Shown here: positions 1 through 64,000 of the stretch, one piece after another
Layout: every line of letters begins with the position of its first letter
Position numbering within the stretch: the first letter of the stretch is position 1
IMG/VR virus record: IMGVR_UViG_3300042516_005163
Span: 1 to 64,000 of that record
Reading direction: 5' to 3' (one strand)
DNA: 64,000 nucleotides
Source of the DNA: a virus
Made by a program: the position numbers and the translations under genes
Notes under the pieces: model-generated
What the model was told of the DNA's origin: nothing
The model's input: only the letters and a program-made list of their open reading frames with translations
Database searches by the model: none

Positions 1-466
1 CTGGGTCAGCATTAAGGGTTAAAAAGTTGGTCATTGCACCACCAGAAAGTGGTACAAAATTATGCACATATTGTCTCGGAGCTGCATGTAAATTTGCAGT
101 AGGGTTAGCATTGAGGGTTAAAAATCCTGTCATTGCACCACCTGATACTGGTACAAATACACCAGCTGGTACACCAGATCCACTCAATACAAGTTGATCT
201 ACATATTGTTTTGTTGCTGCTTGAAGAGAAACTGTTGGATCACCGTTCAAAATTAAGCCACCGGTCATGGTGTCACCAGATTTTTGAACATAATTTAAAT
301 TACCTAAATTGATATTTTGTGCAACTGCAGCAGAAATTGTAGCAAATGTTGTTTTTTTAGATGTATCGGTTTCAATATCAACTAAGTAGAATGCATCTTG
401 CGATGTTATTTGTGACGCAAGAGGTAGCTGTGAAACTTTTAAACCTGGAACAATAATGGAACTCAT
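1..466 (-). CDS. tail fibre protein with repeated SGGAMTG modules (N-terminal part, runs off window)
   Basis: Reading back from the ATG at 466 gives an open frame that continues past the left edge, so only about 155 N-terminal residues are visible. The protein begins with a short anchor ending in VSQLPLA, similar to the KFSELPLA and KISNLPKL starts of the fibres at 38677 and 41623. Repeats follow of the type (L/V)SGGAMTGFLTLNANP followed by LHAAxxQYV; at least three are visible. This repeat is typical of long, trimeric phage tail fibres. An ATAAATA box lies six bases upstream of the start, so late expression is expected. Its receptor-binding tip lies outside the window. The class is well supported; the exact fibre is not known. 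Confidence 0.85.
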   Translation of the reverse strand, partial: MSSIIVPGLKVSQLPLASQITSQDAFYLVDIETDTSKKTTFATISAAVAQNINLGNLNYVQKSGDTMTGGLILNGDPTVSLQAATKQYVDQLVLSGSGVPAGVFVPVSGGAMTGFLTLNANPTANLHAAPRQYVHNFVPLSGGAMTNFLTLNADP

Positions 467-471
467 GTCAT

Positions 472-479
472 TATTTATG
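472..479 (-). promoter_or_regulatory. late-promoter-like box CATAAATA
   Basis: On the minus strand the box reads CATAAATA and its last A is six bases from the ATG at 466. It overlaps the stop codon of the upstream gene. It is one of the family of T4-like late boxes described in the findings. Confidence 0.6.
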
Positions 480-1383
480 TCAATACAATATGATCATCTT
501 CAGTTGCAACCTCATCACTGGTAAATTTACCAGCACTTGTTTCGGTGAGAAGGGTTGTAATCGTTGCTGTAACAGGTGTTGTAAGAGTGATATTAGGATA
601 TGTATCTGTACCTTCTACGTGAAAATTCTTAATTCTAAAAATTGCTTCATTTGTTGATGACGATGTCATTGGTGTTGAGTACGACATACCAACATTAACA
701 AACGTAGTATTTTCTATCGGTATAGAAATTGGCAATGATGTTAATTGAGTATATTGGATATCGTCATTATATCTGTAATCAATTGTAAGAGACTTGAAAA
801 AGTCACCTATTCTGAATCTTAACCAACAGTATGTTTCATTTGTTGTGAGTAACGTAAAATTAGTTGATAGAGATGTAAGAGAAACGTTATATATGACATC
901 ACAATCAGGTGCAGGTCCTCTAATTATTAAAGAATTAGGAATAACTTGTGAATTAGTTACACCTGTTACAGTATTACCACCTCCGAATAAGGAAGATAAT
1001 GCAAAATAACCAGTTGTGTCAAACGCAATACCAATTAACCCACCTGACATACCTCGTGTATTGGTACTATCTGGAGGTCCGACTTCTTGCTCAAGTAAAA
1101 TTACATTATTATCAATATTGCTTGTTAGTGTGTTTATTTCGGTATCTAAGCAAATGGTATTTTCTGCAGCAAGACAGTTCAATGTATCGTAATCAAATCC
1201 GTCTACATATCCTATATAATTTCCTGTCAGCCCTGATTGCAAACTTGTACTACTTTGTTTTAAAAACGTACAAAAAGCACCTTGACTTTGTGAGGATGAC
1301 CCGCATAAGGAAAATTTAAACGACCAAATTATGTCATAATTTGCGTTAAATGCTCCATTATACTGAAATCCTGTGGTTTTCAT
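475..1383 (-). CDS. virion protein with L-type-lectin-like beta-sandwich
   Basis: This is a 302-residue protein. The segment GGLIGIAFDTTGYFAL (about residues 114-129), the later CWLRFRIG...LTIDYRY stretch and the VGMSYST block resemble the strand order of L-type (legume-type) lectins and concanavalin-like domains. In those families a VEFDT-like strand, a W-x-R-I-x-Y strand and a VGFSAST strand recur. The protein is rich in Ser, Thr and Asn, as phage adhesins usually are. It sits between two fibre-type genes. No late box of its own is seen, so it is probably co-transcribed with the gene at 1695. The fold is inferred from pattern only, and the ligand is unknown. Confidence 0.55.
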   Translation of the reverse strand: MKTTGFQYNGAFNANYDIIWSFKFSLCGSSSQSQGAFCTFLKQSSTSLQSGLTGNYIGYVDGFDYDTLNCLAAENTICLDTEINTLTSNIDNNVILLEQEVGPPDSTNTRGMSGGLIGIAFDTTGYFALSSLFGGGNTVTGVTNSQVIPNSLIIRGPAPDCDVIYNVSLTSLSTNFTLLTTNETYCWLRFRIGDFFKSLTIDYRYNDDIQYTQLTSLPISIPIENTTFVNVGMSYSTPMTSSSTNEAIFRIKNFHVEGTDTYPNITLTTPVTATITTLLTETSAGKFTSDEVATEDDHIVLT

Positions 1384-1389
1384 TTAAAA

Positions 1390-1695
1390 TTATACAACCG
1401 GACCCCAACCATTTGATGCCGACAAGTAAAACATTTTTGATACCTGTGTGTTATAGTAAAGATCACCTACTAATGCATTAGATGTAGCAGGAGCTGTAGC
1501 TTGATTACCATGAAATTTAATACCAATAGATATACCACCAGGAGTGGTGCTATCACCAATAAAAAACCGATTTGTATCTGTTGTAAATGCAGGTTCTCCT
1601 AGAGCAAACGTTACGGTTTGGCGTTCTGCATCAGTTCCTCGTCTAAAGAGTAATTTGATGATAGTATTTTCTAAAATTTCAATCTTATTTGCCAT
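1390..1695 (-). CDS. short fibre protein with Mtd/hyaluronidase-type N-terminal module
   Basis: This is a 101-residue protein. Residues 14-55 follow the pattern IKLLFRRGT...ALGEPAFTTDTNRFFIGD, the small N-terminal module found in many phage tail fibres and tropism determinants (classic form LKFRRG, L..GEPGFETDTGRLKIGDG). The C-terminal half, LVGDLYYNTQVSKMFYL...GWGPV, resembles the short GDLY-N domains that end many fibres. It is probably a complete small fibre or adaptor rather than a truncated Mtd: no variable region or reverse transcriptase is present nearby. An AATAAATA box lies six bases before the ATG. Confidence 0.65.
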   Translation of the reverse strand: MANKIEILENTIIKLLFRRGTDAERQTVTFALGEPAFTTDTNRFFIGDSTTPGGISIGIKFHGNQATAPATSNALVGDLYYNTQVSKMFYLSASNGWGPVV

Positions 1696-1700
1696 ATTAG

Positions 1701-1708
1701 TATTTATT
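1701..1708 (-). promoter_or_regulatory. late-promoter-like box AATAAATA
   Basis: The minus-strand box AATAAATA has its last A six bases from the ATG at 1695. Confidence 0.6.
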
Positions 1709-3494
1709 AACTCAAATTCAAGATACCATCAGCGCAGAGATATTGAACTAAAGTATTATTTGTTGGTTTAGATACATCTAATATAGAACTTTGTAAATCG
1801 TATATCTGATTGATACATCTGTTTATAACACCATAACTGATTTTTTCGTTTTCATGTACAAAAAGATTATCAGTGGTTGGTATTTTTAAAAAGTTATAGT
1901 CAGTTAAGTATGTGTATCCTAATAATTCTTGATTTGCAGTAAGCAAACTTTGTTGATATGTGATATTTGCATTAGGTGTAATGAAACGAGTTAAAAATTT
2001 ACCAATAATTTGATTTTTAAGACGTATAATATTGGATGCAATTTTAAACAACTCTTTATTTAAATAGTTTGCTTGAATATACTCATTTTGGTTGATTTGA
2101 ATATCATTAAAGCTGTAGTTATCAATATTTGTTTCCTTTAAAACATCTTTATAGAAAGAAAAGTCTTCACAAAAAACCAATCTATCTTGTGTGCTTACAA
2201 TATTGATATCATAATTGTTTACAGAGGGACAAACAGCCAAACCTGTATATAATCCAGGAGGATTGTTGATTTTTAAATTATGATCTTTGTAAATACCAAT
2301 TAATTTTGAAGGTGAATTTACGAATAACTTATAGATAAAACGTGATGTTGTGATATAAAAGATATTTGAGTCATTTTGTGAGAATTTAATCTTTAAAATA
2401 GTCTCATTACTTCCTAAAATGATACCAACTGATTGTCTTAATGATAAATTATAGTTTTGAAAAAGATTACAAAATATCTGGTTATTGCGTTGTGTAACAA
2501 CTAATAGATAATCTAAAAACTTGTTATAAGATAAACCTAATACATTTTCTTTACGACTTATTAAGCGGGCAGAGCGGGTTGTATTAAAATTAAAATCATA
2601 TTCTTTGAAATATCTAGTTACATTATCATATACATGTATGTGTTCATTAGATGTTGCAATATAACGAGGGGATTTTAAAGCTAGTTTGTTTTTAACGTTA
2701 GTAGAACTCTGCAAATCAATCAAAACGGTATCATTACCTAAACTATCATCATAATTATAGAAATGCTCAATATTAAACTTGAAGATTGTTTTGTTGCCTG
2801 CATCTGCAACATATAAAATATTACCATTCAAATCTGCATCAGTAATTTTTGAAAACGATAGCACATTGTTTACCTGATTAGAGCAAAATGTTGTAGTTGT
2901 TGCAACACCAACTGTATTATTAGCTTTACTACCGGTAAGAATAGTTAGAGATGTAGATGTTGGTATAAAAATAGCATAGTTGTTTTCACTACTATCAAAT
3001 ACAGCTTCACAACCAACGCTATTTGATAGTGTGGTTAAAATGGTTTGTTGTGTTGTGGTTGTAGATAACCCCGTAAAATCTGTAAAGTATTGTAATTCTG
3101 AACTATTACCTGTAATTGCAATGGTGCTTGTATATACTTGTGGTAAATCACTATTTTGAATAAAAAACCGTGAGTATAAAAATTGATTATTAAGATTTAA
3201 TTTGCGTAATTTTTCGTTTATGGAGTCCGCTGTAATAAACTCGTTAATTTTAAACTTTACTTCATTTAAACTATAAGGTAAAGTAGGTGTTTCTGTTATA
3301 TCTCTGTCAAAATAAAACGTAGATAAATAAACGTCGTTTAAATAATTCGATTTGTTTGATAGTGGTGTTGATAAACTTATTTTACCCGCATAAGCCACTC
3401 CATCGAGAGTGTTAAAATAACCAGTATAATCTGTACCAGTGAGGGTAAACGCATTACCTGTAGTATAACTAAATTTGTCAGTAAAATCGATCAT
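1707..3494 (-). CDS. large virion protein with beta-propeller-like repeats
   Basis: This 595-residue protein has no recognisable enzyme motif. The middle contains blocks such as ADLNGNILYVADAGNKTI and YIATSNEHIHVYDN, which resemble blades of NHL or WD-type beta-propellers. The C-terminal third is more helical, with IASNIIRLKNQIIGKFLTRF. The start lies directly behind the stop of the 1102-residue gene and no late box is visible, so the two are likely one transcript. Position among neck and fibre genes suggests a tail or collar appendage. The function is not known. Confidence 0.6.
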   Translation of the reverse strand: MIDFTDKFSYTTGNAFTLTGTDYTGYFNTLDGVAYAGKISLSTPLSNKSNYLNDVYLSTFYFDRDITETPTLPYSLNEVKFKINEFITADSINEKLRKLNLNNQFLYSRFFIQNSDLPQVYTSTIAITGNSSELQYFTDFTGLSTTTTQQTILTTLSNSVGCEAVFDSSENNYAIFIPTSTSLTILTGSKANNTVGVATTTTFCSNQVNNVLSFSKITDADLNGNILYVADAGNKTIFKFNIEHFYNYDDSLGNDTVLIDLQSSTNVKNKLALKSPRYIATSNEHIHVYDNVTRYFKEYDFNFNTTRSARLISRKENVLGLSYNKFLDYLLVVTQRNNQIFCNLFQNYNLSLRQSVGIILGSNETILKIKFSQNDSNIFYITTSRFIYKLFVNSPSKLIGIYKDHNLKINNPPGLYTGLAVCPSVNNYDINIVSTQDRLVFCEDFSFYKDVLKETNIDNYSFNDIQINQNEYIQANYLNKELFKIASNIIRLKNQIIGKFLTRFITPNANITYQQSLLTANQELLGYTYLTDYNFLKIPTTDNLFVHENEKISYGVINRCINQIYDLQSSILDVSKPTNNTLVQYLCADGILNLS

Positions 3495-3495
3495 A

Positions 3496-6400
3496 TTAAT
3501 AATTAATAAACGAAATATTATTGATATCTACATCTGCTGGTAATACATCTTGTAGATTGTTGTAAATGTTAGCAGATATTTGCTGCTCTAATCTTGTATC
3601 GTTAATATTTGCATTTTTAATAACGATATTAACCTTATCACTTTTACTGTACGGTTGGGTAAATTTGAACAGTGTTTGAATTTCCTCAATATTGTTGCGT
3701 TGACCACAAGGTAATGTAATATTAATTGGTGAAATACCTATGTTATTTAAAAGTATAGCTTGTTGTTGTAAGTCATTTACACCAGCACTGTACACTTTTA
3801 GATTTTCAATAGTTGCATTTCTTAATACGTTATACCCGGTAATATTAACAAAATTATCTAGTGTTGAATTATTACCAAGACTGATAGACCCTAATCTAAT
3901 ATCGTTAGTAGCTACAGTATTGATTCGATACTTACTCTTATCAATTGTAGCACTATATACAAGGTTGTTATTGATTACAACTTTATAATAACCTTCTTCT
4001 GTATTATATGTTAATAATATAGAATTTTCATACTCACTTAAATCAGATAATTTAATTTCATAATGAAGTGTTTTTATATCTGTATCGTCGTAAATATTCT
4101 TTAACTTGAAATCTATATTGAGATTATTTTGTGGATCGTCATTGATAAAGTATGGATAGTTTGTCAAACATTGTTGTTTTTCGTTAGATAAAAATGTAGC
4201 ATATTGATTAAACGTTTTGTTTGTATAGTCAAAAAGGTAATTTCTACCAGAAAGTTCAAGCATTTCAGTTGGTGTGCTTGATAGGGTTGGGGTTAAATTA
4301 TAGATCGAATAGTTTAAGTTTACATCTCTTGCTAATACAATTGGTGTAAATGAATAACTATTATTGTATGCAGCAATATGATCAATTTGTACACCAGTTA
4401 AATCGGTAAACAATGTTTGATCGCTTAATAATCTACGAGCTTGATTAACTGTGGCTAGTTTATTATTATCATGGAGAATATACAAGGTGCCGTCGTCATC
4501 AACTGTAAAATCAGTAATGTATGAATTTGAAGCTACAAATGTTTCTTTACTACCTGTGATCTGAACATTGTAACTTTCAATTCGATTATTAGAAATTAAA
4601 TTATACAACGTTGTACCACGATGTATAATCTTACTACCACTAAATCCATACAATGTGTCATTATAGTAATGAATATTAGTATAGCTACCTGCACCACCGC
4701 TTATGAATGGTGTAGCAAGTTGTGTATTAATAGTACCATTTAATGTATTAACAATTGCACACCCACCATTAACGTCTGTTAAAAATGCTAACGTATTACC
4801 ACTTAATGTGTAGTTAATGTAATTAGATGCAGGTATTACACTACCTAAATCATAAACGGTCTTGATAGTACCGGTTGGTCCTATTTTATACAGATTGCTA
4901 TTAGTGGTTGTAACAAAATAGTTTTGTAAATGATCTGTTGTTATAATGTCTAATACGTCTGATGAAAAACTTAATGTATAAATTAGTGAGTTTTCAGTAT
5001 TATAAACATATACGTTGTTTTTATTTTTTGTATAGATGAAAGGTGTAATCTTATTATCATTGTAGATTGTAATACCTGAATCTACTGCAGGGGTTACAAT
5101 ATAACTTGTGTTATTTTGCCATGGTCCTTTTATTGTAAATGATAATGTAAATGAACCACTTCGAGTAATATCTTGAATAGGAATTGATACACTTTTATCA
5201 CCTTCAAATGTTAATGAATTTGTTAATACATCTATTGGTGTATTATTTGATGTAAAATATTGAGTGAACCCCGTCTGTATATTACCGGGAATTGCATTTA
5301 ACACATTATTAATATTGGTGTTAGATGCTCTATCATATGTAAACACACTATTAGGGGTAATAGTTATGTTTGAAATAACATCGACGTATTGTTGTTTTGC
5401 TACAATATCACGGTTTGTTGGGTTAGCTAAGAAACTTACAATAGGATTAGCTGTTGTTGGTGAATATACCGACGATAATTGTACAACATTAACCAATTCG
5501 TTAATGTTAGGGAAATAATACCTATCTACCCACAAATTATAATCACTACCTGCAGATAGCCACGTTACAACATAATTACCCACAAATGGATTAGATGCAT
5601 CAACTTCTTGTTTATATACTTTATCAGATAATACTGGGTCAACAGATGCTAATGCACCATCTTTAACGAATGATGTATCGTTAATATTAAGTCTATCGTA
5701 TGGAAATATAGATGATGGAGCAGTTACGATTGTCTTACCATTGTTAATTGTAAAGTCCTGTGTATAACAGACGAAATTTAATGAAATCTTTTCATAACCA
5801 CCTTCTTCATTGTTACCTGTAAAGAGTGATGTATATTCTCTAAACAAAGGAGCTGGGACATTATCTGAAGATACAAAATTAGGGTTATCGCGTTTTATGA
5901 AATTCTTCTCTGATAGAAGATTTTTCATTTTAAACACATTCATATCTACTTTAGATGTATCAACAATATTATTATATTCAAAGTGGCATATATTATTGCT
6001 TACAATATCGCTTAAACTCTTCTCACTATTAATATTTAAATCATTAAAATTTGTATCTGCAACATAGCTTACCCAACTAGTGTTTAGTTTAGGTGTGAGT
6101 TCTGTTCTTGTAAGATCAAGATAAAATAAGGAAACACTGTCTAAAATATTGTAAGTACTTGTATATGGTACTAATGTAAAAGCTTGATTACTTACACCTA
6201 AAACAAACGTATCAAATCCAACCTTTTTAAAGAACACCCCATAACCATCTTTATCTAAAATATAGCTAAACGCATCTAAACTTTGCAAATTAAAGTTATA
6301 GTTTGTTGAAAACTCATAAGACGTAAGAAAGTAAAAATTACTTACTGTTGTGTCATATACAAGATAATAATTTAAATCACCTGAACGTCTTTTGATACGG

Positions 6401-6804
6401 CATAAATTTTCGTCATAAATTTCAATCTCAAAGAACATTAGAGATTTATCAACTAAAGTTGAAGACTGGGTGAAACTATAAGAATATTTACCAGGTTCTG
6501 TAAAGGTGTTAACGATGTCAAATATTAAAACATTATCAACATTTTTAAGCGGTGTAACGTAATCAATAACCGGGTATTCCAATTCATTAAAGTTAAATAT
6601 CTCTGTATCCTGTTTTAGATTAGTGAGATATAATGCACTATAGTTGTTAATCGTTGCATCACTAGTACCAGAAAGTGCATCAATATAATTAAAACGAAAC
6701 CCTTGTTCAAAACTAATGTTGTTTTGTTTGATGGACAACGACGTATCGTTATATGTAGCAGATGGTGACGCTATTTGGGTAAAACTATATCTTTGTAGAC
6801 TCAC
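3496..6804 (-). CDS. giant virion protein: LamG-like domain, beta-propeller, second LamG-like domain
   Basis: This 1102-residue protein starts with GTG. A concanavalin/LamG-like domain is suggested near residues 520-570, with SLTFEGDKSVSIP and SGSFTLSFTIKG. A propeller-like middle follows, with repeated strand pairs such as NNVYVYNTENSLIYTL and DGTLYILHDNN. A second LamG-like segment lies near residues 890-1020, with LHYEIKLSD, YKVVINNNLVYSATI and IENLKVYSAGV. Such architectures fit carbohydrate-binding appendages. A GATAAATA box lies six bases from the GTG, which supports the unusual start. The domain calls are by pattern, and the exact virion site is unknown. Confidence 0.6.
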   Translation of the reverse strand: MSLQRYSFTQIASPSATYNDTSLSIKQNNISFEQGFRFNYIDALSGTSDATINNYSALYLTNLKQDTEIFNFNELEYPVIDYVTPLKNVDNVLIFDIVNTFTEPGKYSYSFTQSSTLVDKSLMFFEIEIYDENLCRIKRRSGDLNYYLVYDTTVSNFYFLTSYEFSTNYNFNLQSLDAFSYILDKDGYGVFFKKVGFDTFVLGVSNQAFTLVPYTSTYNILDSVSLFYLDLTRTELTPKLNTSWVSYVADTNFNDLNINSEKSLSDIVSNNICHFEYNNIVDTSKVDMNVFKMKNLLSEKNFIKRDNPNFVSSDNVPAPLFREYTSLFTGNNEEGGYEKISLNFVCYTQDFTINNGKTIVTAPSSIFPYDRLNINDTSFVKDGALASVDPVLSDKVYKQEVDASNPFVGNYVVTWLSAGSDYNLWVDRYYFPNINELVNVVQLSSVYSPTTANPIVSFLANPTNRDIVAKQQYVDVISNITITPNSVFTYDRASNTNINNVLNAIPGNIQTGFTQYFTSNNTPIDVLTNSLTFEGDKSVSIPIQDITRSGSFTLSFTIKGPWQNNTSYIVTPAVDSGITIYNDNKITPFIYTKNKNNVYVYNTENSLIYTLSFSSDVLDIITTDHLQNYFVTTTNSNLYKIGPTGTIKTVYDLGSVIPASNYINYTLSGNTLAFLTDVNGGCAIVNTLNGTINTQLATPFISGGAGSYTNIHYYNDTLYGFSGSKIIHRGTTLYNLISNNRIESYNVQITGSKETFVASNSYITDFTVDDDGTLYILHDNNKLATVNQARRLLSDQTLFTDLTGVQIDHIAAYNNSYSFTPIVLARDVNLNYSIYNLTPTLSSTPTEMLELSGRNYLFDYTNKTFNQYATFLSNEKQQCLTNYPYFINDDPQNNLNIDFKLKNIYDDTDIKTLHYEIKLSDLSEYENSILLTYNTEEGYYKVVINNNLVYSATIDKSKYRINTVATNDIRLGSISLGNNSTLDNFVNITGYNVLRNATIENLKVYSAGVNDLQQQAILLNNIGISPINITLPCGQRNNIEEIQTLFKFTQPYSKSDKVNIVIKNANINDTRLEQQISANIYNNLQDVLPADVDINNISFINY

Positions 6805-6809
6805 AATAT

Positions 6810-6817
6810 TATTTATC
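6810..6817 (-). promoter_or_regulatory. late-promoter-like box GATAAATA
   Basis: On the minus strand the last A is six bases from the GTG at 6804. The fixed spacing helps to choose GTG as the start. Confidence 0.6.
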
Positions 6818-7565
6818 CATAAGTACCGTATATATCGGTATTATTGATTGTTTGGTCAAATACTTTTGATATACTTAACTGATCCACATCACCAGGATAT
6901 GATTTTGCAGGTGATGTTTCTTGTATTGAAGATGATACAACACCAGTAAACGAGTTATCATATACTTGATTGTTACCAGACTCACCAGATAATCCAGGTT
7001 CATATGAATATTCAAATCGTTTACCTTTTAATCTATAAACATATGAACCATAAATTGGGTTGAGAGTTGGTATATCTTCATCAACTCGTTCAGTAATTTC
7101 ATAGTATCTTGGACCCCTGTTACCAGGTCTGCATGAATAGTCTACAAGTTCGACAACATCGCCAGACTTAGGCTCAACTCGCTGACCGAATGAAGGGTAG
7201 CTTAAACTACTGAATAATGTGGTAAATGTATCAATAGATACAAAACCTGTAAATTCTTCATCAGAAACAAAACCAAACTTCTTTAATGTGATTGCATTAT
7301 CAGAAACCTGAACATACATTCGAATTCGTTGTGGTTCAGAATATCTTCTGGTTGGGTCTTCACCATAAAAGTTGTCAGTAGCTGATACATTATATGTATT
7401 AACATAATAATTAACATTGGTACCGAAGTTGTTTATTAACTCACCAAATGCATTGTTATAGATTAATGATTCACCTTGTAAATCATCAGCATTAAAAATT
7501 TGACACGCAGCATTAGCTTGTGCAGCAAATATTTGACATTGTTGTAATGGTCTGCAATCGCTCAT
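6813..7565 (-). CDS. 14: neck protein, T4 gp14-like head-completion protein
   Basis: The length is 250 residues against 256 in T4 gp14. The central part follows the same landmarks as T4 gp14: YGEDPTRRYSEPQRIRMYV, a KKFGF(V)SDEEFTGF segment, VEPKSGDVVEL, RYYEITERVDE, and a terminal RLKGKRFEYSYEPG corresponding to GKFIYSGE in T4. In T4, gp14 works with gp13 to close the filled head and form the neck to which the tail joins. The gene lies close to the large terminase, as gene 14 does in T4, but is on the opposite strand. The start overlaps the preceding stop by a few bases. Confidence 0.75.
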   Translation of the reverse strand: MSDCRPLQQCQIFAAQANAACQIFNADDLQGESLIYNNAFGELINNFGTNVNYYVNTYNVSATDNFYGEDPTRRYSEPQRIRMYVQVSDNAITLKKFGFVSDEEFTGFVSIDTFTTLFSSLSYPSFGQRVEPKSGDVVELVDYSCRPGNRGPRYYEITERVDEDIPTLNPIYGSYVYRLKGKRFEYSYEPGLSGESGNNQVYDNSFTGVVSSSIQETSPAKSYPGDVDQLSISKVFDQTINNTDIYGTYG

Positions 7566-7894
7566 GTTGTTACTTTAGGACCAGTTAAATAATAAAATCC
7601 ACCTTGTTTGGTGATAGTTTGTTCAGAGTTTGAGTTAAGCTTCTTTTCTTCACCTTCTTCTGGTAGATTAATACCGTATTCTTGCGCAATATTTGAAGCT
7701 TTATCGGGAGTTAAAAACACCTTGTTAGATAAACCTTTTGCTACAACCTCACTTGCGGTTGTTTTTCTTTGATCTGATAATTTGTGATCTTTAGCCACCT
7801 TTGGATTGAAAATATCACGTCTAGGATTACGTCGAACCATAGATTGGGTCAACCCATTGAGGTTATTCTTGAAGAACTGTTTAAATGACTTCAC
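7562..7894 (-). CDS. small basic protein with capsid-targeting-like N-terminus
   Basis: The best start is the GTG at 7894, because an ATTAAATA box lies exactly six bases upstream; a TTG at 7915 would sit inside the preceding terminator's T-run. The protein is then 110 residues. Its N-terminus, read as MKSFKQFFKNNLNG, resembles the capsid-targeting leader of T4 internal proteins (MKTYQEFIAEA). A basic stretch follows (VRRNPRRDIF), and the rest is polar. The family is not recognised. A role as an internal head or neck-associated protein is an inference from the leader and from its place between the neck and core-like genes. Confidence 0.6.
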   Translation of the reverse strand: MKSFKQFFKNNLNGLTQSMVRRNPRRDIFNPKVAKDHKLSDQRKTTASEVVAKGLSNKVFLTPDKASNIAQEYGINLPEEGEEKKLNSNSEQTITKQGGFYYLTGPKVTT

Positions 7895-7899
7895 TATAT

Positions 7900-7907
7900 T
7901 ATTTAAT
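7900..7907 (-). promoter_or_regulatory. late-promoter-like box ATTAAATA
   Basis: The minus-strand box has its last A six bases from the GTG at 7894 and lies just after the terminator of the upstream gene, so the downstream gene has its own promoter. Confidence 0.55.
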
Positions 7908-7911
7908 ACAT

Positions 7912-7944
7912 GCAAAAGAAAAACCTGAGCATCGCTCAGGTTTT
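7912..7944 (-). terminator. rho-independent terminator after the acidic core-like gene
   Basis: The stem AACCTGAGC pairs with GCTCAGGTT around the three-base loop GAT. On the minus strand it is followed by TTTTTCTTTT. It lies about 30 bases beyond the stop of the gene at 7969-8847. Confidence 0.85.
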
Positions 7945-7968
7945 CCGTGGTTTGTTTTAATCTATTTT

Positions 7969-8847
7969 TTATGCCGCAAATGCGTCAGTACCAGGCTTGC
8001 TTGTCTTAGTAGACTTCACCTTGTTGTTCTTACCCATATCAGGTGCTTTTGCACCGTGAAGAGCATGACCTAATTCACCGGCTTCACCATCAACTTCGTC
8101 GGTATACTTACCGTCACCAGCTTTACCATTTGGCTTAAGCTTCATTGAGCTAACCTTATTGTCTTTACCATGGAATTCAGAAGGTACTTTAGCGCCATTA
8201 AGTGCATGACCCATTGTTTCTTCATCTTCTTCACCAAAGCCACCCATATCTTCTTTACCACCCATGTCTTCTACCTCACCCATGTCTTCCATTTCATCAC
8301 CCACGTCTTCGTCACCACCAATTACTCCCATGAGTACATCGTGGAGCTTTTTAGCAAGCTCTTTATCAAGGGTAATTGTTACTGTTTCTTCACCACCCAT
8401 GTCCATATCAGCACCTTCTTCACCAGAAGTTTCAATGCCAAGGGCGTCAAGTTCGTCGGTATCGGCAACGTCGTTACCTGCCATTACATTTTCGTATAAT
8501 TTTTCAAAAATAGATTTGCTCATGAAATTATTTATAGCATCACGATTAATTTTTCCAAAATTTTCTTCGTCTTCATCTGGGTTTTCTTCTGCGGTTAAAT
8601 TTTTTCCACCGTAGGTATTATCTTCTTCAGAATCTTTTTTAGACATTTTATTAGCATCAATTTCAGCAGGCTTAAAACCACCCTTTTCAGATGGACCACC
8701 GGCTTGCAACTTTGCTGCATCTTTATCGTTTAGTTCTTTAGCTCCGGGTCCAGACTTTGTAGGTAAGGTTTTTTCTTCAACAACAGAAATATTGTTAAGC
8801 ATATTACCATAAATTTGACCAAGTTTATATAATGATTGTTTTGACAT
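7969..8847 (-). CDS. acidic prohead-core/scaffold-like protein
   Basis: This 292-residue protein is strongly acidic, with Glu/Asp/Gly/Met-rich tracts such as GDEMEDMGEVEDMGG. It has a short hydrophobic helical segment, SKSIFEKLYENVMAG (about residues 109-123), and a block VTITLDKELAKKLHDVLMG. Two copies of GHAL(N/H)GAK(V/A)P lie near the C-terminus, each followed by a Lys-rich stretch with NKV. Composition and the FEKLYENVM motif are typical of core or scaffold proteins in T4-like phages, but no specific T4 gene is matched with confidence. It is expressed as its own unit: an ACTAAATA box lies upstream and a terminator downstream. Confidence 0.6.
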   Translation of the reverse strand: MSKQSLYKLGQIYGNMLNNISVVEEKTLPTKSGPGAKELNDKDAAKLQAGGPSEKGGFKPAEIDANKMSKKDSEEDNTYGGKNLTAEENPDEDEENFGKINRDAINNFMSKSIFEKLYENVMAGNDVADTDELDALGIETSGEEGADMDMGGEETVTITLDKELAKKLHDVLMGVIGGDEDVGDEMEDMGEVEDMGGKEDMGGFGEEDEETMGHALNGAKVPSEFHGKDNKVSSMKLKPNGKAGDGKYTDEVDGEAGELGHALHGAKAPDMGKNNKVKSTKTSKPGTDAFAA

Positions 8848-8861
8848 ATAAATATATTTAG

Positions 8862-9083
8862 TTAAACTTGAATAAAAACACAGGTGAGAGATTCAGTCTC
8901 TTCAAGTTTTGTCATATGTTTAATGTGGAATTTATATCTTTTCAATTCTTTTCTTAATATTGCAAATCTTTCTACATTAACATTAACAATGATACTACGA
9001 TGGATATCGTCATAGAGAACATAATCACAGAATTCTTCACACAAGCTAGCTGCACGGCTTACGTTTGTGTGTGATTTAGACAT
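8862..9083 (-). CDS. small hypothetical protein
   Basis: This 73-residue protein has no recognised domain. It shows a helix followed by a short beta/alpha pattern (YVLYDDIHRSIIVNVNVERFAILRKELKRYKF). It diverges from the large terminase gene with only 17 bases between the two start codons. A TCTAAATA box lies upstream on the minus strand. Coding use is plausible because the frame is intact and the start has the usual upstream context. Confidence 0.55.
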   Translation of the reverse strand: MSKSHTNVSRAASLCEEFCDYVLYDDIHRSIIVNVNVERFAILRKELKRYKFHIKHMTKLEETESLTCVFIQV

Positions 9084-9100
9084 ATATAATATTTAGATAT

Positions 9101-10792
9101 ATGGCAGGACCTCCAAAAAAGAAACAAACTTACCTAAATAACCCAAATTTACCTACATCAGGTGCGGTGTTTGAATATACACCAACAATGGTAAAGGAAA
9201 TTAAAAAGTGTTCGCAAAATATATTACACTTTGCTGAAGAGTATTTCTTTATCGTACACCCTGATAAAGGTAGAATGAAGATACCCCTTAGACCGTATCA
9301 AAAGAGAGTATTGAGAAAGATGAGAGATAATAGATTTTTCATCTTATTATCACCACGTCAGTCTGGTAAATCTACCATGTATACAATTTACTCATTATGG
9401 CATGCATGTTTTGAAGCTGATAAACGAGTCGTTATTGTAGCTAACAAAGAAGCGACTGCAATTGAAATTTTCAAACGTATTAGATTAGCATATGAGGAAC
9501 TTCCTAACTGGTTAAAACCTGGTGTTGAAGAGTATGGGAAAACTTCTATGAAGCTAGCTAATGGATCGGAAATTGGTATTTCAACCACAACAGGGAGTGC
9601 AGCTCGTGGTATGTCTATTTCCTTATTATTCATTGACGAGTTAGCGTTCATTGAGCCGGGATTAATGGAAGACTTTTGGAAATCCGTTTACCCTACAATT
9701 TCCTCAGCTGAAAAAGCAAAGATCTTTATTGCATCTACCCCAAACGGAACTGGTAATCTTTTCCACAAATTATGGATGGGTGCATTGAAAGGGGATAATG
9801 GATTTGGTTTTGATGAAATTAAATGGGATGAACCACCTAAGAGAGATGAAGCATTTAAAAAGAAGACTATTGAAAACTTGGGTTCATATGAAAGCTGGCT
9901 TCAGGAATACGAATGCATTTTCCTTCAGCATGGTGATGGGGCTATCGACCACGAATATTTTGACAAATTAATTAAAACAGTAAAACAACCTATAGGCGTA
10001 TACGAGGATGGTGCATATAGAATATTTGATGAACCTAAAGATGGTAGAATTTATGCAGCAGGTGTAGATACTGCTGAAGGTATAGGAAAAGATTACTCTA
10101 TAATTAATATCTACGATCTCACAGATCTATCTAATATAGAGCAAGTAGCTATATATTCATCTAATAAGATATCTCCTTATGATTTCACAACTAAAGTTAA
10201 TGAAATTTTAACTCAATGGGGTAAACCACTAGCACTTGTTGAGAGAAATGGTGTTGGTGCTCAGGTTGCAGATAATTTGAGGAACAGATTTTTTTATGAA
10301 AAACTTGTAAATTGGGGTGGTCAGTTAGCAAATCGTAAGCAACAAAATGGGGTAATTTGCCACTCAAATACAAAAAATAAAGCAGTTACTAATATGAGAT
10401 ATTGGGTATCTGAACTCAAATGTGTTAAGTTTAATGACGTTGAGACAATAAAAGAATTTAGAGACTTTACTAGATATCCAAACGGCACATGGGCAGCAAA
10501 AGATGGTTGCCATGATGATAAAGTTATGTCCACCGTTTGGGCTCTTATGGCATTATATGATGACGTTGTGCAGCAGTATTTTGAAATAGCAGAAACCGAT
10601 GATAACAACAAACCCAAAAAACTTGTTATTTCTGATTTCGGAATGAACTTAACTGTAAATCCTAAATCACTTTACGGTGATAATGAAATATTTAAAAATG
10701 ATATTTTCACATTACCTTGTGTATTTGGAATGGGTGATCAAGTAGACAGTGATATAAATACGTTAGAACAAGAAGGCTGGTATATTTTATGA
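9101..10792 (+). CDS. 17: terminase large subunit (gp17-like)
   Basis: This 563-residue DNA-packaging motor carries both expected domains. In the N-terminal ATPase, Walker A is SPRQSGKST at residues 84-92, Walker B is LLFIDE at 175-180, and the coupling motif ASTPNGTGN is at 211-219. The C-terminal nuclease is RNase-H-like, with GVDTAEG (Asp323), Glu381 in LVERNG and the late HDD cluster at 471-473. It cuts concatemeric phage DNA and pumps it into the prohead through the portal. The frame is intact with no intron. It overlaps the next gene by four bases (ATGA). A TATAAT box at 9085-9090 lies 11 bases before the ATG. Confidence 0.95.
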   Translation: MAGPPKKKQTYLNNPNLPTSGAVFEYTPTMVKEIKKCSQNILHFAEEYFFIVHPDKGRMKIPLRPYQKRVLRKMRDNRFFILLSPRQSGKSTMYTIYSLWHACFEADKRVVIVANKEATAIEIFKRIRLAYEELPNWLKPGVEEYGKTSMKLANGSEIGISTTTGSAARGMSISLLFIDELAFIEPGLMEDFWKSVYPTISSAEKAKIFIASTPNGTGNLFHKLWMGALKGDNGFGFDEIKWDEPPKRDEAFKKKTIENLGSYESWLQEYECIFLQHGDGAIDHEYFDKLIKTVKQPIGVYEDGAYRIFDEPKDGRIYAAGVDTAEGIGKDYSIINIYDLTDLSNIEQVAIYSSNKISPYDFTTKVNEILTQWGKPLALVERNGVGAQVADNLRNRFFYEKLVNWGGQLANRKQQNGVICHSNTKNKAVTNMRYWVSELKCVKFNDVETIKEFRDFTRYPNGTWAAKDGCHDDKVMSTVWALMALYDDVVQQYFEIAETDDNNKPKKLVISDFGMNLTVNPKSLYGDNEIFKNDIFTLPCVFGMGDQVDSDINTLEQEGWYIL

Positions 10793-11355
10793 GTAACATA
10801 CAAACTGTGCTTAACAAGACACGTAAAGATAAGTTTTTGCTTACCTTTTCGCTGCCAAATGCACTGAAAAAAATTAATTCCCCCACTCGAGATAATAAAA
10901 ATATCAATCAAGATACGATGCAATTTTCTATATTTGGGACAATTGTACCGAAAGTTGAAAAACCTTCTGTTGAAATAAGATATGCAGGTAACACGCTGTT
11001 TAATTCTGCGCACTCAATTAACCCATTTCCTCCAATTGATGTAAAATTTACAGTTGATAACAGATATAACAACTATTGGGTAATATATCAATGGTTAAAC
11101 TTGTTACAAGACGAAAAAACAGGCATTTATGATCAACGTAATCTATCAGATCCTGATAATTTTCAGGATTATCAAACAGAATTCATAATTACTGCTCTGG
11201 ATGAATATGATAATAAAGTAGCCACATTTACATATACTAAAGCTTTTCCAGTTGCGTTAGGGGAATTAGGATATGACTACCGCAGTGGTGAAGAAATGGA
11301 GTGTAATTTCTCTTTTGTATTCTCACAACTACGTATAAATTTAATCAATACGTAA
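10789..11355 (+). CDS. tail-tube-fold virion protein
   Basis: This 188-residue protein is translationally coupled to the terminase gene. The N-terminal DKFLLTFSLPNALK and the central MQFSIFGTIVPKVEKPSVEIRYAG are followed by a hydrophobic KFTVDNRYNNYWVIYQWLN and a final FSFVFSQLRINLI. This beta-rich order resembles gp19/gp54-class tube-fold proteins of T4-like phages. It could be a second tube-fold protein, a tail terminator or a baseplate-tube adaptor. The position just before the sheath supports a tail role; the precise identity is open. Confidence 0.6.
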   Translation: MSNIQTVLNKTRKDKFLLTFSLPNALKKINSPTRDNKNINQDTMQFSIFGTIVPKVEKPSVEIRYAGNTLFNSAHSINPFPPIDVKFTVDNRYNNYWVIYQWLNLLQDEKTGIYDQRNLSDPDNFQDYQTEFIITALDEYDNKVATFTYTKAFPVALGELGYDYRSGEEMECNFSFVFSQLRINLINT

Positions 11356-11373
11356 AAAACATAGTTGAAAAAT

Positions 11374-11381
11374 AATAAATA
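11374..11381 (+). promoter_or_regulatory. late-promoter-like box AATAAATA
   Basis: The last A is six bases from the first base of the ATG at 11387 (tail sheath). Confidence 0.65.
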
Positions 11382-11386
11382 TTGAT

Positions 11387-13747
11387 ATGGCAACAAGAAG
11401 AACTATCCAATCACCAGGTGTTGAAATTAGGGAATTTGATTTATCTGAAAGACCCGCAATACCTCTCGGTACTAGTGTTTATATTACAGGTTTCGCAAAT
11501 CAAGGTCCAACTGACGAAGTTACAGAAATTTCTAACTTAGGGGATTTTGAACTCATCTACGGTAAACCAACAAATGCAGCCGAACGTTACTTTTACCACA
11601 CTGTAAGAGCGTCATTCCAAAATAGAAATACCCGTGTGAACGTTAATCGCTTACCATATGGTGTAGCAAATGGTACAGGATTTGGTAGCTTTTATACAGC
11701 TCTTGTATTCCCAGCTCAATTTTATAATGCTAACACCAACACTTTAACATCAAATCTTGATGGTCTTTCTGGTGTCTATTTTTTAGGTAGGCCAAAGCAA
11801 TTCTCACTTACAAAAGATCAGTATCAATCAATTGTTGATGGTACAGGTTTTACTTGGTCCAAGACTGCATCAGCAGTTTCACAAATTGCAGGTGTTGCTA
11901 ATTTCGGTAATGCGGGTGCAATTATTGTTAATAAAGGTCAAACAACCATTGATCAAGGCTTTAAAGGCTATTATGTAAGCATGGTTGATAACGTTGACGC
12001 TGATAACATTGGTTCTAGCTTCAATAAGATTCAAACAGCCCTTACAGTTTCACAGACTGCAGTAGGTGGTTTAACAAACTACACAACAATTCCAGGGAGC
12101 GTATTAACATTTAGCCTTACAAGTGCTGCTGGTAATACATCCGATTCACTTTCATATGTGATGGAAACAGCATCAAGAGGTTATATCATTGGTAATGATA
12201 ACCAATTTGATGACGTACTCAATCTTGGTGTGTTTAAGCTTAATAGCAGCGTGTTCCTTGACGACCCTAACAAGCTTGTATATCTTCCCCAAGAACTTTA
12301 CACTGGTTCGTTTACCGATCCATTTAGACAATTCGCTCCAGCAAATGGTGGCGCACCAGTAACATATTCATTACAGAATATTATTGCTGATAGAAGTGCA
12401 AATATTTCATTGCTTGTTAACCCATATATTACCAACCAAGCTCTTGATAGCATTGGTAAAGGTACATCATATGATTCTAATAGCTCGGTTAAGACACTTA
12501 AGAAGATAAGAACAGTTAACAACAACATGATTTCTAACTACACAACTTTATCAAGTTTTGTTGGTTATGAAATACCACAAGTAACAATCAATTCTACTGT
12601 TAGTGCATTAGGTTATGTAGATTCACTTCTACCACTTGGTACATATTCACCAACCGGTCCACAAAACGACAAGGTAGTTGGTAATGTGGTTGATAAACTT
12701 AATAGATCGATGGCAAAGATCAAAGACGATGAACTTTATAATATTGATATGGTTCTCGAAGGTGGTCTTGGTACAATCTACTCATTCACACAAGTAACTG
12801 GATTGTCATCATATGATGATACAACCAATAATCAAACATGGAATGCAGCATTAACTAGTATTCAACGTACATCAAATGTAACAGGTACTGACTTACAAAC
12901 CTATTATAATGCTGTTGTTAATGAATTCCTTGGTGTTGCAACAACATATCAACAAGGTGGTCGTGGCGATACATTCTTTATTGCAGATCCAATTAGACAT
13001 CTCTTTGTACAAGGTGCTAATACTAAAGTATCTGAAGGTAATTCATTCGTCTTTTCACGAGACATTTACTGGGCATTAAGAAACCTTTATAATAGCGTTG
13101 ATACCTCATATGCTGCTGCATATGCTAACTGGGTTGCAGTTATCGATAGTGTAACAAACGTTAAGACATGGGTACCATCATCAGGTTTCGTTGCAGCTCG
13201 TATGGTAGCAACAGATGATCTTATCGGTCCATGGATTGCACCAGCTGGTTTCAATCGAGGTATTATTCAAGGTATTGTTGATATTGCATTCTCACCAAAT
13301 CAACGTCAACGTGATGACCTCTATAAGGCAAGAATGAACCCAATTGCACAATTCCCAGGTCAGGGTAATGTGATTTTCGGTCAGAAAACACTTCAAACCA
13401 AGCCAAGTGCCTTTGATAGAGTAAATGTACGTCGTGGTTTCCTTTACTACGAAAAAGCAGTGAAACAAACAATGAAGTTCTTCGTGTTTGAACCTAACAC
13501 TGAATTTACTCGTAACAGAGTGTTAGCTACACTTAACCCATTCTTTGAAAGAATTAGAGCTGCAGAAGGTGTTTATGACTTCTTAGTTGTATGCGACGAC
13601 CGCAATAATACACCAGATACAATTGATGAAAATGAACTTATCATTGACATCTATCTCAAACCAGTTCGTGCTGCAGAGTTCATTCTTGTTAACTTCTACG
13701 CTACAAGAACCAGTGCAAACTTTGAAGAATTGGTAGCAAGAGCGTAA
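11387..13747 (+). CDS. 18: contractile tail sheath protein (gp18-like)
   Basis: This 786-residue protein has the sheath signature start SPGVEIREFDLS followed by GTSVYITGFANQGP and FELIYGKPTNAAERYFYHTV. The C-terminal part contains FDRVNVRRGFLYYEKAVKQTMKFFVFEPNT and a final DIYLKPVRAAEFILVNFYAT, the conserved C-terminal interlocking domain of phage sheaths. Sheath subunits stack around the tube and contract to drive it through the host envelope. T4 gp18 is 659 residues, so this one is longer, with the extra length in the middle variable domains exposed on the tail surface. An own late box is present. Confidence 0.95.
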   Translation: MATRRTIQSPGVEIREFDLSERPAIPLGTSVYITGFANQGPTDEVTEISNLGDFELIYGKPTNAAERYFYHTVRASFQNRNTRVNVNRLPYGVANGTGFGSFYTALVFPAQFYNANTNTLTSNLDGLSGVYFLGRPKQFSLTKDQYQSIVDGTGFTWSKTASAVSQIAGVANFGNAGAIIVNKGQTTIDQGFKGYYVSMVDNVDADNIGSSFNKIQTALTVSQTAVGGLTNYTTIPGSVLTFSLTSAAGNTSDSLSYVMETASRGYIIGNDNQFDDVLNLGVFKLNSSVFLDDPNKLVYLPQELYTGSFTDPFRQFAPANGGAPVTYSLQNIIADRSANISLLVNPYITNQALDSIGKGTSYDSNSSVKTLKKIRTVNNNMISNYTTLSSFVGYEIPQVTINSTVSALGYVDSLLPLGTYSPTGPQNDKVVGNVVDKLNRSMAKIKDDELYNIDMVLEGGLGTIYSFTQVTGLSSYDDTTNNQTWNAALTSIQRTSNVTGTDLQTYYNAVVNEFLGVATTYQQGGRGDTFFIADPIRHLFVQGANTKVSEGNSFVFSRDIYWALRNLYNSVDTSYAAAYANWVAVIDSVTNVKTWVPSSGFVAARMVATDDLIGPWIAPAGFNRGIIQGIVDIAFSPNQRQRDDLYKARMNPIAQFPGQGNVIFGQKTLQTKPSAFDRVNVRRGFLYYEKAVKQTMKFFVFEPNTEFTRNRVLATLNPFFERIRAAEGVYDFLVVCDDRNNTPDTIDENELIIDIYLKPVRAAEFILVNFYATRTSANFEELVARA

Positions 13748-13759
13748 TATAACAACTAA

Positions 13760-13767
13760 CATAAATA
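13760..13767 (+). promoter_or_regulatory. late-promoter-like box CATAAATA
   Basis: The last A is seven bases from the ATG at 13774 (tail tube). Confidence 0.65.
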
Positions 13768-13773
13768 ATTCAT

Positions 13774-14358
13774 ATGGCATCAATCAATCAAAATATTCAA
13801 ACGTTTTACACACAAGCCGCTAATAAGGATTTCTCAAGAGATTTCCTTTTCAGGGTTGTAAGAATGCAAGGTGTTGGCTTACCAGACCTCAGAGATGAGG
13901 ATCTTGTATATGCTAAGGCTGCACAATTACCTGGTAGAACGATTGAAAATGTTAATGCATCATACATGGGCTTAAAGTTCAATGTACCTGGAGCTGCTAC
14001 TTATGATGCATCAGATTCATATGACATAACATTTTATCTTGATGCAAGCCAAGAAGACTTAAGAACTAAGTTTGAAATTGCATCAAGAGAAATTTTTAAT
14101 GATGGTCAAAGTACAGGTAATTATTTGATTCCAGGTGTTGAAAACCTTATTGTACTCACACAGTTAAATAAGGACCTCACACCACTTGGTAATTATTACA
14201 ATCTTATCGGTGCGCAACTTCGTAAGATTGGTTCTCTTGATTATAAAATAGCTGAAGGCAAAGGTGAATTAATGGAACTCAAAACTACCATGTCATATCA
14301 TTATTATACCGTTGGTGCTATTGGTCAGGCTCTTCAACAGCCACTTGGGTCGAATTGA
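13774..14358 (+). CDS. 19: tail tube protein (gp19-like)
   Basis: This 194-residue protein (T4 gp19 is 163) follows the sheath gene as in T4. It starts with a helix-poor segment and has the tube pattern FSRDFLFRVVRM, AKAAQLPGRTIENVNASYMGLKFNVPG and YDITFYLD, then a polar loop region and a final strand set ending in MSYHYYTVGA. It polymerises as stacked hexameric rings to form the inner conduit for DNA. An own late box is present, which suits a protein needed in many copies. Confidence 0.9.
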   Translation: MASINQNIQTFYTQAANKDFSRDFLFRVVRMQGVGLPDLRDEDLVYAKAAQLPGRTIENVNASYMGLKFNVPGAATYDASDSYDITFYLDASQEDLRTKFEIASREIFNDGQSTGNYLIPGVENLIVLTQLNKDLTPLGNYYNLIGAQLRKIGSLDYKIAEGKGELMELKTTMSYHYYTVGAIGQALQQPLGSN

Positions 14359-14364
14359 TAGAGC

Positions 14365-14372
14365 TATAAATA
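14365..14372 (+). promoter_or_regulatory. late-promoter box TATAAATA (exact T4 consensus)
   Basis: This is an exact TATAAATA. The last A is six bases from the GTG at 14378, which supports the GTG start. Confidence 0.75.
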
Positions 14373-14377
14373 ATTAG

Positions 14378-15481
14378 GTGCCAAACACCACTTTACAGTT
14401 CCTTAATTATATTTCTGGACCATGGGATCAAAGTATCCCGCTACGCACTTTATGGACATTACAGTTCGATAATTTGCCTAGAGTAATGGCTGGTGTTGAT
14501 TTTATACTTGGTAATACAGAACGAACAAACTCAAGTGTTAGTAGATTTCCTATTAATTTCCGTATAAGCAATTCAATATACGGAAATTCTACTGTACCAA
14601 CATTATTAGCACAAAAAATAGAATTTCCAAATGATTCGGTTGGTACTAGTTATACAGAAAACGAGAATATGGGTGGTTTGATTGGGGGTTATTATGCAAG
14701 ACAACGTGAACCGTATAATTCTATAACTGTAAATTTCTTAGAAACTAATAAAGATATTATTGACTTTATTATGAGACCTTGGGTGATAGCTGTATCACAT
14801 AAAGGGTTAATAGAAGATGGTGAAACGTTTATTAAAACCGATATAATAGCTAATATGTACTCTAAATTTAGTGAAAATAACTGGGCTTTACGTAAAACGG
14901 TGGTTTTTGAAGGAGCAGCTCCAGTGACAGTTCCAGGTGATAATTTGAACTATGAAAGTAGTGACAATAGTAATATAATTAAACCTTGCACATTTACATA
15001 TAAACGTTACTATATTACAGATGGAACTAAATCTACTAGTGGTGTTGGTAGTACAGATGTTGGGGGAGCTCTAGCAGCTGAAGCAAATGTAGGAGCAGCA
15101 GGTATTGATACCCAAGGTGCTGGTGCTACTACTAGCACAACCAGACAACCACAACCAACACCAGTAACTACACCTGCAGGTACCACAACCGCAGCACCAT
15201 TTAGATCACTACCAGATGCATCAAAACCACAGCAACCAGATCAAAAAATGAAAGATTTGGTAGCTACAAATCGTTTTAATCGATCAGCTCAAAATCCAAA
15301 TAGTGTGTTTAATACACCAACCACACAAGGAATCACCACCCCCACTCCTGGTCCAGCTCAACAAACTTTAAACAATGCACTAAATCAATTTGCTAACGTG
15401 CCTTTACCTAAAGCTCAACAACCACAACAGCAAACCCTTACAAGAAGCCAAGCAATTGATTTTTTAAATACGTTAAAGTAA
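14378..15481 (+). CDS. tube/baseplate-junction protein with Thr/Pro/Gln-rich tail
   Basis: This 367-residue protein begins at GTG. Residues 1-215 are beta-rich, with TLWTLQFDNLPRVM, EFPNDSVGTSYTENE and a final CTFTYKRYYIT. That layout resembles the tube-fold proteins that cap or initiate the tube in T4-like baseplates (gp54/gp48 class). From about residue 220 the protein becomes low-complexity and rich in Thr, Pro, Ala and Gln, and it ends with a helical ALNQFANVPLPK and LTRSQAIDFLNTL. The tail could be a flexible linker binding another hub protein. Assignment to gp54 is a guess; a baseplate-tube role is more secure. Confidence 0.55.
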   Translation: MPNTTLQFLNYISGPWDQSIPLRTLWTLQFDNLPRVMAGVDFILGNTERTNSSVSRFPINFRISNSIYGNSTVPTLLAQKIEFPNDSVGTSYTENENMGGLIGGYYARQREPYNSITVNFLETNKDIIDFIMRPWVIAVSHKGLIEDGETFIKTDIIANMYSKFSENNWALRKTVVFEGAAPVTVPGDNLNYESSDNSNIIKPCTFTYKRYYITDGTKSTSGVGSTDVGGALAAEANVGAAGIDTQGAGATTSTTRQPQPTPVTTPAGTTTAAPFRSLPDASKPQQPDQKMKDLVATNRFNRSAQNPNSVFNTPTTQGITTPTPGPAQQTLNNALNQFANVPLPKAQQPQQQTLTRSQAIDFLNTLK

Positions 15482-15491
15482 ATAAAAGACA

Positions 15492-16322
15492 ATGTTTGAT
15501 TTTCCATTAATATTACCATCGGGTAATAAGGTAAGAATACCTGAAATAACCAATCAAGACGTTTATGCATTAATGAAGTTTTGTGTATTCAATGATATTG
15601 AAGGTTTTGAAAAATATGTTAATAGAATTATATTCGACCATTTACCATCATTAACTATAATTGATAAATTTTATATCTTATTATTTTTACGGGTAATATA
15701 TTTGGGTGAAGAAGTCACATTTAATTTAAAAGAATCTTTTACCGATAAATTAAATGTATCTTTAAGTGTAATCTTAGAAAAATTTGAACAACTTACACCA
15801 CCTACAAATGAAGTAATAGCAATTGATAATTTTAAAGTAGAATTAGGTATACCTATACAACTTTATTTTAACACTATTGATGAACTATATTTTAGTTTAA
15901 TTAGATCCGTTACATATAATGGTTCAAAAATTGACTTCAACACAATTACAGAAGAGGAAAAACAAAAGATTTACGAACTGTTACCACCGAAATTTATTAA
16001 CGAGCTACAACGTTTTTATACAACTCTTATCAACACTTTAGGTAATTTAGTTGTTTTTGAGGAAAATAAAACGTTTAACGTTAACGAAATCAGTGTAAAT
16101 TTCCTTTCAAACCAGCCATGCTATTTTATAAAACAACTCTATTCACAGGATATTAATTCATTTTTAGAGTTTATGTATCAATTTGTTAACAAAGTTGGTG
16201 GATCGTTTAGTGATTTCCTTAAGTTGAGTATTAATGATTGTAAGATTATATTTAACTTTTACGTTGATGAGGTTAAAAAGCAGAATGAGGAGTTGAAAAA
16301 ACAGAACCCAAAATTTAAATAA
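15492..16322 (+). CDS. baseplate hub assembly protein, gp26/gp51-like
   Basis: This 276-residue protein opens with LILPSGNKVRIPEITNQDVYALMKFC, the short beta hairpin followed by helices seen in T4-type baseplate hub assembly proteins (gp26, gp51). The rest is largely helical and ends in a charged, Lys-rich tail (KKQNEELKKQNPK). It lies five bases before a second protein with the same opening and just upstream of the tape-measure-like gene, where tail assembly chaperones are normally found. It is therefore more likely an assembly factor than a main structural part. Family assignment is by pattern. Confidence 0.5.
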   Translation: MFDFPLILPSGNKVRIPEITNQDVYALMKFCVFNDIEGFEKYVNRIIFDHLPSLTIIDKFYILLFLRVIYLGEEVTFNLKESFTDKLNVSLSVILEKFEQLTPPTNEVIAIDNFKVELGIPIQLYFNTIDELYFSLIRSVTYNGSKIDFNTITEEEKQKIYELLPPKFINELQRFYTTLINTLGNLVVFEENKTFNVNEISVNFLSNQPCYFIKQLYSQDINSFLEFMYQFVNKVGGSFSDFLKLSINDCKIIFNFYVDEVKKQNEELKKQNPKFK

Positions 16323-16327
16323 ACAAA

Positions 16328-17065
16328 ATGTCTAACGTAACCAATTTTATTGAAAAATTAACTGAAGCAAGAGAACAAGAGTTAATTTCTGTTTATATTC
16401 CATCAATTGATAAGCCTGTTAATTTTTATCCTCTTAATGTTAAACAACAAAAATTACTATTAAGACATTCGATCGATGGTGCATCTGGTATGATTAGCAT
16501 TCTAAAGGAAATGAATAACATTATTCTTGAGAACGCTACCGACAAAACTATTAATTTCCTTACTGTTGATAAATACCCGGTGTTGTTAGCACTAAGACAA
16601 CAAGCTATAGGAAATGAAATTACCATTAATGGTAAGCAATATAATATTAGTGAATTATCTACACCTACTAAGCTGGAACAAAAATATATTTCCAAAACTA
16701 TTGACTATAAACAGTTCAAAGTTACGTTAGACCTACCGACCCTGTTACAAGATAATAACTTCTTAGTCAAAACAATCTCTGAAACGGCAAAGTTAGGAGA
16801 AGACAAGGTTAAAGAGACACTTACAACAATGTATGTATATGAAATTGCTAAGTTTATCACAACAATTTCATTTGGTGATATCGTTGTAGATTTTAATGTT
16901 ATTTCTATAACGGATAAAAAACAAGTTGTTGAGAGTTTACCAATGAAACTCAATCAAAAAATTCTTAACTTTATTTCCGATGTACGTGAATTAGAAAATA
17001 AATTTATTACGTTTGCTGATAATACTATTATACCTATTAATACGCTATTCCTATCTACCCAATAA
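16328..17065 (+). CDS. baseplate hub assembly protein, T4_baseplate (gp26/gp51) family-like
   Basis: This 245-residue protein opens with VYIPSIDKPVNFYPLNVKQ, then a long helical stretch, matching the N-terminal pattern of T4 gp26/gp51-type hub proteins (IPS..K.V.F.PL.VKQQK). It has the same size class and layout as the preceding protein, so the two may be distant paralogues. Its position before the tape-measure-like gene fits a hub or tail-initiation chaperone. No catalytic motif is seen. Confidence 0.55.
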   Translation: MSNVTNFIEKLTEAREQELISVYIPSIDKPVNFYPLNVKQQKLLLRHSIDGASGMISILKEMNNIILENATDKTINFLTVDKYPVLLALRQQAIGNEITINGKQYNISELSTPTKLEQKYISKTIDYKQFKVTLDLPTLLQDNNFLVKTISETAKLGEDKVKETLTTMYVYEIAKFITTISFGDIVVDFNVISITDKKQVVESLPMKLNQKILNFISDVRELENKFITFADNTIIPINTLFLSTQ

Positions 17066-17068
17066 ATA
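17061..17068 (+). promoter_or_regulatory. late-promoter-like box AATAAATA
   Basis: This box overlaps the stop of the upstream gene and lies ten bases from the ATG at 17078. Confidence 0.55.
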
Positions 17069-17077
17069 ATTGGATAG

Positions 17078-18580
17078 ATGGCTAACCTAGAATCAGTAGC
17101 TTTACTCCAATTAATTGACGTTCTCAAGAAATTAACTGAGCGGGTAGGAGTACCTGTTTCACCAACTAGTGGTAAACAAAATCCGTTAGTGGTATCACCT
17201 TCAGATGATGCAGAGCGTGCAAAAATTTGGGGTGAAACATTAGAAATTGGTAAGTTTAGTAAAACCACCACTTCAACTACATCACTTACTAATAACCCAT
17301 TTGGTATTCTTGGTATTGATAGTAAACAATTAGTAAATTTATCAAAAGATTTAGGCGTTTCGGTGGAAGGGTTGTTAATGTTTAAAAATTTAGATTGGGA
17401 GATGATATCTGTAGCTGCAGAATATTTAGACGATTTTCTTTTAGATTTAACTCTAATGGAAGATAAAATTATTAAGTCTGTTACGATTGCTAATATGTTG
17501 AAAACAGTTGCAGCAGGTCTATCAGAAATTGGTATTTTTGGTGCTGCAGCTACGGTAGCAGCTTGGACTATAATAGCTGGTGCTTTAATACCCATTGGTG
17601 CTGTTATGGCAGCACTTGCGTTTATAGCTCCATTTGCACCTGTTATAGAAGCTGGTCTTTTAACTGTTCAAACCGTTATAGGTGCATTAATGTTGAATGC
17701 AGCTTTAGGTATAGCATTAATTGCTGGTATAGGATTAGCTTTTATACCTCTTGCATATGGATTATCTAAACTAGCAGAAATTGAATGGGAAACACTTGGT
17801 AAAGCAGGTGCGGTACTTGGTGTATTATTAGGGGTTATAATTGGATTGGGTGTACCAGCTGTAGCAGCGTTAGCTGGTCTTGGTGTGGGTGTAATGTTGG
17901 GAATTGCAGCTGGGTTAGGAGCTTTCGGGTTAGCTGTTAGTTATATTTCATCCCTTAATTTTGAAAAATTACCAGAAATTGGCACAAATATTGGTAAATT
18001 TTTAAAAAATATAGTTAGTGGTGAAGGTGAAGGCTTTTCTGGATTTGTTTCAGATTTGTGGAGTGGTGGTAAACTTGCAGGGTTAGGTCCAATATTATTA
18101 GCTGTTAGTGCTGGTGTTGCAGCTTTAGGTGCATCAATTAATAGCGTGGTTCCAAATGTAGATAAATTTACAAATTTTATTACTAGTTTTGTTAATGTTG
18201 ATCTTGGTAAAATAATTAGTGTAAGTGATCAAATGACTGCTAGCTTTGATAATATTAGTAGAAGTATTCAAAACGTGGGTGAATCTATTGACCAAGTGAG
18301 TTTTTCTAAATTAGCTTTATTAGCAACAAATTTAGGTAAAGTTGCTGTAAGTGTAAATGCATTTAGTCCTGAAATGACAAAAACAAACGCTATTCTTACA
18401 GAACAACTTTTGATACAAAAACAACAGCTAGTTGAATTACAAAATCAAAGCGGGTTGCTTAAAAATCTTAAAGTAGGTGGTGGAAGCGTATCATCAGCTA
18501 ATAGTATGGGAAAGAGCATGTTAGGTGATTTCACTGATACAAGACAATCTTTTAGAGAATCCGCCTATTACACCAAATAA
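17078..18580 (+). CDS. tape-measure-like hub protein (gp29 position)
   Basis: This 500-residue protein has a long, very hydrophobic Ala/Gly/Leu/Ile-rich middle (about residues 145-350) containing several potential membrane-spanning helices. It is flanked by polar helical ends, the C-terminal one rich in Gln (TEQLLIQKQQLVELQNQ). This composition is typical of phage tape-measure proteins, which set tail length and may insert in the host membrane. T4 gp29 is 590 residues. The order chaperone, chaperone, this gene, gp48-like also fits. Large antisense open frames over this gene arise from its biased codons. Confidence 0.65.
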   Translation: MANLESVALLQLIDVLKKLTERVGVPVSPTSGKQNPLVVSPSDDAERAKIWGETLEIGKFSKTTTSTTSLTNNPFGILGIDSKQLVNLSKDLGVSVEGLLMFKNLDWEMISVAAEYLDDFLLDLTLMEDKIIKSVTIANMLKTVAAGLSEIGIFGAAATVAAWTIIAGALIPIGAVMAALAFIAPFAPVIEAGLLTVQTVIGALMLNAALGIALIAGIGLAFIPLAYGLSKLAEIEWETLGKAGAVLGVLLGVIIGLGVPAVAALAGLGVGVMLGIAAGLGAFGLAVSYISSLNFEKLPEIGTNIGKFLKNIVSGEGEGFSGFVSDLWSGGKLAGLGPILLAVSAGVAALGASINSVVPNVDKFTNFITSFVNVDLGKIISVSDQMTASFDNISRSIQNVGESIDQVSFSKLALLATNLGKVAVSVNAFSPEMTKTNAILTEQLLIQKQQLVELQNQSGLLKNLKVGGGSVSSANSMGKSMLGDFTDTRQSFRESAYYTK

Positions 18581-18590
18581 CAAACCTGTT

Positions 18591-18598
18591 ATTAAATA
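18591..18598 (+). promoter_or_regulatory. late-promoter-like box ATTAAATA
   Basis: The last A is seven bases from the ATG at 18605. Confidence 0.5.
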
Positions 18599-18604
18599 TT
18601 TTAA

Positions 18605-19846
18605 ATGGCTAATTTTTTTACACTTCAAAAAGACACTGAGAGTGGTGTCACATTACCAGGTGGTTCTGGCCCTGTAGGGTTGCTTGGCGACGTTTATAGT
18701 GCAGATCCAGTTAATAATGGTATTGTAAGTGTTATTAGTAATATGAGATTTACTGGTAGTGACTTAACCACATATCAAAAATCTAGAATACCATTTTGTT
18801 TATTAAACGAATATGAGTTAATAACCAACTCAGCTGTTAGTTCACTTCTATATACATTACAAGGTGTAACCGGTGGTACGGGAGTTGCTCGTGCTGGTGG
18901 TAACGTGGTAAATACCATAAACACTTTAATAAAGCCAAGTGGTCCTCCTGCAGATTTAAGTACACAAGGGGGTATTAGTAATGGTCTTGACGCATTAGGG
19001 TTTACCGGTGTTGCAGAATTTACTAGAAATGCAGGTCAAACAATTTCAGATTTCACCACACAGCTTGCTGCAGCATTACAAAGTGGTTTGAATGCTGTTG
19101 AAGAAGTGTTAAAAACGAGCCGTGAACAAACAGGGTCAATAAAACCATACCAAAATTTATATGTAACCAAACCGACTGGGTTTCATTATACTTTTCCATA
19201 TTATAGTAATAGTAAAAAAAATATAACATCAAATTTTAGTGTTACAGAAGCTGGATTACTTAATAACCCAATTATTAACACAGGAAGCAAGTTTATAACG
19301 TCAGGTATTGAAAAATTTGCACAGGTTGCTTTATTTACTGCACCTGGTGTATATATTGAACGGCCAAAATTTTATAATCTTGCTGATAGTGGTCCTGCAT
19401 ATGATATTAAATTTAGTTTAATTAATACGTTTGATGTAAGAGACATACAACGTCATTATGACTTTTTGTTTTTATTAACATTTCAAAATCTACCATATAG
19501 AAAAGATATAGCAAGGGTAAAATTACCACGAATTTATTCTTTTATATTACCTGGTGAGATTTTTTTACCATATGCTTATATTAGTAATATGACTGTCGAT
19601 TTTGAGGGAAATCGACGTCTTATACGGTTAACACATCCACTTGGTAACGTAGTCGAAAGTATTGTACCTGATGTTTATAATGTAACTATAACAGTTACAA
19701 GTTTAAATCCTGATGCTGGTAACTTTATGGTAGCAGATAAACTATTGAATATTAAATCATTTTTTGCTGACGATGGACCAGTTACGCAACCTGGATCTAT
19801 AGTACCCGCACAAGTGGGATCAGCAATCCCGGCTTCCGCCGCATAA
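18605..19846 (+). CDS. 48: baseplate tail-tube cap protein (gp48-like)
   Basis: This 413-residue protein (T4 gp48 is 364) has an N-terminal half that is Gly/Thr/Ala-rich with a helical segment. The C-terminal half has FHYTFPYYS, GVYIERPKFYNLADSGPAYD, LLTFQNLPYRKDIARVKLPR, a YSFILPGEIFLPYAYISNMTVDFEG strand set and a final YNVTITVTSLNP. This PG...A.IS..TVDFEG.RR order is that of T4-type tube-cap proteins, which sit on the hub and start tube polymerisation. Gene order, between the tape-measure-like gene and a gp53-like gene, matches the T4 29-48-54-53 block. Confidence 0.65.
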   Translation: MANFFTLQKDTESGVTLPGGSGPVGLLGDVYSADPVNNGIVSVISNMRFTGSDLTTYQKSRIPFCLLNEYELITNSAVSSLLYTLQGVTGGTGVARAGGNVVNTINTLIKPSGPPADLSTQGGISNGLDALGFTGVAEFTRNAGQTISDFTTQLAAALQSGLNAVEEVLKTSREQTGSIKPYQNLYVTKPTGFHYTFPYYSNSKKNITSNFSVTEAGLLNNPIINTGSKFITSGIEKFAQVALFTAPGVYIERPKFYNLADSGPAYDIKFSLINTFDVRDIQRHYDFLFLLTFQNLPYRKDIARVKLPRIYSFILPGEIFLPYAYISNMTVDFEGNRRLIRLTHPLGNVVESIVPDVYNVTITVTSLNPDAGNFMVADKLLNIKSFFADDGPVTQPGSIVPAQVGSAIPASAA

Positions 19847-19852
19847 TTACAT

Positions 19853-20221
19853 ATGACACCGCAACTTAAAAACAATGAAATTTTAAACTTACCGAAGATA
19901 CCATCTACAAGGTATGAAAATATTTTTAATGTTTATACGTTTGTAAAACAAGATAAAGATTTTTATTTTTATAATCTTAATAATAAGGTGCAATTACCAG
20001 TAAATGTTGATAGTAATTATTTGAATACTATAGTTTTGGATCGTACATTACCATGGACCACCCTAGCCTATAGGGTGTATGGTGATATGAATTTATGGTT
20101 TATTCTATATATTATGAATAAACAAAGTTCTACACCATCATTCACTGCTAATATTGGTGATTCATTAATTTATATAAAACCAGAGTTTATTAGCGCAGTA
20201 TTAAGTAAATTAAATGAGTGA
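19853..20221 (+). CDS. 53: baseplate wedge protein with LysM-like fold (gp53-like)
   Basis: This 122-residue protein has a core YLNTIVLDRTLPWTTLAYRVYGDMNLWFILYIMN that resembles the LysM-like region of gp53, where a D.PW.LSYK.YG...LWW.I pattern is conserved. It then ends with IGDSLIYIKP, typical of this fold. In T4, gp53 joins the wedges around the hub to make the complete baseplate. The C-terminus overlaps the start of the next gene by eight bases, which suggests coupled translation. Confidence 0.65.
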   Translation: MTPQLKNNEILNLPKIPSTRYENIFNVYTFVKQDKDFYFYNLNNKVQLPVNVDSNYLNTIVLDRTLPWTTLAYRVYGDMNLWFILYIMNKQSSTPSFTANIGDSLIYIKPEFISAVLSKLNE

Positions 20222-21629
20222 GGTTGTCAAATTTAATAATAGAAATTTTATATTTGAATGCGGTGCTATTAGTAATCGCATCACTAATAATTCTCCGGAT
20301 CCAAAAATTATACCAATAAGTTTTAACACTATTGGTGAAATAGTGGTCAATGATTCATTATTTGATCCATTTTTAGATGCAACGGTAACATTAAAAACAA
20401 CAAATAATGGGCTTGAGGCTACACCGTTATTGAACTTCGAGTTTTTTGCTAATAACAACAATACTATTTCTTTAAAAATTGAACCTGAAGATACAGCGAC
20501 TTTAGAAGGTGATGTGAAAAACCACAATATTGTCGGGTTTCGTGGTATAATTTGTCATAGTGATGCGTATGGTCCTGATACTAGTGTAGGTCAATTACAT
20601 TTTTTTAAACTTACAGATTTTAGAGAAGCAATACTAAGACAAACAAAACTTGCTGCAATTCAAATACCTAAAGTTGACGAAAATTATAATATTTCTCAAA
20701 ATATTGATAATATAACTCGTAAAGTTTTAAACATAGGTGTTAACGCTGGTGATGAACAAAGTTCTAATTATATTGCTGAAAATGATACAGGGGGTATAAA
20801 ATTTGATTATGTTTACCCTAACCATTTTAATGCTTTTGATGCTATTAACTTTTTAATCCCATATAATATAACTGATGTAGGTGAATTACCTATCCAAAAT
20901 ATTTTTAAATATAACTATACTTTTGATATCTTTGGATCTATACCCATCACACAAGTATTTCAAAATCCATATTCAGGCGAGTCAAATTTAGAAACATTTA
21001 TTATCGGTGAAGATCAAATTGAAACTAATTCTGCACTTAATACAAATGAAGCTCCGCGCGGCCCTAATTCAACCATATTATTACCAGATAATAAAATTAA
21101 TAACATAGCTTACAATAATATACACTTTGACGTTGCAAACAATGATTTATTACCAATTTGTGTTATGAACACAGTTAACCCACTTAATGTGGTGAGTATG
21201 GTGTATATAGACTTAGAAGAGCAAATTAAATTGTTTGATAAAAATATTATTAAAGATAACCTAGCTCAATTATATGGGCGTGATGTTAAACTTAATATTG
21301 ATATTGATCAATCAAAAACCGGTAAACAAAACTACAAAATTTTTAATACAAATTTTAATATAGATACTGCAGTAAAAGTTGCAAAAGCTCAATTATATAA
21401 CTCATTTATCTTTCAAAACATGTATATGACTATCACCACAAAAGGTCAACCATATAGAGAGCCAGGCAAATTTATAAACATCAATAAACAACAAAATTTA
21501 AACACCGGCAGCGCTGCAGATCGTAAATTAATTGGTCAGTGGCTCGTAACTGAAGTTAAACATATATTTACAGGTAATGGTACATATACAAATGTCATTC
21601 AATGTGTAAAACCCTTCGTAAATAAATAA
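20214..21629 (+). CDS. 27: baseplate hub protein (gp27-like)
   Basis: This 471-residue protein is larger than T4 gp27 (391). It is beta-rich with GEIVVNDSLFDPFLDATVTLKT near the N-terminus. The C-terminal part YREPGKFININK, then DRKLIGQWLVTEVKHIF and YTNVIQCVKPF, is the characteristic hub tail: an Arg-x-x-Gly strand, L-x-G-x-W/Y-L-V-x-x-x-x-H and a closing strand. The trimeric hub holds the central spike and lines up with the tube. It lies directly before a spike-like gene, as gene 27 lies close to gene 5 function in T4. Confidence 0.7.
   Translation: MSEVVKFNNRNFIFECGAISNRITNNSPDPKIIPISFNTIGEIVVNDSLFDPFLDATVTLKTTNNGLEATPLLNFEFFANNNNTISLKIEPEDTATLEGDVKNHNIVGFRGIICHSDAYGPDTSVGQLHFFKLTDFREAILRQTKLAAIQIPKVDENYNISQNIDNITRKVLNIGVNAGDEQSSNYIAENDTGGIKFDYVYPNHFNAFDAINFLIPYNITDVGELPIQNIFKYNYTFDIFGSIPITQVFQNPYSGESNLETFIIGEDQIETNSALNTNEAPRGPNSTILLPDNKINNIAYNNIHFDVANNDLLPICVMNTVNPLNVVSMVYIDLEEQIKLFDKNIIKDNLAQLYGRDVKLNIDIDQSKTGKQNYKIFNTNFNIDTAVKVAKAQLYNSFIFQNMYMTITTKGQPYREPGKFININKQQNLNTGSAADRKLIGQWLVTEVKHIFTGNGTYTNVIQCVKPFVNK
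21621..21628 (+). promoter_or_regulatory. late-promoter-like box AATAAATA
   Basis: The box overlaps the stop of the hub gene; the last A is six bases from the ATG at 21634. Confidence 0.6.
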
Positions 21630-21633
21630 TTTT

Positions 21634-23031
21634 ATGTTAATTTATTCACATTCAACCCCAGATATTTTAACAGCAACAATTCGTAGTGTTGATGATGTTA
21701 AAAACTCGGAGTATTGTGGTCTTGTTGGTCCTAATTTTCCTGAAGATGTGATGGCTTTAGATGGTGATAATTTAGTTATTGCTGACGAACCAGATAAACT
21801 TAATAGAGAGATTGCAGTAGCAATTGCTTTTAATTCAGTACAAGATTGTGAAAGTGCAAAACAATTTGTGCGTTTATTTTTACTGAATGCACCCACTATG
21901 GATGTTGCCACTATTTTGTATTATAAAGATAGAATATCTAATGGTCCGTTTGCTGATTGTGTGGGAGAGTATTCACAAGCAGCTATTGAAGCGTCGTCAT
22001 TTGGTGTACCAAGTAATACCTCAGTATTTGGTGGTTCACCACGTGATACAAGTTTTCTCAATACTCTTAAAAACGCATTATTGGATTGTTTGAATGCCCC
22101 TTGTGATTATTTCAATGGGGGTGGCACGTATGGGTTTTTAGGAATGAATACACCAGGTGTAACAGGTGGTGTTGATAGCCCACCACCTATTGATGATATT
22201 TTAACATTCAATAAAATACCTGAAACGTTTCAACAAGTGAGTGCAACTCTTTCTGTTCAAACCAAGCTTACTATGTCTAAAATCAAAAACGTTTTTAAGT
22301 CAAAGGATCAGCGAATACAAGAAGAAGAGTTAATTCTTGCAGGTAAAACACCACCACCAGTGGTACCAACCGCAACAAGCATTTCATTAAAGAGTATATT
22401 ACCTGATAATATTGTAGATGGTATGAAAAAATTATTAGCACCAACAAAGATTCAAAATGTTTTATCAGCAAATCTTGGTGATTGTTTTAGAATACAAGAC
22501 TATCAGAGAAAATATAACCCATATACATATACAAAAACAGGTGGGTCAAATGGTGAAAGTATTGGGCCGCGACCTGCAACTGGTATACCTGAAAAAACAG
22601 TGAACCGTGGTAAGAGCGGTAGGAGTGGTATTGATTATACACCACCACCTGGTCTTAGAGGTTATGGTGGTGCTGGTATTGCTACAGTATTTGGATTGGA
22701 TTATGATGGTAAAATAGATAGTCAGGATAATGGTATAGGTGCATTTGGTCAAAAAACAGCCAATAAACAGATAGAAGGCGTTTCAATACCTTTTGGAACA
22801 GCATTGCAATGGTTTGGAAAAGATTATAGAAATTATATAAGAAAAAATAAACCTTTAGTTGAAATAACAAACAACATGGGTAAAACAGTCCGAGTTCCTA
22901 TTGTTGATTTGGGTCCTGCAGCTTGGACAAAAAATGACTTAGATTTAACATACAAAACAGCTCGTGATCTACAAACAAAAGGTAAAGCTACGGTAACATA
23001 TAGATTAGTTAACCCACCATCCAATCAATGA
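21634..23031 (+). CDS. hub/spike protein with C-terminal double-psi beta-barrel domain
   Basis: This 465-residue protein has an N-terminal two-thirds rich in turns, Pro and Gly without a known domain. The last ~120 residues look like an RlpA/expansin-type double-psi beta-barrel: GIGAFGQKTAN, GVSIPFGTAL, LVEITNNMGKTVRVPIVDLGP, then DLDLTYKTARDLQ and a closing VTYRLV. The conserved D-x-GP and D-L-(S/T) positions are kept. In related proteins this fold cuts or binds peptidoglycan, so this may be the tail's local cell-wall tool, replacing the lysozyme domain of T4 gp5. Enzyme activity is an inference. It overlaps the next gene by four bases. Confidence 0.6.
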   Translation: MLIYSHSTPDILTATIRSVDDVKNSEYCGLVGPNFPEDVMALDGDNLVIADEPDKLNREIAVAIAFNSVQDCESAKQFVRLFLLNAPTMDVATILYYKDRISNGPFADCVGEYSQAAIEASSFGVPSNTSVFGGSPRDTSFLNTLKNALLDCLNAPCDYFNGGGTYGFLGMNTPGVTGGVDSPPPIDDILTFNKIPETFQQVSATLSVQTKLTMSKIKNVFKSKDQRIQEEELILAGKTPPPVVPTATSISLKSILPDNIVDGMKKLLAPTKIQNVLSANLGDCFRIQDYQRKYNPYTYTKTGGSNGESIGPRPATGIPEKTVNRGKSGRSGIDYTPPPGLRGYGGAGIATVFGLDYDGKIDSQDNGIGAFGQKTANKQIEGVSIPFGTALQWFGKDYRNYIRKNKPLVEITNNMGKTVRVPIVDLGPAAWTKNDLDLTYKTARDLQTKGKATVTYRLVNPPSNQ

Positions 23032-23972
23032 TTCCAGCATTTACAAAATTTACTTCAGTACAATTTACAGATACAAATCAGTTGTATTCACTTGAAAAAT
23101 ATTATTCAAACAACGCACCATACGTATCAATGATAGCTGCTCCAGTTATTGAAACTGGTCAATATTTGTATTCGGAAATATTCAAAGACCCAAATGGTAA
23201 TTTAATACCATTTTATGTTACAACAACCAATGTTAATTTATCGTCCACCCCACCATCAACTCCATTTCCTACAAGAATAGATATAGTTTCTGAAAATGCA
23301 GATGCTGTAAAAAATATAGCAGCATTTTTTATTGATTGGCAAGTCGGTGGTTCAACCAATCTCATTGTCAAGCCAACACCGACTGCTCTTGGTATTGTAA
23401 CTGGTATGCCTGGTACAACAGGTCTTATTAAATCATTTGATTTCAATAACTCACCACCACCAGCTACTAAAACACCAATACCACCAACAGCATTAGGTGG
23501 ATCAGGTATTGCAACTAACTACATACCACCTGAGATTGAAGTATTTGGTAATGGTAATCTTAAATTGAGTGATATTGTTTCACTATCATTTACAAAAAAT
23601 CAACAGTTATTTGTATCAGCTGCAACTGCATTTGAACAAATGATAGCTGATGCTAAATTACAAGGAATATCAACACCAACAAAAATTGATATGAGTTATA
23701 TGTCTTATAACGATCAACTTAGAGCATATAATCTTAGACCATCACTCAATCCTGAACCAGGTAAATCGATTTTCGGGTGGGGATTAACATTGCTTTTTAA
23801 TAAGAAAGATCCTAACTTTGCTAATTTTAAAGAATGGCTTAAATTTAACGCATATAAGTATAACATATATGGACTACGTGCAGATCCACGCGATAAATTT
23901 TATGCAAATGGTTTTATAGATGATAAAGATAATCAGTGGGATTATAGAGGTCCTATTGCTTCTTCAGTTTGA
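23028..23972 (+). CDS. tail-hub protein with degenerate M15 (VanY-like) peptidase domain
   Basis: This is a 314-residue protein. The N-terminal ~170 residues have no known domain and include a Pro-rich linker. Residues 190-310 follow the M15B D,D-carboxypeptidase plan: an SAATAFEQMIADAK helix, DMSYMSYNDQLRAYN (canonical GYRSYxxQ), then SIFGWGLTLL at 247-256 and QWDYRG near 303. In active enzymes these last two are SxHxxGxAxD and ExWH. Here the His is Phe249, the Asp is Leu256, and the final His is Asp305. All three zinc ligands are thus missing, so the domain is probably a binding module, not an enzyme. The 3' end overlaps the opposing gene by 31 bases. Confidence 0.65.
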   Translation: MIPAFTKFTSVQFTDTNQLYSLEKYYSNNAPYVSMIAAPVIETGQYLYSEIFKDPNGNLIPFYVTTTNVNLSSTPPSTPFPTRIDIVSENADAVKNIAAFFIDWQVGGSTNLIVKPTPTALGIVTGMPGTTGLIKSFDFNNSPPPATKTPIPPTALGGSGIATNYIPPEIEVFGNGNLKLSDIVSLSFTKNQQLFVSAATAFEQMIADAKLQGISTPTKIDMSYMSYNDQLRAYNLRPSLNPEPGKSIFGWGLTLLFNKKDPNFANFKEWLKFNAYKYNIYGLRADPRDKFYANGFIDDKDNQWDYRGPIASSV

Positions 23973-24427
23973 ACAGGTGTAACGTCAATTACGTTATCAC
24001 TTTCATCTAATAACTGTTTAATTAGTTCTTCACGACTTAAAAGCAACTTAGTACTGTTATCCATTACATTAAGTTCTTTACGAGCTTTAATATCCATTTC
24101 TTTAAGTTGTGTTGATGATTTAATTCTATCACGGGTCTGAAGTAACTTATTAAGCGATTCTAAAGCTGCGGAAGATGCTTTAACAACTTCTGCAAATGCT
24201 GTAATTTCTTTATCACTTGCACCTGCTTGGATATAATCCTTTAAGTTATCAACCGCTTCCATAGATTGAACAACTAATGTTGCAGATTTGTCGAGAACAA
24301 ACTTTTCCAAATTTTCTGGGGATAGTTCTTGTTGAGATACAGGTGGTGGTGTTTTAGTTGTAAGTGAATTTTGTAATTGATCTAAAATTGAATCACCAAT
24401 TTTATCTAAATCTGCGTCAGGTTCCAT
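23942..24427 (-). CDS. probable terminase small subunit (gp16-like)
   Basis: This 161-residue protein (T4 gp16 is 164) is predicted to be mostly helical. The core has a helical pair, ATLVVQSMEAVDNLKDYI and ITAFAEVVKASSAALESLNKLLQTR, followed by a charged helix and a disordered acidic tail ending in DVTPVQTEEAI. T4 gp16 has the same plan: AAKIFLETAK, then [23 protein letters not shown]. The small subunit recognises DNA and stimulates the gp17 ATPase. It lies 13 kb from the large subunit on the opposite strand, unlike T4. The assignment rests on layout, not on a strict motif. Confidence 0.5.
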   Translation of the reverse strand: MEPDADLDKIGDSILDQLQNSLTTKTPPPVSQQELSPENLEKFVLDKSATLVVQSMEAVDNLKDYIQAGASDKEITAFAEVVKASSAALESLNKLLQTRDRIKSSTQLKEMDIKARKELNVMDNSTKLLLSREELIKQLLDESDNVIDVTPVQTEEAIGPL

Positions 24428-24433
24428 TTATTG

Positions 24434-24441
24434 TATTTAGT
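24434..24441 (-). promoter_or_regulatory. weak late-promoter-like box ACTAAATA
   Basis: On the minus strand the last A is seven bases from the ATG at 24427. It departs from the consensus at the second and third positions. Confidence 0.35.
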
Positions 24442-24514
24442 TAGTTGATTTCAAAAACAACCAAGTTAATATATACAAAGAGATGAATAATACACCTTGA
24501 ATTCAAGTCTAGAT

Positions 24515-24522
24515 TATAAATA
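24515..24522 (+). promoter_or_regulatory. late-promoter box TATAAATA before a homing endonuclease
   Basis: This is an exact TATAAATA; the last A is six bases from the ATG at 24528. A 12-base palindrome, CTTGAATTCAAG, lies at 24496-24507, just upstream. Confidence 0.7.
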
Positions 24523-24527
24523 ATGAT

Positions 24528-25379
24528 ATGGTTATATATAGAACTAAATTTGTTTTGAAATCTGGTGATGTATTTTATTATGTTGGAAAAGATATGAAAA
24601 ATACCAGATCCTATATAGGATCTGGTAAACTGTTACCTTGGTTTATAGAAAACAGTATTTACATACATAAAACAATAATTGGTAAAGCTAATTCTACAGA
24701 GGAACTTACTATACTTGAAAATTATTGGCTACAAAAACTTAATTGTGCAGAACAATGCAATTATTTAAATATTAACGGTTATAGTTCGGGTGGTGTTATT
24801 ATAACTAACAGAAATAAATGGCTAACTTCTTTGCGTTTAGCCACACCTAAGAGGGTGGAAGCTTATAAAAAAACAAGAAATAATTGGTCTAAAGAAAAAA
24901 AGCAAAAGGTTTCGCATAATATTTCTATCGGTGTTAAAAAAGCATTTATAAATACACCTCAACATATAAAAGATTTACGTAAACAAAAAGAGATGAACAC
25001 CAAAGAACAAAGAACACAAGAGCAAAAAAAACACGAAAGTTATCTTAAAAGCCAATCATCAAAACGGGTTGCAAAAGAAAGAGCTTCCGATACAAATAAA
25101 CAAGCAGAATATTCACAGCGTGTATCAGAAGGGGTTAAAAAGTGGCGTAATAGTCTTTCTACAAATGATATTAAAAATATTACATTTAAATACAAAAAAA
25201 CAATGTACACCAAAAATGGGATGTTATCATATGAAGTGCAAATACGTGAAATGATACATAAAAATACAAGTATTGAAATATTTCATTTTTTAAAATCAAA
25301 AAATATTAAGACGCATCATATTTGTGTAAAAAAATTTATTGATTTTTTAATAGATAATCCTATATTGAATTATGATTGA
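24528..25379 (+). CDS. GIY-YIG homing endonuclease (Seg-type)
   Basis: This is a 283-residue protein. The nuclease domain shows FYYVGKDMKN and SYIGSG (YVG at 18-20, YIG at 29-31) and the catalytic-type Glu in TILENYWLQKLN (Glu64). After it comes a NUMOD3-like DNA-binding segment around residues 119-140 (NWSKEKKQKVSHNISIGVKKAF), then a long Lys/Gln-rich helical linker and a C-terminal domain. This is the usual layout of free-standing phage homing endonucleases. It lies between the probable small terminase and dUTPase and overlaps the dUTPase start by eight bases. A late box drives it. A perfect 26-bp palindrome lies inside its 5' coding region. Confidence 0.85.
   Translation: MVIYRTKFVLKSGDVFYYVGKDMKNTRSYIGSGKLLPWFIENSIYIHKTIIGKANSTEELTILENYWLQKLNCAEQCNYLNINGYSSGGVIITNRNKWLTSLRLATPKRVEAYKKTRNNWSKEKKQKVSHNISIGVKKAFINTPQHIKDLRKQKEMNTKEQRTQEQKKHESYLKSQSSKRVAKERASDTNKQAEYSQRVSEGVKKWRNSLSTNDIKNITFKYKKTMYTKNGMLSYEVQIREMIHKNTSIEIFHFLKSKNIKTHHICVKKFIDFLIDNPILNYD
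24602..24627 (+). repeat. perfect 26-bp palindrome inside the endonuclease coding region
   Basis: The 13-base arms starting TACCAGATCCTAT are perfectly self-complementary. As RNA this would fold with a TATA loop and an 11-bp stem. It covers codons 25-33, which encode the YIG half of the active site. See the findings. Confidence 0.9.
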
Positions 25380-25812
25380 AGTTAAATTCGTTAAAATAAA
25401 CAATAAAGCAAAATTACCAAAATTTAATATTGAGGATCCACTAACAGGTGACATCGGTGCTGATTTATATAGTGTAGAAAATATTACTATCCCTGCAAAC
25501 GGATCTGCTGTAGTGGATGTGGGTCTCAAACTCGGGTTTATCACCCCCGGTTATTATTTTATTATATCTCCGAGATCAGGTTTGGGGTTTAAATATGGTA
25601 TACAACCCCACTTAGGTAGAATTGATAACCAGTATCGAGGTTCGTTAGGAGTTAAACTATTTAACTTTTCAACTTTAGATTATCATGTTACTGAAGGAGA
25701 TAGAGTTGCGCAAATTGAATTTCATAAATTAATACAACCTAAATTTTATTGGGTGGAAAACGCAGAAGATTCAGTTCGTGGTGATAAAGGTTTTGGATCT
25801 TCAGGAAAGTAA
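25372..25812 (+). CDS. dut: dUTP diphosphatase (trimeric dUTPase)
   Basis: This 146-residue enzyme carries all five motifs: 1 DIGADLYS (27-34), 2 PRSGLGFK (67-74), 3 GRIDNQYRG (82-90, with catalytic Asp85), 4 GDRVAQIEF (109-117), and 5 RGDKGFGSSG (136-145), the Gly-rich arm that closes over the substrate. It hydrolyses dUTP to dUMP, keeping uracil out of phage DNA and feeding dTMP synthesis. Its ATG lies inside the 3' end of the homing endonuclease gene and it has no promoter of its own in view, so expression probably depends on that transcript. Confidence 0.95.
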   Translation: MIEVKFVKINNKAKLPKFNIEDPLTGDIGADLYSVENITIPANGSAVVDVGLKLGFITPGYYFIISPRSGLGFKYGIQPHLGRIDNQYRGSLGVKLFNFSTLDYHVTEGDRVAQIEFHKLIQPKFYWVENAEDSVRGDKGFGSSGK

Positions 25813-25826
25813 ATATAATATTTTAT

Positions 25827-26756
25827 ATGGATTTAAATAAAATCTGGGTAGAAAAATTTAGACCCTCAACCATCGATGAACTCATCGTTGATGAAGATAT
25901 TAAGTCAATTGTAAAGGACTTTGCAAAAGCTGAGCAGATTCCTAATCTGCTATTTGTGGGCTCACCTGGTACGGGTAAAACGAGCTTAGCTAAGATTCTT
26001 GTACATGATGTATTAAAATGCAACTATTTGTATCTTAATGCATCTGATGAAAATGGCATTGATACAATTCGTACCAAAGTAAGCAACTTTTCACAAACTA
26101 AATCGTTTGATGGAAAGGTAAAGGTTGTTATTCTTGATGAGGCAGATGGTATTACCGCACAAGGTCAGCAAGCTTTACGTAATTTGATGGAGAGTTATAG
26201 TGGTTATACTCGATTCATTTTAACTGCAAACTTTAAGCATAAGATCATTACACCTCTTCAATCTCGTTGTCAGAGTTTGAATCTTAAACCATCTTTGGAA
26301 CAAGCAGTCAAACGTTGCTATCATATTCTTAAGCAAGAGAATGTAGATTTAGAAGAAGATCAAAAGCGTAAGTTTGTTGAGTTAATTAAAAATCATTTCC
26401 CTGATTTGCGGAAGACTATCAATGAACTACAAAAGAGTGTTGTTGATGGTAAGCTTGTAATTAAGTGTACAACTATTGATAATGAATTTATTAAAAAGAT
26501 TTTTGAATATATCAAAACTAAAAAGGTTTTAGATGGTCGTAAGTTTATTATCCAAAACGAAGATATATTTCAAAATGATTATCAAACTTTGCTTAAGCAA
26601 ATGTTAGAGTATGTTTATACTGTTGAGGGTGTTGATGAGTTGAAAAAGAAACAGATGATTGCTATTATTGCAAATCACATCTACCAGTCAGTCTTTGCGA
26701 TTGATCTCGAAATTAATGCTTTCAGCTGTTGGATTCAGCTTGAAAGTGTTTGTTAA
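25827..26756 (+). CDS. 44: sliding-clamp loader ATPase subunit (gp44-like)
   Basis: This 309-residue AAA+ protein belongs to the RFC small-subunit/T4 gp44 type (gp44 is 319). It has KFRPSTIDELI at the start, Walker A GSPGTGKT (45-52), Walker B VILDEAD (101-107), sensor-1 region FILTANF and the arginine-finger motif SRC (146-148) in PLQSRCQSL. T4 gp44 with gp62 opens the gp45 clamp and loads it on DNA for replication and for late transcription. No gp62 or gp45 gene is visible in the window. It ends four bases inside the opposing gene. Confidence 0.9.
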   Translation: MDLNKIWVEKFRPSTIDELIVDEDIKSIVKDFAKAEQIPNLLFVGSPGTGKTSLAKILVHDVLKCNYLYLNASDENGIDTIRTKVSNFSQTKSFDGKVKVVILDEADGITAQGQQALRNLMESYSGYTRFILTANFKHKIITPLQSRCQSLNLKPSLEQAVKRCYHILKQENVDLEEDQKRKFVELIKNHFPDLRKTINELQKSVVDGKLVIKCTTIDNEFIKKIFEYIKTKKVLDGRKFIIQNEDIFQNDYQTLLKQMLEYVYTVEGVDELKKKQMIAIIANHIYQSVFAIDLEINAFSCWIQLESVC

Positions 26757-27229
26757 GGTTTTTTCTTACGTTGTTTAATCTTTGAGGTACTAGTCTTTGG
26801 TTTGGTGGTGGGTTGTTGTTTATATACTCCCATCTCGAGTTGATCTTGATAACTATCATTAATAAAAGTATTAACTTCATTGTCATCCAAATACATATTT
26901 GAATTTTGCTTAAGAGATTTCATAGCATTACCATTTTCATTGACCCCATTATTCTTAAGAAAGGTAAATAAATGACGAGCTTGTACATTATCTGCTTTTA
27001 ATCTAAATTGACCTTTAAAACGCTCAAATTGTTGTTTTAATTTAATAATTTCAGTTTGAGCTTGCTTTTCACCTGCTAAACGGTGACCCCAATTTCCAGT
27101 AAATGTTGGTAAAGCTGCAGCAATTTTACGTTTAGCCCAATTACCAAATCTTTGACCCACACTAATTGGTGATGCTTCCTGTATCTGTTGATACTTTTCA
27201 AAAATAAGTTGCGAGTCTTTATCTTTCAT
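26753..27229 (-). CDS. putative virion/head protein
   Basis: This 158-residue basic protein starts with KDKDSQLIFEKYQQIQEA, an amphipathic leader like those of head-associated proteins in this window. It has a Trp/Arg-rich segment (GQRFGNWAKRKIAAALPTFTGNWGHRLAG), then a helical part with ARHLFTFLKNNGV, and ends in a Lys-rich tail (KIKQRKKKP). The family is not recognised. It is co-oriented and contiguous with the next upstream gene, so the two probably form a late pair. Confidence 0.5.
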   Translation of the reverse strand: MKDKDSQLIFEKYQQIQEASPISVGQRFGNWAKRKIAAALPTFTGNWGHRLAGEKQAQTEIIKLKQQFERFKGQFRLKADNVQARHLFTFLKNNGVNENGNAMKSLKQNSNMYLDDNEVNTFINDSYQDQLEMGVYKQQPTTKPKTSTSKIKQRKKKP

Positions 27230-27795
27230 TATTTCAACCCTTTTAAATACATTGCAGTGGTAGCTTTTGCAGACTTATTAGGTAGGCTTACGTTTTTATT
27301 TTTGAGAGAACGATCACCAAATCCTAATTTACCTTTACCTTGTGTATCAGAAAGATTAGATTGGTTTTCTTCATCTGATTCAAGTTCTTCTGGTTTGATA
27401 TTCACCTTCTTAACAATTTCTCTTTCCTTTGAAAGAGGCATTAAATTTGGGTATGTGTCAACTTTATCAAGAAGAGAAGGGCAGCAAAGGGTGTAATCAC
27501 TATAACGACCACCACCTTGGTCAAGAGCAATAGTTAACATAAGTTGTACACCATTACCAGCTGGATTTGCAGGTGTTGCAGCAGGCATATAACTCTTATC
27601 ATCAACAACACGAATGTTGAGACCGCTATCAGCCATTGCGTCTAATCTTGCTTTGACGTCATCATTTAGATTCTTGTAATGATCTGCTGACTTGTAGTTG
27701 TCTTTGAACTTAACATAGTCACCAATAAGGAACCCACCTTCACGTTGATAACGTTGATAAACAGATTCAAAAAGTTTTTCGAATTTCTTTTGCAT
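27229..27795 (-). CDS. putative virion protein
   Basis: The ATG at 27795 is chosen over upstream in-frame starts because an AATAAATA box precedes it; longer versions would run into the divergent gene. The resulting 188-residue protein begins MQKKFEKLFESVYQRYQ, close to the FEKLYENVM helix of the acidic core-like protein. It continues with GGFLIGDYVKFKDNY, a beta-rich middle (VQLMLTIALDQGGGRYSDYTL) and a polar C-terminus. The leader suggests prohead association. The function is unknown. Confidence 0.55.
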   Translation of the reverse strand: MQKKFEKLFESVYQRYQREGGFLIGDYVKFKDNYKSADHYKNLNDDVKARLDAMADSGLNIRVVDDKSYMPAATPANPAGNGVQLMLTIALDQGGGRYSDYTLCCPSLLDKVDTYPNLMPLSKEREIVKKVNIKPEELESDEENQSNLSDTQGKGKLGFGDRSLKNKNVSLPNKSAKATTAMYLKGLK

Positions 27796-27803
27796 TGTAA
27801 ATA

Positions 27804-27811
27804 TATTTATT
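27804..27811 (-). promoter_or_regulatory. late-promoter-like box AATAAATA (minus, divergent pair)
   Basis: The last A is nine bases from the ATG at 27795. It pairs with the plus-strand box at 27818-27825, giving a compact divergent late promoter region of about 35 bases. Confidence 0.55.
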
Positions 27812-27817
27812 TGTTCC

Positions 27818-27825
27818 AATAAATA
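27818..27825 (+). promoter_or_regulatory. late-promoter-like box AATAAATA
   Basis: The last A is six bases from the ATG at 27831. Confidence 0.6.
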
Positions 27826-27830
27826 ATCAT

Positions 27831-29279
27831 ATGACATTTGCAGATTTAGCTCAAAAAATTTTAAATGAGGCAACTCCAGATCCAAGAGGTTTAAGGACAT
27901 CATCAGTTGGGAGATCAGATTTCAACCCACAATTACCTTCAGCTTCTAAGAAGCGTTTACCAACAGATAAAGCAGGTATTGGTGGTACATCCACAACAAG
28001 AACTATTCGTAATATTTTCAGACTATTAAAAAATGACAGTGCGTTTTTTGGTGAAATAAATGAAATCCTCAAAAAATATGCTCAAAGACAGCAAGTAAGC
28101 TATGAGTATGAAACTGATATTGTTAATTTGATTCAGCAAGTGCAAGACGGTGAAGATGATTTAATAGCATATAAAAAAGCATATCAAGAACACCAATTAG
28201 GTAGGGGTACACTTGAATCTCCTGAAAAAATTAAAGGTAAAATCAAAGCGTTAGAAAGTGATATTAAGGGTAGCCAAGAAGAATTAAACGATATTTTAAA
28301 GACAATTGAAAAATTCCCTGAAGAAAACGAAGATATGGAATTCACTCTTCGTAATAAGCTTGTAAAAGCTGTTAAAGATGCTGCAAGTAGATTGTTAAAG
28401 GAACTTGAAACACCTGCTGAAAAAGCATCTGAAGTAAAATCATTAGATCAACTTGAACAACTAGTTACAACAGATGAAGAATTACAGCAAAATTCAACCA
28501 AGCAAGCTGTTTTAGATTCACTTACAAAAGACACTGCAAAAGATAACGTTCTTTTGAGATATTTCCAGAATGAGGAAAACAAATATCAGGATTTCATGAA
28601 AGGTCGTTCCCTTTCAGGTAAATTAGCTACTATTGAACAAAATAAACAATTCAATATGTTACCTCTTTCTGCATTTGCTAGATTCTATAATTCTAGTGTT
28701 AAAGATGCAAGTTCTATTAAACTTCTACCAACAACTGCTGGTGCAAAAGCTCTTCAAGGTGGTTTTGCTGGTTCACAAGCTGGTAGAAAAGCTGTTGATA
28801 AATCACTAATCGATTTGAGAAAGTTAGTTGATAGAAATTTTGATAGTAAAGATCAAGGTGTTGAAAGACGCGCATTTGGGTTAATTGATACGTCTTCTGC
28901 ATCACCTGATAAAAAAGACAGACTTAAGCAGGTTGTTACGCAAGTATTGAATGGTGAAACACCACCAGCTACCCTTGCTAATGTTATCTACAATGAATCC
29001 ATTTTCGGATTTGATATGCTTGTTGAAGATTTGTTAACAGAAGCAAAAAAAGGTGCAAGATGCACTAAAGTTACAGGTCAACAACCATCATCTAGACCGA
29101 CAAAAAAATATATGCGGTGCGCAAGAGTTGATGGTAAGCTTAAGAGAATCCACTATGGTGATCCAAACTTAAGAATCAAAAAATCCAACCCTAAAAAGAG
29201 AAAGTCTTTTAGAGCTCGTCATAAATGTTCAACAGCTAAGCCAGGAACTGCTCGTTATTACTCTTGCAAAAATTGGTGA
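27831..29279 (+). CDS. putative internal head protein with Cys/Lys-rich C-terminal domain
   Basis: This is a 482-residue protein. The N-terminus MTFADLAQKILNEA resembles a T4 capsid-targeting leader. The middle is helical and coiled-coil-like, including KIKGKIKALESDIKGSQ. The last ~75 residues form a compact basic module with spaced cysteines: GARCTKVTG, YMRCARVDGKLKRIHYGDP, KKRKSFRARHKC and ARYYSCKNW. This terminal module recurs in many phages, alone or fused. It may be a small metal-binding or DNA-binding fold. The gene heads a late cluster with three similar basic proteins. Confidence 0.6.
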   Translation: MTFADLAQKILNEATPDPRGLRTSSVGRSDFNPQLPSASKKRLPTDKAGIGGTSTTRTIRNIFRLLKNDSAFFGEINEILKKYAQRQQVSYEYETDIVNLIQQVQDGEDDLIAYKKAYQEHQLGRGTLESPEKIKGKIKALESDIKGSQEELNDILKTIEKFPEENEDMEFTLRNKLVKAVKDAASRLLKELETPAEKASEVKSLDQLEQLVTTDEELQQNSTKQAVLDSLTKDTAKDNVLLRYFQNEENKYQDFMKGRSLSGKLATIEQNKQFNMLPLSAFARFYNSSVKDASSIKLLPTTAGAKALQGGFAGSQAGRKAVDKSLIDLRKLVDRNFDSKDQGVERRAFGLIDTSSASPDKKDRLKQVVTQVLNGETPPATLANVIYNESIFGFDMLVEDLLTEAKKGARCTKVTGQQPSSRPTKKYMRCARVDGKLKRIHYGDPNLRIKKSNPKKRKSFRARHKCSTAKPGTARYYSCKNW

Positions 29280-29293
29280 TAACTCAATAATTT

Positions 29294-29301
29294 AATAAAT
29301 A
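29294..29301 (+). promoter_or_regulatory. late-promoter-like box AATAAATA
   Basis: The last A is six bases from the ATG at 29307. Confidence 0.6.
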
Positions 29302-29306
29302 ATATT

Positions 29307-29852
29307 ATGCCAGCAAAATCAGAAAAACAACGTAAATTTTTTGGTGCCGTGATGGGTGCAAAAAAAGGTAAAGGTAAAGTAACCGGAGCAGCAAAAAAAG
29401 CTGCTAAAGAAATGCCCGAAAAGGAAATTAAAAAGTTCCTTAAAAAAGAATCTTATGATGATGTGGTAAACAACTATCTCAAAAAATATCTTATTGAAAT
29501 GGATGTAAGACAAGATCCAAGAGAAGTTGAAGGAATTACTGAACACCCTCATGAAGAAGTTACAGCAGATAAAAATGCTGAACAAGAAAATCGTGAGTTT
29601 AACGAGTGGTTAAAACAGAAATTTAAAGACCGTCCAGTATTTTTAAGAAATCTAGCGTATGATCAAGATATGTTGGCGGATTTGTTTTATGATTTCAAAC
29701 AGGAAAGAGCACAAGCACAATCTGGAGAAGAAGATTACGAAGAAGAATGTGAATCAGCTAAAGAAGGTTGTAAGTGTGATAATTGCCCTGAATGTCAAGG
29801 TAATCAAGAGCAGGGTAAACAAATGTTATCATTTTATTTTCCAGGTAAATGA
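29307..29852 (+). CDS. DUF3008-like phage protein with acidic Cys-rich C-terminus
   Basis: This is a 181-residue protein. Residues 1-47, MPAKSEKQRKFFGAV, a Lys/Gly/Ala-rich loop and KEMPEKEIKKFLKK, match the small phage module usually labelled DUF3008. The rest is acidic and helical, with a CESAKEGCKCDNCPEC cluster of five cysteines that could bind metal. The function is unknown. It lies in the internal-protein cluster and overlaps the next gene by four bases. Confidence 0.65.
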   Translation: MPAKSEKQRKFFGAVMGAKKGKGKVTGAAKKAAKEMPEKEIKKFLKKESYDDVVNNYLKKYLIEMDVRQDPREVEGITEHPHEEVTADKNAEQENREFNEWLKQKFKDRPVFLRNLAYDQDMLADLFYDFKQERAQAQSGEEDYEEECESAKEGCKCDNCPECQGNQEQGKQMLSFYFPGK

Positions 29853-30199
29853 ACTATAATAAAGTTTATCTCGAATTTATGCAACAGTATACAGGTGAAA
29901 CACCGTATACTAAAGAAGAACTTGAAGCGTTGATTAGTGATTTAAGCGGTATGATTGATAACCCTGAAGTTAAACTTACAAAGGATGAGATCATTAAAAA
30001 GCTTAAAGGTTATATTAACATGCTTAACGATACCCCTGAAAATAAAGAACAACTTGGTAATATTACAGGTGAAACAGTAACAGAAGGTAAAAAAGATGCA
30101 TGTTACCGCAAAGCTAAAGCGAAGTATGATGTCTTTCCTAGCGCTTACGCCAGCGGGTACATTTCAAAATGCCGCAAACGTAAAGGTAAAATTAAATGA
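29849..30199 (+). CDS. small basic phage protein with KDACYRKAKAKY module
   Basis: This 116-residue protein has a helical N-terminal part. The C-terminal 38 residues (KKDACYRKAKAKYDVF, SAYASGYISKCRKRKGK) form a short basic two-Cys module found in many tailed-phage proteins. It overlaps both neighbours by four bases, so translation is probably coupled. A head-internal or DNA-associated role is an inference. Confidence 0.6.
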   Translation: MNYNKVYLEFMQQYTGETPYTKEELEALISDLSGMIDNPEVKLTKDEIIKKLKGYINMLNDTPENKEQLGNITGETVTEGKKDACYRKAKAKYDVFPSAYASGYISKCRKRKGKIK

Positions 30200-30450
30200 T
30201 CACATTTGCTGAATTTTTTACTGAAAACTTACGTGATTGGTTTAAATCTCATCGCGATCCAAAAACTGGTAAAAAATTCAAAGGTTGGATAAACTGTAAG
30301 ACAGGGGGTCCTTGCGGTAGAAACGACACTAATAAAGGTTCTTACCCTGCATGTCGTCCTACGAGACAACAATGCAAAAAGATAAAAGGTAAGATGTATA
30401 AGAAAAAAGGACCAAAACGTGTACAATGGAAGAGTAAGAAGAAAGACTAG
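30196..30450 (+). CDS. small basic phage protein, DUF5872-like, with capsid-targeting-like leader
   Basis: This 84-residue protein starts MITFAEFFTENLRDWF, close to the T4 capsid-targeting leader. It continues with KFKGWINCKTGGPCGRNDTNKGSYPACRPTRQQCKK and a Lys-rich end. Four cysteines in C-x5-C, C-x6-C spacing suggest a small metal-binding fold. Proteins of this type are common next to virion genes in T4-like phages. It is likely packaged with DNA, though this is inferred. Confidence 0.65.
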   Translation: MITFAEFFTENLRDWFKSHRDPKTGKKFKGWINCKTGGPCGRNDTNKGSYPACRPTRQQCKKIKGKMYKKKGPKRVQWKSKKKD

Positions 30451-30452
30451 CT

Positions 30453-30460
30453 ATTAAATA
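30453..30460 (+). promoter_or_regulatory. late-promoter-like box ATTAAATA
   Basis: This box lies nine bases from the ATG at 30469. Confidence 0.45.
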
Positions 30461-30468
30461 TAATATAA

Positions 30469-30981
30469 ATGGCTGTCAAATTAGACTTCTTACAAACAAC
30501 ACCAGCGGTAGTTGCTGCACCAACCCAGCAAACACAGCAAATTAGTTATTTGTATAAAGATCTCTTGTTAGATCTTTTATTAGCTTATACTAGAAGCCCA
30601 GAGTTATTAAAAAATCAAGAAGTAAAAGATGCAACACCTATATATGATTTTAGAGCTGTAAGTCAGTCTTTAAAAAACTTGTTTAGCACGCTACCTGGTC
30701 AAAAAATATTAAATCCACTATACGGATTAGACTTAAGAAAATATCTATTTGAAAATGTTAGTACATCTGTTGGTTATATTATTGGACTAGAGTTATATGA
30801 CGTTGTACCAATTTTCGAGCCACGTGTTGCAATTACAAATATTGATGTAATTGCAGACCCTGAAAATAATCAGTATGTTATAGATATTACATATGTTGTA
30901 CCAACGTTGCAAGTGGGTGTTGATACAAAAGCACAGCAGGTTAAAGTAACATTAAATCAAAACGGATTCACATTAGTATGA
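30469..30981 (+). CDS. 25: baseplate wedge protein (gp25-like)
   Basis: This 170-residue protein shows the GPW/gp25 lysozyme-like fold signature: YDFRAVSQSLKNLFSTLPGQKILNPLYGLDLRKYLFE, then IGLELYDVVPIFEPRVAITNIDV and a final beta strand pair. T4 gp25 (132 residues) is the most conserved baseplate part and binds the first sheath ring. The extra N-terminal segment is Ala/Thr/Gln-rich. It overlaps the gp6-like gene by four bases. Confidence 0.85.
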   Translation: MAVKLDFLQTTPAVVAAPTQQTQQISYLYKDLLLDLLLAYTRSPELLKNQEVKDATPIYDFRAVSQSLKNLFSTLPGQKILNPLYGLDLRKYLFENVSTSVGYIIGLELYDVVPIFEPRVAITNIDVIADPENNQYVIDITYVVPTLQVGVDTKAQQVKVTLNQNGFTLV

Positions 30982-32801
30982 CAAAAGACCCTAATTTCGT
31001 AGAATATAAATTACCAACAAATGCATATGCATCGTTTGATGCTATGTCAATGAAGCAACAAATCATCGATAGATTAACAACTAATGGTGTTTTTACTGAC
31101 CAGGTATTTGAAGGTAGTAATTTAAATGCAATTATTGATATAGTTGCATATATGTATCACGTTTTACTTTTTCAACTCAATCAAAACGCATCAGAAGGTA
31201 TTTTTACCCAAGCTACAATTTATGAAAACATGAATAAGCTTGTCACGTTACTAAATTATAAGCCAAATGGACAACACACATCATTATTAGATTTTACTGT
31301 TACCGCTAATATTGGAATACCTGTTGGTGTGTATTTGATAAGACGTTTTAGTTATATACCAGTTGATGGTTATAATTATACCACTATCAATGATATTACT
31401 TTTGAAAAAACAGTTAGTAGTGCTGAAGAAGTAGCAACAAATAATGTTTCCTTATATCAAGGTACACTTACAGAGTACCCAACATATGTTGCAACAGGTG
31501 AAAATTTCGAAACTGTTTTCATTGCATATAATAATTTAGTAGATGTTACAACACAAAAATTTGTAAGTGATAATACGTTTTCAGTATTTGTTAGAGAAAT
31601 AAACGATAATAAATGGTATGAATATACTGAAACACCTTCTTTATATTTGAATATAGGTACTGATCGTGTTTTTGAAAAACGCTTTAATGAAAATGGTAGA
31701 TATGAAGTTAAATTTGGTGACGGGGTTAATGGTAAAAGATTAACAGCAGGTGATTCTGTTGGTATTTATTTCATATTATCTGACGGGGAACCTGGATTAG
31801 TTTCACCTAACGCGTTACAGGGTAACCAAATGTTGTTATTCAATTCAACTCGCTTTAATCAAATTATTGGTGACATTTATGGTGATGTAACATTTGTAAC
31901 TCAAACTGATTTACCTAATTTAGCATTTGATAATGAATTTGGTAGTACACCTGTTTCGGATTCAGAAACTGTAGATGAAATTCGTGTTAACGCTCCTAAA
32001 TTATTTAGTGCTCAAAGCCGTGCTGTGACATTAACAGACTATAAGTCAATCTTAGATAAAAACTTTAATTATATTCTTGCTTCTACTCAAGCAATGAATA
32101 ATAACCAATATGTTAATACATATGTAAAATATTTTTATGATATTGGTTTAGGTCAACCTAATGATGATACCGACGTTTTAATTAACCAAGTTAATTTTAT
32201 GACTAGTACGAATTTTAACAATGTGTATCTTTTCATGGTACCTAAATTCGGAACGATCAGAAATGAAACAACACCAGTTACTTTAAGTGTATCACAAAAG
32301 CAGTTGGTTGTAACTGAATTAAATAAAGTGAAAAGTGCAACACATGAGGTGGTGCCTATGGACGCTATATATAAAGCATTTTCATTTGGATTAAATTTAC
32401 CTGGAGAACAGTTATCCACTACAATAAAAGATGAAACATTTTTAGTCATTAGACGATCTGAATTAAGTAAGCAGTCTCGTCTAAAAATTAAAAACGATGT
32501 TATATCAGTTATAACAAGTTATTTTGATACAGCAAATTGTGAACTTGGGCAGATTGTTGACTTAACTTCTCTATCTAATTCAATCTTAGCTATTGAAGGT
32601 GTGAGTAAGTTCTTTACAAGACGTGTAACTGCAACACAAACATTGCAATTACCTGTAATTAGCATGCTATATTGGAATCCTAACTATTCTACTGCAGATA
32701 TTAATATTGCTGCACAAAATATACCATTACAGGTATTTGAGTTTCCGTTTTTCTATCAGCAATCACTCTTAAGTAATAAAATCATAGTTGAAGATGAATA
32801 A
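30978..32801 (+). CDS. 6: baseplate wedge protein (gp6-like, J-family)
   Basis: This 607-residue protein (T4 gp6 is 660) has an N-terminal AIIDIVAYMYHVLLFQLNQNASEGIF and VTLLNYKPNGQHTSL, a RYEVKFGDGVNGKRLTAGDSVGIYF segment and a VNAPKLFSAQSRAVTLTDYKSIL motif. All are characteristic of gp6/J-like wedge proteins. These form the inner ring that controls baseplate opening and sheath contraction. The order gp25-gp6 is the same as in most contractile systems. Confidence 0.85.
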   Translation: MTKDPNFVEYKLPTNAYASFDAMSMKQQIIDRLTTNGVFTDQVFEGSNLNAIIDIVAYMYHVLLFQLNQNASEGIFTQATIYENMNKLVTLLNYKPNGQHTSLLDFTVTANIGIPVGVYLIRRFSYIPVDGYNYTTINDITFEKTVSSAEEVATNNVSLYQGTLTEYPTYVATGENFETVFIAYNNLVDVTTQKFVSDNTFSVFVREINDNKWYEYTETPSLYLNIGTDRVFEKRFNENGRYEVKFGDGVNGKRLTAGDSVGIYFILSDGEPGLVSPNALQGNQMLLFNSTRFNQIIGDIYGDVTFVTQTDLPNLAFDNEFGSTPVSDSETVDEIRVNAPKLFSAQSRAVTLTDYKSILDKNFNYILASTQAMNNNQYVNTYVKYFYDIGLGQPNDDTDVLINQVNFMTSTNFNNVYLFMVPKFGTIRNETTPVTLSVSQKQLVVTELNKVKSATHEVVPMDAIYKAFSFGLNLPGEQLSTTIKDETFLVIRRSELSKQSRLKIKNDVISVITSYFDTANCELGQIVDLTSLSNSILAIEGVSKFFTRRVTATQTLQLPVISMLYWNPNYSTADINIAAQNIPLQVFEFPFFYQQSLLSNKIIVEDE

Positions 32802-34986
32802 TATTTTTGCGCCATTCTCTATTACAAATTTTCAGGGGTATAGCACAGAATCTACCACTACATCTTCGTTTTCTCTAACAGGGTATACATTACCTATAAC
32901 ACCATTTACATGTAAACCTTCAACTAATGTTCAAATTGTAGGTGATCCTAATTTCTTTATCACCGAACCTGTAGTTTTTAGCTTTTTGACATCTGAAAAT
33001 AATAGCGGTAATCTTAACTTTGTTACTGAAGAAAATGTAATACCTACAAATTTGTCTAATAAAAGAATTGTTTGGTATTTCGGAGATGGTACATATTCTA
33101 ATCAACTCACAGGTAAGCATGTTTACACAAAACCTGGTATATACAATATTACAAATGTATATTTTGATGCATCTGGTTATTCATATCAAAATACATACTC
33201 ACTTCAGCTTACCGTTTATAACTTTATACCCGATGCTTTGGTACCTTCTATTTCAAGTGAATATGTATCATCAAATCAATATGTTTTAACTGCAGGTAAA
33301 ATTACCAACCCGTTTCGTATTGTTCGAACAACTTCATGGCAAAATAATTACCTACTTTCTGCTTCTTCTAGTTATAGACTTTATTCATTAAGTGGTACTG
33401 AAAATTATTTCGACCAAAAACTTACAACCAACAAATATGGTCATTTATACCCATATTCATCATTTTACGATGTACAAAGCGGTGAGTTGATCGAAATTCA
33501 AGACTTCACAACATCTAACACATTATTGTATTGTAAACTAAGCGGTGAAACACTTGTACAAACAACCGAAGAGGATATTAATAGTGTATTTTGTGGTGCT
33601 TCTGGTGATAAGCTATTATATTTTAAAGACGACTTACCACGATCGAATATTAATTTGTATGTTATACCATATGATATCAACGTAGAAGTAAACCAAGTAC
33701 CAATTGGTATTAATGCTACAGTTCTACCAAATACAGCTTTGAGTGCTTTAGCTATATCATCAAACGGTATAACTGGTGAAGGTTTTCGCAATAATACATT
33801 TGATATTGATAGTATTAAATTTGTAGGTGAAAAAATTAACTTTGTTGTTACAATAAAAGACAATGAATGGTTTACCGTAGCTCTATCTGGTAATACTTCC
33901 TTTGCAAATTTATCTGTCTACCCTATAAACAGTCAAGGGGTACCCGTACATAACATTGGAACAATTACAAGTAATTTTTCATACTTATCATCTGTTTCGG
34001 GGGGATTTTTCCGCGGGTTGTTTACACCATCTATAACTGCAACTGATATTCGTTTAAAGGTTGATGGTCTTTCCCTTAGCGGGTCACCGTCAATATTTAG
34101 CGGACTTAGTGGACTTAGTGGTGTATCATCAACATTTACCATATACCCTTCATCCGGTCAATATAATATTGCAAAAATTAACGAAGATTTTGATTTTACC
34201 AATCAAATGAAACAATTGAGATATCAAGAGTTTTTACAAGATTATAACGTGTTGTTTGATGACTTTTTTGGTACAATCTTTGGTAATTTATCTTCAGAGC
34301 CAACTTCAATGGGTAAATTACCATATGAGAAGATAACCAACTTTGTTTCAAATAAACATAATGTTGATAAATGTGATGTTGATTCGTTATTCTCAATGTC
34401 ATATGAAATCGCTAGTGATTTCAAAAAATTCGAGAAAAACAACTTCAATTACCCAGCTAAACTTAAACGTTATGCTGATATATTTTCAATCAATCATTCA
34501 CGTCTTTGGGGTGCTAAAAATCAATGGAATCTAAATTTTGACAATAAATTTGGTGCTGATTCGACAAAATATGGCATCAATTTTGGTACCAAATTAGATT
34601 TTTATACCACTGTGCTTACTGCAACAGATGGTTATATTATTGCGTATGAAAAGTTTAGTGATACATTTAAGTTATGCAATACTTACATTACAACTAGTTC
34701 GGCACTATCTACCTATGCTTTAAGTTCATACAATGACACATGGGGTTGGAATTTAGTATTAGGTACAGGTATTAGTGGTAGCGAGATACTCAAATATTAT
34801 GACTTCTATCAATATATTGATGTTAGAGATAATACTATTTTAGATAGTGTAATCAATTTTAACGACCCACTTAATACGGTAAATTATACAACTTCGTCAT
34901 ATAGCGAATGGGTAAATGATGGTGGTATCATTGATAATGTATTATCAAATATTTTATACACTAGTATCAATTTACTTAGTACTTAA
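32794..34986 (+). CDS. baseplate-associated protein with PKD domain
   Basis: The ATG at 32794 is preferred to an upstream TTG. The protein is 730 residues. A PKD-type Ig-like domain lies near residues 88-150 (RIVWYFGDGTYSN, KHVYTKPGIYNITNVYFDASG). The middle is beta-rich. The last third is helical with FTNQMKQLRYQEFLQDYNVLFDDFFGTIF, typical of wedge proteins that embrace gp6. It overlaps the gp6-like gene by eight bases and could be a gp7-like wedge part with a sugar-binding arm, but this is only positional. Confidence 0.55.
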   Translation: MNNIFAPFSITNFQGYSTESTTTSSFSLTGYTLPITPFTCKPSTNVQIVGDPNFFITEPVVFSFLTSENNSGNLNFVTEENVIPTNLSNKRIVWYFGDGTYSNQLTGKHVYTKPGIYNITNVYFDASGYSYQNTYSLQLTVYNFIPDALVPSISSEYVSSNQYVLTAGKITNPFRIVRTTSWQNNYLLSASSSYRLYSLSGTENYFDQKLTTNKYGHLYPYSSFYDVQSGELIEIQDFTTSNTLLYCKLSGETLVQTTEEDINSVFCGASGDKLLYFKDDLPRSNINLYVIPYDINVEVNQVPIGINATVLPNTALSALAISSNGITGEGFRNNTFDIDSIKFVGEKINFVVTIKDNEWFTVALSGNTSFANLSVYPINSQGVPVHNIGTITSNFSYLSSVSGGFFRGLFTPSITATDIRLKVDGLSLSGSPSIFSGLSGLSGVSSTFTIYPSSGQYNIAKINEDFDFTNQMKQLRYQEFLQDYNVLFDDFFGTIFGNLSSEPTSMGKLPYEKITNFVSNKHNVDKCDVDSLFSMSYEIASDFKKFEKNNFNYPAKLKRYADIFSINHSRLWGAKNQWNLNFDNKFGADSTKYGINFGTKLDFYTTVLTATDGYIIAYEKFSDTFKLCNTYITTSSALSTYALSSYNDTWGWNLVLGTGISGSEILKYYDFYQYIDVRDNTILDSVINFNDPLNTVNYTTSSYSEWVNDGGIIDNVLSNILYTSINLLST

Positions 34987-34995
34987 ATATAATTG

Positions 34996-37638
34996 ATGGA
35001 GACTTCAGTTATATTTTCTTTTAGTGAGATAGATTATTCTATTACTAACCCAAAAGCTACTATTACGTATGATAATAGTGCTCCATTCACTTTTATAGAA
35101 TTTTTAAAATATACAGGGGATACATATACTCCAAATGTGTATGATAAATTTTATCAAGAGTATTTAAAAAGTTGGTACACAACACAAAATAAAACAGATA
35201 TAACAGAAGCAGATTTCATTGCAACTCAATATGTTGATCTACTTAAACAGTTAACACTCACCTATTCAACAAAAGATGAACAGCGTTTCCTATCAAATAT
35301 TGATTTTGATGACCCAGAAGACCTTGAAATTGTAATTCCATTTTATACAAGAAAGTTAAAGGAAATTATTATCTTTTACAAGGATAGAAGAGATAAACTT
35401 AAATTTGTTATCGATAAAAATAAACGTAAGACAACCAATTTAAGTATTGAACTTGCAATAAAAGAAAATATTATTGATTTCTTATTCGATAACAATACAT
35501 TTCACACATTAAATTATTCACATTCAGCTCTTGCAAATGATATTGAAATTGAAGTTGAAGAATTAGTTGACACATTTGGTGCATATTTAAATGCTGCTCC
35601 AACCCCTTCTTCATATGGTGGTGATTTAAGAGAGCAATATTATTCTGCAAACCGTAATGATATAAACGGTGATGATATCCTTTCTATTAATGATTATCTT
35701 TCTAACACGTTATTCAGAAATACGTTCTTAAAAGAACTTGGAGTTGCATTTACAGTAAACGTTAATTTAACATATGACCCGGTATGTAGTCCTAACAACC
35801 CTATTGGTAAGTTTATTGATGAAAAGACCAAGAACGGGATTACCCCCGCAGATAAACAATCACTCAAAACTCAGTTATTAGAAAAATATATTGGTGTTGA
35901 TTACTATTATATTCAACGCACAACTGATAATCAAATCTTATCAGGTAAGCTGTTAACAGCTAGAAACCCTTCAGGTAACCTTATAAACGTTAAAAACGCT
36001 TCTGTTGCTGCAGTACCATCAGATCAGTTAACATCATTGAAGAAAATCGGTTTATTCTTTAACGAAGATCATCAAGGTGTTTTAAGATTTGATAGTTCAA
36101 AAAGTGATTATACAATAGATACTAATCAAATTCAATCTGGTCAAACTATTGTATACCCAGATCCATTAGTTTACGGGGATGTATTTTACTATCAAAATAT
36201 ACCACTAACTTTTTATGTTGACAACACGGTTAACGCAAAAAACATTTCAACATCATATACGACTGGTGATCCGTTAGTTACATATCGCGATCAACCGTTC
36301 TACGCTTATTATTCAAAACAACAGACATATAGTGAGTCACCTGATAGTGCACAAGATGACTTTAAACGACTATACAATCAAGGTTACGCTCAAGGTTGGA
36401 AAGAAGACATTTACGGTAATGAATATGGAATGTTTAAAGATCCATTCGGTCAATATTTTTATGGTATTCAAGAGCAAAGTGAAAACTACGTTAAATTATT
36501 ACCATTAAATGGGTTTACATTTAATTTCAATATTAGCTCTGATTTAACAGGTTATCCACCCACTTTAACCAATTCAAAACTCACATTAAGTGGTGGTACA
36601 TTTGTGGGTCAAGATAGTATACCTAACTATTATTTTAATTTTAGACTTTTCCAACCATATCAAGATATCCCATCAAGATATGACTTGTACCCGCTTTCTG
36701 GTGTTTCAACTATTTTATTAAATCAAGTACCTCTTGCTCAGGCTACCACTGTTATTAGTTCAATTACAGGTACAAATACATATTTGGATATCAAAAACAA
36801 AACCTTACTCGAAGGTGGTGTTTATGTAAAAAATATTGTTACAAATGAAATCCAACCTCTTTCAACTGCATTACAACCCACCTTTAATAAGTATCCAGCT
36901 GCAGTTCGTAATGATATCTACAATGGCATAACAACATTTGATGTTATCTACAATACAATCGTACTTGATTCACCAAATTATGTTGTTGTGGAAAAAGTTG
37001 AGTTTGATTCAACTGGTTTTATTACACCAAAAACAGCTAATAGTTATGTTACTATTAATGGTGATCCGCTTGCTAAAAATAGTAATAAATTCTTTAGTCC
37101 AAAGACAAATGATATATTTTTCTATGTAACTAGAATTTATAATCAATTTTCTAACGATAGCAGCAAGATTATTTACCCAGAGATTTACAAATATAATATC
37201 AATGATAGTGTGTTGATTAAAGTGTTTCCACAAACTAACACCTATATTACAAATGTAAGTTCAAATTTCAGTTTATTCAATGTAATTAGTAGTTTAAACA
37301 TTGTAGAGATAGATACCCCTAGATTGACGTATAATAGTAGTAACAACTTGTTCGTTGCTAATTATATTGGTAAAGATTCTAATAAATCACCTTACTTATA
37401 TGATATTCAATTCAAACTAGTAGCTGATCAGGTACAAATAGAATCTTGCAAGGTGTTTGATATTAACACTTCAAAAGCTACTAGCAATTTTTATTGTGCA
37501 TCATCTTCAGGGGTATTATCAACTATATCAGCACCTGCTTCAAGTGTATATAGTTATTATAATTTAAACTTTTCCTTCTTTAGTTCTGTTTCAAACTTTA
37601 GCGTGTTAAATAACATGGAGGGATATTTTCAATTCTAA
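34996..37638 (+). CDS. large baseplate-region protein
   Basis: The ATG at 34996 is preferred over the adjacent TTG. The protein is 880 residues. The N-terminal ~200 residues are helical and charged (FYTRKLKEIIIFYKDRRDKLKF), as in wedge proteins that pack on gp6. The rest is beta-rich with a Tyr-rich repeat-like part (LYNQGYAQGWKEDIYGNEYGMFKDPFG). It contains EF-hand-like loops such as NRNDINGDDILSINDYL near residue 220, which might bind calcium. The location suggests a gp7/gp8-equivalent. No family is recognised with certainty. Confidence 0.5.
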   Translation: METSVIFSFSEIDYSITNPKATITYDNSAPFTFIEFLKYTGDTYTPNVYDKFYQEYLKSWYTTQNKTDITEADFIATQYVDLLKQLTLTYSTKDEQRFLSNIDFDDPEDLEIVIPFYTRKLKEIIIFYKDRRDKLKFVIDKNKRKTTNLSIELAIKENIIDFLFDNNTFHTLNYSHSALANDIEIEVEELVDTFGAYLNAAPTPSSYGGDLREQYYSANRNDINGDDILSINDYLSNTLFRNTFLKELGVAFTVNVNLTYDPVCSPNNPIGKFIDEKTKNGITPADKQSLKTQLLEKYIGVDYYYIQRTTDNQILSGKLLTARNPSGNLINVKNASVAAVPSDQLTSLKKIGLFFNEDHQGVLRFDSSKSDYTIDTNQIQSGQTIVYPDPLVYGDVFYYQNIPLTFYVDNTVNAKNISTSYTTGDPLVTYRDQPFYAYYSKQQTYSESPDSAQDDFKRLYNQGYAQGWKEDIYGNEYGMFKDPFGQYFYGIQEQSENYVKLLPLNGFTFNFNISSDLTGYPPTLTNSKLTLSGGTFVGQDSIPNYYFNFRLFQPYQDIPSRYDLYPLSGVSTILLNQVPLAQATTVISSITGTNTYLDIKNKTLLEGGVYVKNIVTNEIQPLSTALQPTFNKYPAAVRNDIYNGITTFDVIYNTIVLDSPNYVVVEKVEFDSTGFITPKTANSYVTINGDPLAKNSNKFFSPKTNDIFFYVTRIYNQFSNDSSKIIYPEIYKYNINDSVLIKVFPQTNTYITNVSSNFSLFNVISSLNIVEIDTPRLTYNSSNNLFVANYIGKDSNKSPYLYDIQFKLVADQVQIESCKVFDINTSKATSNFYCASSSGVLSTISAPASSVYSYYNLNFSFFSSVSNFSVLNNMEGYFQF

Positions 37639-38663
37639 TGCAAACAACTACATATTCTGTTTCAACGAATCCATGGGTAACGCAAGGTGATGCTGTTATA
37701 TTCAGCGATATCATTTATATCAAAGGTCAATCTACGTTTGAACTTAGCTTATCAGGTATAAATGAAACAGTTAACAAAGTTAAATCAATTACAATTGATT
37801 GGGGTGATGGCGCACCAGTTGAAACTCATACAATCGGGTTAGTTAAAAATTACTATAACGAAAGTGTAATTAATGAATTTTTAACAGGGGTTGAAAATAC
37901 CATCTGTACAAGTTATTACCACACATATTATCCAATTCAATCAAGTTATTTGGTTGAAAGAACATGTAAAGCTATAGTAACGTTTCTTGCTAATGAACAA
38001 ACATTACTTTCACAAAGTACATTAGAAATATATGTTCCTTTAAGAATTTCACAAACGTCGTATTATGATTCTGTTGAAGAATTGTTTTTAGTTAACAGCC
38101 AACTCTTACCTCTTTCAACTTCTAATACATTATTAAATTTACAGACATTGAATAGCAGGTTTACAATACCAGTTATTACAGATACAACTTTATCTGCATC
38201 TGCTGTTTCAACATTAACATCGTTCAGCACTAGTAATTTCTCAACATCAACAACACCACTTTCAGATCTTTACACATTATATGATGTTACAATAGTAACA
38301 AACTTTGATGGGGACTATAACATAACACCTGCAGCAACAATAAGACCAAACGTACCTCGTTCACTCTATCCAACTATTGGTATAGTTGACCCGTTAGTTG
38401 TATCGTTGACGGATGAATATCAAGTAGGTATATATGAAACTGGATCAACCGGGTGGGATACATACAAATTTTATGATGATGGTTCAGTTCATACAATTCG
38501 TTTAACAACATTGAGTGGTACATTTAATAGTGCTCAAATTATTTCCAACACATGTGGTGTAGGCATTGTTTCACTAACATCACCTGTAAGCTCGACGTAT
38601 GATATACAAATTACCACACCTCAAAGCAATGGTACGCTCTTCATACGATATAGTAAAACATAA
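37638..38663 (+). CDS. PKD-domain tail protein
   Basis: This 341-residue beta-rich protein has a PKD-like segment near residues 48-115 (VKSITIDWGDGAPVETHTIG and a later YYHTYYPIQSSYLVERTCKAIVTFL). A Ser/Thr-rich middle and a terminal beta domain follow (TYKFYDDGSVHTIRLTTLSGTFN). PKD domains usually mediate protein or sugar contacts. It lies between baseplate and fibre genes and shares its first base with the last base of the upstream stop. It may link fibres to the baseplate. Confidence 0.55.
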   Translation: MQTTTYSVSTNPWVTQGDAVIFSDIIYIKGQSTFELSLSGINETVNKVKSITIDWGDGAPVETHTIGLVKNYYNESVINEFLTGVENTICTSYYHTYYPIQSSYLVERTCKAIVTFLANEQTLLSQSTLEIYVPLRISQTSYYDSVEELFLVNSQLLPLSTSNTLLNLQTLNSRFTIPVITDTTLSASAVSTLTSFSTSNFSTSTTPLSDLYTLYDVTIVTNFDGDYNITPAATIRPNVPRSLYPTIGIVDPLVVSLTDEYQVGIYETGSTGWDTYKFYDDGSVHTIRLTTLSGTFNSAQIISNTCGVGIVSLTSPVSSTYDIQITTPQSNGTLFIRYSKT

Positions 38664-38670
38664 ATAAATA
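38663..38670 (+). promoter_or_regulatory. late-promoter-like box AATAAATA (overlapping CATAAATA at 38659-38666)
   Basis: Two overlapping boxes; the downstream one ends seven bases from the ATG at 38677. Confidence 0.6.
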
Positions 38671-38676
38671 TATAAA

Positions 38677-39822
38677 ATGCCAAACATTAAGTTTTCAGAA
38701 TTACCACTTGCTACAACCGTCGACGGTAATGATATTTTTACTCTGGTAGAACAACCTCAGCTCGTTAATAAAATTGTCACATATCAGACTCTAGTAAGTC
38801 AAATCACTGCTTTAACACCAGTACAACAAACATCATTTGTTCGGTTATCTGGTGATACAATGACTGGTTATTTAACTCTTAATGCAAACCCAGTTAACAA
38901 TTTACATGCAGCAACAAAACAATATGTAGATACAGTAGCAGGAGATTTACCAATTGGTACGGTAATGTATTTTGCTGCAAGTTCTGCGCCTGTTGGTTGG
39001 TTTGAATGTGATGGTAGAATTTTGAATACAGCTTCATTCCCTGATTTATTTGCTGCTATTCGTTATACATATGGTGGTGCTGGTGTATCATTTAACTTAC
39101 CCGACTTACGTGGTGAATTTTTAAGAGGTTGGGATCGTAGTAGTGTACAAGGAGCGCGAGGTGTAGATTCTGGTCGTGTGTTTGGTAGTTCACAAACCGA
39201 CGCAATGAGACCACTTACCGGTGAAGCACCAATGTATGCTATTAATGGTTTTGGTACCGGTACTGGTGTATTTTCACAACCACCACAAAATGCAAATGGT
39301 AATGGTACAGCTCCTGGAACTTTTGCAAATTACGGGTTGAGATTTAATTCTCAAGCAGCACTATCAAGTAATACAGCTAATGAAATTAGACCACGCAACG
39401 TTGCGATGCTTCCATGTATAAAATATTCTTCAGCTGGTCAAGTTTCACAAGTTGGATTGAGTGCACAACAACTTATTAACTATATTACAAGTTTAAGTTC
39501 TCAAATACCTAATTCAAAGTCTGTAGCTAAAGCTTGGGTAACATTCGCAGGTCAAACAGCAACACCAGGTATTTCTGCTTTTTATAACGTAACAAGTGGT
39601 ACAAAAAACAGCACAGGTAATTATACATTCACATTTACTAGCGCTTTATCTGATGCAAGATATGGTGTTTTTATAAGTGATAATTATGCTGGTGCCGGCT
39701 CTGTTAACAGATATGTGATAAGTCAATCTACTAGCAATTTTACGGTGCAGTTTAAAGATTCAGGTGTCGGAGGCAACGTATATGACCCACCTTTTGCATA
39801 CATAGCTATTTTCGGCAATTAA
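38677..39822 (+). CDS. tail fibre with phage tail-collar domain
   Basis: This is a 381-residue protein. It has the anchor-like start NIKFSELPLATTVDGNDIF, one fibre repeat LSGDTMTGYLTLNANPVNNLHAATKQYVD (about residues 69-97), then a tail-collar domain: LPIGTVMYFAASSAPVGWFECDGRILN, FNLPDLRGEFLRGWDRS. The C-terminal ~120 residues after VAKAWVTFAGQ form a separate beta domain that probably binds the receptor. The following gene looks like its chaperone. It shares anchor and repeat with the fibre at the left window edge. Confidence 0.85.
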   Translation: MPNIKFSELPLATTVDGNDIFTLVEQPQLVNKIVTYQTLVSQITALTPVQQTSFVRLSGDTMTGYLTLNANPVNNLHAATKQYVDTVAGDLPIGTVMYFAASSAPVGWFECDGRILNTASFPDLFAAIRYTYGGAGVSFNLPDLRGEFLRGWDRSSVQGARGVDSGRVFGSSQTDAMRPLTGEAPMYAINGFGTGTGVFSQPPQNANGNGTAPGTFANYGLRFNSQAALSSNTANEIRPRNVAMLPCIKYSSAGQVSQVGLSAQQLINYITSLSSQIPNSKSVAKAWVTFAGQTATPGISAFYNVTSGTKNSTGNYTFTFTSALSDARYGVFISDNYAGAGSVNRYVISQSTSNFTVQFKDSGVGGNVYDPPFAYIAIFGN

Positions 39823-39828
39823 TATATT

Positions 39829-40230
39829 ATGATAATTTTACACCCACAACAAGATAATAAATTAGCGGTAACCGTTCCATGTGTTAGTTTGGAATTAGCA
39901 ATCGCTGCGTTACCAACTAACACATATAAGGTTGTTGAAACACTTGATATTAACAATGATTTTTTTGATGCATATGAGTTTGATCAAGATAAAGGTGCTG
40001 TGTTAAATATCAAAAAGGCTAAAGAAATTAAACTTAATAAATTTAGACAAGCTCGTAAACCATTGCTTGAACAGTTAGACATTGAATATATGAGAGCTAT
40101 CGAAACATCTAATACTGCTAAAAAGAAGTCTATTGCAGCAACAAAACAAGAATTGAGAGATGTAACAGCTATTGAAATCCCAACTAATATCGATGAATTA
40201 GCTGAGTTTTGGCCTGACATTTTAAAATAA
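39829..40230 (+). CDS. tail fibre assembly chaperone-like protein
   Basis: This 133-residue protein has a mixed N-terminal half. The C-terminal helical half has KLNKFRQARKPLLEQLDIEYMRA followed by KQELRDVTAIEIPTN, which matches the R..R..LL...D...A / RQ.LRD pattern of phage tail assembly (fibre) chaperones. It lies directly behind the collar fibre, the usual place for such helpers, which promote trimerisation of the fibre tip. It may be a soluble assembly factor, not a virion part. Confidence 0.65.
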   Translation: MIILHPQQDNKLAVTVPCVSLELAIAALPTNTYKVVETLDINNDFFDAYEFDQDKGAVLNIKKAKEIKLNKFRQARKPLLEQLDIEYMRAIETSNTAKKKSIAATKQELRDVTAIEIPTNIDELAEFWPDILK

Positions 40231-40233
40231 ATA
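40226..40233 (+). promoter_or_regulatory. late-promoter-like box AATAAATA
   Basis: It overlaps the upstream stop codon; the last A is six bases from the ATG at 40239. Confidence 0.6.
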
Positions 40234-40238
40234 TTCAT

Positions 40239-40727
40239 ATGAATATTTGGTTTTATGGTCTTCCCGCGGCAGGTAAAACAACTTTATCAAACGAGTTGTA
40301 TAAAATATTACCCCATACTAAACAACTCGATGAGGGTGTTGTTCGTAAGCTCTTTAACGATAATTTAGGGTATTCTAAAGCAGATAGATTTACCCAAATT
40401 AAACGAGTTGTTGCTCTTTGTAATCAATTAAACGATGTTGGGGTTGATTGTATTATGTCTGTTACAACACCTTATAAGGAGTTTAGAGCATACGTTAAAA
40501 CCCATCTTGAGAACGTAAAGCTTGTATATGTAGATTGTTCTCCAGAAACTTGCGAACGACGTGATCCGAAAGGAATGTATAAAAAAGCTAGAAATGGTGA
40601 GCTTAAAGAATTTACAGGTGTATCTAGCACATTCGAATACCCATCAGCAGGTGAATATGATTTATTTGTAAATACAGAAAATAATACAATTAGTGAATGT
40701 ATAGATCTAATTGTCAAAAAACTTTGA
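40239..40727 (+). CDS. cysC: adenylylsulfate (APS) kinase-like protein
   Basis: This 162-residue P-loop kinase has Walker A GLPAAGKT (7-14), the LD..VR region as LDEGVVR (30-36; the usual form is LDGDxVR), NLGYSKADR (42-50), the MSVTTPYKEFR segment (ISPxxxDR in CysC) and DPKGMYKKARNGELKEFTG (109-127). APS kinases phosphorylate adenylylsulfate to PAPS, the universal sulfate donor. The second Asp of LDGD is Gly here and the ENxRR stretch is altered, so a different substrate is possible. It has its own late box, is the last gene of the tail-fibre run, and could serve modification of the virion or cell surface. Confidence 0.75.
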   Translation: MNIWFYGLPAAGKTTLSNELYKILPHTKQLDEGVVRKLFNDNLGYSKADRFTQIKRVVALCNQLNDVGVDCIMSVTTPYKEFRAYVKTHLENVKLVYVDCSPETCERRDPKGMYKKARNGELKEFTGVSSTFEYPSAGEYDLFVNTENNTISECIDLIVKKL

Positions 40728-40915
40728 AATGATCTCCCAGCCTCAAAAGGGTATCTGATCTTGAAATGGTAATATTGTTAATATGTTTTTAGTAACACAC
40801 GCAAACCCAGTATCAAGAGTTGGTAAATCACCAAAAAATACATAGTTCATATTATCTGTCATCAGATAAATTTAAACAATTTTGTTGATTTATCAATGCA
40901 ATTAATTATCTAAAA
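40728..40915. other. convergent intergenic region with small hairpin
   Basis: This 188-base gap between converging genes holds no plausible gene. A 7-bp AT-rich hairpin, TTATCTG/CAGATAA with loop TCAT, lies at 40852-40869, flanked by A- and T-runs. It may be a weak terminator for either direction. Confidence 0.4.
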
Positions 40916-41626
40916 TTATGGTGTTGCTGGAATAGCTGTACCATAACGAGTATTGAAATATGTCCATACTGTATTGCGAGCTCCACTGCTTAACACACTG
41001 TTATAGAACAATAATTCACTAATTTCGTAGTTTGCATATAACCCATCACCCCGGCGGAACAATCGCATTGGTGCTGCAGACTTTGAGTAATTAGCTGATG
41101 TACTGCCATTTGTGTTATCACTGGCTCGTAATGTACCAGTTGTTGCATTACCAGTTATACAATAAGCAAAGTTATTACCCACGGACATTGTAGCTTGAAA
41201 TATACCTCCGGTGTTTGCATTAATAGTACACACTGAACTACCATTATATTGTAACAATATATAATTACCATCTGGACCAAAATCATCAACGCCTATAATG
41301 TTTACAGTACCGGTATCACTGACTAACTTACCAACCACAAAAAGGGACCATGCAGTACAACTTACTAAAGAACTTAATAACATACCATCGTTAACCCCAT
41401 CTGCTTGTACCGCTGGGCGACCATTAATGCGATTGGTTTTAAATGTTGGGCGCTCTGTACCACTACTAGTAAAATGATTACCATTACCACTCCAATCTGT
41501 AAACTGGCTAACAGGGTCATTGTTAGCATAGCTTTCTTGATTAGCATCTAACCAAATTAATGGACCACTAACCGGGGGTAAATTGGGACCAGTTGCTGCA
41601 AAAATACCATGTAAAGAAGGAATCAT
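40916..41626 (-). CDS. LamG/concanavalin-like adhesin
   Basis: This 236-residue protein is almost all one beta-sandwich domain. The start PLIWLDANQESYANNDPVSQFTDWSGNGNHF and the RPTFKTNRINGRPAVQADGVNDGM segment are the opening of LamG-like (concanavalin A-like lectin/glucanase) domains widespread in secreted proteins of aquatic bacteria. It ends with YEISELLFYNSVLSSGARNTVWTYFNTRYG, the usual closing strand and helix. It is probably a carbohydrate-binding tip or surface decoration. It overlaps the upstream fibre gene by four bases, so the two are co-translated and may act together. Confidence 0.75.
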   Translation of the reverse strand: MIPSLHGIFAATGPNLPPVSGPLIWLDANQESYANNDPVSQFTDWSGNGNHFTSSGTERPTFKTNRINGRPAVQADGVNDGMLLSSLVSCTAWSLFVVGKLVSDTGTVNIIGVDDFGPDGNYILLQYNGSSVCTINANTGGIFQATMSVGNNFAYCITGNATTGTLRASDNTNGSTSANYSKSAAPMRLFRRGDGLYANYEISELLFYNSVLSSGARNTVWTYFNTRYGTAIPATP

Positions 41627-43035
41627 GTTGTTAAATCACCTGCTAAAAGCCAAATATTTGTACCAGTGTTTATCAACGACGCTGTTGCATACTGACCATT
41701 TAATTTTAATCTACCACCTCTAGAGTTTAAAGTTACCCCTGCAGTAGCAGATACTGTCACTTGGCCTGTTCCTATCTGTGATATAGGAATTTGAGTTCCG
41801 CTTAAAAATGCTATATTTGAATACAATGGAACAATTAATGTCATAGCATTACTGCTAGAAAGTGATACCAATGAACTTGAATCACTCAACGATAAAGTGT
41901 AATTTGTATTTGTTTGACCATTGATTGGTAATAATTTTTGTGCAAAGTTAGCACTTTGTGCGGTTACTGTTGTGTAAACACTATTCCAATTGTTACTATT
42001 ACCACCAGGTGTAATAACTGTCACACCACGGACATTTCCTTCTGATGTTATATTATTTACATATGTAAAGTTAGCTGTATTTGCGGTTATATTAGAACCT
42101 AAAATAAACGTATTTGAAGCTTGTGATGTATTACCTACACCTCCAACAACAATTGAGTTGTTACCAGTTGCTGTATTGTTCACACCACTGAAAACAGCAG
42201 CACCACCACCAAATGCAAAGTTACCACTACCAGAGCCAATATAGGTATAATCACCAAATGCAAAGTTAGATAAACCACCTACAATTGTACCATATGCACC
42301 ACCTACATTATTTCTATCACCACCACCAATGAAACCGTATGATGCGTTTGTGGTATTATTTACACCACCAACAATTACAGTATAAGAAGCATTTGCGTTG
42401 TTATTGTTACCACCACCTACAAATCCCAAAATACCTGGAGCGTTGTTAGTTAACCCTCCTCCAACTACACCCAAATAACTTGCAAGATTATTTAACCCAC
42501 CTGCAACCGTACCATATTGTGCAGCAGTATTATTTACACCACCACCAATAGTACCAAAATCACTATTTACAGTGTTATCTTTACCACCGCCGATAAAACC
42601 ATATGCACTTAATACACGATTGTTTGTACCACCTACTACAGCACCACCTGTGCAGCTTAATGAAACTAAATTTGCAGAACCACCAGCGATAGTTGTAAAA
42701 TCACCACGAACAGAGTTATAACCACCTCCGAGTATGTTTGAATATTTACCCAATACAGATTGAGAAGCATTGCTACCTAAATATTGTAAATCAATAGATC
42801 CAACACCAGGTGGCAGTTTTTGATCGTTGGTAGGGTAGCTATAACTGCGAACAAAAAACGATGATAACGTTGGTGAAAAAATTACACCACCAAACGCTGA
42901 AATAGGGCACTGATAAGTTGTCAGTCCTTGAACGATTGCTGTAATTTCTTTATTAGTTAAATTAGGAAGATTATCAGCACCGAAACCGATTGGACTTGAT
43001 GATAATTTAGGAAGATTTGAAATTTTAACACCCAT
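41623..43035 (-). CDS. trimeric-adhesin-like fibre with YadA-type head repeats
   Basis: This is a 470-residue protein. The anchor-like start GVKISNLPKL is shared in type with the other fibres. From about residue 95 to 310 there are about 14 copies of a 14-residue repeat of the form (Y/F)G-x-(I/V)-x-GG-x-x-N-x. Examples are FIGGGKDNTVNSDFG and TVAGGLNNLASYLG. This matches the left-handed beta-roll of YadA/Hia-type bacterial adhesin heads. A C-terminal beta domain (about 330-470) follows. An ATTAAATA box lies upstream. It is very likely a trimeric receptor-binding fibre. Confidence 0.8.
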   Translation of the reverse strand: MGVKISNLPKLSSSPIGFGADNLPNLTNKEITAIVQGLTTYQCPISAFGGVIFSPTLSSFFVRSYSYPTNDQKLPPGVGSIDLQYLGSNASQSVLGKYSNILGGGYNSVRGDFTTIAGGSANLVSLSCTGGAVVGGTNNRVLSAYGFIGGGKDNTVNSDFGTIGGGVNNTAAQYGTVAGGLNNLASYLGVVGGGLTNNAPGILGFVGGGNNNNANASYTVIVGGVNNTTNASYGFIGGGDRNNVGGAYGTIVGGLSNFAFGDYTYIGSGSGNFAFGGGAAVFSGVNNTATGNNSIVVGGVGNTSQASNTFILGSNITANTANFTYVNNITSEGNVRGVTVITPGGNSNNWNSVYTTVTAQSANFAQKLLPINGQTNTNYTLSLSDSSSLVSLSSSNAMTLIVPLYSNIAFLSGTQIPISQIGTGQVTVSATAGVTLNSRGGRLKLNGQYATASLINTGTNIWLLAGDLTT

Positions 43036-43041
43036 TTGAAA

Positions 43042-43049
43042 TATTTAAT
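43042..43049 (-). promoter_or_regulatory. late-promoter-like box ATTAAATA
   Basis: The last A is seven bases from the ATG at 43035 on the minus strand. It overlaps the -35 region of the divergent sigma70-like promoter at 43049-43076. Confidence 0.5.
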
Positions 43050-43076
43050 TGATCTTTCTGTTTTTACATTTATAAT
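43049..43076 (+). promoter_or_regulatory. sigma70-like promoter TTGATC-N16-TATAAT
   Basis: The -35 TTGATC (43049-43054) and -10 TATAAT (43071-43076) are 16 bases apart. The ATG at 43084 is eight bases past the -10, so the leader would be absent or one or two bases. Confidence 0.6.
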
Positions 43077-43083
43077 TAGTGTA

Positions 43084-43779
43084 ATGCATATTAAATTCGA
43101 CGAAAAAACTCATCGATATCATAATAATAACACCGGTGAACAGTATACTTCAGCAACACAATTGCTATCTCAATTTAAAAAACCGTTTGATAAAGATTTT
43201 CACGCTACACGAGTTGCTAAACGTGAAGGTATTTCTAAAGAGTTAGTACTTGAAATGTGGGAGCACGAGAAAGAAAAAAGCTGTATTAAAGGTAAAAACT
43301 TTCATGCCCTTTTAGAAAACTATGTTAAATTTAGTGAAACTGTAGAAGGTTATAGTTGGTTATATAAAACATTTGAAAAACAACGTGAAACTCTTGTTGG
43401 TTCGTGCAAAAAGATTTATACTGAAAAACTACTATGGAATGATGAATTTAAGTTAGCAGGTACTTGCGACTTGCTTTATGAGCATGAAGATAATTTTACA
43501 ATTATTGATTACAAAACAAACAAAAATATCTCTTCATTCTCTAAATATGGTGAGTATTTACTTTCGCCTATTGATTTTTTAACTAATTGTGAATATAATG
43601 TATATGCATTACAATTATCGTTATATGCATACATGTTCGAATTAATTTCCAATAAAAAGGTAAGGAACTTACATATACTATATTTACAAGAAGATAGATT
43701 TACACCATATACAGTACCGTATATGAAGATGGAAATCGATTTACTTTTAAAAACACACAAAGCAAATACGAATAAATAA
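43084..43779 (+). CDS. PD-(D/E)XK nuclease, RecB/Cas4-like
   Basis: The ATG at 43084 is chosen because the domain begins there and a promoter lies just upstream. The 231-residue protein shows the RecB-type nuclease order: GKNFHALLE (His74), a Glu in YTEKLLWND, LAGTCDLLYE (Asp129), IIDYKTNK (Asp142-x-Lys144) and the QLSLYAY motif (Gln177, Tyr181). No cysteine cluster is present, so it is not a classical Cas4. Such phage nucleases act in DNA recombination or degradation of host DNA. It starts a small early-type island between late adhesin genes. Confidence 0.85.
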   Translation: MHIKFDEKTHRYHNNNTGEQYTSATQLLSQFKKPFDKDFHATRVAKREGISKELVLEMWEHEKEKSCIKGKNFHALLENYVKFSETVEGYSWLYKTFEKQRETLVGSCKKIYTEKLLWNDEFKLAGTCDLLYEHEDNFTIIDYKTNKNISSFSKYGEYLLSPIDFLTNCEYNVYALQLSLYAYMFELISNKKVRNLHILYLQEDRFTPYTVPYMKMEIDLLLKTHKANTNK

Positions 43780-43794
43780 TAATACAAATAGATA

Positions 43795-44199
43795 ATGAGC
43801 ACAAATCAACTTGATAAGTTGCATGAGTTTGACTTCTGGTCAATGATTAATAACATTAAATGGGGTGATTGTACCACAAAATGTATTGCTGCGAAGCGAT
43901 ATATCATGCATAACTTTCCACCATACAAAACAAATGTGTTTCGTAGAATCGCTGATAATTATACTTGTCAGCTGGTTGAAAAATATATGAACGATTTAAG
44001 CACCACATTCTCGTATACAGAAGTTTATAACGGTGCATATGAAGTTATTAGTCAAGGCAAAACTTCATATGATAGCTATTTCAATAAACCGTCATTGCTT
44101 ACACCAATTATTGAATATATTATTAGTAAGGATGAAGATGAAAAATTTGTGTATGCAATGCCATTAGAAGACGATTTCTTCAACCAGGATATTATCTGA
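43795..44199 (+). CDS. hypothetical protein of the nuclease island
   Basis: This 134-residue protein is acidic with aromatic-rich segments (LHEFDFWSMINNIKWGDCTTKC, NYTCQLVEKYMNDLS). Four cysteines are scattered without a clear metal motif. The family is not recognised. It shares one base with the downstream zincin-like gene, so the two are probably co-translated. Confidence 0.6.
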   Translation: MSTNQLDKLHEFDFWSMINNIKWGDCTTKCIAAKRYIMHNFPPYKTNVFRRIADNYTCQLVEKYMNDLSTTFSYTEVYNGAYEVISQGKTSYDSYFNKPSLLTPIIEYIISKDEDEKFVYAMPLEDDFFNQDII

Positions 44200-44693
44200 T
44201 GATTACAATCAATTTAAAACCAACAAGGTTAGCTAAAACTGAATTTAACTTTGTTGATTTTGATGTGCTATCTCATTGTGTAACTGGATTGATTAATAAT
44301 ATCAACTTTGATAATATTGACCGCAAATATGAAATCAAAGTTGATGTATCAAAGTTTCCAGTAGAAAACCCACATAGTCATTATCTATGGAAGAAAAACA
44401 AAATTTGTATTGCACCACATAAACGATACAAAAAAGCGTATATATTGAGACGTTTTATTAATTGTTTCATACATGAATTAAAGCACTGGTCGCAAGATAA
44501 ACTACTCAAAGTAAGTTTTTTCAAAAACTATAGTGATCAAGGGAGAGATTATTATTCATGTCCTCTAGAAAAAGATACAAGACAGTATACTGCCCTTTTG
44601 TTGAATGCGACGCTAAAAAACTATAACGCGTTGTTAGAGATTAAACAACAAAGCTTAGAATATAAGAAATTGAATATTCAATTCAATTATTAA
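44199..44693 (+). CDS. zincin-like metalloprotease fold protein (HExxH)
   Basis: This 164-residue protein contains FINCFIHELKHWSQDKL, with the HExxH signature at His92-Glu93-His96. It is followed 28 residues later by PLEKDTRQYTA, where Glu124 could be the third ligand, as in gluzincins and SprT/ImmA-like small phage zincins. The LRRFINCF helix before the motif and the Arg/Tyr after the second motif fit that fold. Substrates are unknown; it could cleave a host regulator or a phage protein. It lies right behind two early-type genes. Confidence 0.65.
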   Translation: MITINLKPTRLAKTEFNFVDFDVLSHCVTGLINNINFDNIDRKYEIKVDVSKFPVENPHSHYLWKKNKICIAPHKRYKKAYILRRFINCFIHELKHWSQDKLLKVSFFKNYSDQGRDYYSCPLEKDTRQYTALLLNATLKNYNALLEIKQQSLEYKKLNIQFNY

Positions 44694-44702
44694 ATAAACC
44701 TA

Positions 44703-45605
44703 TTACCAAACTGTAATAGCTCCTCCACCCCCGGTAGGTAGGGTAACATTGGTACCAGCGGTCATGTTAGCAACATTGAAAACTGTTGTAGCGGTAATTG
44801 TTCCTGTACCACCACCAATGTTGCCAACAAGTTGAACTGTTCCGTTGTTGGTGGTAACTGTTCCTGAATTGCTTGATACAGTTCCACCACTGGCATTTGT
44901 GGTTACTGTTCCACTGTTTGCGGAAACAGTTCCACCACTGGCATTAGTAGTTATTGTGCTGGTATTACTTGATACCAAGCCGCTATTGGTAGTTAGTGGA
45001 CCACCATTAGTAGTGACTGATGCACCAAAAGAATTTGTATTTATAGATCCACCATTGGTGGATACCACACCGTTATTGGTTGTAATAGATGCCCCAAAAG
45101 AATTTGTTGTAACGGTGCCATTATTAATAGTAACTATATTAGTATTGTCATCAATGATTCCTCCGTTAAAATTAATGGTAACTGTGCCATTATTTGTATT
45201 TGTAGTTCCTTCATTATTTGAAATTGTTCCACCAGATACATTTGTGACAACAATTCCACCAACAGAATTAGTTGTTACTAAAGCATAATTGTTAGTAACA
45301 GTTCCACTGTTGCCAGTAACAGTTCCACTATTATCAGTAATAGTGCAACTCAAAGCATTTGCCACAACGGTTCCACCACTAGCAATGTTTGTAACTACAC
45401 CATTATTGGTTGTCACAGTTCCATAAACTATAACTGTATTGTATCCGCTTGAAGGAACCTCATCAACTGTGTTACCAGCATTGATTTCGCAATCATCGCT
45501 TGCTGTTGGAATAGCAGTATTAGGAATAGTGCCAGCTTGATCTTGAAACCAATTGGCAAAATCATTCCAAAGTCCAGAACCTTGATTTATGTAATATAAT
45601 GTCAT
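44703..45605 (-). CDS. repeat-rich beta-solenoid adhesin
   Basis: This 300-residue protein has an N-terminal ~55 residues (LYYINQGSGLWNDFANWFQD, IPTASDDCEINAGNTV) that resemble the start of secreted bacterial surface proteins. From about residue 62 to 265 the chain consists of short repeats of the type NNGTVTTN-(A/S)-x-GG, almost only Thr, Asn, Gly, Val and Ser. This composition points to a beta-solenoid. A Gly-rich end follows. The DNA repeats create a long open antisense frame that is not a gene. It overlaps the upstream fibre gene by four bases and is probably a distal fibre part. Confidence 0.7.
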   Translation of the reverse strand: MTLYYINQGSGLWNDFANWFQDQAGTIPNTAIPTASDDCEINAGNTVDEVPSSGYNTVIVYGTVTTNNGVVTNIASGGTVVANALSCTITDNSGTVTGNSGTVTNNYALVTTNSVGGIVVTNVSGGTISNNEGTTNTNNGTVTINFNGGIIDDNTNIVTINNGTVTTNSFGASITTNNGVVSTNGGSINTNSFGASVTTNGGPLTTNSGLVSSNTSTITTNASGGTVSANSGTVTTNASGGTVSSNSGTVTTNNGTVQLVGNIGGGTGTITATTVFNVANMTAGTNVTLPTGGGGAITVW

Positions 45606-47818
45606 GGTGCAAATTCTTGATTACGAACGAGCCACCACTTCGTTCCATTGTAATTCATTTCAAACAGGCGAGTGAATCCTGATGATACAATTCCACTAAA
45701 AGTTGTCCCTCTTGGTGTAAGTATGTTGGCTCCCAATGTGATTGTTCTATCTGCACCAGAAGCAGTAAAACGACCCTTCCATAAGCTACCATCAGTTGCA
45801 TTTGTAGGGGCATTGAGTGTGAGATCACCTGTCATGGTAACTTTTCTGCTGATGCCATCACTCAAACTAGGTGTTATTGATGCTGCATATGTGAGTGTTG
45901 TTGGAGCAGCTGTATCAGTCCATGCAGCAGAATATGTTTGAACTGTTGAATAAACTGATGTATTATTAGCACTTTGGGTTCTAAAATTTGTATATGTGTT
46001 CTGCCAGTTACTAGAAAGAGCTCTTACCCCGCTATCAATAGTACTATCAACAGCCCATGATGCTGAATTAGCTTGAACTGTTGTATATGTGTTCTGCCAG
46101 TTACTAGAAAGAGCTCTAACACCTGTATCTATTCCAGAGCCACCACCACCACCTCCACCTAATAATCCAAATAAATCTTGACCACCTGAAAGTAATTGAC
46201 CAGACGCAATATTAAGTGTACCGTTCATGATACCACCAGCTGCAAATTGCTGAGCTACAGAACCACCACCACCGTAACCTGCAACATACTTCTTAAGACT
46301 TGCAGACTCATTATCTAATCTAGATTCAAGTTGCTTCTTTAATTGAGCTAAGTCTTCCTTTTTAACAGCTACTAATGTAACATCTCTTACTTTCTTTTCT
46401 ACAGCTTCAGTTAAAGTTGCTGCAACATGTTTAATATCATTTAAACTTTTTTCAGCAACTATTGTTAATTGATCTTTAGCTTTATCTAATTCAGTTACCT
46501 GCGCGGTAGCCTCAACTTGTATTTTTGCAACAGCTTCAGCTGCAGTTGCTGTAAGAGATTTTTCAGCTTTATTTGTAACATCTTCTACGTCTTTGATTTT
46601 AGATTGTAATATACTTACTTGGTTTTCCGCAATAGTAGCTAGTTCACTCTTAGTTTTATCTAAAATGTTAACCTTATCTTGTATATCTATATCTAATTTT
46701 ACTACATGTTCTTGAGACTTATACTCTAATCCCTTTACAGCTTCATTAATAGTTTCTGTGAGTGTATTACCCGCACGTTCTAAAGCATCATTTATATCTT
46801 TGATCTTAGTATTGAATGTATTAATTTTACTTTCTACAAGAGAAGTTAAATCATTTATTTTTTTATCTGCGGTAGCCTGTAATTGTGTAATTTTTTTACC
46901 TACAAGAGATTGTGCTCTTTTGAGATTTTCAGATACTATTTGATTAGCTTTTGTGTTAAGTTTTTCTATGTTATCATAGCTAGAAGTTTTTTCTTTTAAA
47001 AATTCTTCCTTTGTTGTTGTTATAAAAGCTTTAATACTATCATAAGCCTCAGAAATATGTTTTAACTGAGATTTGGTCTCAACATCTAATTCGGCTAACT
47101 TAGTATTAACTTCGAAGTTGACTTTTTCTTGCAACTCACGAAGTTGGGTTGTTTTTTCCTCTGCTGTTTGATTTATAGTATCACTATAAAGTTCGACAGT
47201 TGTTAAGATGTTCTCTCTGATTGAGTTAATCTCAGCAAGAGTTGAATCTCTATCAATACGATTAGCATTAATAGATTTTTCAACCAAAGTTGTGAGGTTA
47301 TTTTTAGCTGAATTAATACTCTCTGTAGAAGATTCTTGAATTTGAGAAATGCGTTCATCTATTAAGTCGGTAATTGATTGTCTGAATTGGTCAATCTTAT
47401 GCTTTTTATTGACATAACTTTCATGTAAAACGCCAATTGCAACAGTTTTTTCACGACTTATATCTGAAACTGATGGTTGGTAAAATTCACTTATAATACC
47501 ATCAACTACAGCTTTTTCTTGTTTAAGTGTGTTGCGGCCATTTGAAAGCGACTTTGTATTTAAAAAAATATTATTTTTACCTTCGCGTAATACAAATAGG
47601 GTGGAGTATATTTTACCACTAACTTGAGTGTCTATTTTGATTACAGGGTCTCCATTAATTGAATCTACTTTTTCTGCTATAATCTTATTAGCACCGCAAT
47701 TAATTTCAAATACATCAATGAATATTTCTTTAAATTCCTGCGCAATAATATAATTCAAACCTTTATCCGTAGGTGTGTATGAATGCTCACGATCTAGTAT
47801 TTTAAGAGTACTGCTCAC
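45602..47818 (-). CDS. long coiled-coil tail fibre
   Basis: This 738-residue protein starts with GTG, supported by an AATAAATA box six bases upstream. The N-terminal ~120 residues are a small attachment-type domain. Residues ~135-500 are a long, almost unbroken coiled coil (heptads such as ISQIQESSTESINSAKNNLTTLVEK). A Gly-rich hinge (GGGGGGGS) and two copies of SGVRALSSNWQNTYT-type repeats follow, then a beta-rich tip (KVTMTGDLTLNAP and NYNGTKWWLVRNQEF). The tip resembles the short C-terminal domains of many fibres. This is likely the longest side fibre in the window. Confidence 0.8.
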   Translation of the reverse strand: MSSTLKILDREHSYTPTDKGLNYIIAQEFKEIFIDVFEINCGANKIIAEKVDSINGDPVIKIDTQVSGKIYSTLFVLREGKNNIFLNTKSLSNGRNTLKQEKAVVDGIISEFYQPSVSDISREKTVAIGVLHESYVNKKHKIDQFRQSITDLIDERISQIQESSTESINSAKNNLTTLVEKSINANRIDRDSTLAEINSIRENILTTVELYSDTINQTAEEKTTQLRELQEKVNFEVNTKLAELDVETKSQLKHISEAYDSIKAFITTTKEEFLKEKTSSYDNIEKLNTKANQIVSENLKRAQSLVGKKITQLQATADKKINDLTSLVESKINTFNTKIKDINDALERAGNTLTETINEAVKGLEYKSQEHVVKLDIDIQDKVNILDKTKSELATIAENQVSILQSKIKDVEDVTNKAEKSLTATAAEAVAKIQVEATAQVTELDKAKDQLTIVAEKSLNDIKHVAATLTEAVEKKVRDVTLVAVKKEDLAQLKKQLESRLDNESASLKKYVAGYGGGGSVAQQFAAGGIMNGTLNIASGQLLSGGQDLFGLLGGGGGGGSGIDTGVRALSSNWQNTYTTVQANSASWAVDSTIDSGVRALSSNWQNTYTNFRTQSANNTSVYSTVQTYSAAWTDTAAPTTLTYAASITPSLSDGISRKVTMTGDLTLNAPTNATDGSLWKGRFTASGADRTITLGANILTPRGTTFSGIVSSGFTRLFEMNYNGTKWWLVRNQEFAP
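45988..46024 (-). repeat. 37-bp exact direct repeat, copy 1 (of 2)
   Basis: It is identical over 37 bases to 46081-46117, a 93-base period. It encodes the ALSSNWQNTYT segment of the fibre. Confidence 0.9.
46081..46117 (-). repeat. 37-bp exact direct repeat, copy 2 (of 2)
   Basis: This is the second copy, in the same reading frame of the coiled-coil fibre gene. The period of 93 bases equals 31 codons, so recombination would keep the frame. Confidence 0.9.
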
Positions 47819-47823
47819 TACTT

Positions 47824-47831
47824 TATTTATT
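47824..47831 (-). promoter_or_regulatory. late-promoter-like box AATAAATA
   Basis: The last A is six bases from the GTG at 47818; it supports the GTG start. It overlaps an AT-rich hairpin (TTATTC/GAATAA). Confidence 0.6.
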
Positions 47832-47856
47832 CAAAAGAATAAAACCACAACTTAGT

Positions 47857-48174
47857 TTAAGCATAAGATTGAGTTGAGAACGAATAATACTGCGCTCTGC
47901 AATAAATGCTTGGTGCAGTTGGATTTGCAGCAAATTTTGCACTCAACATATCTGAACTAGTTACACCTCTGATTGAAACTGTATCACCTGAATTGATTGC
48001 AAAAGCACGAGCATCAGATGTAAAACCATTATCATAAATCAATAATAATTGACCAGATCCTGTTGGATTTGTTATAACGACTTCTGAGCACGGAAATGCA
48101 GATAATTTAGCAGGTGTCAAGCTATTAGCAGATACACTAAATGAAAAGCAATTATTAAGATTTTGAAAAGCCAT
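47857..48174 (-). CDS. small beta-rich virion protein
   Basis: The ATG at 48174 is chosen because an AATAAATA box ends six bases upstream; a longer version would overlap that box. The 105-residue protein has a beta-sandwich-like pattern: FSFSVSANSLTP, EVVITNPTGSGQLLLIYDNG, AFAINSGDTVSIRGV. It could be a head decoration or fibre-cap protein. The family is not recognised. Confidence 0.6.
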   Translation of the reverse strand: MAFQNLNNCFSFSVSANSLTPAKLSAFPCSEVVITNPTGSGQLLLIYDNGFTSDARAFAINSGDTVSIRGVTSSDMLSAKFAANPTAPSIYCRAQYYSFSTQSYA

Positions 48175-48179
48175 AATAA

Positions 48180-48187
48180 TATTTATT
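48180..48187 (-). promoter_or_regulatory. late-promoter-like box AATAAATA
   Basis: The last A is six bases from the ATG at 48174. Confidence 0.6.
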
Positions 48188-48265
48188 CTTTTCAACTCAC
48201 TTCGTTAATTATTAATCTATAACTCTTTTTACTAAATCCACTAAAAAATTTAAAAATCAAAAATA

Positions 48266-48271
48266 TATAAT
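48266..48271 (+). promoter_or_regulatory. TATAAT -10 box close to start
   Basis: TATAAT lies four bases before the ATG at 48275. No clear -35 element is seen, so this is tentative. Confidence 0.35.
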
Positions 48272-48274
48272 AGT

Positions 48275-48493
48275 ATGGATAATTTAAAATTAAAAAGATT
48301 CATTGAGAAAGAACTAGAAAAAATTGCAGACATCGTTGATGTAATATATGATAAACTCGAAGAAAATGGCGACGAGGATCTATTTGAAACATCAGACATT
48401 TGGTTATCAGGAATAAAACATTTAATTAATTACGATGAAACTGATTTAACAGTTGATTCTACAGCCGCTGATACACTAGATATGTTAGTATGA
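48275..48493 (+). CDS. small acidic hypothetical protein
   Basis: This 72-residue, helical, acidic protein (LKRFIEKELEKIADIVDVIYDKLEENGDEDLF) has no recognised domain. It is the first gene of the sugar-nucleotide operon and overlaps the next gene by four bases. Confidence 0.6.
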   Translation: MDNLKLKRFIEKELEKIADIVDVIYDKLEENGDEDLFETSDIWLSGIKHLINYDETDLTVDSTAADTLDMLV

Positions 48494-49254
48494 ATCGTGT
48501 TGGTATTATTCTATGTGGTGGTGTGGGCTCTAGATTGGGGCAGATAACTAAAGCTATACCCAAATCTCTTGTCCCAGTATACAATAAACCGCTAGTTGAT
48601 TACCAATTAGAATTATTTGAGTTTTTGAATGTACGTGATATTATTATTATCACTAGACCCGATACATATGAGTTATTTACCAATTACTTGTTAAAAGATT
48701 CAAATTGGGCTGACCGATTTGATAACATTAAAATACTCGAGCAGAAAACACCTGGGGGTATTGCGCAAGCGTACCAAATTGTATATAATCATGTACCTGA
48801 AGGTGCTAACACTTTATTAGGACTTGGTGATAATATATTTCATTTTGCAAATGAAAATGAAAAAGAAGATTTGAAACGTTGGAGTAATTCAAATACAAAT
48901 TTTATTACAACTATATCTGTCAAAGATCCAAGACCATATGGTGTGGTAAAATTTTTAGGTGGTACAGATGTAATTGATGATGTGGTTGAAAAGCCAACAG
49001 ATCCCCCTTCTAATCAAATTATACCTGGATTGTATTTCTTTGATTATACAGTATTTGAAAAAGCAAAAAATCTTCAACCCTCTTCACGTGGAGAACTTGA
49101 AATCACAGACGTACAAAAACTATATATTAAAGAAGGTAAATTAGCAGCGTTTAAATTCAAATCAGTATTCTGGTATGATTGTGGCACGGTGCAAGATTTA
49201 TTGGACGCAAATAATTTCATGCATATCATGGAGGACAAACAATGCAAAATTTAA
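48490..49254 (+). CDS. rmlA: sugar-1-phosphate nucleotidyltransferase (RmlA-like)
   Basis: This 254-residue protein has the NTP-transferase signature LCGGVGSRLGQITKAIPKSL (GG at 10-11, catalytic-type Arg and Lys). Later it has LLGLGDNIF (metal-binding Asp), PYGVVKF, VVEKP and SSRGELEITDVQ, as in glucose-1-phosphate thymidylyltransferases. It should activate glucose-1-phosphate with dTTP (or UTP) to form NDP-glucose, the first step of rhamnose synthesis. It overlaps the dehydratase gene by 13 bases, and a GGAGG lies inside its 3' end, one of the few Shine-Dalgarno-like sites here. Confidence 0.85.
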   Translation: MNRVGIILCGGVGSRLGQITKAIPKSLVPVYNKPLVDYQLELFEFLNVRDIIIITRPDTYELFTNYLLKDSNWADRFDNIKILEQKTPGGIAQAYQIVYNHVPEGANTLLGLGDNIFHFANENEKEDLKRWSNSNTNFITTISVKDPRPYGVVKFLGGTDVIDDVVEKPTDPPSNQIIPGLYFFDYTVFEKAKNLQPSSRGELEITDVQKLYIKEGKLAAFKFKSVFWYDCGTVQDLLDANNFMHIMEDKQCKI

Positions 49255-50309
49255 CTCTTGAAAATAAAACAATTTTAGTTACAGGTGGTTACGGCTTTAT
49301 TATGTCTAACCTCATTAATTTGCTGAACGATACATATTACAATATCACAATTATAAATGTAGATAAATGTGGTGCTGGATCTAACAAATCTAACATTTTA
49401 CCTGCACAACATAACAACAAGATCATTAATTTGCATTTAAAATGCGAGAATGAAAAATTTGTGAAAATACTTAAAGAGTATCAACCAGACTTTATTATTC
49501 ATGGAGCAGCTGAGTCTCATGTCGATCGTTCAATTGAAAATCCTGTTGAGTTTGTTAAATCGAATGTTGTTGGTACATCTAATGTAATTGCAGCAGTTGA
49601 TTGGTATCAGAAAAATGTTAAAGAGTGTAGATGTGTGTTAATTAGTACAGATGAGGTGTATGGGCATTTATCACTTACAGATGATCCATGGACGGAAGAT
49701 AGCCATTTAGCTCCGAGATCCCCGTATGCGTCCTCAAAAGCGTCCGCGGATCTGATCGCCTTATCGTTCTATAATACTTTCAAAACTAACTTTTGTATTG
49801 TGAGAGGTTGTAACAACTTTGGCCCAAGACAAGATACAGAAAAACTTATACCAAAATATATTACAACTCTCATTCAGGGTGGTAAAATGCCAGTATATGG
49901 AAACGGTCAAAACGTGCGAGAATGGGTATACGTTACAGAGTTTTGTTTCTTTATTTTAGAAAAACTAGTCACATACGATCCGGGTATTGCTTACAATTAT
50001 GGTAGAGGATTAACTCGATCAAATTTACAAGTATTAGAAGAAGTGTTTAATTGCGTACAGTTTTTTATGGCAAAACGCGAACCAAACAATTTTAACTATA
50101 CTGATTTTAAATCCTCATTACAATTTGTTGAAGATAGAAAAGGTCATGATTTTAGATACGCAATGAAGTCTAAGTACCCTTATCAAATCAATCGCACTGT
50201 TAACAGCTTCAAGAGACAAATTTATAGCACCATTGAGTATTTTTATGAGCAATCCCAAAAATCAAAAAGCAAAAACTGGGTCCAACGAATCTTTGGATTT
50301 ATTTGCTAA
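49242..50309 (+). CDS. rmlB: NDP-glucose 4,6-dehydratase (RmlB-like)
   Basis: This 355-residue extended short-chain dehydrogenase has the NAD-binding loop TGGYGFIM (14-21). The third Gly of the usual TGGxGFIG is replaced by Met21. Other key parts are present: HGAAESHVDRSI, the catalytic STDEVYG (Thr-Asp-Glu 136-138), SPYASSKASAD with Tyr162 and Lys166, RGCNNFGPRQ and the sugar-binding GNGQNVREWVYV. The enzyme converts NDP-glucose to NDP-4-keto-6-deoxyglucose. It follows RmlA directly. The end overlaps a small downstream frame. Confidence 0.85.
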   Translation: MQNLTLENKTILVTGGYGFIMSNLINLLNDTYYNITIINVDKCGAGSNKSNILPAQHNNKIINLHLKCENEKFVKILKEYQPDFIIHGAAESHVDRSIENPVEFVKSNVVGTSNVIAAVDWYQKNVKECRCVLISTDEVYGHLSLTDDPWTEDSHLAPRSPYASSKASADLIALSFYNTFKTNFCIVRGCNNFGPRQDTEKLIPKYITTLIQGGKMPVYGNGQNVREWVYVTEFCFFILEKLVTYDPGIAYNYGRGLTRSNLQVLEEVFNCVQFFMAKREPNNFNYTDFKSSLQFVEDRKGHDFRYAMKSKYPYQINRTVNSFKRQIYSTIEYFYEQSQKSKSKNWVQRIFGFIC

Positions 50310-50436
50310 AGCAATCAAGAATACAATTAATGAGTTGCAGCTAATATATTACTCTTGTCCTTACAACGCTAAGGTTGGTATTGAACAGCATATAAATTAC
50401 TTACAAACTACTTTAAAGGAAAATGGATATAATTAA
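50245..50436 (+). CDS. small hypothetical protein overlapping rmlB
   Basis: This 63-residue protein shares 65 bases with the end of the dehydratase gene. After a Lys/Asn-rich start it has a helical SLDLFAKAIKNTINELQLIYYSCPYNAKVGIEQHINYL. Its continuation 127 bases beyond the dehydratase stop, and the next gene starting four bases later, suggest it is real. Confidence 0.5.
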   Translation: MSNPKNQKAKTGSNESLDLFAKAIKNTINELQLIYYSCPYNAKVGIEQHINYLQTTLKENGYN

Positions 50437-50439
50437 GGT

Positions 50440-50688
50440 ATGCTTGTTTCAGACGTACCAAAATTTCAAAACCACGTACAAACCAACGATTTAACACTAG
50501 CTAAAGACTCAATTGAGTACTGGGCTAAACATAGTGATCGAATCGTGTTCAAACATGTACATGATCACGTTAATAAATTAGATAAACAGAAAGAAAAGTA
50601 TACCATTCTATGGTTACCTAATCTAAACATTGTGGTAAAAACTAAAACCACTCGTAAAGAATTCCCTTATTATTCAGAAAGTAATTAA
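50440..50688 (+). CDS. small hypothetical protein
   Basis: This 82-residue protein is rich in His and Lys, with an alpha/beta pattern (LAKDSIEYWAKHSDRIVFKHVHDHV, YTILWLPNLNIVVKTKTT). No domain is recognised. It lies at the end of the sugar operon. Confidence 0.55.
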   Translation: MLVSDVPKFQNHVQTNDLTLAKDSIEYWAKHSDRIVFKHVHDHVNKLDKQKEKYTILWLPNLNIVVKTKTTRKEFPYYSESN

Positions 50689-50689
50689 C

Positions 50690-50705
50690 GGAAAATCCAT
50701 ATAAT
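50690..50705 (+). promoter_or_regulatory. GGAAA-TATAAT promoter, copy a
   Basis: GGAAAAT at 50690 and TATAAT at 50700-50705 are ten bases apart (first base to first base). Unlike the others, the ATG (50738) is 33 bases downstream, so this message would have a leader. Confidence 0.55.
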
Positions 50706-50737
50706 AAAAGGGTAAAAACAAACAAACAAATAATAAA

Positions 50738-51658
50738 ATGAATCTAAAACTTATTAGTACAGAGCTCGTCAAAGTTTCTGATATCGACATTCCTTCTCGA
50801 TTTTACAATCGTATGGCTTGTGGTATTAAAGAATTGGATGATCTCTTCGGTGGTGGTATTCTACCTGGATCTACCTTCACTCTTACAGCTACCCCCGGTA
50901 CTGGTAAAACAACCTTTTTCTTGCAATTGCTCGAAGCTCTTCAGTTAAATGGTTATCAGTGTGGGTTTGTTACTGGTGAAGAAGATGTCGCGCAGATTGC
51001 TTTCAATTGTAAGCGTCTTGGTGTTGCTCATGTTCCAGTTTGTAATGAAACTGATATCAATACGATTTTGAATCTTACGAAGCATCTTGATATTCTGATT
51101 ATTGATTCGTTTCCAACTCTAACTACTACTAAGTCTCTCAATTCTCGGGCTCGTGAGAAATATCTCATCGAAAACATTATTGAGACTGCGACTGAAAATG
51201 ACTGTGCTGTTGGTGTTATTCTCCATATTACCAAGTCAGGTAATTACAAAGGTTCAACTCTCGTACCTCATTCAGTTAGTGCTAACTTCAAACTTGAACG
51301 CGATGAAGAGAATGAATCAATTCGTATTCTTTCAGCTGAAAAGAATCGTTATGGTCGGTGCAGTAATTTGACTATGTATTTCGGGTCTAAGGGTTTTGAC
51401 TTCTCCGAAATCCAAATTTACGATCGTAATAAGAAAGAGAGCAAAGCTGATCGCAACCGACAGATGCTTGATGATGTTATTGAGCTCGCTGCTGATCATG
51501 GTGTTACTCAAAAGCAAATTGTTAAACATCTAAAAGTTAGTTCTAGCAAAGCTTATACTCTTCTTAAAGAACTTACTAATATGGATGAGCTCGTTAAGTA
51601 TGGTCGAGGTGAAAATGCCATTTTCAAAAAAACTTTGAAAAAAGAAGTTGAAGTCTAA
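50738..51658 (+). CDS. RadA/Sms-like RecA-superfamily ATPase with C-terminal winged helix
   Basis: This 306-residue protein has a GIKELDDLFGGGILPGS start, Walker A TPGTGKTT (52-59), the VTGEEDVAQIAFNCKRLGV segment typical of RadA, Walker B ILIIDS (119-124), LHITKSGNYKGS and the RadA hallmark KNRYG (202-206; KNRFG in RadA). It lacks RadA's zinc finger and Lon-like domain. In their place is a helix-turn-helix at about 245-295 (GVTQKQIVKHLKVSSSKAYTLLKEL). RadA drives branch migration in recombination; here it may serve phage replication or recombination. Confidence 0.75.
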   Translation: MNLKLISTELVKVSDIDIPSRFYNRMACGIKELDDLFGGGILPGSTFTLTATPGTGKTTFFLQLLEALQLNGYQCGFVTGEEDVAQIAFNCKRLGVAHVPVCNETDINTILNLTKHLDILIIDSFPTLTTTKSLNSRAREKYLIENIIETATENDCAVGVILHITKSGNYKGSTLVPHSVSANFKLERDEENESIRILSAEKNRYGRCSNLTMYFGSKGFDFSEIQIYDRNKKESKADRNRQMLDDVIELAADHGVTQKQIVKHLKVSSSKAYTLLKELTNMDELVKYGRGENAIFKKTLKKEVEV

Positions 51659-51675
51659 TTTTTAGTTATTATAAT
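51648..51675 (+). promoter_or_regulatory. sigma70-like promoter TTGAAG-N16-TATAAT
   Basis: TTGAAG (51648-51653) and TATAAT (51670-51675) are 16 bases apart. The ATG at 51684 is nine bases past the -10 box. Confidence 0.5.
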
Positions 51676-51683
51676 GTTTATAT

Positions 51684-51908
51684 ATGAAAAACACAAAGAA
51701 GCTAAACATCAGTCGTGAATGGTACCGCAACTCTAACGTCCGCCCTAAGTCTTTCTTGGTGCGTATGGAGCGTAGTTCAAACGGTGAGTATCGTGTTGCA
51801 AATGCGTACGTTGAAAACGTCGTTAACCAGCATGAGTCTAAGTTCCAGCGCGTTGATGTCCGTGATCTTACATCTGATATCAAGCAGGGTACGATCTTCT
51901 CGTATTAA
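51684..51908 (+). CDS. small basic hypothetical protein
   Basis: This 74-residue basic protein (LNISREWYRNSNVRPKSFLVRM, then a beta/alpha part) has its own promoter upstream and a strong terminator 25 bases downstream, so it is a monocistronic unit. It is more GC-rich than its neighbours. The overlapping +1 frame (from 51715) is not favoured. The function is unknown; strong separate expression suggests a small regulator or inhibitor. Confidence 0.65.
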   Translation: MKNTKKLNISREWYRNSNVRPKSFLVRMERSSNGEYRVANAYVENVVNQHESKFQRVDVRDLTSDIKQGTIFSY

Positions 51909-51933
51909 TACAATAACAAAATAACCAATATAC

Positions 51934-51962
51934 CTGGAGCGTTAACGCTCCAGGGCTTTTTT
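51934..51962 (+). terminator. strong rho-independent terminator
   Basis: A perfect CTGGAGCG/CGCTCCAG stem with TTAA loop is followed by GGC and six T residues. It ends the 51684 gene. Confidence 0.9.
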
Positions 51963-52127
51963 ATGAAGAGTTTTTTCGTTTGGTGGTTTGTATTGATTGC
52001 AACAGTATTCATTTCAATAATTACCCGCACAATTTATATAATTGCTAATGGTTTGTTAGATATGCATTTATTTTTTGAATGGTGCATGGCTAAAATAGCA
52101 GATTTAGCTGATAACCATATTGATTAA
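51963..52127 (+). CDS. small membrane protein (54 aa)
   Basis: Directly after the terminator T-run an ATG opens a 54-residue frame. Residues 3-28 are a strongly hydrophobic segment (FFVWWFVLIATVFISIITR), then a short amphipathic tail. It overlaps the long form of the next gene but precedes its likely ATG. A membrane role, perhaps in lysis control or superinfection exclusion, is possible. Real coding is plausible but unproven. Confidence 0.45.
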   Translation: MKSFFVWWFVLIATVFISIITRTIYIIANGLLDMHLFFEWCMAKIADLADNHID

Positions 52128-52152
52128 TGCTCACCTTCTAGTAAGTATCTTC

Positions 52153-53028
52153 ATGATACTTTTACTAGGAGCAACAGGTTATGTTGGTACTGCATTTAAA
52201 GAATATTTTGATACCAACAAAATAAACTATTGTACGTATCAGATTAGATTTAATTTTGATGAACATAAATTAATTGAGTTCATTGCTGCAAATAAAGTTA
52301 CTGCAATATTTAACTGTGCGGGTTATACTGGTAAGCCTAATGTAGATACTTGTGAATCAAATAAAGTTGAAACACTTCAAGGTAATGCGTTTTTACCAAA
52401 ACAATTAGATAAAATTTGCCGCAAGCTCTCAATTAAGTTAGTGCAAATTTCTTCTGGTTGCATTTATAATGACACACAATGTGAACAAGGTTTACCACCT
52501 GTTACAGAATCCAGAAATTTTGATACACCTAATTTTACATTTCTCGATAAAAAAGCTTCTTGGTATAGTGGTACCAAAGCTTTAGGTGAAACATTAATCA
52601 ATGACGGGTATAATTTAATTTGTAGACTGCGCATACCATTTAATGGTGATATCAATCCACGCAATTATATCACAAAGATAGTCAACTACAGCAATTTGTT
52701 AAATAGCACCAATTCATTTTCTCAATTAGAAGAATTTGTTGCTGCTGTATACAAATTATATACACTCAATCTCGGTGGCATCTTTAATGTAACCCAACCT
52801 GGTTATATGACCACAAAAGAGGTTGTTGAACTTTTACAGAAACATGAAGTTATTACATGTGATAAACAATACTTCAAAAGTATTGAAGAGTTTGAATCAA
52901 CATGCGCAGCCCCTCGTTCTAATTGCGTATTAGATAGTTCGTATACTGCATTGTATACTAAACTAACACCCATTAAACAAGCAATGGAAGAAGCAATTAT
53001 TAAGTATAAACAACAACTACCAAAATGA
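52153..53028 (+). CDS. NRS/ER-type nucleotide-sugar 3,5-epimerase/4-reductase
   Basis: The ATG at 52153 starts exactly at the nucleotide-binding strand (MILLLGATGYVG), so it is preferred over an upstream TTG. The 291-residue protein has GATGYVG (6-12), the signature CAGYTGKPNVDTCE (55-68), ISSGCIYN, DTPNFT, YSGTK (Tyr138, Lys142), PRNYITKIVNY and APRSN (253-257). These blocks match plant and mimivirus NRS/ER, which combine RmlC- and RmlD-type steps and make NDP-L-rhamnose from the 4-keto-6-deoxy sugar. With rmlA and rmlB upstream, a full pathway is present without a separate RmlC. Confidence 0.8.
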   Translation: MILLLGATGYVGTAFKEYFDTNKINYCTYQIRFNFDEHKLIEFIAANKVTAIFNCAGYTGKPNVDTCESNKVETLQGNAFLPKQLDKICRKLSIKLVQISSGCIYNDTQCEQGLPPVTESRNFDTPNFTFLDKKASWYSGTKALGETLINDGYNLICRLRIPFNGDINPRNYITKIVNYSNLLNSTNSFSQLEEFVAAVYKLYTLNLGGIFNVTQPGYMTTKEVVELLQKHEVITCDKQYFKSIEEFESTCAAPRSNCVLDSSYTALYTKLTPIKQAMEEAIIKYKQQLPK

Positions 53029-53177
53029 GTAACAATCAAGCAGGTAAAGGTGATAAATTACGCAAAGGTGCTGATTTGAAAAAATATTGGGATAATTACG
53101 ATCGCATCTTCAACAAAGATAAGCAGAAGAATGAAAACCATACTGAAACAACTAGCAAAGATAATACAAACAAGTGA
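53025..53177 (+). CDS. small conserved phage protein of the GKGDKLRKG type (50 aa)
   Basis: This 50-residue basic protein, with GKGDKLRKGADLKKYWDNYD followed by RIF, belongs to a small protein type seen in many large phages (GKGDK.R.....Y..N+D.IF). It overlaps the upstream gene by four bases. The function is unknown. Confidence 0.7.
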   Translation: MSNNQAGKGDKLRKGADLKKYWDNYDRIFNKDKQKNENHTETTSKDNTNK

Positions 53178-53259
53178 CACTGAAAGTTTACTAATGTTAG
53201 TATTAATTGTAGTAACTTGGTCATATCTAGGTTATATGATTTTATCATTGTTACAATAA
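53131..53259 (+). CDS. small membrane protein (42 aa)
   Basis: A 42-residue frame overlaps the previous gene by 47 bases. It has one hydrophobic segment (LLMLVLIVVTWSYLGYMIL). It lies directly before the holin-like gene, so it could be a second holin or antiholin component. Support is moderate. Confidence 0.5.
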   Translation: MKTILKQLAKIIQTSDTESLLMLVLIVVTWSYLGYMILSLLQ

Positions 53260-53267
53260 ATACTTTT

Positions 53268-53492
53268 ATGAAAGACACTATTACATCTATTATTTCAACA
53301 AACAAAGGTTGGATCGTCCGCCAAGTTCTTAAATATGCCGCCATGGGTGGTGCTGCATTATCTACTTGGCTTGTTTCTAAAGGTGCAGATGCATCCAGCA
53401 CTGAACTAATTATTTCAGGATTAGTTACGGTGGTATCTGGTAGCTTAGAACTTGTTTTTTCTAAGCTTGCATCTAAAGTTGCTGCTAAATGA
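53268..53492 (+). CDS. holin-like membrane protein
   Basis: The ATG at 53268 gives 74 residues. Two hydrophobic segments, VLKYAAMGGAALSTWLV and ELIISGLVTVVSGSLELVF, are separated by a short polar loop, with a basic end (KLASKVAAK). This is typical of two-span holins. It is followed without gap by the spanin pair and the endolysin, so it is very likely the pore-former that times lysis. Confidence 0.75.
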   Translation: MKDTITSIISTNKGWIVRQVLKYAAMGGAALSTWLVSKGADASSTELIISGLVTVVSGSLELVFSKLASKVAAK

Positions 53493-53764
53493 TAACAGTT
53501 TGGTTAGAAATAATTAAAAACCTACTTTTGGCTTTGACGGCTTATCTAAACCTCAAAGCCAAAACTTTTTGTATTGACTTGCATGAAAAATCCCATAAAA
53601 AACAAGATGAACTCGTTAATCAAATTCAAGGGCTTACTGCTAAGCCTAGCCCTGCCAATTCTGCTGCTGTTGCCCGCTTGCAGTTGCAATTGCAACAAGA
53701 ACGCGAAAGGCTTGCAGATTTATCAGCCTACTGTCCTAAGAGTCCTCCCAAATCAAACCCTTAA
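53489..53764 (+). CDS. Rz: inner-membrane spanin (Rz-like)
   Basis: This 91-residue protein has a single N-terminal membrane segment (about residues 4-22, WLEIIKNLLLALTAYL), then a charged, periplasmic coiled-coil-type region (LHEKSHKKQDELVNQIQ, ARLQLQLQQERERLADL) and a Pro-rich end. The o-spanin gene lies nested in the +1 frame. Spanins join the inner and outer membranes for the last step of lysis. The start overlaps the holin stop (ATGA). Confidence 0.8.
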   Translation: MITVWLEIIKNLLLALTAYLNLKAKTFCIDLHEKSHKKQDELVNQIQGLTAKPSPANSAAVARLQLQLQQERERLADLSAYCPKSPPKSNP

Positions 53765-53894
53765 AACTTGCGATGGTACGTATACCACGCAAGGTGATAA
53801 GTGTGGTTTTGAAAGACTATATTCTGAACAAGAATACATGCGTGTGGTAAATCTTTTAAATTACGGTGTGAAAGGTACTACACCTGCTAAATAA
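53583..53894 (+). CDS. Rz1: outer-membrane spanin lipoprotein (Rz1-like), nested
   Basis: The first ATG consistent with a signal peptide is at 53583 (103 residues); 53607 is an alternative. A lipoprotein signal ends in the lipobox LLPAC, with hydrophobic LLLSLALPILLLL before it. The mature part is short and contains several cysteines. About 180 bases overlap the i-spanin gene in another frame, the classical Rz/Rz1 arrangement, here with the o-spanin extending beyond the i-spanin. It implies a host with an outer membrane. Confidence 0.8.
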   Translation: MKNPIKNKMNSLIKFKGLLLSLALPILLLLPACSCNCNKNAKGLQIYQPTVLRVLPNQTLKTCDGTYTTQGDKCGFERLYSEQEYMRVVNLLNYGVKGTTPAK

Positions 53895-53900
53895 TAATAT

Positions 53901-54476
53901 ATGTCTAGTGAAGAAATTAAAAAAATGCAAGTTAAAATTGGCACCACACCAGATGGTTTTTGGGGTCCAAAAAGCCAAAAAGCTTGCCGTGATTATTTGA
54001 AGAGTTTAATGCCAAAACCGAATCCATGGCCAAGGTCAGATCAAAATTCTTTGCGCAGATTTTACGGGCAACCCGGAGATGAATCAAATCTTGTTGTTGT
54101 GGATTTTCCATTTCAAACCTTTTATCAAGGCAAAGTGGTTAGAAAATTTCGATGCCATAAAAAAGTCGCTAATTCTTTGTTGCGTGTTTTAACAAATATC
54201 AATTCAAAATACAGCAAAAGCCGACAAATAATGGAAGAAGCTGAAGATTTTGGTGGTGTCTATAATTTCAGAAACAAACGAGGCGGCACATCTTTGAGTT
54301 TACATGCTTGGGGTGCAGCAATTGATCTTGATGCTGATGACAATACTTTCCGAGATTCTTGGCCCATGAAAGCTGACATGCCGCTGGAAGTTATGGAAGA
54401 ATTTGCAAAAGAGGGGTGGTTGAGTGCTGGTGCTTTTTGGGGTTATGATGCAATGCACTTCCAAGCTACCCAATGA
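53901..54476 (+). CDS. endolysin: M15 peptidase with N-terminal wall-binding-like region
   Basis: This is a 191-residue protein. Residues 5-33 (IKKMQVKIGTTPDGFWGPKS) resemble half of a peptidoglycan-binding-1 domain. Residues ~85-190 are an M15-type D,D- or L,D-peptidase: SLHAWGAAID (His135, Asp142) and DAMHFQ (Asp183, His186) give the zinc site and the catalytic acid. It should cut peptide stems of peptidoglycan. All ligands are intact, in contrast to the tail-hub M15 domain at 23028. It is the last gene of the lysis cassette. Confidence 0.9.
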   Translation: MSSEEIKKMQVKIGTTPDGFWGPKSQKACRDYLKSLMPKPNPWPRSDQNSLRRFYGQPGDESNLVVVDFPFQTFYQGKVVRKFRCHKKVANSLLRVLTNINSKYSKSRQIMEEAEDFGGVYNFRNKRGGTSLSLHAWGAAIDLDADDNTFRDSWPMKADMPLEVMEEFAKEGWLSAGAFWGYDAMHFQATQ

Positions 54477-54492
54477 TTGTTTAAATTAACAG

Positions 54493-54521
54493 TTGATATT
54501 CTATAGGAAATACACTATAAT
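54493..54521 (+). promoter_or_regulatory. sigma70-like promoter with GGAAA element, copy b
   Basis: TTGATA (54493-54498) and TATAAT (54516-54521) are 17 bases apart. GGAAAT begins at 54506, ten bases before the -10. The ATG at 54528 is seven bases past the -10, which places the predicted +1 on the start codon. Confidence 0.7.
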
Positions 54522-54527
54522 TAGTGT

Positions 54528-55424
54528 ATGAAAAAACAGAAAATTATCTTGACCCGTGGTCTGCCTGCGAGCGGCAAAACTTCATGGAGCAAGGAGCAGG
54601 TTGCCAAAAGCAATGGCAAGGTGAAGCGCGTCAACAAGGATGATCTTAGAGAAATGGTAGACAATGGCATTTGGTCCAAGACCAATGAGCAGATGATTCT
54701 CAATGCTCGTGACGCTCTTGTTACTCTCTTTATTAGCAACAAAGATGTGGAAGCTGTGATTGTTGATGATACCAACTTTGAAGAGAAACATTTTAATACC
54801 ATGGTTGGGTTTGCTGATGCATTCAACCGTCTCCACAACAACAACAGAGACATTACCGTTGAATACAAGGACTTCTTGGATGTGTCTCTTGATGAGTGTC
54901 TGCATCGTGATTCTTTGCGTACCAAACCTGTTGGTGAAAAGGTCATCAAGGGAATGCATCAGCGTTATATTTTACCAACTATTCAAGATGTGTTTACAAA
55001 TGTCAAAAATGGTAATACAATTATCTGTGATATTGACGGATGTGCAGCACATCGTTGTGATCGTAACTGGTTTGAATATGACAAGGTCATCAATGATGAG
55101 CCAGATTTTGCAGTTCGCAACATTGTAAATGCTTTTTATGATAAAGGGTATAATATTCTCTTTGTATCAGGCCGTGAAGGCACAGCGATTTGTAGAGAGC
55201 TCACTCAACGCTGGCTTAACGAGAATGGATTTAAACACCATGCTCTTTATATGCGCAAAGAGGGGGATTATAGAAGAGATTCTATTGTCAAGAAGGAAAT
55301 CTATGACGAGCAGATCAAAGATAAATATGTTGTTGAATTTGTTCTAGACGATCGCAGCAGCGTCGTCGCAACTTGGCGTGAAATTGGGCTTAAATGTCTT
55401 CAAGTCCAACCGGGTGATTTTTGA
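54528..55424 (+). CDS. pseT: polynucleotide 5'-kinase/3'-phosphatase (T4 Pnk-like)
   Basis: The length is 298 residues against 301 in T4. The N-terminal kinase has Walker A RGLPASGKTSW (10-20), NKDDLR (37-41) and the lid region HRDSLRTKPVGE. The C-terminal HAD-type phosphatase has ICDIDGCAAH (Asp168, Asp170), VSGREG and VLDDRSSV (Asp274, Asp275). It repairs RNA or DNA ends, in T4 together with RNA ligase to undo host anticodon nuclease damage; no ligase is seen in the window. It has its own promoter and terminator. Its 3' end overlaps the opposing HNH gene by 35 bases. Confidence 0.92.
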   Translation: MKKQKIILTRGLPASGKTSWSKEQVAKSNGKVKRVNKDDLREMVDNGIWSKTNEQMILNARDALVTLFISNKDVEAVIVDDTNFEEKHFNTMVGFADAFNRLHNNNRDITVEYKDFLDVSLDECLHRDSLRTKPVGEKVIKGMHQRYILPTIQDVFTNVKNGNTIICDIDGCAAHRCDRNWFEYDKVINDEPDFAVRNIVNAFYDKGYNILFVSGREGTAICRELTQRWLNENGFKHHALYMRKEGDYRRDSIVKKEIYDEQIKDKYVVEFVLDDRSSVVATWREIGLKCLQVQPGDF

Positions 55425-56352
55425 GTCTACCAGGTATTAGATTACAGGCTGCTGCTTCTTCTGGTAGCAGCCTGTAATTTTTAATACCATCGTTAAAAAA
55501 ACGAGTATTAGGCCTTGCAAAACCACCTCTATTCTTCTGTATATAATGCCTGCCGCATCTCCACCCATTTTTAATAAGTTCTTCTGCTTCTGGATGTGAC
55601 ACTTTTTTTGTTTGAACTCCATCTGTAACACAGACGCCTCTTGATTTGTTGTGCGTGCTCTTCATATTATCTAGTGCTATTTTAGAAAATACTCTGCCTT
55701 TTTTAGCACCCTGTTGAAGATATAATTCTACTTCACTTTTAACAACTTGAAAAGCTTTATCTGCACCCGGAAAATGCATCCAAACAAACCCTGCGCGTTC
55801 TTTGTTTGCATTTACTCTAGACTGTCTTGCGCTATCTGTTGATGCGGCACCTTTTACCCAGCCACACCTCATATAATTATCAAGCTCTTCTTTTGGTATT
55901 TCTTTAGTAATACCATCCTTTTTAACTCTCACTTTATTACTACGAATAGTTTTCATTAATGTAGATACATTTTTTCTAAAATGTTCAAATAAATGTGAAT
56001 TAATATATCGTTTGCTGTTCATTGAAGGTGCATTATTCGACATTTTTCCAAACGCACTCAACATACTAAAATATTTGTCTGTTCCCTTATAAATTTTGCA
56101 CAGCAGAAAGTGACAAATGAAGTGCTCACGGGCCGTTAAAAATACAATATTGCTTTTTGTTTTTTCAAATTTCTTATCTACACTTCTTGGGATGATGTGG
56201 TGAGCTTCTACATACCCAAAATCTTTATTAAGTTGTTTCCTGTTATAGCCTCTTTGTGCTCCTTTACTACATATGCTCAAGTACCATTTTTGATACTTGG
56301 ATTGTTTTGTAGTATATTGAAAATGTAAAATAAAAGTTGAAATATCATTCAT
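55390..56352 (-). CDS. HNH homing endonuclease
   Basis: This is a 320-residue protein. The HNH core lies near residues 47-82: YVEAHHIIPRS (His51-His52), SNIVFLTAREHFICHFLL (Asn68, His77, His81), as in phage free-standing HNH endonucleases. The C-terminal 200 residues hold several short DNA-binding-like repeats (KKDGITKEIPKEELDNYMRCGW; VSHPEAEELIKNGWRCG), which look like NUMOD-type recognition units. It is opposite in orientation to its neighbours and overlaps the pnk 3' end and its terminator. An AATAAATA box lies upstream, so late expression is expected. Confidence 0.85.
   Translation of the reverse strand: MNDISTFILHFQYTTKQSKYQKWYLSICSKGAQRGYNRKQLNKDFGYVEAHHIIPRSVDKKFEKTKSNIVFLTAREHFICHFLLCKIYKGTDKYFSMLSAFGKMSNNAPSMNSKRYINSHLFEHFRKNVSTLMKTIRSNKVRVKKDGITKEIPKEELDNYMRCGWVKGAASTDSARQSRVNANKERAGFVWMHFPGADKAFQVVKSEVELYLQQGAKKGRVFSKIALDNMKSTHNKSRGVCVTDGVQTKKVSHPEAEELIKNGWRCGRHYIQKNRGGFARPNTRFFNDGIKNYRLLPEEAAACNLIPGRLKNHPVGLEDI
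55441..55482 (+). terminator. rho-independent terminator of pnk, inside the opposing HNH gene
   Basis: Perfect 13-bp arms (ATTACAGGCTGCT and AGCAGCCTGTAAT), a 12-base loop and five T residues follow 17 bases after the pnk stop. The minus-strand reading lacks a T-run. Confidence 0.88.
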
Positions 56353-56361
56353 AATATATTA

Positions 56362-56369
56362 TATTTATT
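56362..56369 (-). promoter_or_regulatory. late-promoter-like box AATAAATA
   Basis: The minus-strand box lies ten bases from the ATG at 56352 of the HNH endonuclease. Confidence 0.5.
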
Positions 56370-56396
56370 CTTGACCGCACATTATCACATAGATTT

Positions 56397-56825
56397 ATGG
56401 AAAAGGAAATTAACTTACTAGCAACAACAGATGCTTCTGTTTGGGCATCTGAATTTAAGAAAATTCTCGACAAACAAGGGGTTCATCTAATTAAAGATGA
56501 AGATTGGCTACACACATGGTTTGCTAATGCCATCATGTGCGGATATGATCATGGTTGTAGCGATCGAGATAATCAATACATTTACATCTTAAAATCTCAT
56601 ACAGGTGAAATTGTAAAGATTTATGATTTTGAACCAACAAGTTATGAGATGGATAGAGATTATTATACATACTTGAATCAACCATCTACAGGCTATAGTG
56701 TAGGAATTGCAGGTTGGAATTGTATTTTGTATAGATGGCGCAAAATTGATACCTACTTAAAAGATCAGCCAATTCAAGTTTGGAATGGTAAAGCTGAAAC
56801 AGCATATAACTGGAAAGAAATTTAA
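56397..56825 (+). CDS. conserved phage hypothetical protein
   Basis: This 142-residue protein begins with a segment, TTDASVWASEFKKIL, and WLHTWFANAIMCGYDHG, known from many phage proteins of unknown function (DA..WA.EF ... GWFANAI). The rest is beta-rich with many Tyr and Trp. It is the first gene of the long early-type polycistron. No enzyme motif is seen. Confidence 0.7.
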   Translation: MEKEINLLATTDASVWASEFKKILDKQGVHLIKDEDWLHTWFANAIMCGYDHGCSDRDNQYIYILKSHTGEIVKIYDFEPTSYEMDRDYYTYLNQPSTGYSVGIAGWNCILYRWRKIDTYLKDQPIQVWNGKAETAYNWKEI

Positions 56826-56828
56826 TTT

Positions 56829-57293
56829 ATGAGCTTACTACAATATGCAAAAGATGAATTGGATCGAATTGGCATGACTGCTGATGGTGATGAGTATAAT
56901 GCAATGATGCGCAATCACATCTTGCACATGGTAGAGGAATTTAGCAAAGAAGGTCATTCTGGTTTCTCTGCTAATTATGCCATCAGTTGTTTGCAGAAGT
57001 TACTGCGCTTTGAGCCACTATCACCTCTTACAGGGGAAGATAGTGAGTGGGAGAGTGTGCGACATCTTGGTGATGATCCACATTATCAAAATAAACGTTG
57101 CAGCAGAGTCTTTAAAGACAAAGATGGTAATTGCTATGACATTGAAGGTTATGTTTATTACAACTGGGCAACAGATGAAGATGGTAACAAGTACAAAAGC
57201 TGTTTCACTGGAGGTAATAAGCCCTGCAAAGCTGTTACATTCCCATATACACCCACAACTGAATACATAGAAGATACCCAAGCAAATGTTTGA
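56829..57293 (+). CDS. conserved phage hypothetical protein (HSGFSA type)
   Basis: This 154-residue protein has LLQYAKDELDRIG, MVEEFSKEGHSGFSANYA, FEPLSPLTGEDSEW and HYQNKRCSRVFKDKDG. This order is a well-known but uncharacterised phage family, often found in T4-like and other large phages. The Asp/Glu and Arg/Lys distribution suggests a nucleic-acid or nucleotide context, but no function is proven. It overlaps the next gene by eight bases. Confidence 0.75.
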   Translation: MSLLQYAKDELDRIGMTADGDEYNAMMRNHILHMVEEFSKEGHSGFSANYAISCLQKLLRFEPLSPLTGEDSEWESVRHLGDDPHYQNKRCSRVFKDKDGNCYDIEGYVYYNWATDEDGNKYKSCFTGGNKPCKAVTFPYTPTTEYIEDTQANV

Positions 57294-57708
57294 CAAAACA
57301 TACAACACTTACGATAATAGCATTGATTTTCCTGATGAAATTAATGTAAATCATAATTATGCTCCAACTACCAAGCAGATTAAACTGCTGAGAGAAATGG
57401 AGAAAGAAGTTAAGGATAGTGTTTTGGATTTGGTTAAAATTCAAGATAATAAATTAAACTTTAATTTCTTCATTCGATGCAACAATGACTGTTTTAATCA
57501 ATATGAGTATGTAATCGTATACACTCTCAATGGTGAAGAACGCAAAGTCTCCCATACATTTGAAACTGTAAGTCAGAGTCCTAAAGAAGCACTCAAAGCA
57601 GTATTTGATAAAATGTCAAATGATGTAGTAAACTGCTGCATTAGTAAAAATGCAGAGAAAATAATGAACTCGTTGAGCAAAGTGTTCTCAACCAAACAAT
57701 TCAAATGA
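57286..57708 (+). CDS. hypothetical protein
   Basis: This 140-residue protein has a helical middle (KQIKLLREMEKEVKDSVLDLVKI) and a beta-rich central part (YEYVIVYTLNGEERKVSHTF). No domain is recognised. It overlaps both neighbours by a few bases. Confidence 0.6.
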   Translation: MFDKTYNTYDNSIDFPDEINVNHNYAPTTKQIKLLREMEKEVKDSVLDLVKIQDNKLNFNFFIRCNNDCFNQYEYVIVYTLNGEERKVSHTFETVSQSPKEALKAVFDKMSNDVVNCCISKNAEKIMNSLSKVFSTKQFK

Positions 57709-58496
57709 GACATTTTCACTGCATAAGATCAGAGGGTGAGCATAAAGGGTGGCGCTGTTGGTTGTATCCTTTTGCTAACGTTCTTGGATCACATCACGAC
57801 AAGTTCAACATTGGCATTGAGTTTTACCCCTGGACTGACAACGGGTTGCCAGGCATTAGTTTTGGATTGAGAGCTGATCCAGAAAGCACTATTCATGGTT
57901 CAATTAAAATTCCATTTTTGCTTGCTCTGTATGTGCACATTGATGCAGGCATGCTGGGTTACAAGCCATGGTGGCGCAAGCTATTGAGGTTGAGCGAAGA
58001 TAGAAAGTATGATGGACGCAATTGGGGTATTCGCTGGTCACCAAGTTACGGCTGCATTGATGGAGGCTCCATTGATATTAATCTTGGATCTTACGACAAT
58101 TGTTGGTCATCAAAAGATCCTAAATGGTTGAGCATGCATTTTTATCCACAGCGCATTTTGTGTGGCAAAACTACTTACACTGAACATGATAATGGAACTA
58201 CTGAGCACAAAGTCTTAATCAAAGGCAATAGAGATTATCCTGACAAAGAGTATACTTTGAGTTGCAAAGAATACATCTCAACATGGACTTGGAAGCGTTT
58301 CAAAAAACCACTTGTTATAACTCGTTATGATGTTAATAGTAATGAGGGTATTCCACATCCTGGCAAAGGTACTGCATGTTACAACTGTGATGAAGGTAGC
58401 TTTTCAGGACAAACATGTCCGGCAGAAAGTAGACAAAATGCAGTTGATAAGTTTGTAGAGCAAGCATATTGGTATAGGAAGAATTACCCTCTATAA
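57705..58496 (+). CDS. conserved phage hypothetical protein, Trp/Tyr-rich
   Basis: This 263-residue protein contains unusually many Trp, His and Cys. Segments such as WTDNGLPGISFGLRADPES, FLLALYVHIDAG and YYP-type blocks (LSMHFYPQRILCGK) suggest a beta-rich globular fold. The C-terminus has a GKGTACYNCDEGSF cysteine pair. It resembles an uncharacterised protein of several large phages. Early-type position and compositional bias towards higher GC are noted; the function is unknown. Confidence 0.65.
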   Translation: MRHFHCIRSEGEHKGWRCWLYPFANVLGSHHDKFNIGIEFYPWTDNGLPGISFGLRADPESTIHGSIKIPFLLALYVHIDAGMLGYKPWWRKLLRLSEDRKYDGRNWGIRWSPSYGCIDGGSIDINLGSYDNCWSSKDPKWLSMHFYPQRILCGKTTYTEHDNGTTEHKVLIKGNRDYPDKEYTLSCKEYISTWTWKRFKKPLVITRYDVNSNEGIPHPGKGTACYNCDEGSFSGQTCPAESRQNAVDKFVEQAYWYRKNYPL

Positions 58497-58501
58497 TCTA
58501 A

Positions 58502-58517
58502 GGAAAATAGATACAAT
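58502..58517 (+). promoter_or_regulatory. GGAAA-TACAAT promoter, copy c
   Basis: GGAAAAT begins at 58502 and TACAAT at 58512, the same ten-base spacing as the other copies. The ATG at 58524 is seven bases past the -10-like box. Confidence 0.5.
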
Positions 58518-58523
58518 TAATAT

Positions 58524-58727
58524 ATGGCACTAACAGATTGTCCCAAATGCTGGATGGTAGAAGAGCACTGCAATTGCAATTTACACGCCAAATTTTACAG
58601 CAAAGAAGAAGTTGATAAATTAACATCTGAAGCTTATAATCAAGGCTATGAAGATGGTAAAGTATTCTTCTACGGTATGACAAGTAAGGATGAAGAAAGA
58701 GTTAAACAAATAGCAAAAACATTATGA
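58524..58727 (+). CDS. small protein with N-terminal Cys cluster
   Basis: This 67-residue protein has TDCPKCWMVEEHCNCNLH near the start, so four cysteines and two histidines could bind zinc. A helical part follows (EEVDKLTSEAYNQGYEDGK). The function is unknown. ATGA overlap with the next gene. Confidence 0.6.
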   Translation: MALTDCPKCWMVEEHCNCNLHAKFYSKEEVDKLTSEAYNQGYEDGKVFFYGMTSKDEERVKQIAKTL

Positions 58728-58873
58728 ACGAAGAAACAGTAACAATCAGTAAAAAAGAATACGAAAGCCTCAAAGAAGACGCTCGCTGGCTTCAATGCTT
58801 GGAAAATGCAGGCGTTGATAATTGGGAGGGCTATGATTATGCACGTGAACTTTGGAGAGAAGAAAATGACTAA
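58724..58873 (+). CDS. small conserved phage protein (49 aa)
   Basis: This 49-residue acidic protein (VTISKKEYESLKEDARWLQC, then LENAGVDNW) is a common type in large phages. It overlaps the stop of the gene before and the start of the gene after by a few bases, which supports real translation. Confidence 0.7.
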   Translation: MNEETVTISKKEYESLKEDARWLQCLENAGVDNWEGYDYARELWREEND

Positions 58874-59195
58874 ACATTCAATTTATTGTAACGGCGAACA
58901 TCACAGCATTGACGAAGCACTAAAAATGCTTACTGATGAGTGGATTGATGATGGCAATTACTGTGCTCAAACTGTCATTGATTTGAGAGACGCTCTCAAA
59001 TACTATATCAAGAAAACAGATAAACTCGAAAATGATCTAGATAAATTTCGTGAAGCTGTAAAATCCTCTCATGATGTTTTGTTAACAGTTGTGAATGAAT
59101 GTAATCTTTTCTACAAAGAAAGCGCAGACATTGACAGCTATACAGTGAGTGATTGTCATTCAGTTCTTGATAAGATCAAGCAGCTACGTTATTAA
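58866..59195 (+). CDS. small hypothetical protein
   Basis: The ATG at 58866 is chosen since it overlaps the previous stop by eight bases; the 109-residue product is helical (MTKHSIYCNGEHHSIDEALK; YYIKKTDKLENDLDKFREAV). The family is not recognised. Confidence 0.65.
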   Translation: MTKHSIYCNGEHHSIDEALKMLTDEWIDDGNYCAQTVIDLRDALKYYIKKTDKLENDLDKFREAVKSSHDVLLTVVNECNLFYKESADIDSYTVSDCHSVLDKIKQLRY

Positions 59196-59201
59196 TAACA
59201 T

Positions 59202-59459
59202 ATGACTAAATTAGAGCAAATAAACCAAGTCTTTGCGTTTGATTATAAGACAACTATGCGAATTAAGAAAGAAGATGCAAAAGATATTCTTCTCAATAAT
59301 CGTAGTTTTACAACTGCTGGTAGTGTACGTTATTTTGTAATAAGAGATTTAGGTCTAGGTGTGTGTGAAATTGGGTTGAGAGGACCGAATGATATAAATA
59401 CATTTTTTGTATCTAACGTTGAACATTGGCTAAAAGAACGAAAATGGACAACTTTGTAA
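59202..59459 (+). CDS. small hypothetical protein
   Basis: This 85-residue protein has an alpha/beta pattern: FDYKTTMRIKKEDAKDILL, VRYFVIRDLGLGVCEIGLRG. No domain is recognised. Confidence 0.6.
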   Translation: MTKLEQINQVFAFDYKTTMRIKKEDAKDILLNNRSFTTAGSVRYFVIRDLGLGVCEIGLRGPNDINTFFVSNVEHWLKERKWTTL

Positions 59460-59466
59460 TTGAATT

Positions 59467-59727
59467 ATGAGTACTGAATCATATATTAATGAAACTACTC
59501 GCAAACTATGTGAGAGCTATGAACAACGAAACTTTGGTGTTCGTTTTTCAGGTCATGGTAGTTCATTCATTCCACAACATCCAATTTGCAATAAAACATT
59601 TGAAGATGCAAAGCAAGAAGCTATTGAATGGGAATTGAGAGCAGATACAATTGGTGGTCGCTCTGAAATTGTGGAGGATTTAGGAAATAACCAATATAAA
59701 GAATATCATAGCGGCTATAATTTTTAA
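59467..59727 (+). CDS. small hypothetical protein
   Basis: This 86-residue protein is hydrophilic, with FGVRFSGHGSSFIPQHPICN and KQEAIEWELRADTIGGR. No domain is recognised. It is part of the tight run of small genes. Confidence 0.6.
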   Translation: MSTESYINETTRKLCESYEQRNFGVRFSGHGSSFIPQHPICNKTFEDAKQEAIEWELRADTIGGRSEIVEDLGNNQYKEYHSGYNF

Positions 59728-59729
59728 TT

Positions 59730-59924
59730 ATGGATTTTAATACATGTTACACAAGCAACATCATCTGCCCTCATTGTGGTTACGAAGACAAAGACTCATG
59801 GGAGGTGGATTTTGGTCCAAGCTTAGATGGTGATACAACTGTGTATTGCGGCAGATGTGAAGAAGAGTTTAATGTGAGTAGAAATGTAGAAGTCAGCTAC
59901 ACTAGTTTTCCAATCAAAAAATAA
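59730..59924 (+). CDS. zinc-ribbon protein
   Basis: This 64-residue protein has two Cys pairs, ICPHCGYEDKD and VYCGRCEEEF, 25 residues apart, the layout of a small zinc ribbon. Such proteins bind nucleic acid or act as phage-encoded regulators. No further domain is present. Two bases separate it from the upstream stop. Confidence 0.75.
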   Translation: MDFNTCYTSNIICPHCGYEDKDSWEVDFGPSLDGDTTVYCGRCEEEFNVSRNVEVSYTSFPIKK

Positions 59925-59925
59925 C

Positions 59926-60141
59926 ATGGAACAAGAATATATTATCGAGTATTATCCTCCAAGAAACGCAGGTGGTCAGCATGTTGGTATTATTTCAAAA
60001 GGTATAAAAATTACGCACATTCCTTCTGGACTAATTGCTATTTGTGATATGGGGCGTTCTCAAATGAGAAACAAAGAAACTGCAATGAGAATGATTGCTG
60101 CTGGTTTAAATCAGTTGACAAGAGAAGGAAACTCTCTATAA
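59926..60141 (+). CDS. GGQ release-factor-domain mini-protein
   Basis: This 71-residue protein is essentially one class-I release-factor (RF-1 type) catalytic module. PPRNAGGQHVGIISKGIKI has the GGQ motif at 16-18; THIPSGLIAICDMGRSQMRNK corresponds to the THIPTGxxVxCQxERSQxxNK block of RF1/RF2 and ArfB. The codon-reading and ribosome-anchoring domains of full release factors are absent, and the protein lacks the long basic tail of ArfB. It could hydrolyse peptidyl-tRNA, rescue stalled ribosomes, or disturb host translation. Phages are known to carry such proteins, but their role is not settled. Confidence 0.8.
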   Translation: MEQEYIIEYYPPRNAGGQHVGIISKGIKITHIPSGLIAICDMGRSQMRNKETAMRMIAAGLNQLTREGNSL

Positions 60142-60148
60142 TAAAAAC

Positions 60149-60502
60149 ATGAGCCACAAAATCATTGAAAAAGAAATCTCTTGGAATGACTTCATTGCAT
60201 TCTTGTTCACCTCTACAGTGCTAGAATATGATGGATACTGCTTTGATATTAACAGAGTTCGTTTGGAGAAGGACAATATTGTAATTTATAATGGCCCTTA
60301 TGTGTGGTCTTTGCTTAGAAAGGAAGATAATGAAATTATCAAGTACGGGCTTGGTAGTTTTTATTTTAACAAAAGAGAATATGATCAAATAGAATCAGAA
60401 GAAACTGATTATGATGGTTATTCAATTCTACAAGATTCAACAACATACAAGCTTGTTGAAAAAGAAATTAAACTCCATCAGCTAAAACACTATGAATTTT
60501 AA
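60149..60502 (+). CDS. hypothetical protein
   Basis: This 117-residue protein starts with MSHKIIEKEISWNDFIAFLF and has beta strands with Tyr/Trp (YNGPYVWSLLRKED). No domain is recognised. It overlaps the next gene by 11 bases. Confidence 0.6.
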   Translation: MSHKIIEKEISWNDFIAFLFTSTVLEYDGYCFDINRVRLEKDNIVIYNGPYVWSLLRKEDNEIIKYGLGSFYFNKREYDQIESEETDYDGYSILQDSTTYKLVEKEIKLHQLKHYEF

Positions 60503-60755
60503 AGAAACAAAATTCGCATACCGTCACAAACCAACAGGCAAGTGGGTGTTTATTGAGACGTTCTCAAATGAACCCAAATTTGTTTTAATGCATTTTGTTG
60601 ATGATTTTTGTTCTGATATAATTTACAGTGCAAGAAACATCATTGAAGAAGATTTGATGCGTAGTCGCTACAAAGGTGAGAGATATGCTGCTCAAAACTT
60701 TCTTGAGTTTGAACTTGTGGAAATTGAAATTGAGTATAAAATTAAAACTAGTTGA
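60492..60755 (+). CDS. small hypothetical protein
   Basis: This 87-residue protein has KFAYRHKPTGKWVFIETF and a helical ARNIIEEDLMRSRYKGERYAAQNFLEF. No domain is recognised. A promoter lies just beyond its stop. Confidence 0.6.
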   Translation: MNFKETKFAYRHKPTGKWVFIETFSNEPKFVLMHFVDDFCSDIIYSARNIIEEDLMRSRYKGERYAAQNFLEFELVEIEIEYKIKTS

Positions 60756-60779
60756 GATAATAAGGAAAATGACTATAAT
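60752..60779 (+). promoter_or_regulatory. sigma70-like promoter with GGAAA element, copy d
   Basis: TTGAGA (60752-60757), 16-base spacer and TATAAT (60774-60779). GGAAAAT begins at 60764, ten bases before the -10. The ATG at 60785 is six bases past the -10. Confidence 0.65.
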
Positions 60780-60784
60780 AAGGT

Positions 60785-61396
60785 ATGTCAAAACGACCAA
60801 TTCTAAAATTAAATGCAAGTTTCTTCCCATTGGCTACAAGCTCATGGACTGATATTGTAGTTAATATTTTTTCAGGTGCAGCTCATCCATTAGATATTTG
60901 GTATGCTCAAAAAGAAGATGGAACTTATGATGAAACAACTGTTGAATACTTCAATGTGGTCAAAAATTGGAAAGAGTGGACTTTACTGCCTATCCGTCCT
61001 ATTGATGATTATGTTCATACCACCTCAGGTCCTGTTCGCTTGCCTAGTGTTGTTGTGGCTTCTCGCTATAACAAAGTAAAGTATAAGACTGTGCAGTTTC
61101 CTACCAAGCAAAACATCTTTAAAAGAGACAAATACACTTGCGGTTACTCTGGTCGTAAATTGCAGAAGCATGAATTGAGTGTTGATCATATTCTACCCAT
61201 TAGCCGTGGTGGTGGTAATACCTGGACTAACTTAATCACATGCTGCAAGTCTATAAATACGTTTAAAGATAACAGGACACCAGAAGAATGTGGATTAAAA
61301 TTGCTTTGGAAACCTGAAAAACCAACCAATGGTATTGAAAGTCTTGTATTTGATAATATGCGCGATGACTGGAAAATGTTCTTAAATGCTCAATAA
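60785..61396 (+). CDS. HNH nuclease family protein
   Basis: This 203-residue protein has a C-terminal HNH domain at about 112-165: FKRDKYTCGYSGRKL (Cys119), LSVDHILPISRGGGNTWTNLITCC (Asp134-His135, Asn145, Asn149) and FKDNRTPEE. The order fits McrA-type HNH nucleases with a partial Cys cluster. The N-terminal 110 residues resemble a domain (FFPLATSSWTDIVVNIFSG) often joined to such HNH units in phages. Roles in DNA breakdown or packaging-linked cleavage are possible. It has its own promoter. Confidence 0.8.
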   Translation: MSKRPILKLNASFFPLATSSWTDIVVNIFSGAAHPLDIWYAQKEDGTYDETTVEYFNVVKNWKEWTLLPIRPIDDYVHTTSGPVRLPSVVVASRYNKVKYKTVQFPTKQNIFKRDKYTCGYSGRKLQKHELSVDHILPISRGGGNTWTNLITCCKSINTFKDNRTPEECGLKLLWKPEKPTNGIESLVFDNMRDDWKMFLNAQ

Positions 61397-61400
61397 ACTC

Positions 61401-61445
61401 ATTACCTGTGATATAAATATTAATAACATGAATATCACAGGTAAT
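61401..61445 (+). promoter_or_regulatory. perfect hairpin enclosing a late box and a start codon
   Basis: Thirteen-base arms ATTACCTGTGATA (61401-61413) and TATCACAGGTAAT (61433-61445) pair perfectly around a 19-base loop. The loop contains most of the TATAAATA box and the ATG at 61428. See the findings. Confidence 0.85.
61412..61419 (+). promoter_or_regulatory. late-promoter box TATAAATA before the GIY-YIG endonuclease
   Basis: This exact TATAAATA straddles the edge of the 5' hairpin arm, nine bases before the ATG at 61428. Using T4 geometry, transcription would start near 61425, beyond the 5' arm. Confidence 0.75.
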
Positions 61446-62336
61446 AAAAAAGCTATTTTGTATGTGGTGACAAATAAAGTCAACGGGTTAAAATACTATG
61501 GTGTTGTACATAAAAAAGATAAAACAATACAACAGCGTTTAACTGATCATATTGAAGGTAGGGGTGGTAAATTTTTGTTCCAAGCTATACAAGAATACGG
61601 TGTAGATAATTTTATAATTGAAGAAGTTGAACGTGGTGATTTAGAGTATATATTATTGCGTGAAACGGAAGAAACAGCTAACACCCTATATATGCACGGA
61701 AAAGGTTACAATGGTAATTGTGGAAAATGTATTATATTAAACGAAGAAATGTGGGAAAGAAAAATTGCAAATACCGATCAAGAAACCCGTGTTAAGAGAT
61801 GGAAAGAAACATATAACAAAAATAAACATCTACATAACTATAATAGAGATAATGAGTTTTTAAAAAAACAAGAAAAAAATAATTATTCACAAATTCGAGG
61901 CAAAACAAAGAATGAAAGTGAAAGACTTCTTAAACTTTCTATTTCAAATAAGCAGCGATGGGACAACCCCACGGAGAAGATGATTGAAGGTAAGTTAAAA
62001 TCTATTGAAACAAATAAAAATAAAACACCTGAAGAGAAGCAACTAATTATACAAAAACAGCTGGAAACCAAAAAAACAAAGCGGATGAATGGTGAATATA
62101 TGTTATCATCACCATATAGTTGGCATACACCTATAGGTGTGTTCAAGGATGCTACTGCAGGTGCTACAGCTTTTGGAATAGGTTATAGTACTTTTAAGAC
62201 GTGGTGTAAGAAAAATAAACAAATACTCAAACGTCATCATAAATTTAATGATAAAATACCTCACGATTGGGATAACAAATTTACCAAAGACATAGGTTTT
62301 TATTTTGTAAAGGATACAAAGAGCAAAATGAAATGA
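61428..62336 (+). CDS. GIY-YIG homing endonuclease
   Basis: The ATG at 61428 is preferred over 61386 because the nuclease domain starts directly after it (KAILYVVTNKVNGLKYYGVV) and a late box precedes it. The 302-residue protein has a divergent GIY-YIG pair (LYVV and YYG), ILLRETEETANTLYM with catalytic-type Glu, a Lys-rich linker, and a C-terminal NUMOD1-like segment (GVFKDATAGATAFGIGYSTFKTWCKK) for DNA recognition. It overlaps the next gene by four bases. It lies inside an early-type operon but seems to be controlled as a late gene. Confidence 0.85.
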   Translation: MNITGNKKAILYVVTNKVNGLKYYGVVHKKDKTIQQRLTDHIEGRGGKFLFQAIQEYGVDNFIIEEVERGDLEYILLRETEETANTLYMHGKGYNGNCGKCIILNEEMWERKIANTDQETRVKRWKETYNKNKHLHNYNRDNEFLKKQEKNNYSQIRGKTKNESERLLKLSISNKQRWDNPTEKMIEGKLKSIETNKNKTPEEKQLIIQKQLETKKTKRMNGEYMLSSPYSWHTPIGVFKDATAGATAFGIGYSTFKTWCKKNKQILKRHHKFNDKIPHDWDNKFTKDIGFYFVKDTKSKMK

Positions 62337-62929
62337 GTAATAGATTATATAGTCATAAAATGAAAAATAAATTTTGGTATGATGTTCCTTCATCTTTAAC
62401 ATGGGAAGATTGGGAGAAGTGGCGCAATGATACACGCGCTGCATATCCATTGCAATACTGGCTGCGAGAAACTGTGCCTCATTGGTTCCCAATTCATATC
62501 AAATGGCTTTATCGAGAGCTATACTGGAAAGTTTATCGCTTTTTCAAGCCATGCCATAAGGATATTCGCAAGGTTATTCCTCGTCAGTGGAGCGACATTG
62601 CTAATCTCATTGTTGATGTCAATTTTGCCATGATTCTTTCTTTCAAGAAAGAGGCTGATGAATCTCGGGTTGATTGGGATGGTACTGATAATCATCGCAA
62701 GTTCAAAAATTGGCTTGATGCTGCAGCTCATTGGGTGAAAGAAGGTCGTCCTAATTGCGTTGCACAAATGGAAGCTAGCTACCCTCCTCACCCTCTTCCA
62801 GAGCATATGAAAGAGTATACTTACGATCAATTGTATGGTAACGTAAACCATATGCAAAAGCTTATTGATGAAACCGATACTAATATCATCAAGCAGATGA
62901 TTGACTATCGTGAATACTTTTGGACATGA
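62333..62929 (+). CDS. conserved phage hypothetical protein
   Basis: This 198-residue protein has YDVPSSLTWEDWEKWRNDTRAAYPLQYWL near the N-terminus, a Trp-rich region of a type found in large phages (P.SLTWEEW). It continues with a long helical domain containing VDWDGTDNHRKF and YVKEG-type blocks. The function is unknown. A start at the internal Met10 is possible, since the current ATG overlaps the end of an inserted endonuclease gene. Confidence 0.7.
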   Translation: MSNRLYSHKMKNKFWYDVPSSLTWEDWEKWRNDTRAAYPLQYWLRETVPHWFPIHIKWLYRELYWKVYRFFKPCHKDIRKVIPRQWSDIANLIVDVNFAMILSFKKEADESRVDWDGTDNHRKFKNWLDAAAHWVKEGRPNCVAQMEASYPPHPLPEHMKEYTYDQLYGNVNHMQKLIDETDTNIIKQMIDYREYFWT

Positions 62930-63084
62930 AAATCGATAAAGAAAAACTCTACGAACTCTATTTGCAAGCAATGGACGAGATTCTTGACGAATGCGATTGG
63001 AAAACGCATTTCACAGCACAAGAATGTGTTCATCTTGTATCAAGAGTACTTGAACAAAATCCTGAATTAATATCAAATGACTGA
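62926..63084 (+). CDS. small conserved phage protein (52 aa)
   Basis: This 52-residue acidic protein (KLYELYLQAMDEILDECDWK, THFTAQECVHLV) is a common small type in large phages. It overlaps both neighbours by a few bases. The function is unknown. Confidence 0.7.
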   Translation: MKIDKEKLYELYLQAMDEILDECDWKTHFTAQECVHLVSRVLEQNPELISND

Positions 63085-63340
63085 AAACTGGCAACCCATT
63101 ATTACCGTTTACCAAGATGAAGAACTTGGCCGTGTGGGGAGTCGCATTATAAAATCTTTTGATGCCTCACCTAAAACTATTGCAGGTATTTTAATCAATA
63201 TTTTAGACATGCTGGTTGACAAAGTCTCAGAACAAGACCAGATTGCTATGGAAGAAGCTGTTTTGAAAATTTTTAAAGATGGATTAGCTGAACGCCACAA
63301 TTTTTCTGGTAGAGAACCTTTTTACGATGAACACAGTTAA
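63077..63340 (+). CDS. small hypothetical protein
   Basis: This 87-residue protein has a beta start (WQPIITVYQDEELGRVGSRI) and a helical end (AGILINILDMLVDKVSEQDQ). It overlaps the phosphatase gene by 14 bases. The function is unknown. Confidence 0.6.
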   Translation: MTENWQPIITVYQDEELGRVGSRIIKSFDASPKTIAGILINILDMLVDKVSEQDQIAMEEAVLKIFKDGLAERHNFSGREPFYDEHS

Positions 63341-63779
63341 CCACTACACTGACTTATATAACGCACAAGAGTATGCTAAAGATTACGATGCTATCATCTC
63401 ATTAGGACACAAACTACCGGAGCAATTTCGTGGAAACAAAAAATATCTTTACCTCAACTTCGAGGACGTTACTTACGACATCTTACAAATCGCGCCAACA
63501 GAGGATGTATACGCGCCGAACAAAAGACATGTTAAGGAGTTGCTTAAATTCATTCGTGGTTTGTCTCCTTCTGAACGTTTGCTGGTTCACTGCTATGCCG
63601 GTTATTCGAGATCTCCCGCCGTTGCTGCCATTGCAGAAACAGAGAGAGATGGAACGCCACTTGAACACTCTATTGAACATCTCCCGGAAAATCGTATACC
63701 CGACAAGTTGATTCCAAAGCCGAATGATATTATATTAGACATGTATGAGCGAATCAAAAACGAAGAAAATAGGAGCTAG
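63327..63779 (+). CDS. dual-specificity/tyrosine phosphatase-like protein
   Basis: This 150-residue protein has the CX5R signature in LLVHCYAGYSRSPAVAA (Cys89, Arg95), the phosphate-binding P-loop of dual-specificity phosphatases, with the typical Ser after Arg. Asp47 in NFEDVTYD may be the general acid. The size matches minimal phage and bacterial DSPs. It could act on phosphoproteins or on RNA 5' ends or nucleotides. The overlap with the next gene is 35 bases. Confidence 0.8.
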   Translation: MNTVNHYTDLYNAQEYAKDYDAIISLGHKLPEQFRGNKKYLYLNFEDVTYDILQIAPTEDVYAPNKRHVKELLKFIRGLSPSERLLVHCYAGYSRSPAVAAIAETERDGTPLEHSIEHLPENRIPDKLIPKPNDIILDMYERIKNEENRS

Positions 63780-63978
63780 AGAGTATACTGAAGACGAGCT
63801 AGTTCATATCGATAATCTTAAGAAGGAAATCTCTTGCATTCAAGCAGAACTTGAGATGAGATATGAAGGTCTCATTCGTAAGCTTAAAGTAAGTGATAAA
63901 GACAACCCTTGGCTTTTTGATTACATCTATAATGATTTTGAACTATCAGTTGAACAAATTGGAGTACCACAATGCTAA
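63745..63978 (+). CDS. small helical hypothetical protein
   Basis: This 77-residue protein overlaps the phosphatase gene by 35 bases. It has a coiled-coil-like helix (DELVHIDNLKKEISCIQAEL) and ends with YIYNDFELSVEQIG. The function is unknown. Confidence 0.6.
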   Translation: MSESKTKKIGAREYTEDELVHIDNLKKEISCIQAELEMRYEGLIRKLKVSDKDNPWLFDYIYNDFELSVEQIGVPQC

Positions 63979-64000
63979 AAAATGGAAATGTGATAAAATA
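63972..64000 (+). CDS. start of a further gene (runs off window)
   Basis: An ATG at 63972 overlaps the previous stop by seven bases and the frame stays open to the edge (nine codons, MLKNGNVIK). It is likely the next gene of the polycistron, but too short to judge. Confidence 0.4.

What the first reader, a model, noticed from the sequence alone, without database searches (positions are those of the whole stretch)
61401..61445. Homing endonuclease start codon inside a perfect hairpin with an embedded late promoter
Perfect 13-bp arms surround a 19-base loop that contains the ATG (61428) of the GIY-YIG endonuclease. An exact TATAAATA begins in the 5' arm. Read-through early transcripts would fold and hide the start, while a late transcript starting near 61425 lacks the 5' arm and is free to be translated. 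This is the same logic known for T4 I-TevI, where a hairpin blocks early translation and a late promoter inside it relieves the block. Here it is in a free-standing endonuclease within an early-type operon.
Basis: partly seen in the sequence, partly recalled or inferred. Interest (0 to 1): 0.75.

Follow-up and report, generated by a model that had tools for sequence, protein, structure and literature searches.

The report
Late-promoter hairpin gating a homing endonuclease
A selfish DNA-cutting gene in an uncultured T4-like phage has its start codon in the loop of a perfect hairpin that also holds a late promoter, so it is probably silent on early read-through messages and translated only late; the switch is known from phage T4, but here it seems to work on leaderless messages without a Shine-Dalgarno site.

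Summary
The hairpin is real and slightly better than described: 14-bp perfect arms (61401-61414/61432-61445), 17-nt loop, ATG 61428 in the loop, TATAAATA 61412-61419. It is the only 14-bp perfect inverted repeat with a loop of 3-60 nt in the window (0.04 expected). Four relatives have an empty site between the same two genes, so box and hairpin lie within or at the edge of an inserted GIY-YIG cassette. The late promoter is well supported: in this phage and relatives [N]ATAAATA lies 13 nt before start codons (26 of 46 boxes), and three relatives encode gp55. With T4 geometry late mRNAs would be leaderless; no Shine-Dalgarno signal is detectable. The upstream HNH gene has its own sigma70-like promoter and no terminator follows, so sense read-through is expected. 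Among 106 environmental GIY-YIG genes, hairpins that a late start would break occur in 10 of 21 with a late box and 2 of 85 without (p = 6e-7). Its novelty claim is not: free-standing segB and Aeh1 mobE already show this logic. What differs is confinement of the start codon in a leaderless system lacking Shine-Dalgarno sites. No expression data exist.

The parts
60752..60779 (+). sigma70-like promoter of the HNH gene (TTGAGA-16-TATAAT), expected source of read-through RNA
   Evidence: 11 of 12 consensus matches; TATAAT 11 nt before the ATG, as at other early genes of the clade
60785..61396 (+). HNH endonuclease gene upstream, co-directional
   Evidence: Pfam HNH_4 2e-10, HNH_5, HNH; phrog_16726 6e-25
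61386..61388 (+). alternative in-frame ATG overlapping the HNH stop codon (possible coupled start)
   Evidence: ORF 61386-62336
61401..61414 (+). 5' arm of hairpin, ATTACCTGTGATAT
61412..61419 (+). T4-type late promoter box TATAAATA; predicted +1 at 61425
   Evidence: clade-wide box placement; T4 geometry from PMC2988020
61415..61431 (+). 17-nt loop
   Evidence: fold
61428..62336 (+). GIY-YIG homing endonuclease, start codon in the loop
   Evidence: Pfam GIY-YIG E 4e-4, just under the curated cut-off; phrog_314 homing endonuclease 6e-9; conserved Y12, Y23, E79, N95
61432..61445 (+). 3' arm of hairpin, ATATCACAGGTAAT, within codons 2-6
62333..62929 (+). downstream phage gene; directly follows HNH in the empty sites

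Best explanation
An inserted GIY-YIG homing endonuclease cassette sits co-directionally inside an early-type operon and carries its own T4-type late promoter within a hairpin. Transcripts that read through from the HNH promoter contain both arms, fold, and place the start codon in a 17-nt loop closed by a 14-bp stem that covers codons 2-6, which blocks ribosome loading. Late RNA polymerase (gp55 type) starts at about 61425, inside the loop; this RNA lacks the 5' arm, has a 3-nt leader and is translated as a near-leaderless message. Shown by computation: hairpin, box position, clade-wide box placement, gp55 homologues in relatives, empty sites, no terminator match, no Shine-Dalgarno signal. Inferred: the late start site, early read-through, the translational block, and late relief.
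For: Hairpin far beyond chance. Late boxes sit 13 nt before start codons across the clade, 26 of 46. gp55 homologues in G007, G008, G009. HNH promoter 11/12 and no terminator match between it and the GIY-YIG gene. Predicted unpaired probability from AUG to codon 6 is 0.17 in read-through RNA and 0.47 in late RNA. Hairpins broken by a late start occur in 10 of 21 GIY-YIG genes with a late box and 2 of 85 without; T4 e and segB are recovered by the same test. 42 other late-box genes of the clade have stems of at most 10 bp, and the clade's other endonuclease-like genes with late boxes lie opposite to their upstream gene and lack a hairpin.
Against: No expression data. No close relative of this cassette was found, so the stem itself has no covariation evidence. 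The record does not hold gp55 (75-kb fragment). The box is 16, not 13, nt from this ATG. The start codon is in the loop, not in the stem, so the block depends on the 30S footprint. A ribosome ending HNH translation at 61396, 4 nt before the stem, could open it.
Confidence: 0.7

Rival explanations
1. DNA palindrome as operator: a protein, perhaps the endonuclease itself, binds the inverted repeat around the late promoter and represses it, as I-TevI does at its operator.
For: The perfect dyad is centred at about 61423, over the late box and predicted start. Autorepression by I-TevI at a site over its late promoter is documented (PMC2988022). It could act together with the RNA switch.
Against: No similarity above chance between this stretch and the flanking genes, the likely target region (15/20 against shuffle maxima of 14.3 on average and up to 16). 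Several hairpins at analogous genes contain G-U pairs, which pair in RNA but are not DNA dyads (L076, L197, L201).
Confidence: 0.12
2. Translational coupling: on read-through RNA, ribosomes finishing HNH at 61396 melt the hairpin and restart at 61386 or 61428, so the hairpin ties the endonuclease to HNH translation instead of delaying it.
For: The HNH stop is 4 nt before the stem and the ORF is open from ATG 61386 inside the HNH gene. PMC2988022 discusses coupling for overlapping endonuclease ORFs.
Against: Does not explain the exact late box in the hairpin, nor the association of late boxes with hairpins at other GIY-YIG genes.
Confidence: 0.1
3. The hairpin has no role in translation: it is a by-product of the insertion, or a stabilising 3' end for HNH mRNA.
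For: It sits at the left edge of the insertion, and no homologous hairpin is known.
Against: No T-run after the stem and no terminator match; start codon and exact late box both fall within it; other GIY-YIG late boxes show the same pairing far above chance.
Confidence: 0.08

Closest known systems
T4 segB (free-standing GIY-YIG endonuclease)
   Same: Free-standing GIY-YIG gene with a late box in the 5' arm of a hairpin over the start region; 12-bp stem recovered here; listed in PMC2988022
   Different: In segB the region has a Shine-Dalgarno-like AGGAGA and the ATG lies in the 3' arm; it sits among tRNA genes. Here no Shine-Dalgarno, ATG in the loop, near-leaderless late RNA
Aeh1 mobE (free-standing HNH endonuclease)
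   Same: Free-standing endonuclease inside an early/middle operon, hairpin shown to reduce initiation (PMC3014915; PMC2988022)
   Different: HNH family; the ribosome binding site is what is sequestered; primary papers not held here
T4 I-TevI, I-TevII, I-TevIII
   Same: Early transcripts fold and hide the start region, late promoter within the hairpin
   Different: Intron-borne; Shine-Dalgarno sequestered
T4 gene e (lysozyme)
   Same: Late gene on early read-through RNA silenced by a hairpin, relieved by late promoters within it (PMC3014915)
   Different: Not a mobile gene; Shine-Dalgarno sequestered; ordinary leader

Membership tests
T4-type hairpin/late-promoter translational switch (I-TevI, segB, mobE, e) | stable hairpin covering the start region, present only on read-through RNA | tested here: met
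   14-bp stem, loop holds the AUG; 5' arm lies upstream of the predicted late start
T4-type hairpin/late-promoter translational switch (I-TevI, segB, mobE, e) | late promoter placed so that late RNA lacks the 5' arm | tested here: met
   TATAAATA 61412-61419, predicted +1 61425; start site not mapped
T4-type hairpin/late-promoter translational switch (I-TevI, segB, mobE, e) | Shine-Dalgarno sequestered in the stem | tested here: not met
   No Shine-Dalgarno upstream of ATG 61428 and no such signal in the clade: 7 against 8 of 308 in a control interval. PMC3014915 allows 'Shine-Dalgarno and/or AUG', so it works like the family but is a variant
T4-type hairpin/late-promoter translational switch (I-TevI, segB, mobE, e) | reduced translation of read-through RNA, relieved late | not testable with these tools
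   needs reporters or probing
T4-type late promoter | TATAAATA consensus at -13 to -6 | tested here: met
   exact match; clade-wide placement at 13-14 nt before start codons, 33 of 46 boxes
T4-type late promoter | recognised by gp55-type sigma with the sliding clamp | tested here: inconclusive
   gp55 homologues in three relatives, none in this 75-kb fragment; recognition itself not testable here
free-standing GIY-YIG homing endonuclease | GIY-YIG catalytic domain with conserved residues | tested here: met
   PF01541 E 4e-4 but 1.4 bits under the curated cut-off; phrog_314 6e-9; Y12, Y23, E79, N95 conserved
free-standing GIY-YIG homing endonuclease | mobile: present/absent at one site among relatives | tested here: met
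   four empty sites between HNH and the 62333 homologue
free-standing GIY-YIG homing endonuclease | cleaves alleles lacking the gene | not testable with these tools
   needs enzyme assay or mixed infection

The most novel reading that the evidence does not exclude
A version of the T4 late-promoter/hairpin switch without Shine-Dalgarno, in which one hairpin separates two modes of translation: leadered read-through RNA is blocked because the start codon is held in a closed loop, while late RNA starts inside that loop and is read as a near-leaderless message. It occurs in a T4-like clade whose late, and some early, messages are predicted to be leaderless.
Probability: 0.5. Interest if true: 0.6.

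Novelty: new variant of a known kind. Interest (0 to 1): 0.45.

Why it matters
It shows the T4 timing switch for homing endonucleases in phages that seem not to use Shine-Dalgarno initiation, and suggests a rule that can be tested widely: a late-promoter hairpin is found where the endonuclease gene would otherwise be read early from an upstream gene on the same strand. The predicted leaderless late messages across a T4-like clade would be of interest beyond this gene.

Tried and rejected
TATAAATA enrichment over the whole window: none; position before start codons carried the signal instead. DNA similarity to deposited phages: none. Close protein relatives of this GIY-YIG in viral contigs: none, so no covariation for this stem. 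The exact hairpin pattern in viral contigs gave two unrelated loci. Operator-equals-target similarity: not above chance. Terminator reading: no match and no T-run. The orientation rule is weak on the scan loci alone (9 of 9 hairpins co-directional against 7 of 10 without hairpin, p = 0.12) and p = 0.006 with this clade's genes included; it is post hoc, and one upstream gene (L083) was called on different strands by two ORF rules. Primary mobE and segB papers not held.

Full report
Observation. The hairpin is present. Its arms are 14 bp and perfect (61401-61414, 61432-61445), the loop is 17 nt and holds ATG 61428, and TATAAATA covers 61412-61419. It is the only perfect inverted repeat of that length with a loop of 3-60 nt in 64 kb (0.04 expected by first-order simulation). 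The 85-nt RNA folds at z = -3.96; the hairpin alone has -16.1 kcal/mol.

Setting. The record is a 75-kb virus fragment with a T4-like terminase, tail sheath, tail tube and clamp loader. The gene upstream, 60785-61396, is an HNH endonuclease with a sigma70-like promoter TTGAGA-16-TATAAT directly before its ATG and no terminator match before the GIY-YIG gene. The GIY-YIG ORF can start at 61428 or at 61386, where the ATG overlaps the HNH stop; 61428 fits the short N-termini of relatives better.

The cassette is an insertion. Four related contigs (L011, L012, L013, L014) have an HNH gene 75-92% identical to this one, followed after 0 to about 30 bases by the homologue of the 62333 gene, with no GIY-YIG and no hairpin. 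The closest, L011, shares AATGAAATGAG with the window at the right edge. The left edge lies in or just after the last HNH codons, next to the start of the hairpin.

Late promoter. TATAAATA is not enriched in the window as a whole. Its position is striking: of 46 [N]ATAAATA boxes within 60 nt upstream of 237 called ORFs in this phage and four relatives, 26 start exactly 13 nt and 7 start 14 nt before the start codon (binomial 6e-33 for one offset). In T4 the box begins at -13 (PMC2988020), so late messages of this clade should start on or next to the start codon. The relatives G007, G008 and G009 encode gp55 homologues. Shine-Dalgarno-like motifs are no more frequent before start codons than further upstream (7 against 8 of 308 genes). 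Several early genes have TATAAT 11-12 nt before the ATG, again pointing to leaderless messages. At 61428 the box is 16 nt away, predicting the leader AAC. The host is unknown; TTGACA/TATAAT-like promoters argue against the usual Bacteroidota promoter type (own knowledge).

Specificity of the hairpin. Among 42 late-box genes of the clade, counted without 61428 (the gene caller took ATG 61386), the longest stem spanning the predicted start is 10 bp, against 14 here. The clade's other endonuclease-like genes with a late box (24528, 56352 on the minus strand, L018, L021, L030 at 9049-9750) lie opposite to the gene upstream and have no hairpin.

Analogues. Two profile scans gave 106 distinct environmental GIY-YIG genes. 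A hairpin that the late start would break (p <= 0.02 against dinucleotide shuffles) occurs in 10 of 21 with a late box and 2 of 85 without (Fisher 6e-7). Some carry a Shine-Dalgarno in the 3' arm (L197, L201) and some contain G-U pairs. The same test recovers T4 e (p = 0.04) and segB (p = 0.01); I-TevII shows its 8-bp stem at p = 0.15. Caveats: the test was designed after seeing this case; the no-box group used a nominal start position; the contigs were not individually typed as T4-like; some counted loci are related (L046/L139, L067/L076). The query alignment A3 of the second scan was built from genes already chosen for a late box, most of them with a hairpin, so the pooled p is inflated; the first scan alone, whose query was not chosen that way, gives 5 of 10 against 3 of 45 (Fisher 0.003).

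Mechanism. The best reading is a hairpin that closes the start codon on read-through RNA and is absent from late RNA. The predicted unpaired probability over AUG to codon 6 rises from 0.17 to 0.47. Block, read-through and late start remain inferences. Coupling to HNH translation and an operator role are live alternatives or additions.

Novelty. Edgell's review describes this arrangement for I-TevI, I-TevII, I-TevIII, segB and Aeh1 mobE, so a free-standing case is known. The difference is the lack of a Shine-Dalgarno site and the predicted near-leaderless late message. In the papers searched I found no description of that variant; most subscription papers are not held.

Noticed in passing
window 1-64000; L031-L036: Late boxes [N]ATAAATA start 13-14 nt before start codons of many structural genes in this phage and four relatives, so late mRNAs should be leaderless; no Shine-Dalgarno signal.
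   Followed up: partly
window 54528, 60149, 60785; L037, L012: Early-type genes with TTGACA/TATAAT-like promoters whose TATAAT lies 11-12 nt before the ATG and an AGGAAA in the spacer, also predicting leaderless mRNA.
   Followed up: partly
window 24528-25379: A second GIY-YIG-like ORF with exact TATAAATA 13 nt before its ATG and no hairpin; no Pfam or PHROG match, so the assignment is by eye.
   Followed up: partly
window 55390-56352 (minus strand): Homing endonuclease (phrog_655, 1e-32) antisense to its neighbours with AATAAATA 17 nt before the ATG.
   Followed up: partly
window 55441-55478: 13-bp perfect hairpin followed by a short T-run after the polynucleotide kinase gene, inside the antisense endonuclease ORF; looks like an intrinsic terminator.
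   Followed up: partly
L030:9049-9750 (minus), G000:71049-71750: Endonuclease VII-like gene (phrog_1035, 1e-10) with TATAAATA 16 nt before its ATG, the same spacing as 61428, and no hairpin.
   Followed up: partly
L003:4049-4636, L009:4034-4621: ORF that by eye resembles an ECF-type sigma factor, two genes upstream of the 62333 homologue in other phages.
   Followed up: no
L069, L197, L201: Strong late-box hairpins at environmental GIY-YIG genes: L069 has 14-bp perfect arms around a loop with TATAAATA; L197 and L201 have a Shine-Dalgarno in the 3' arm.
   Followed up: partly
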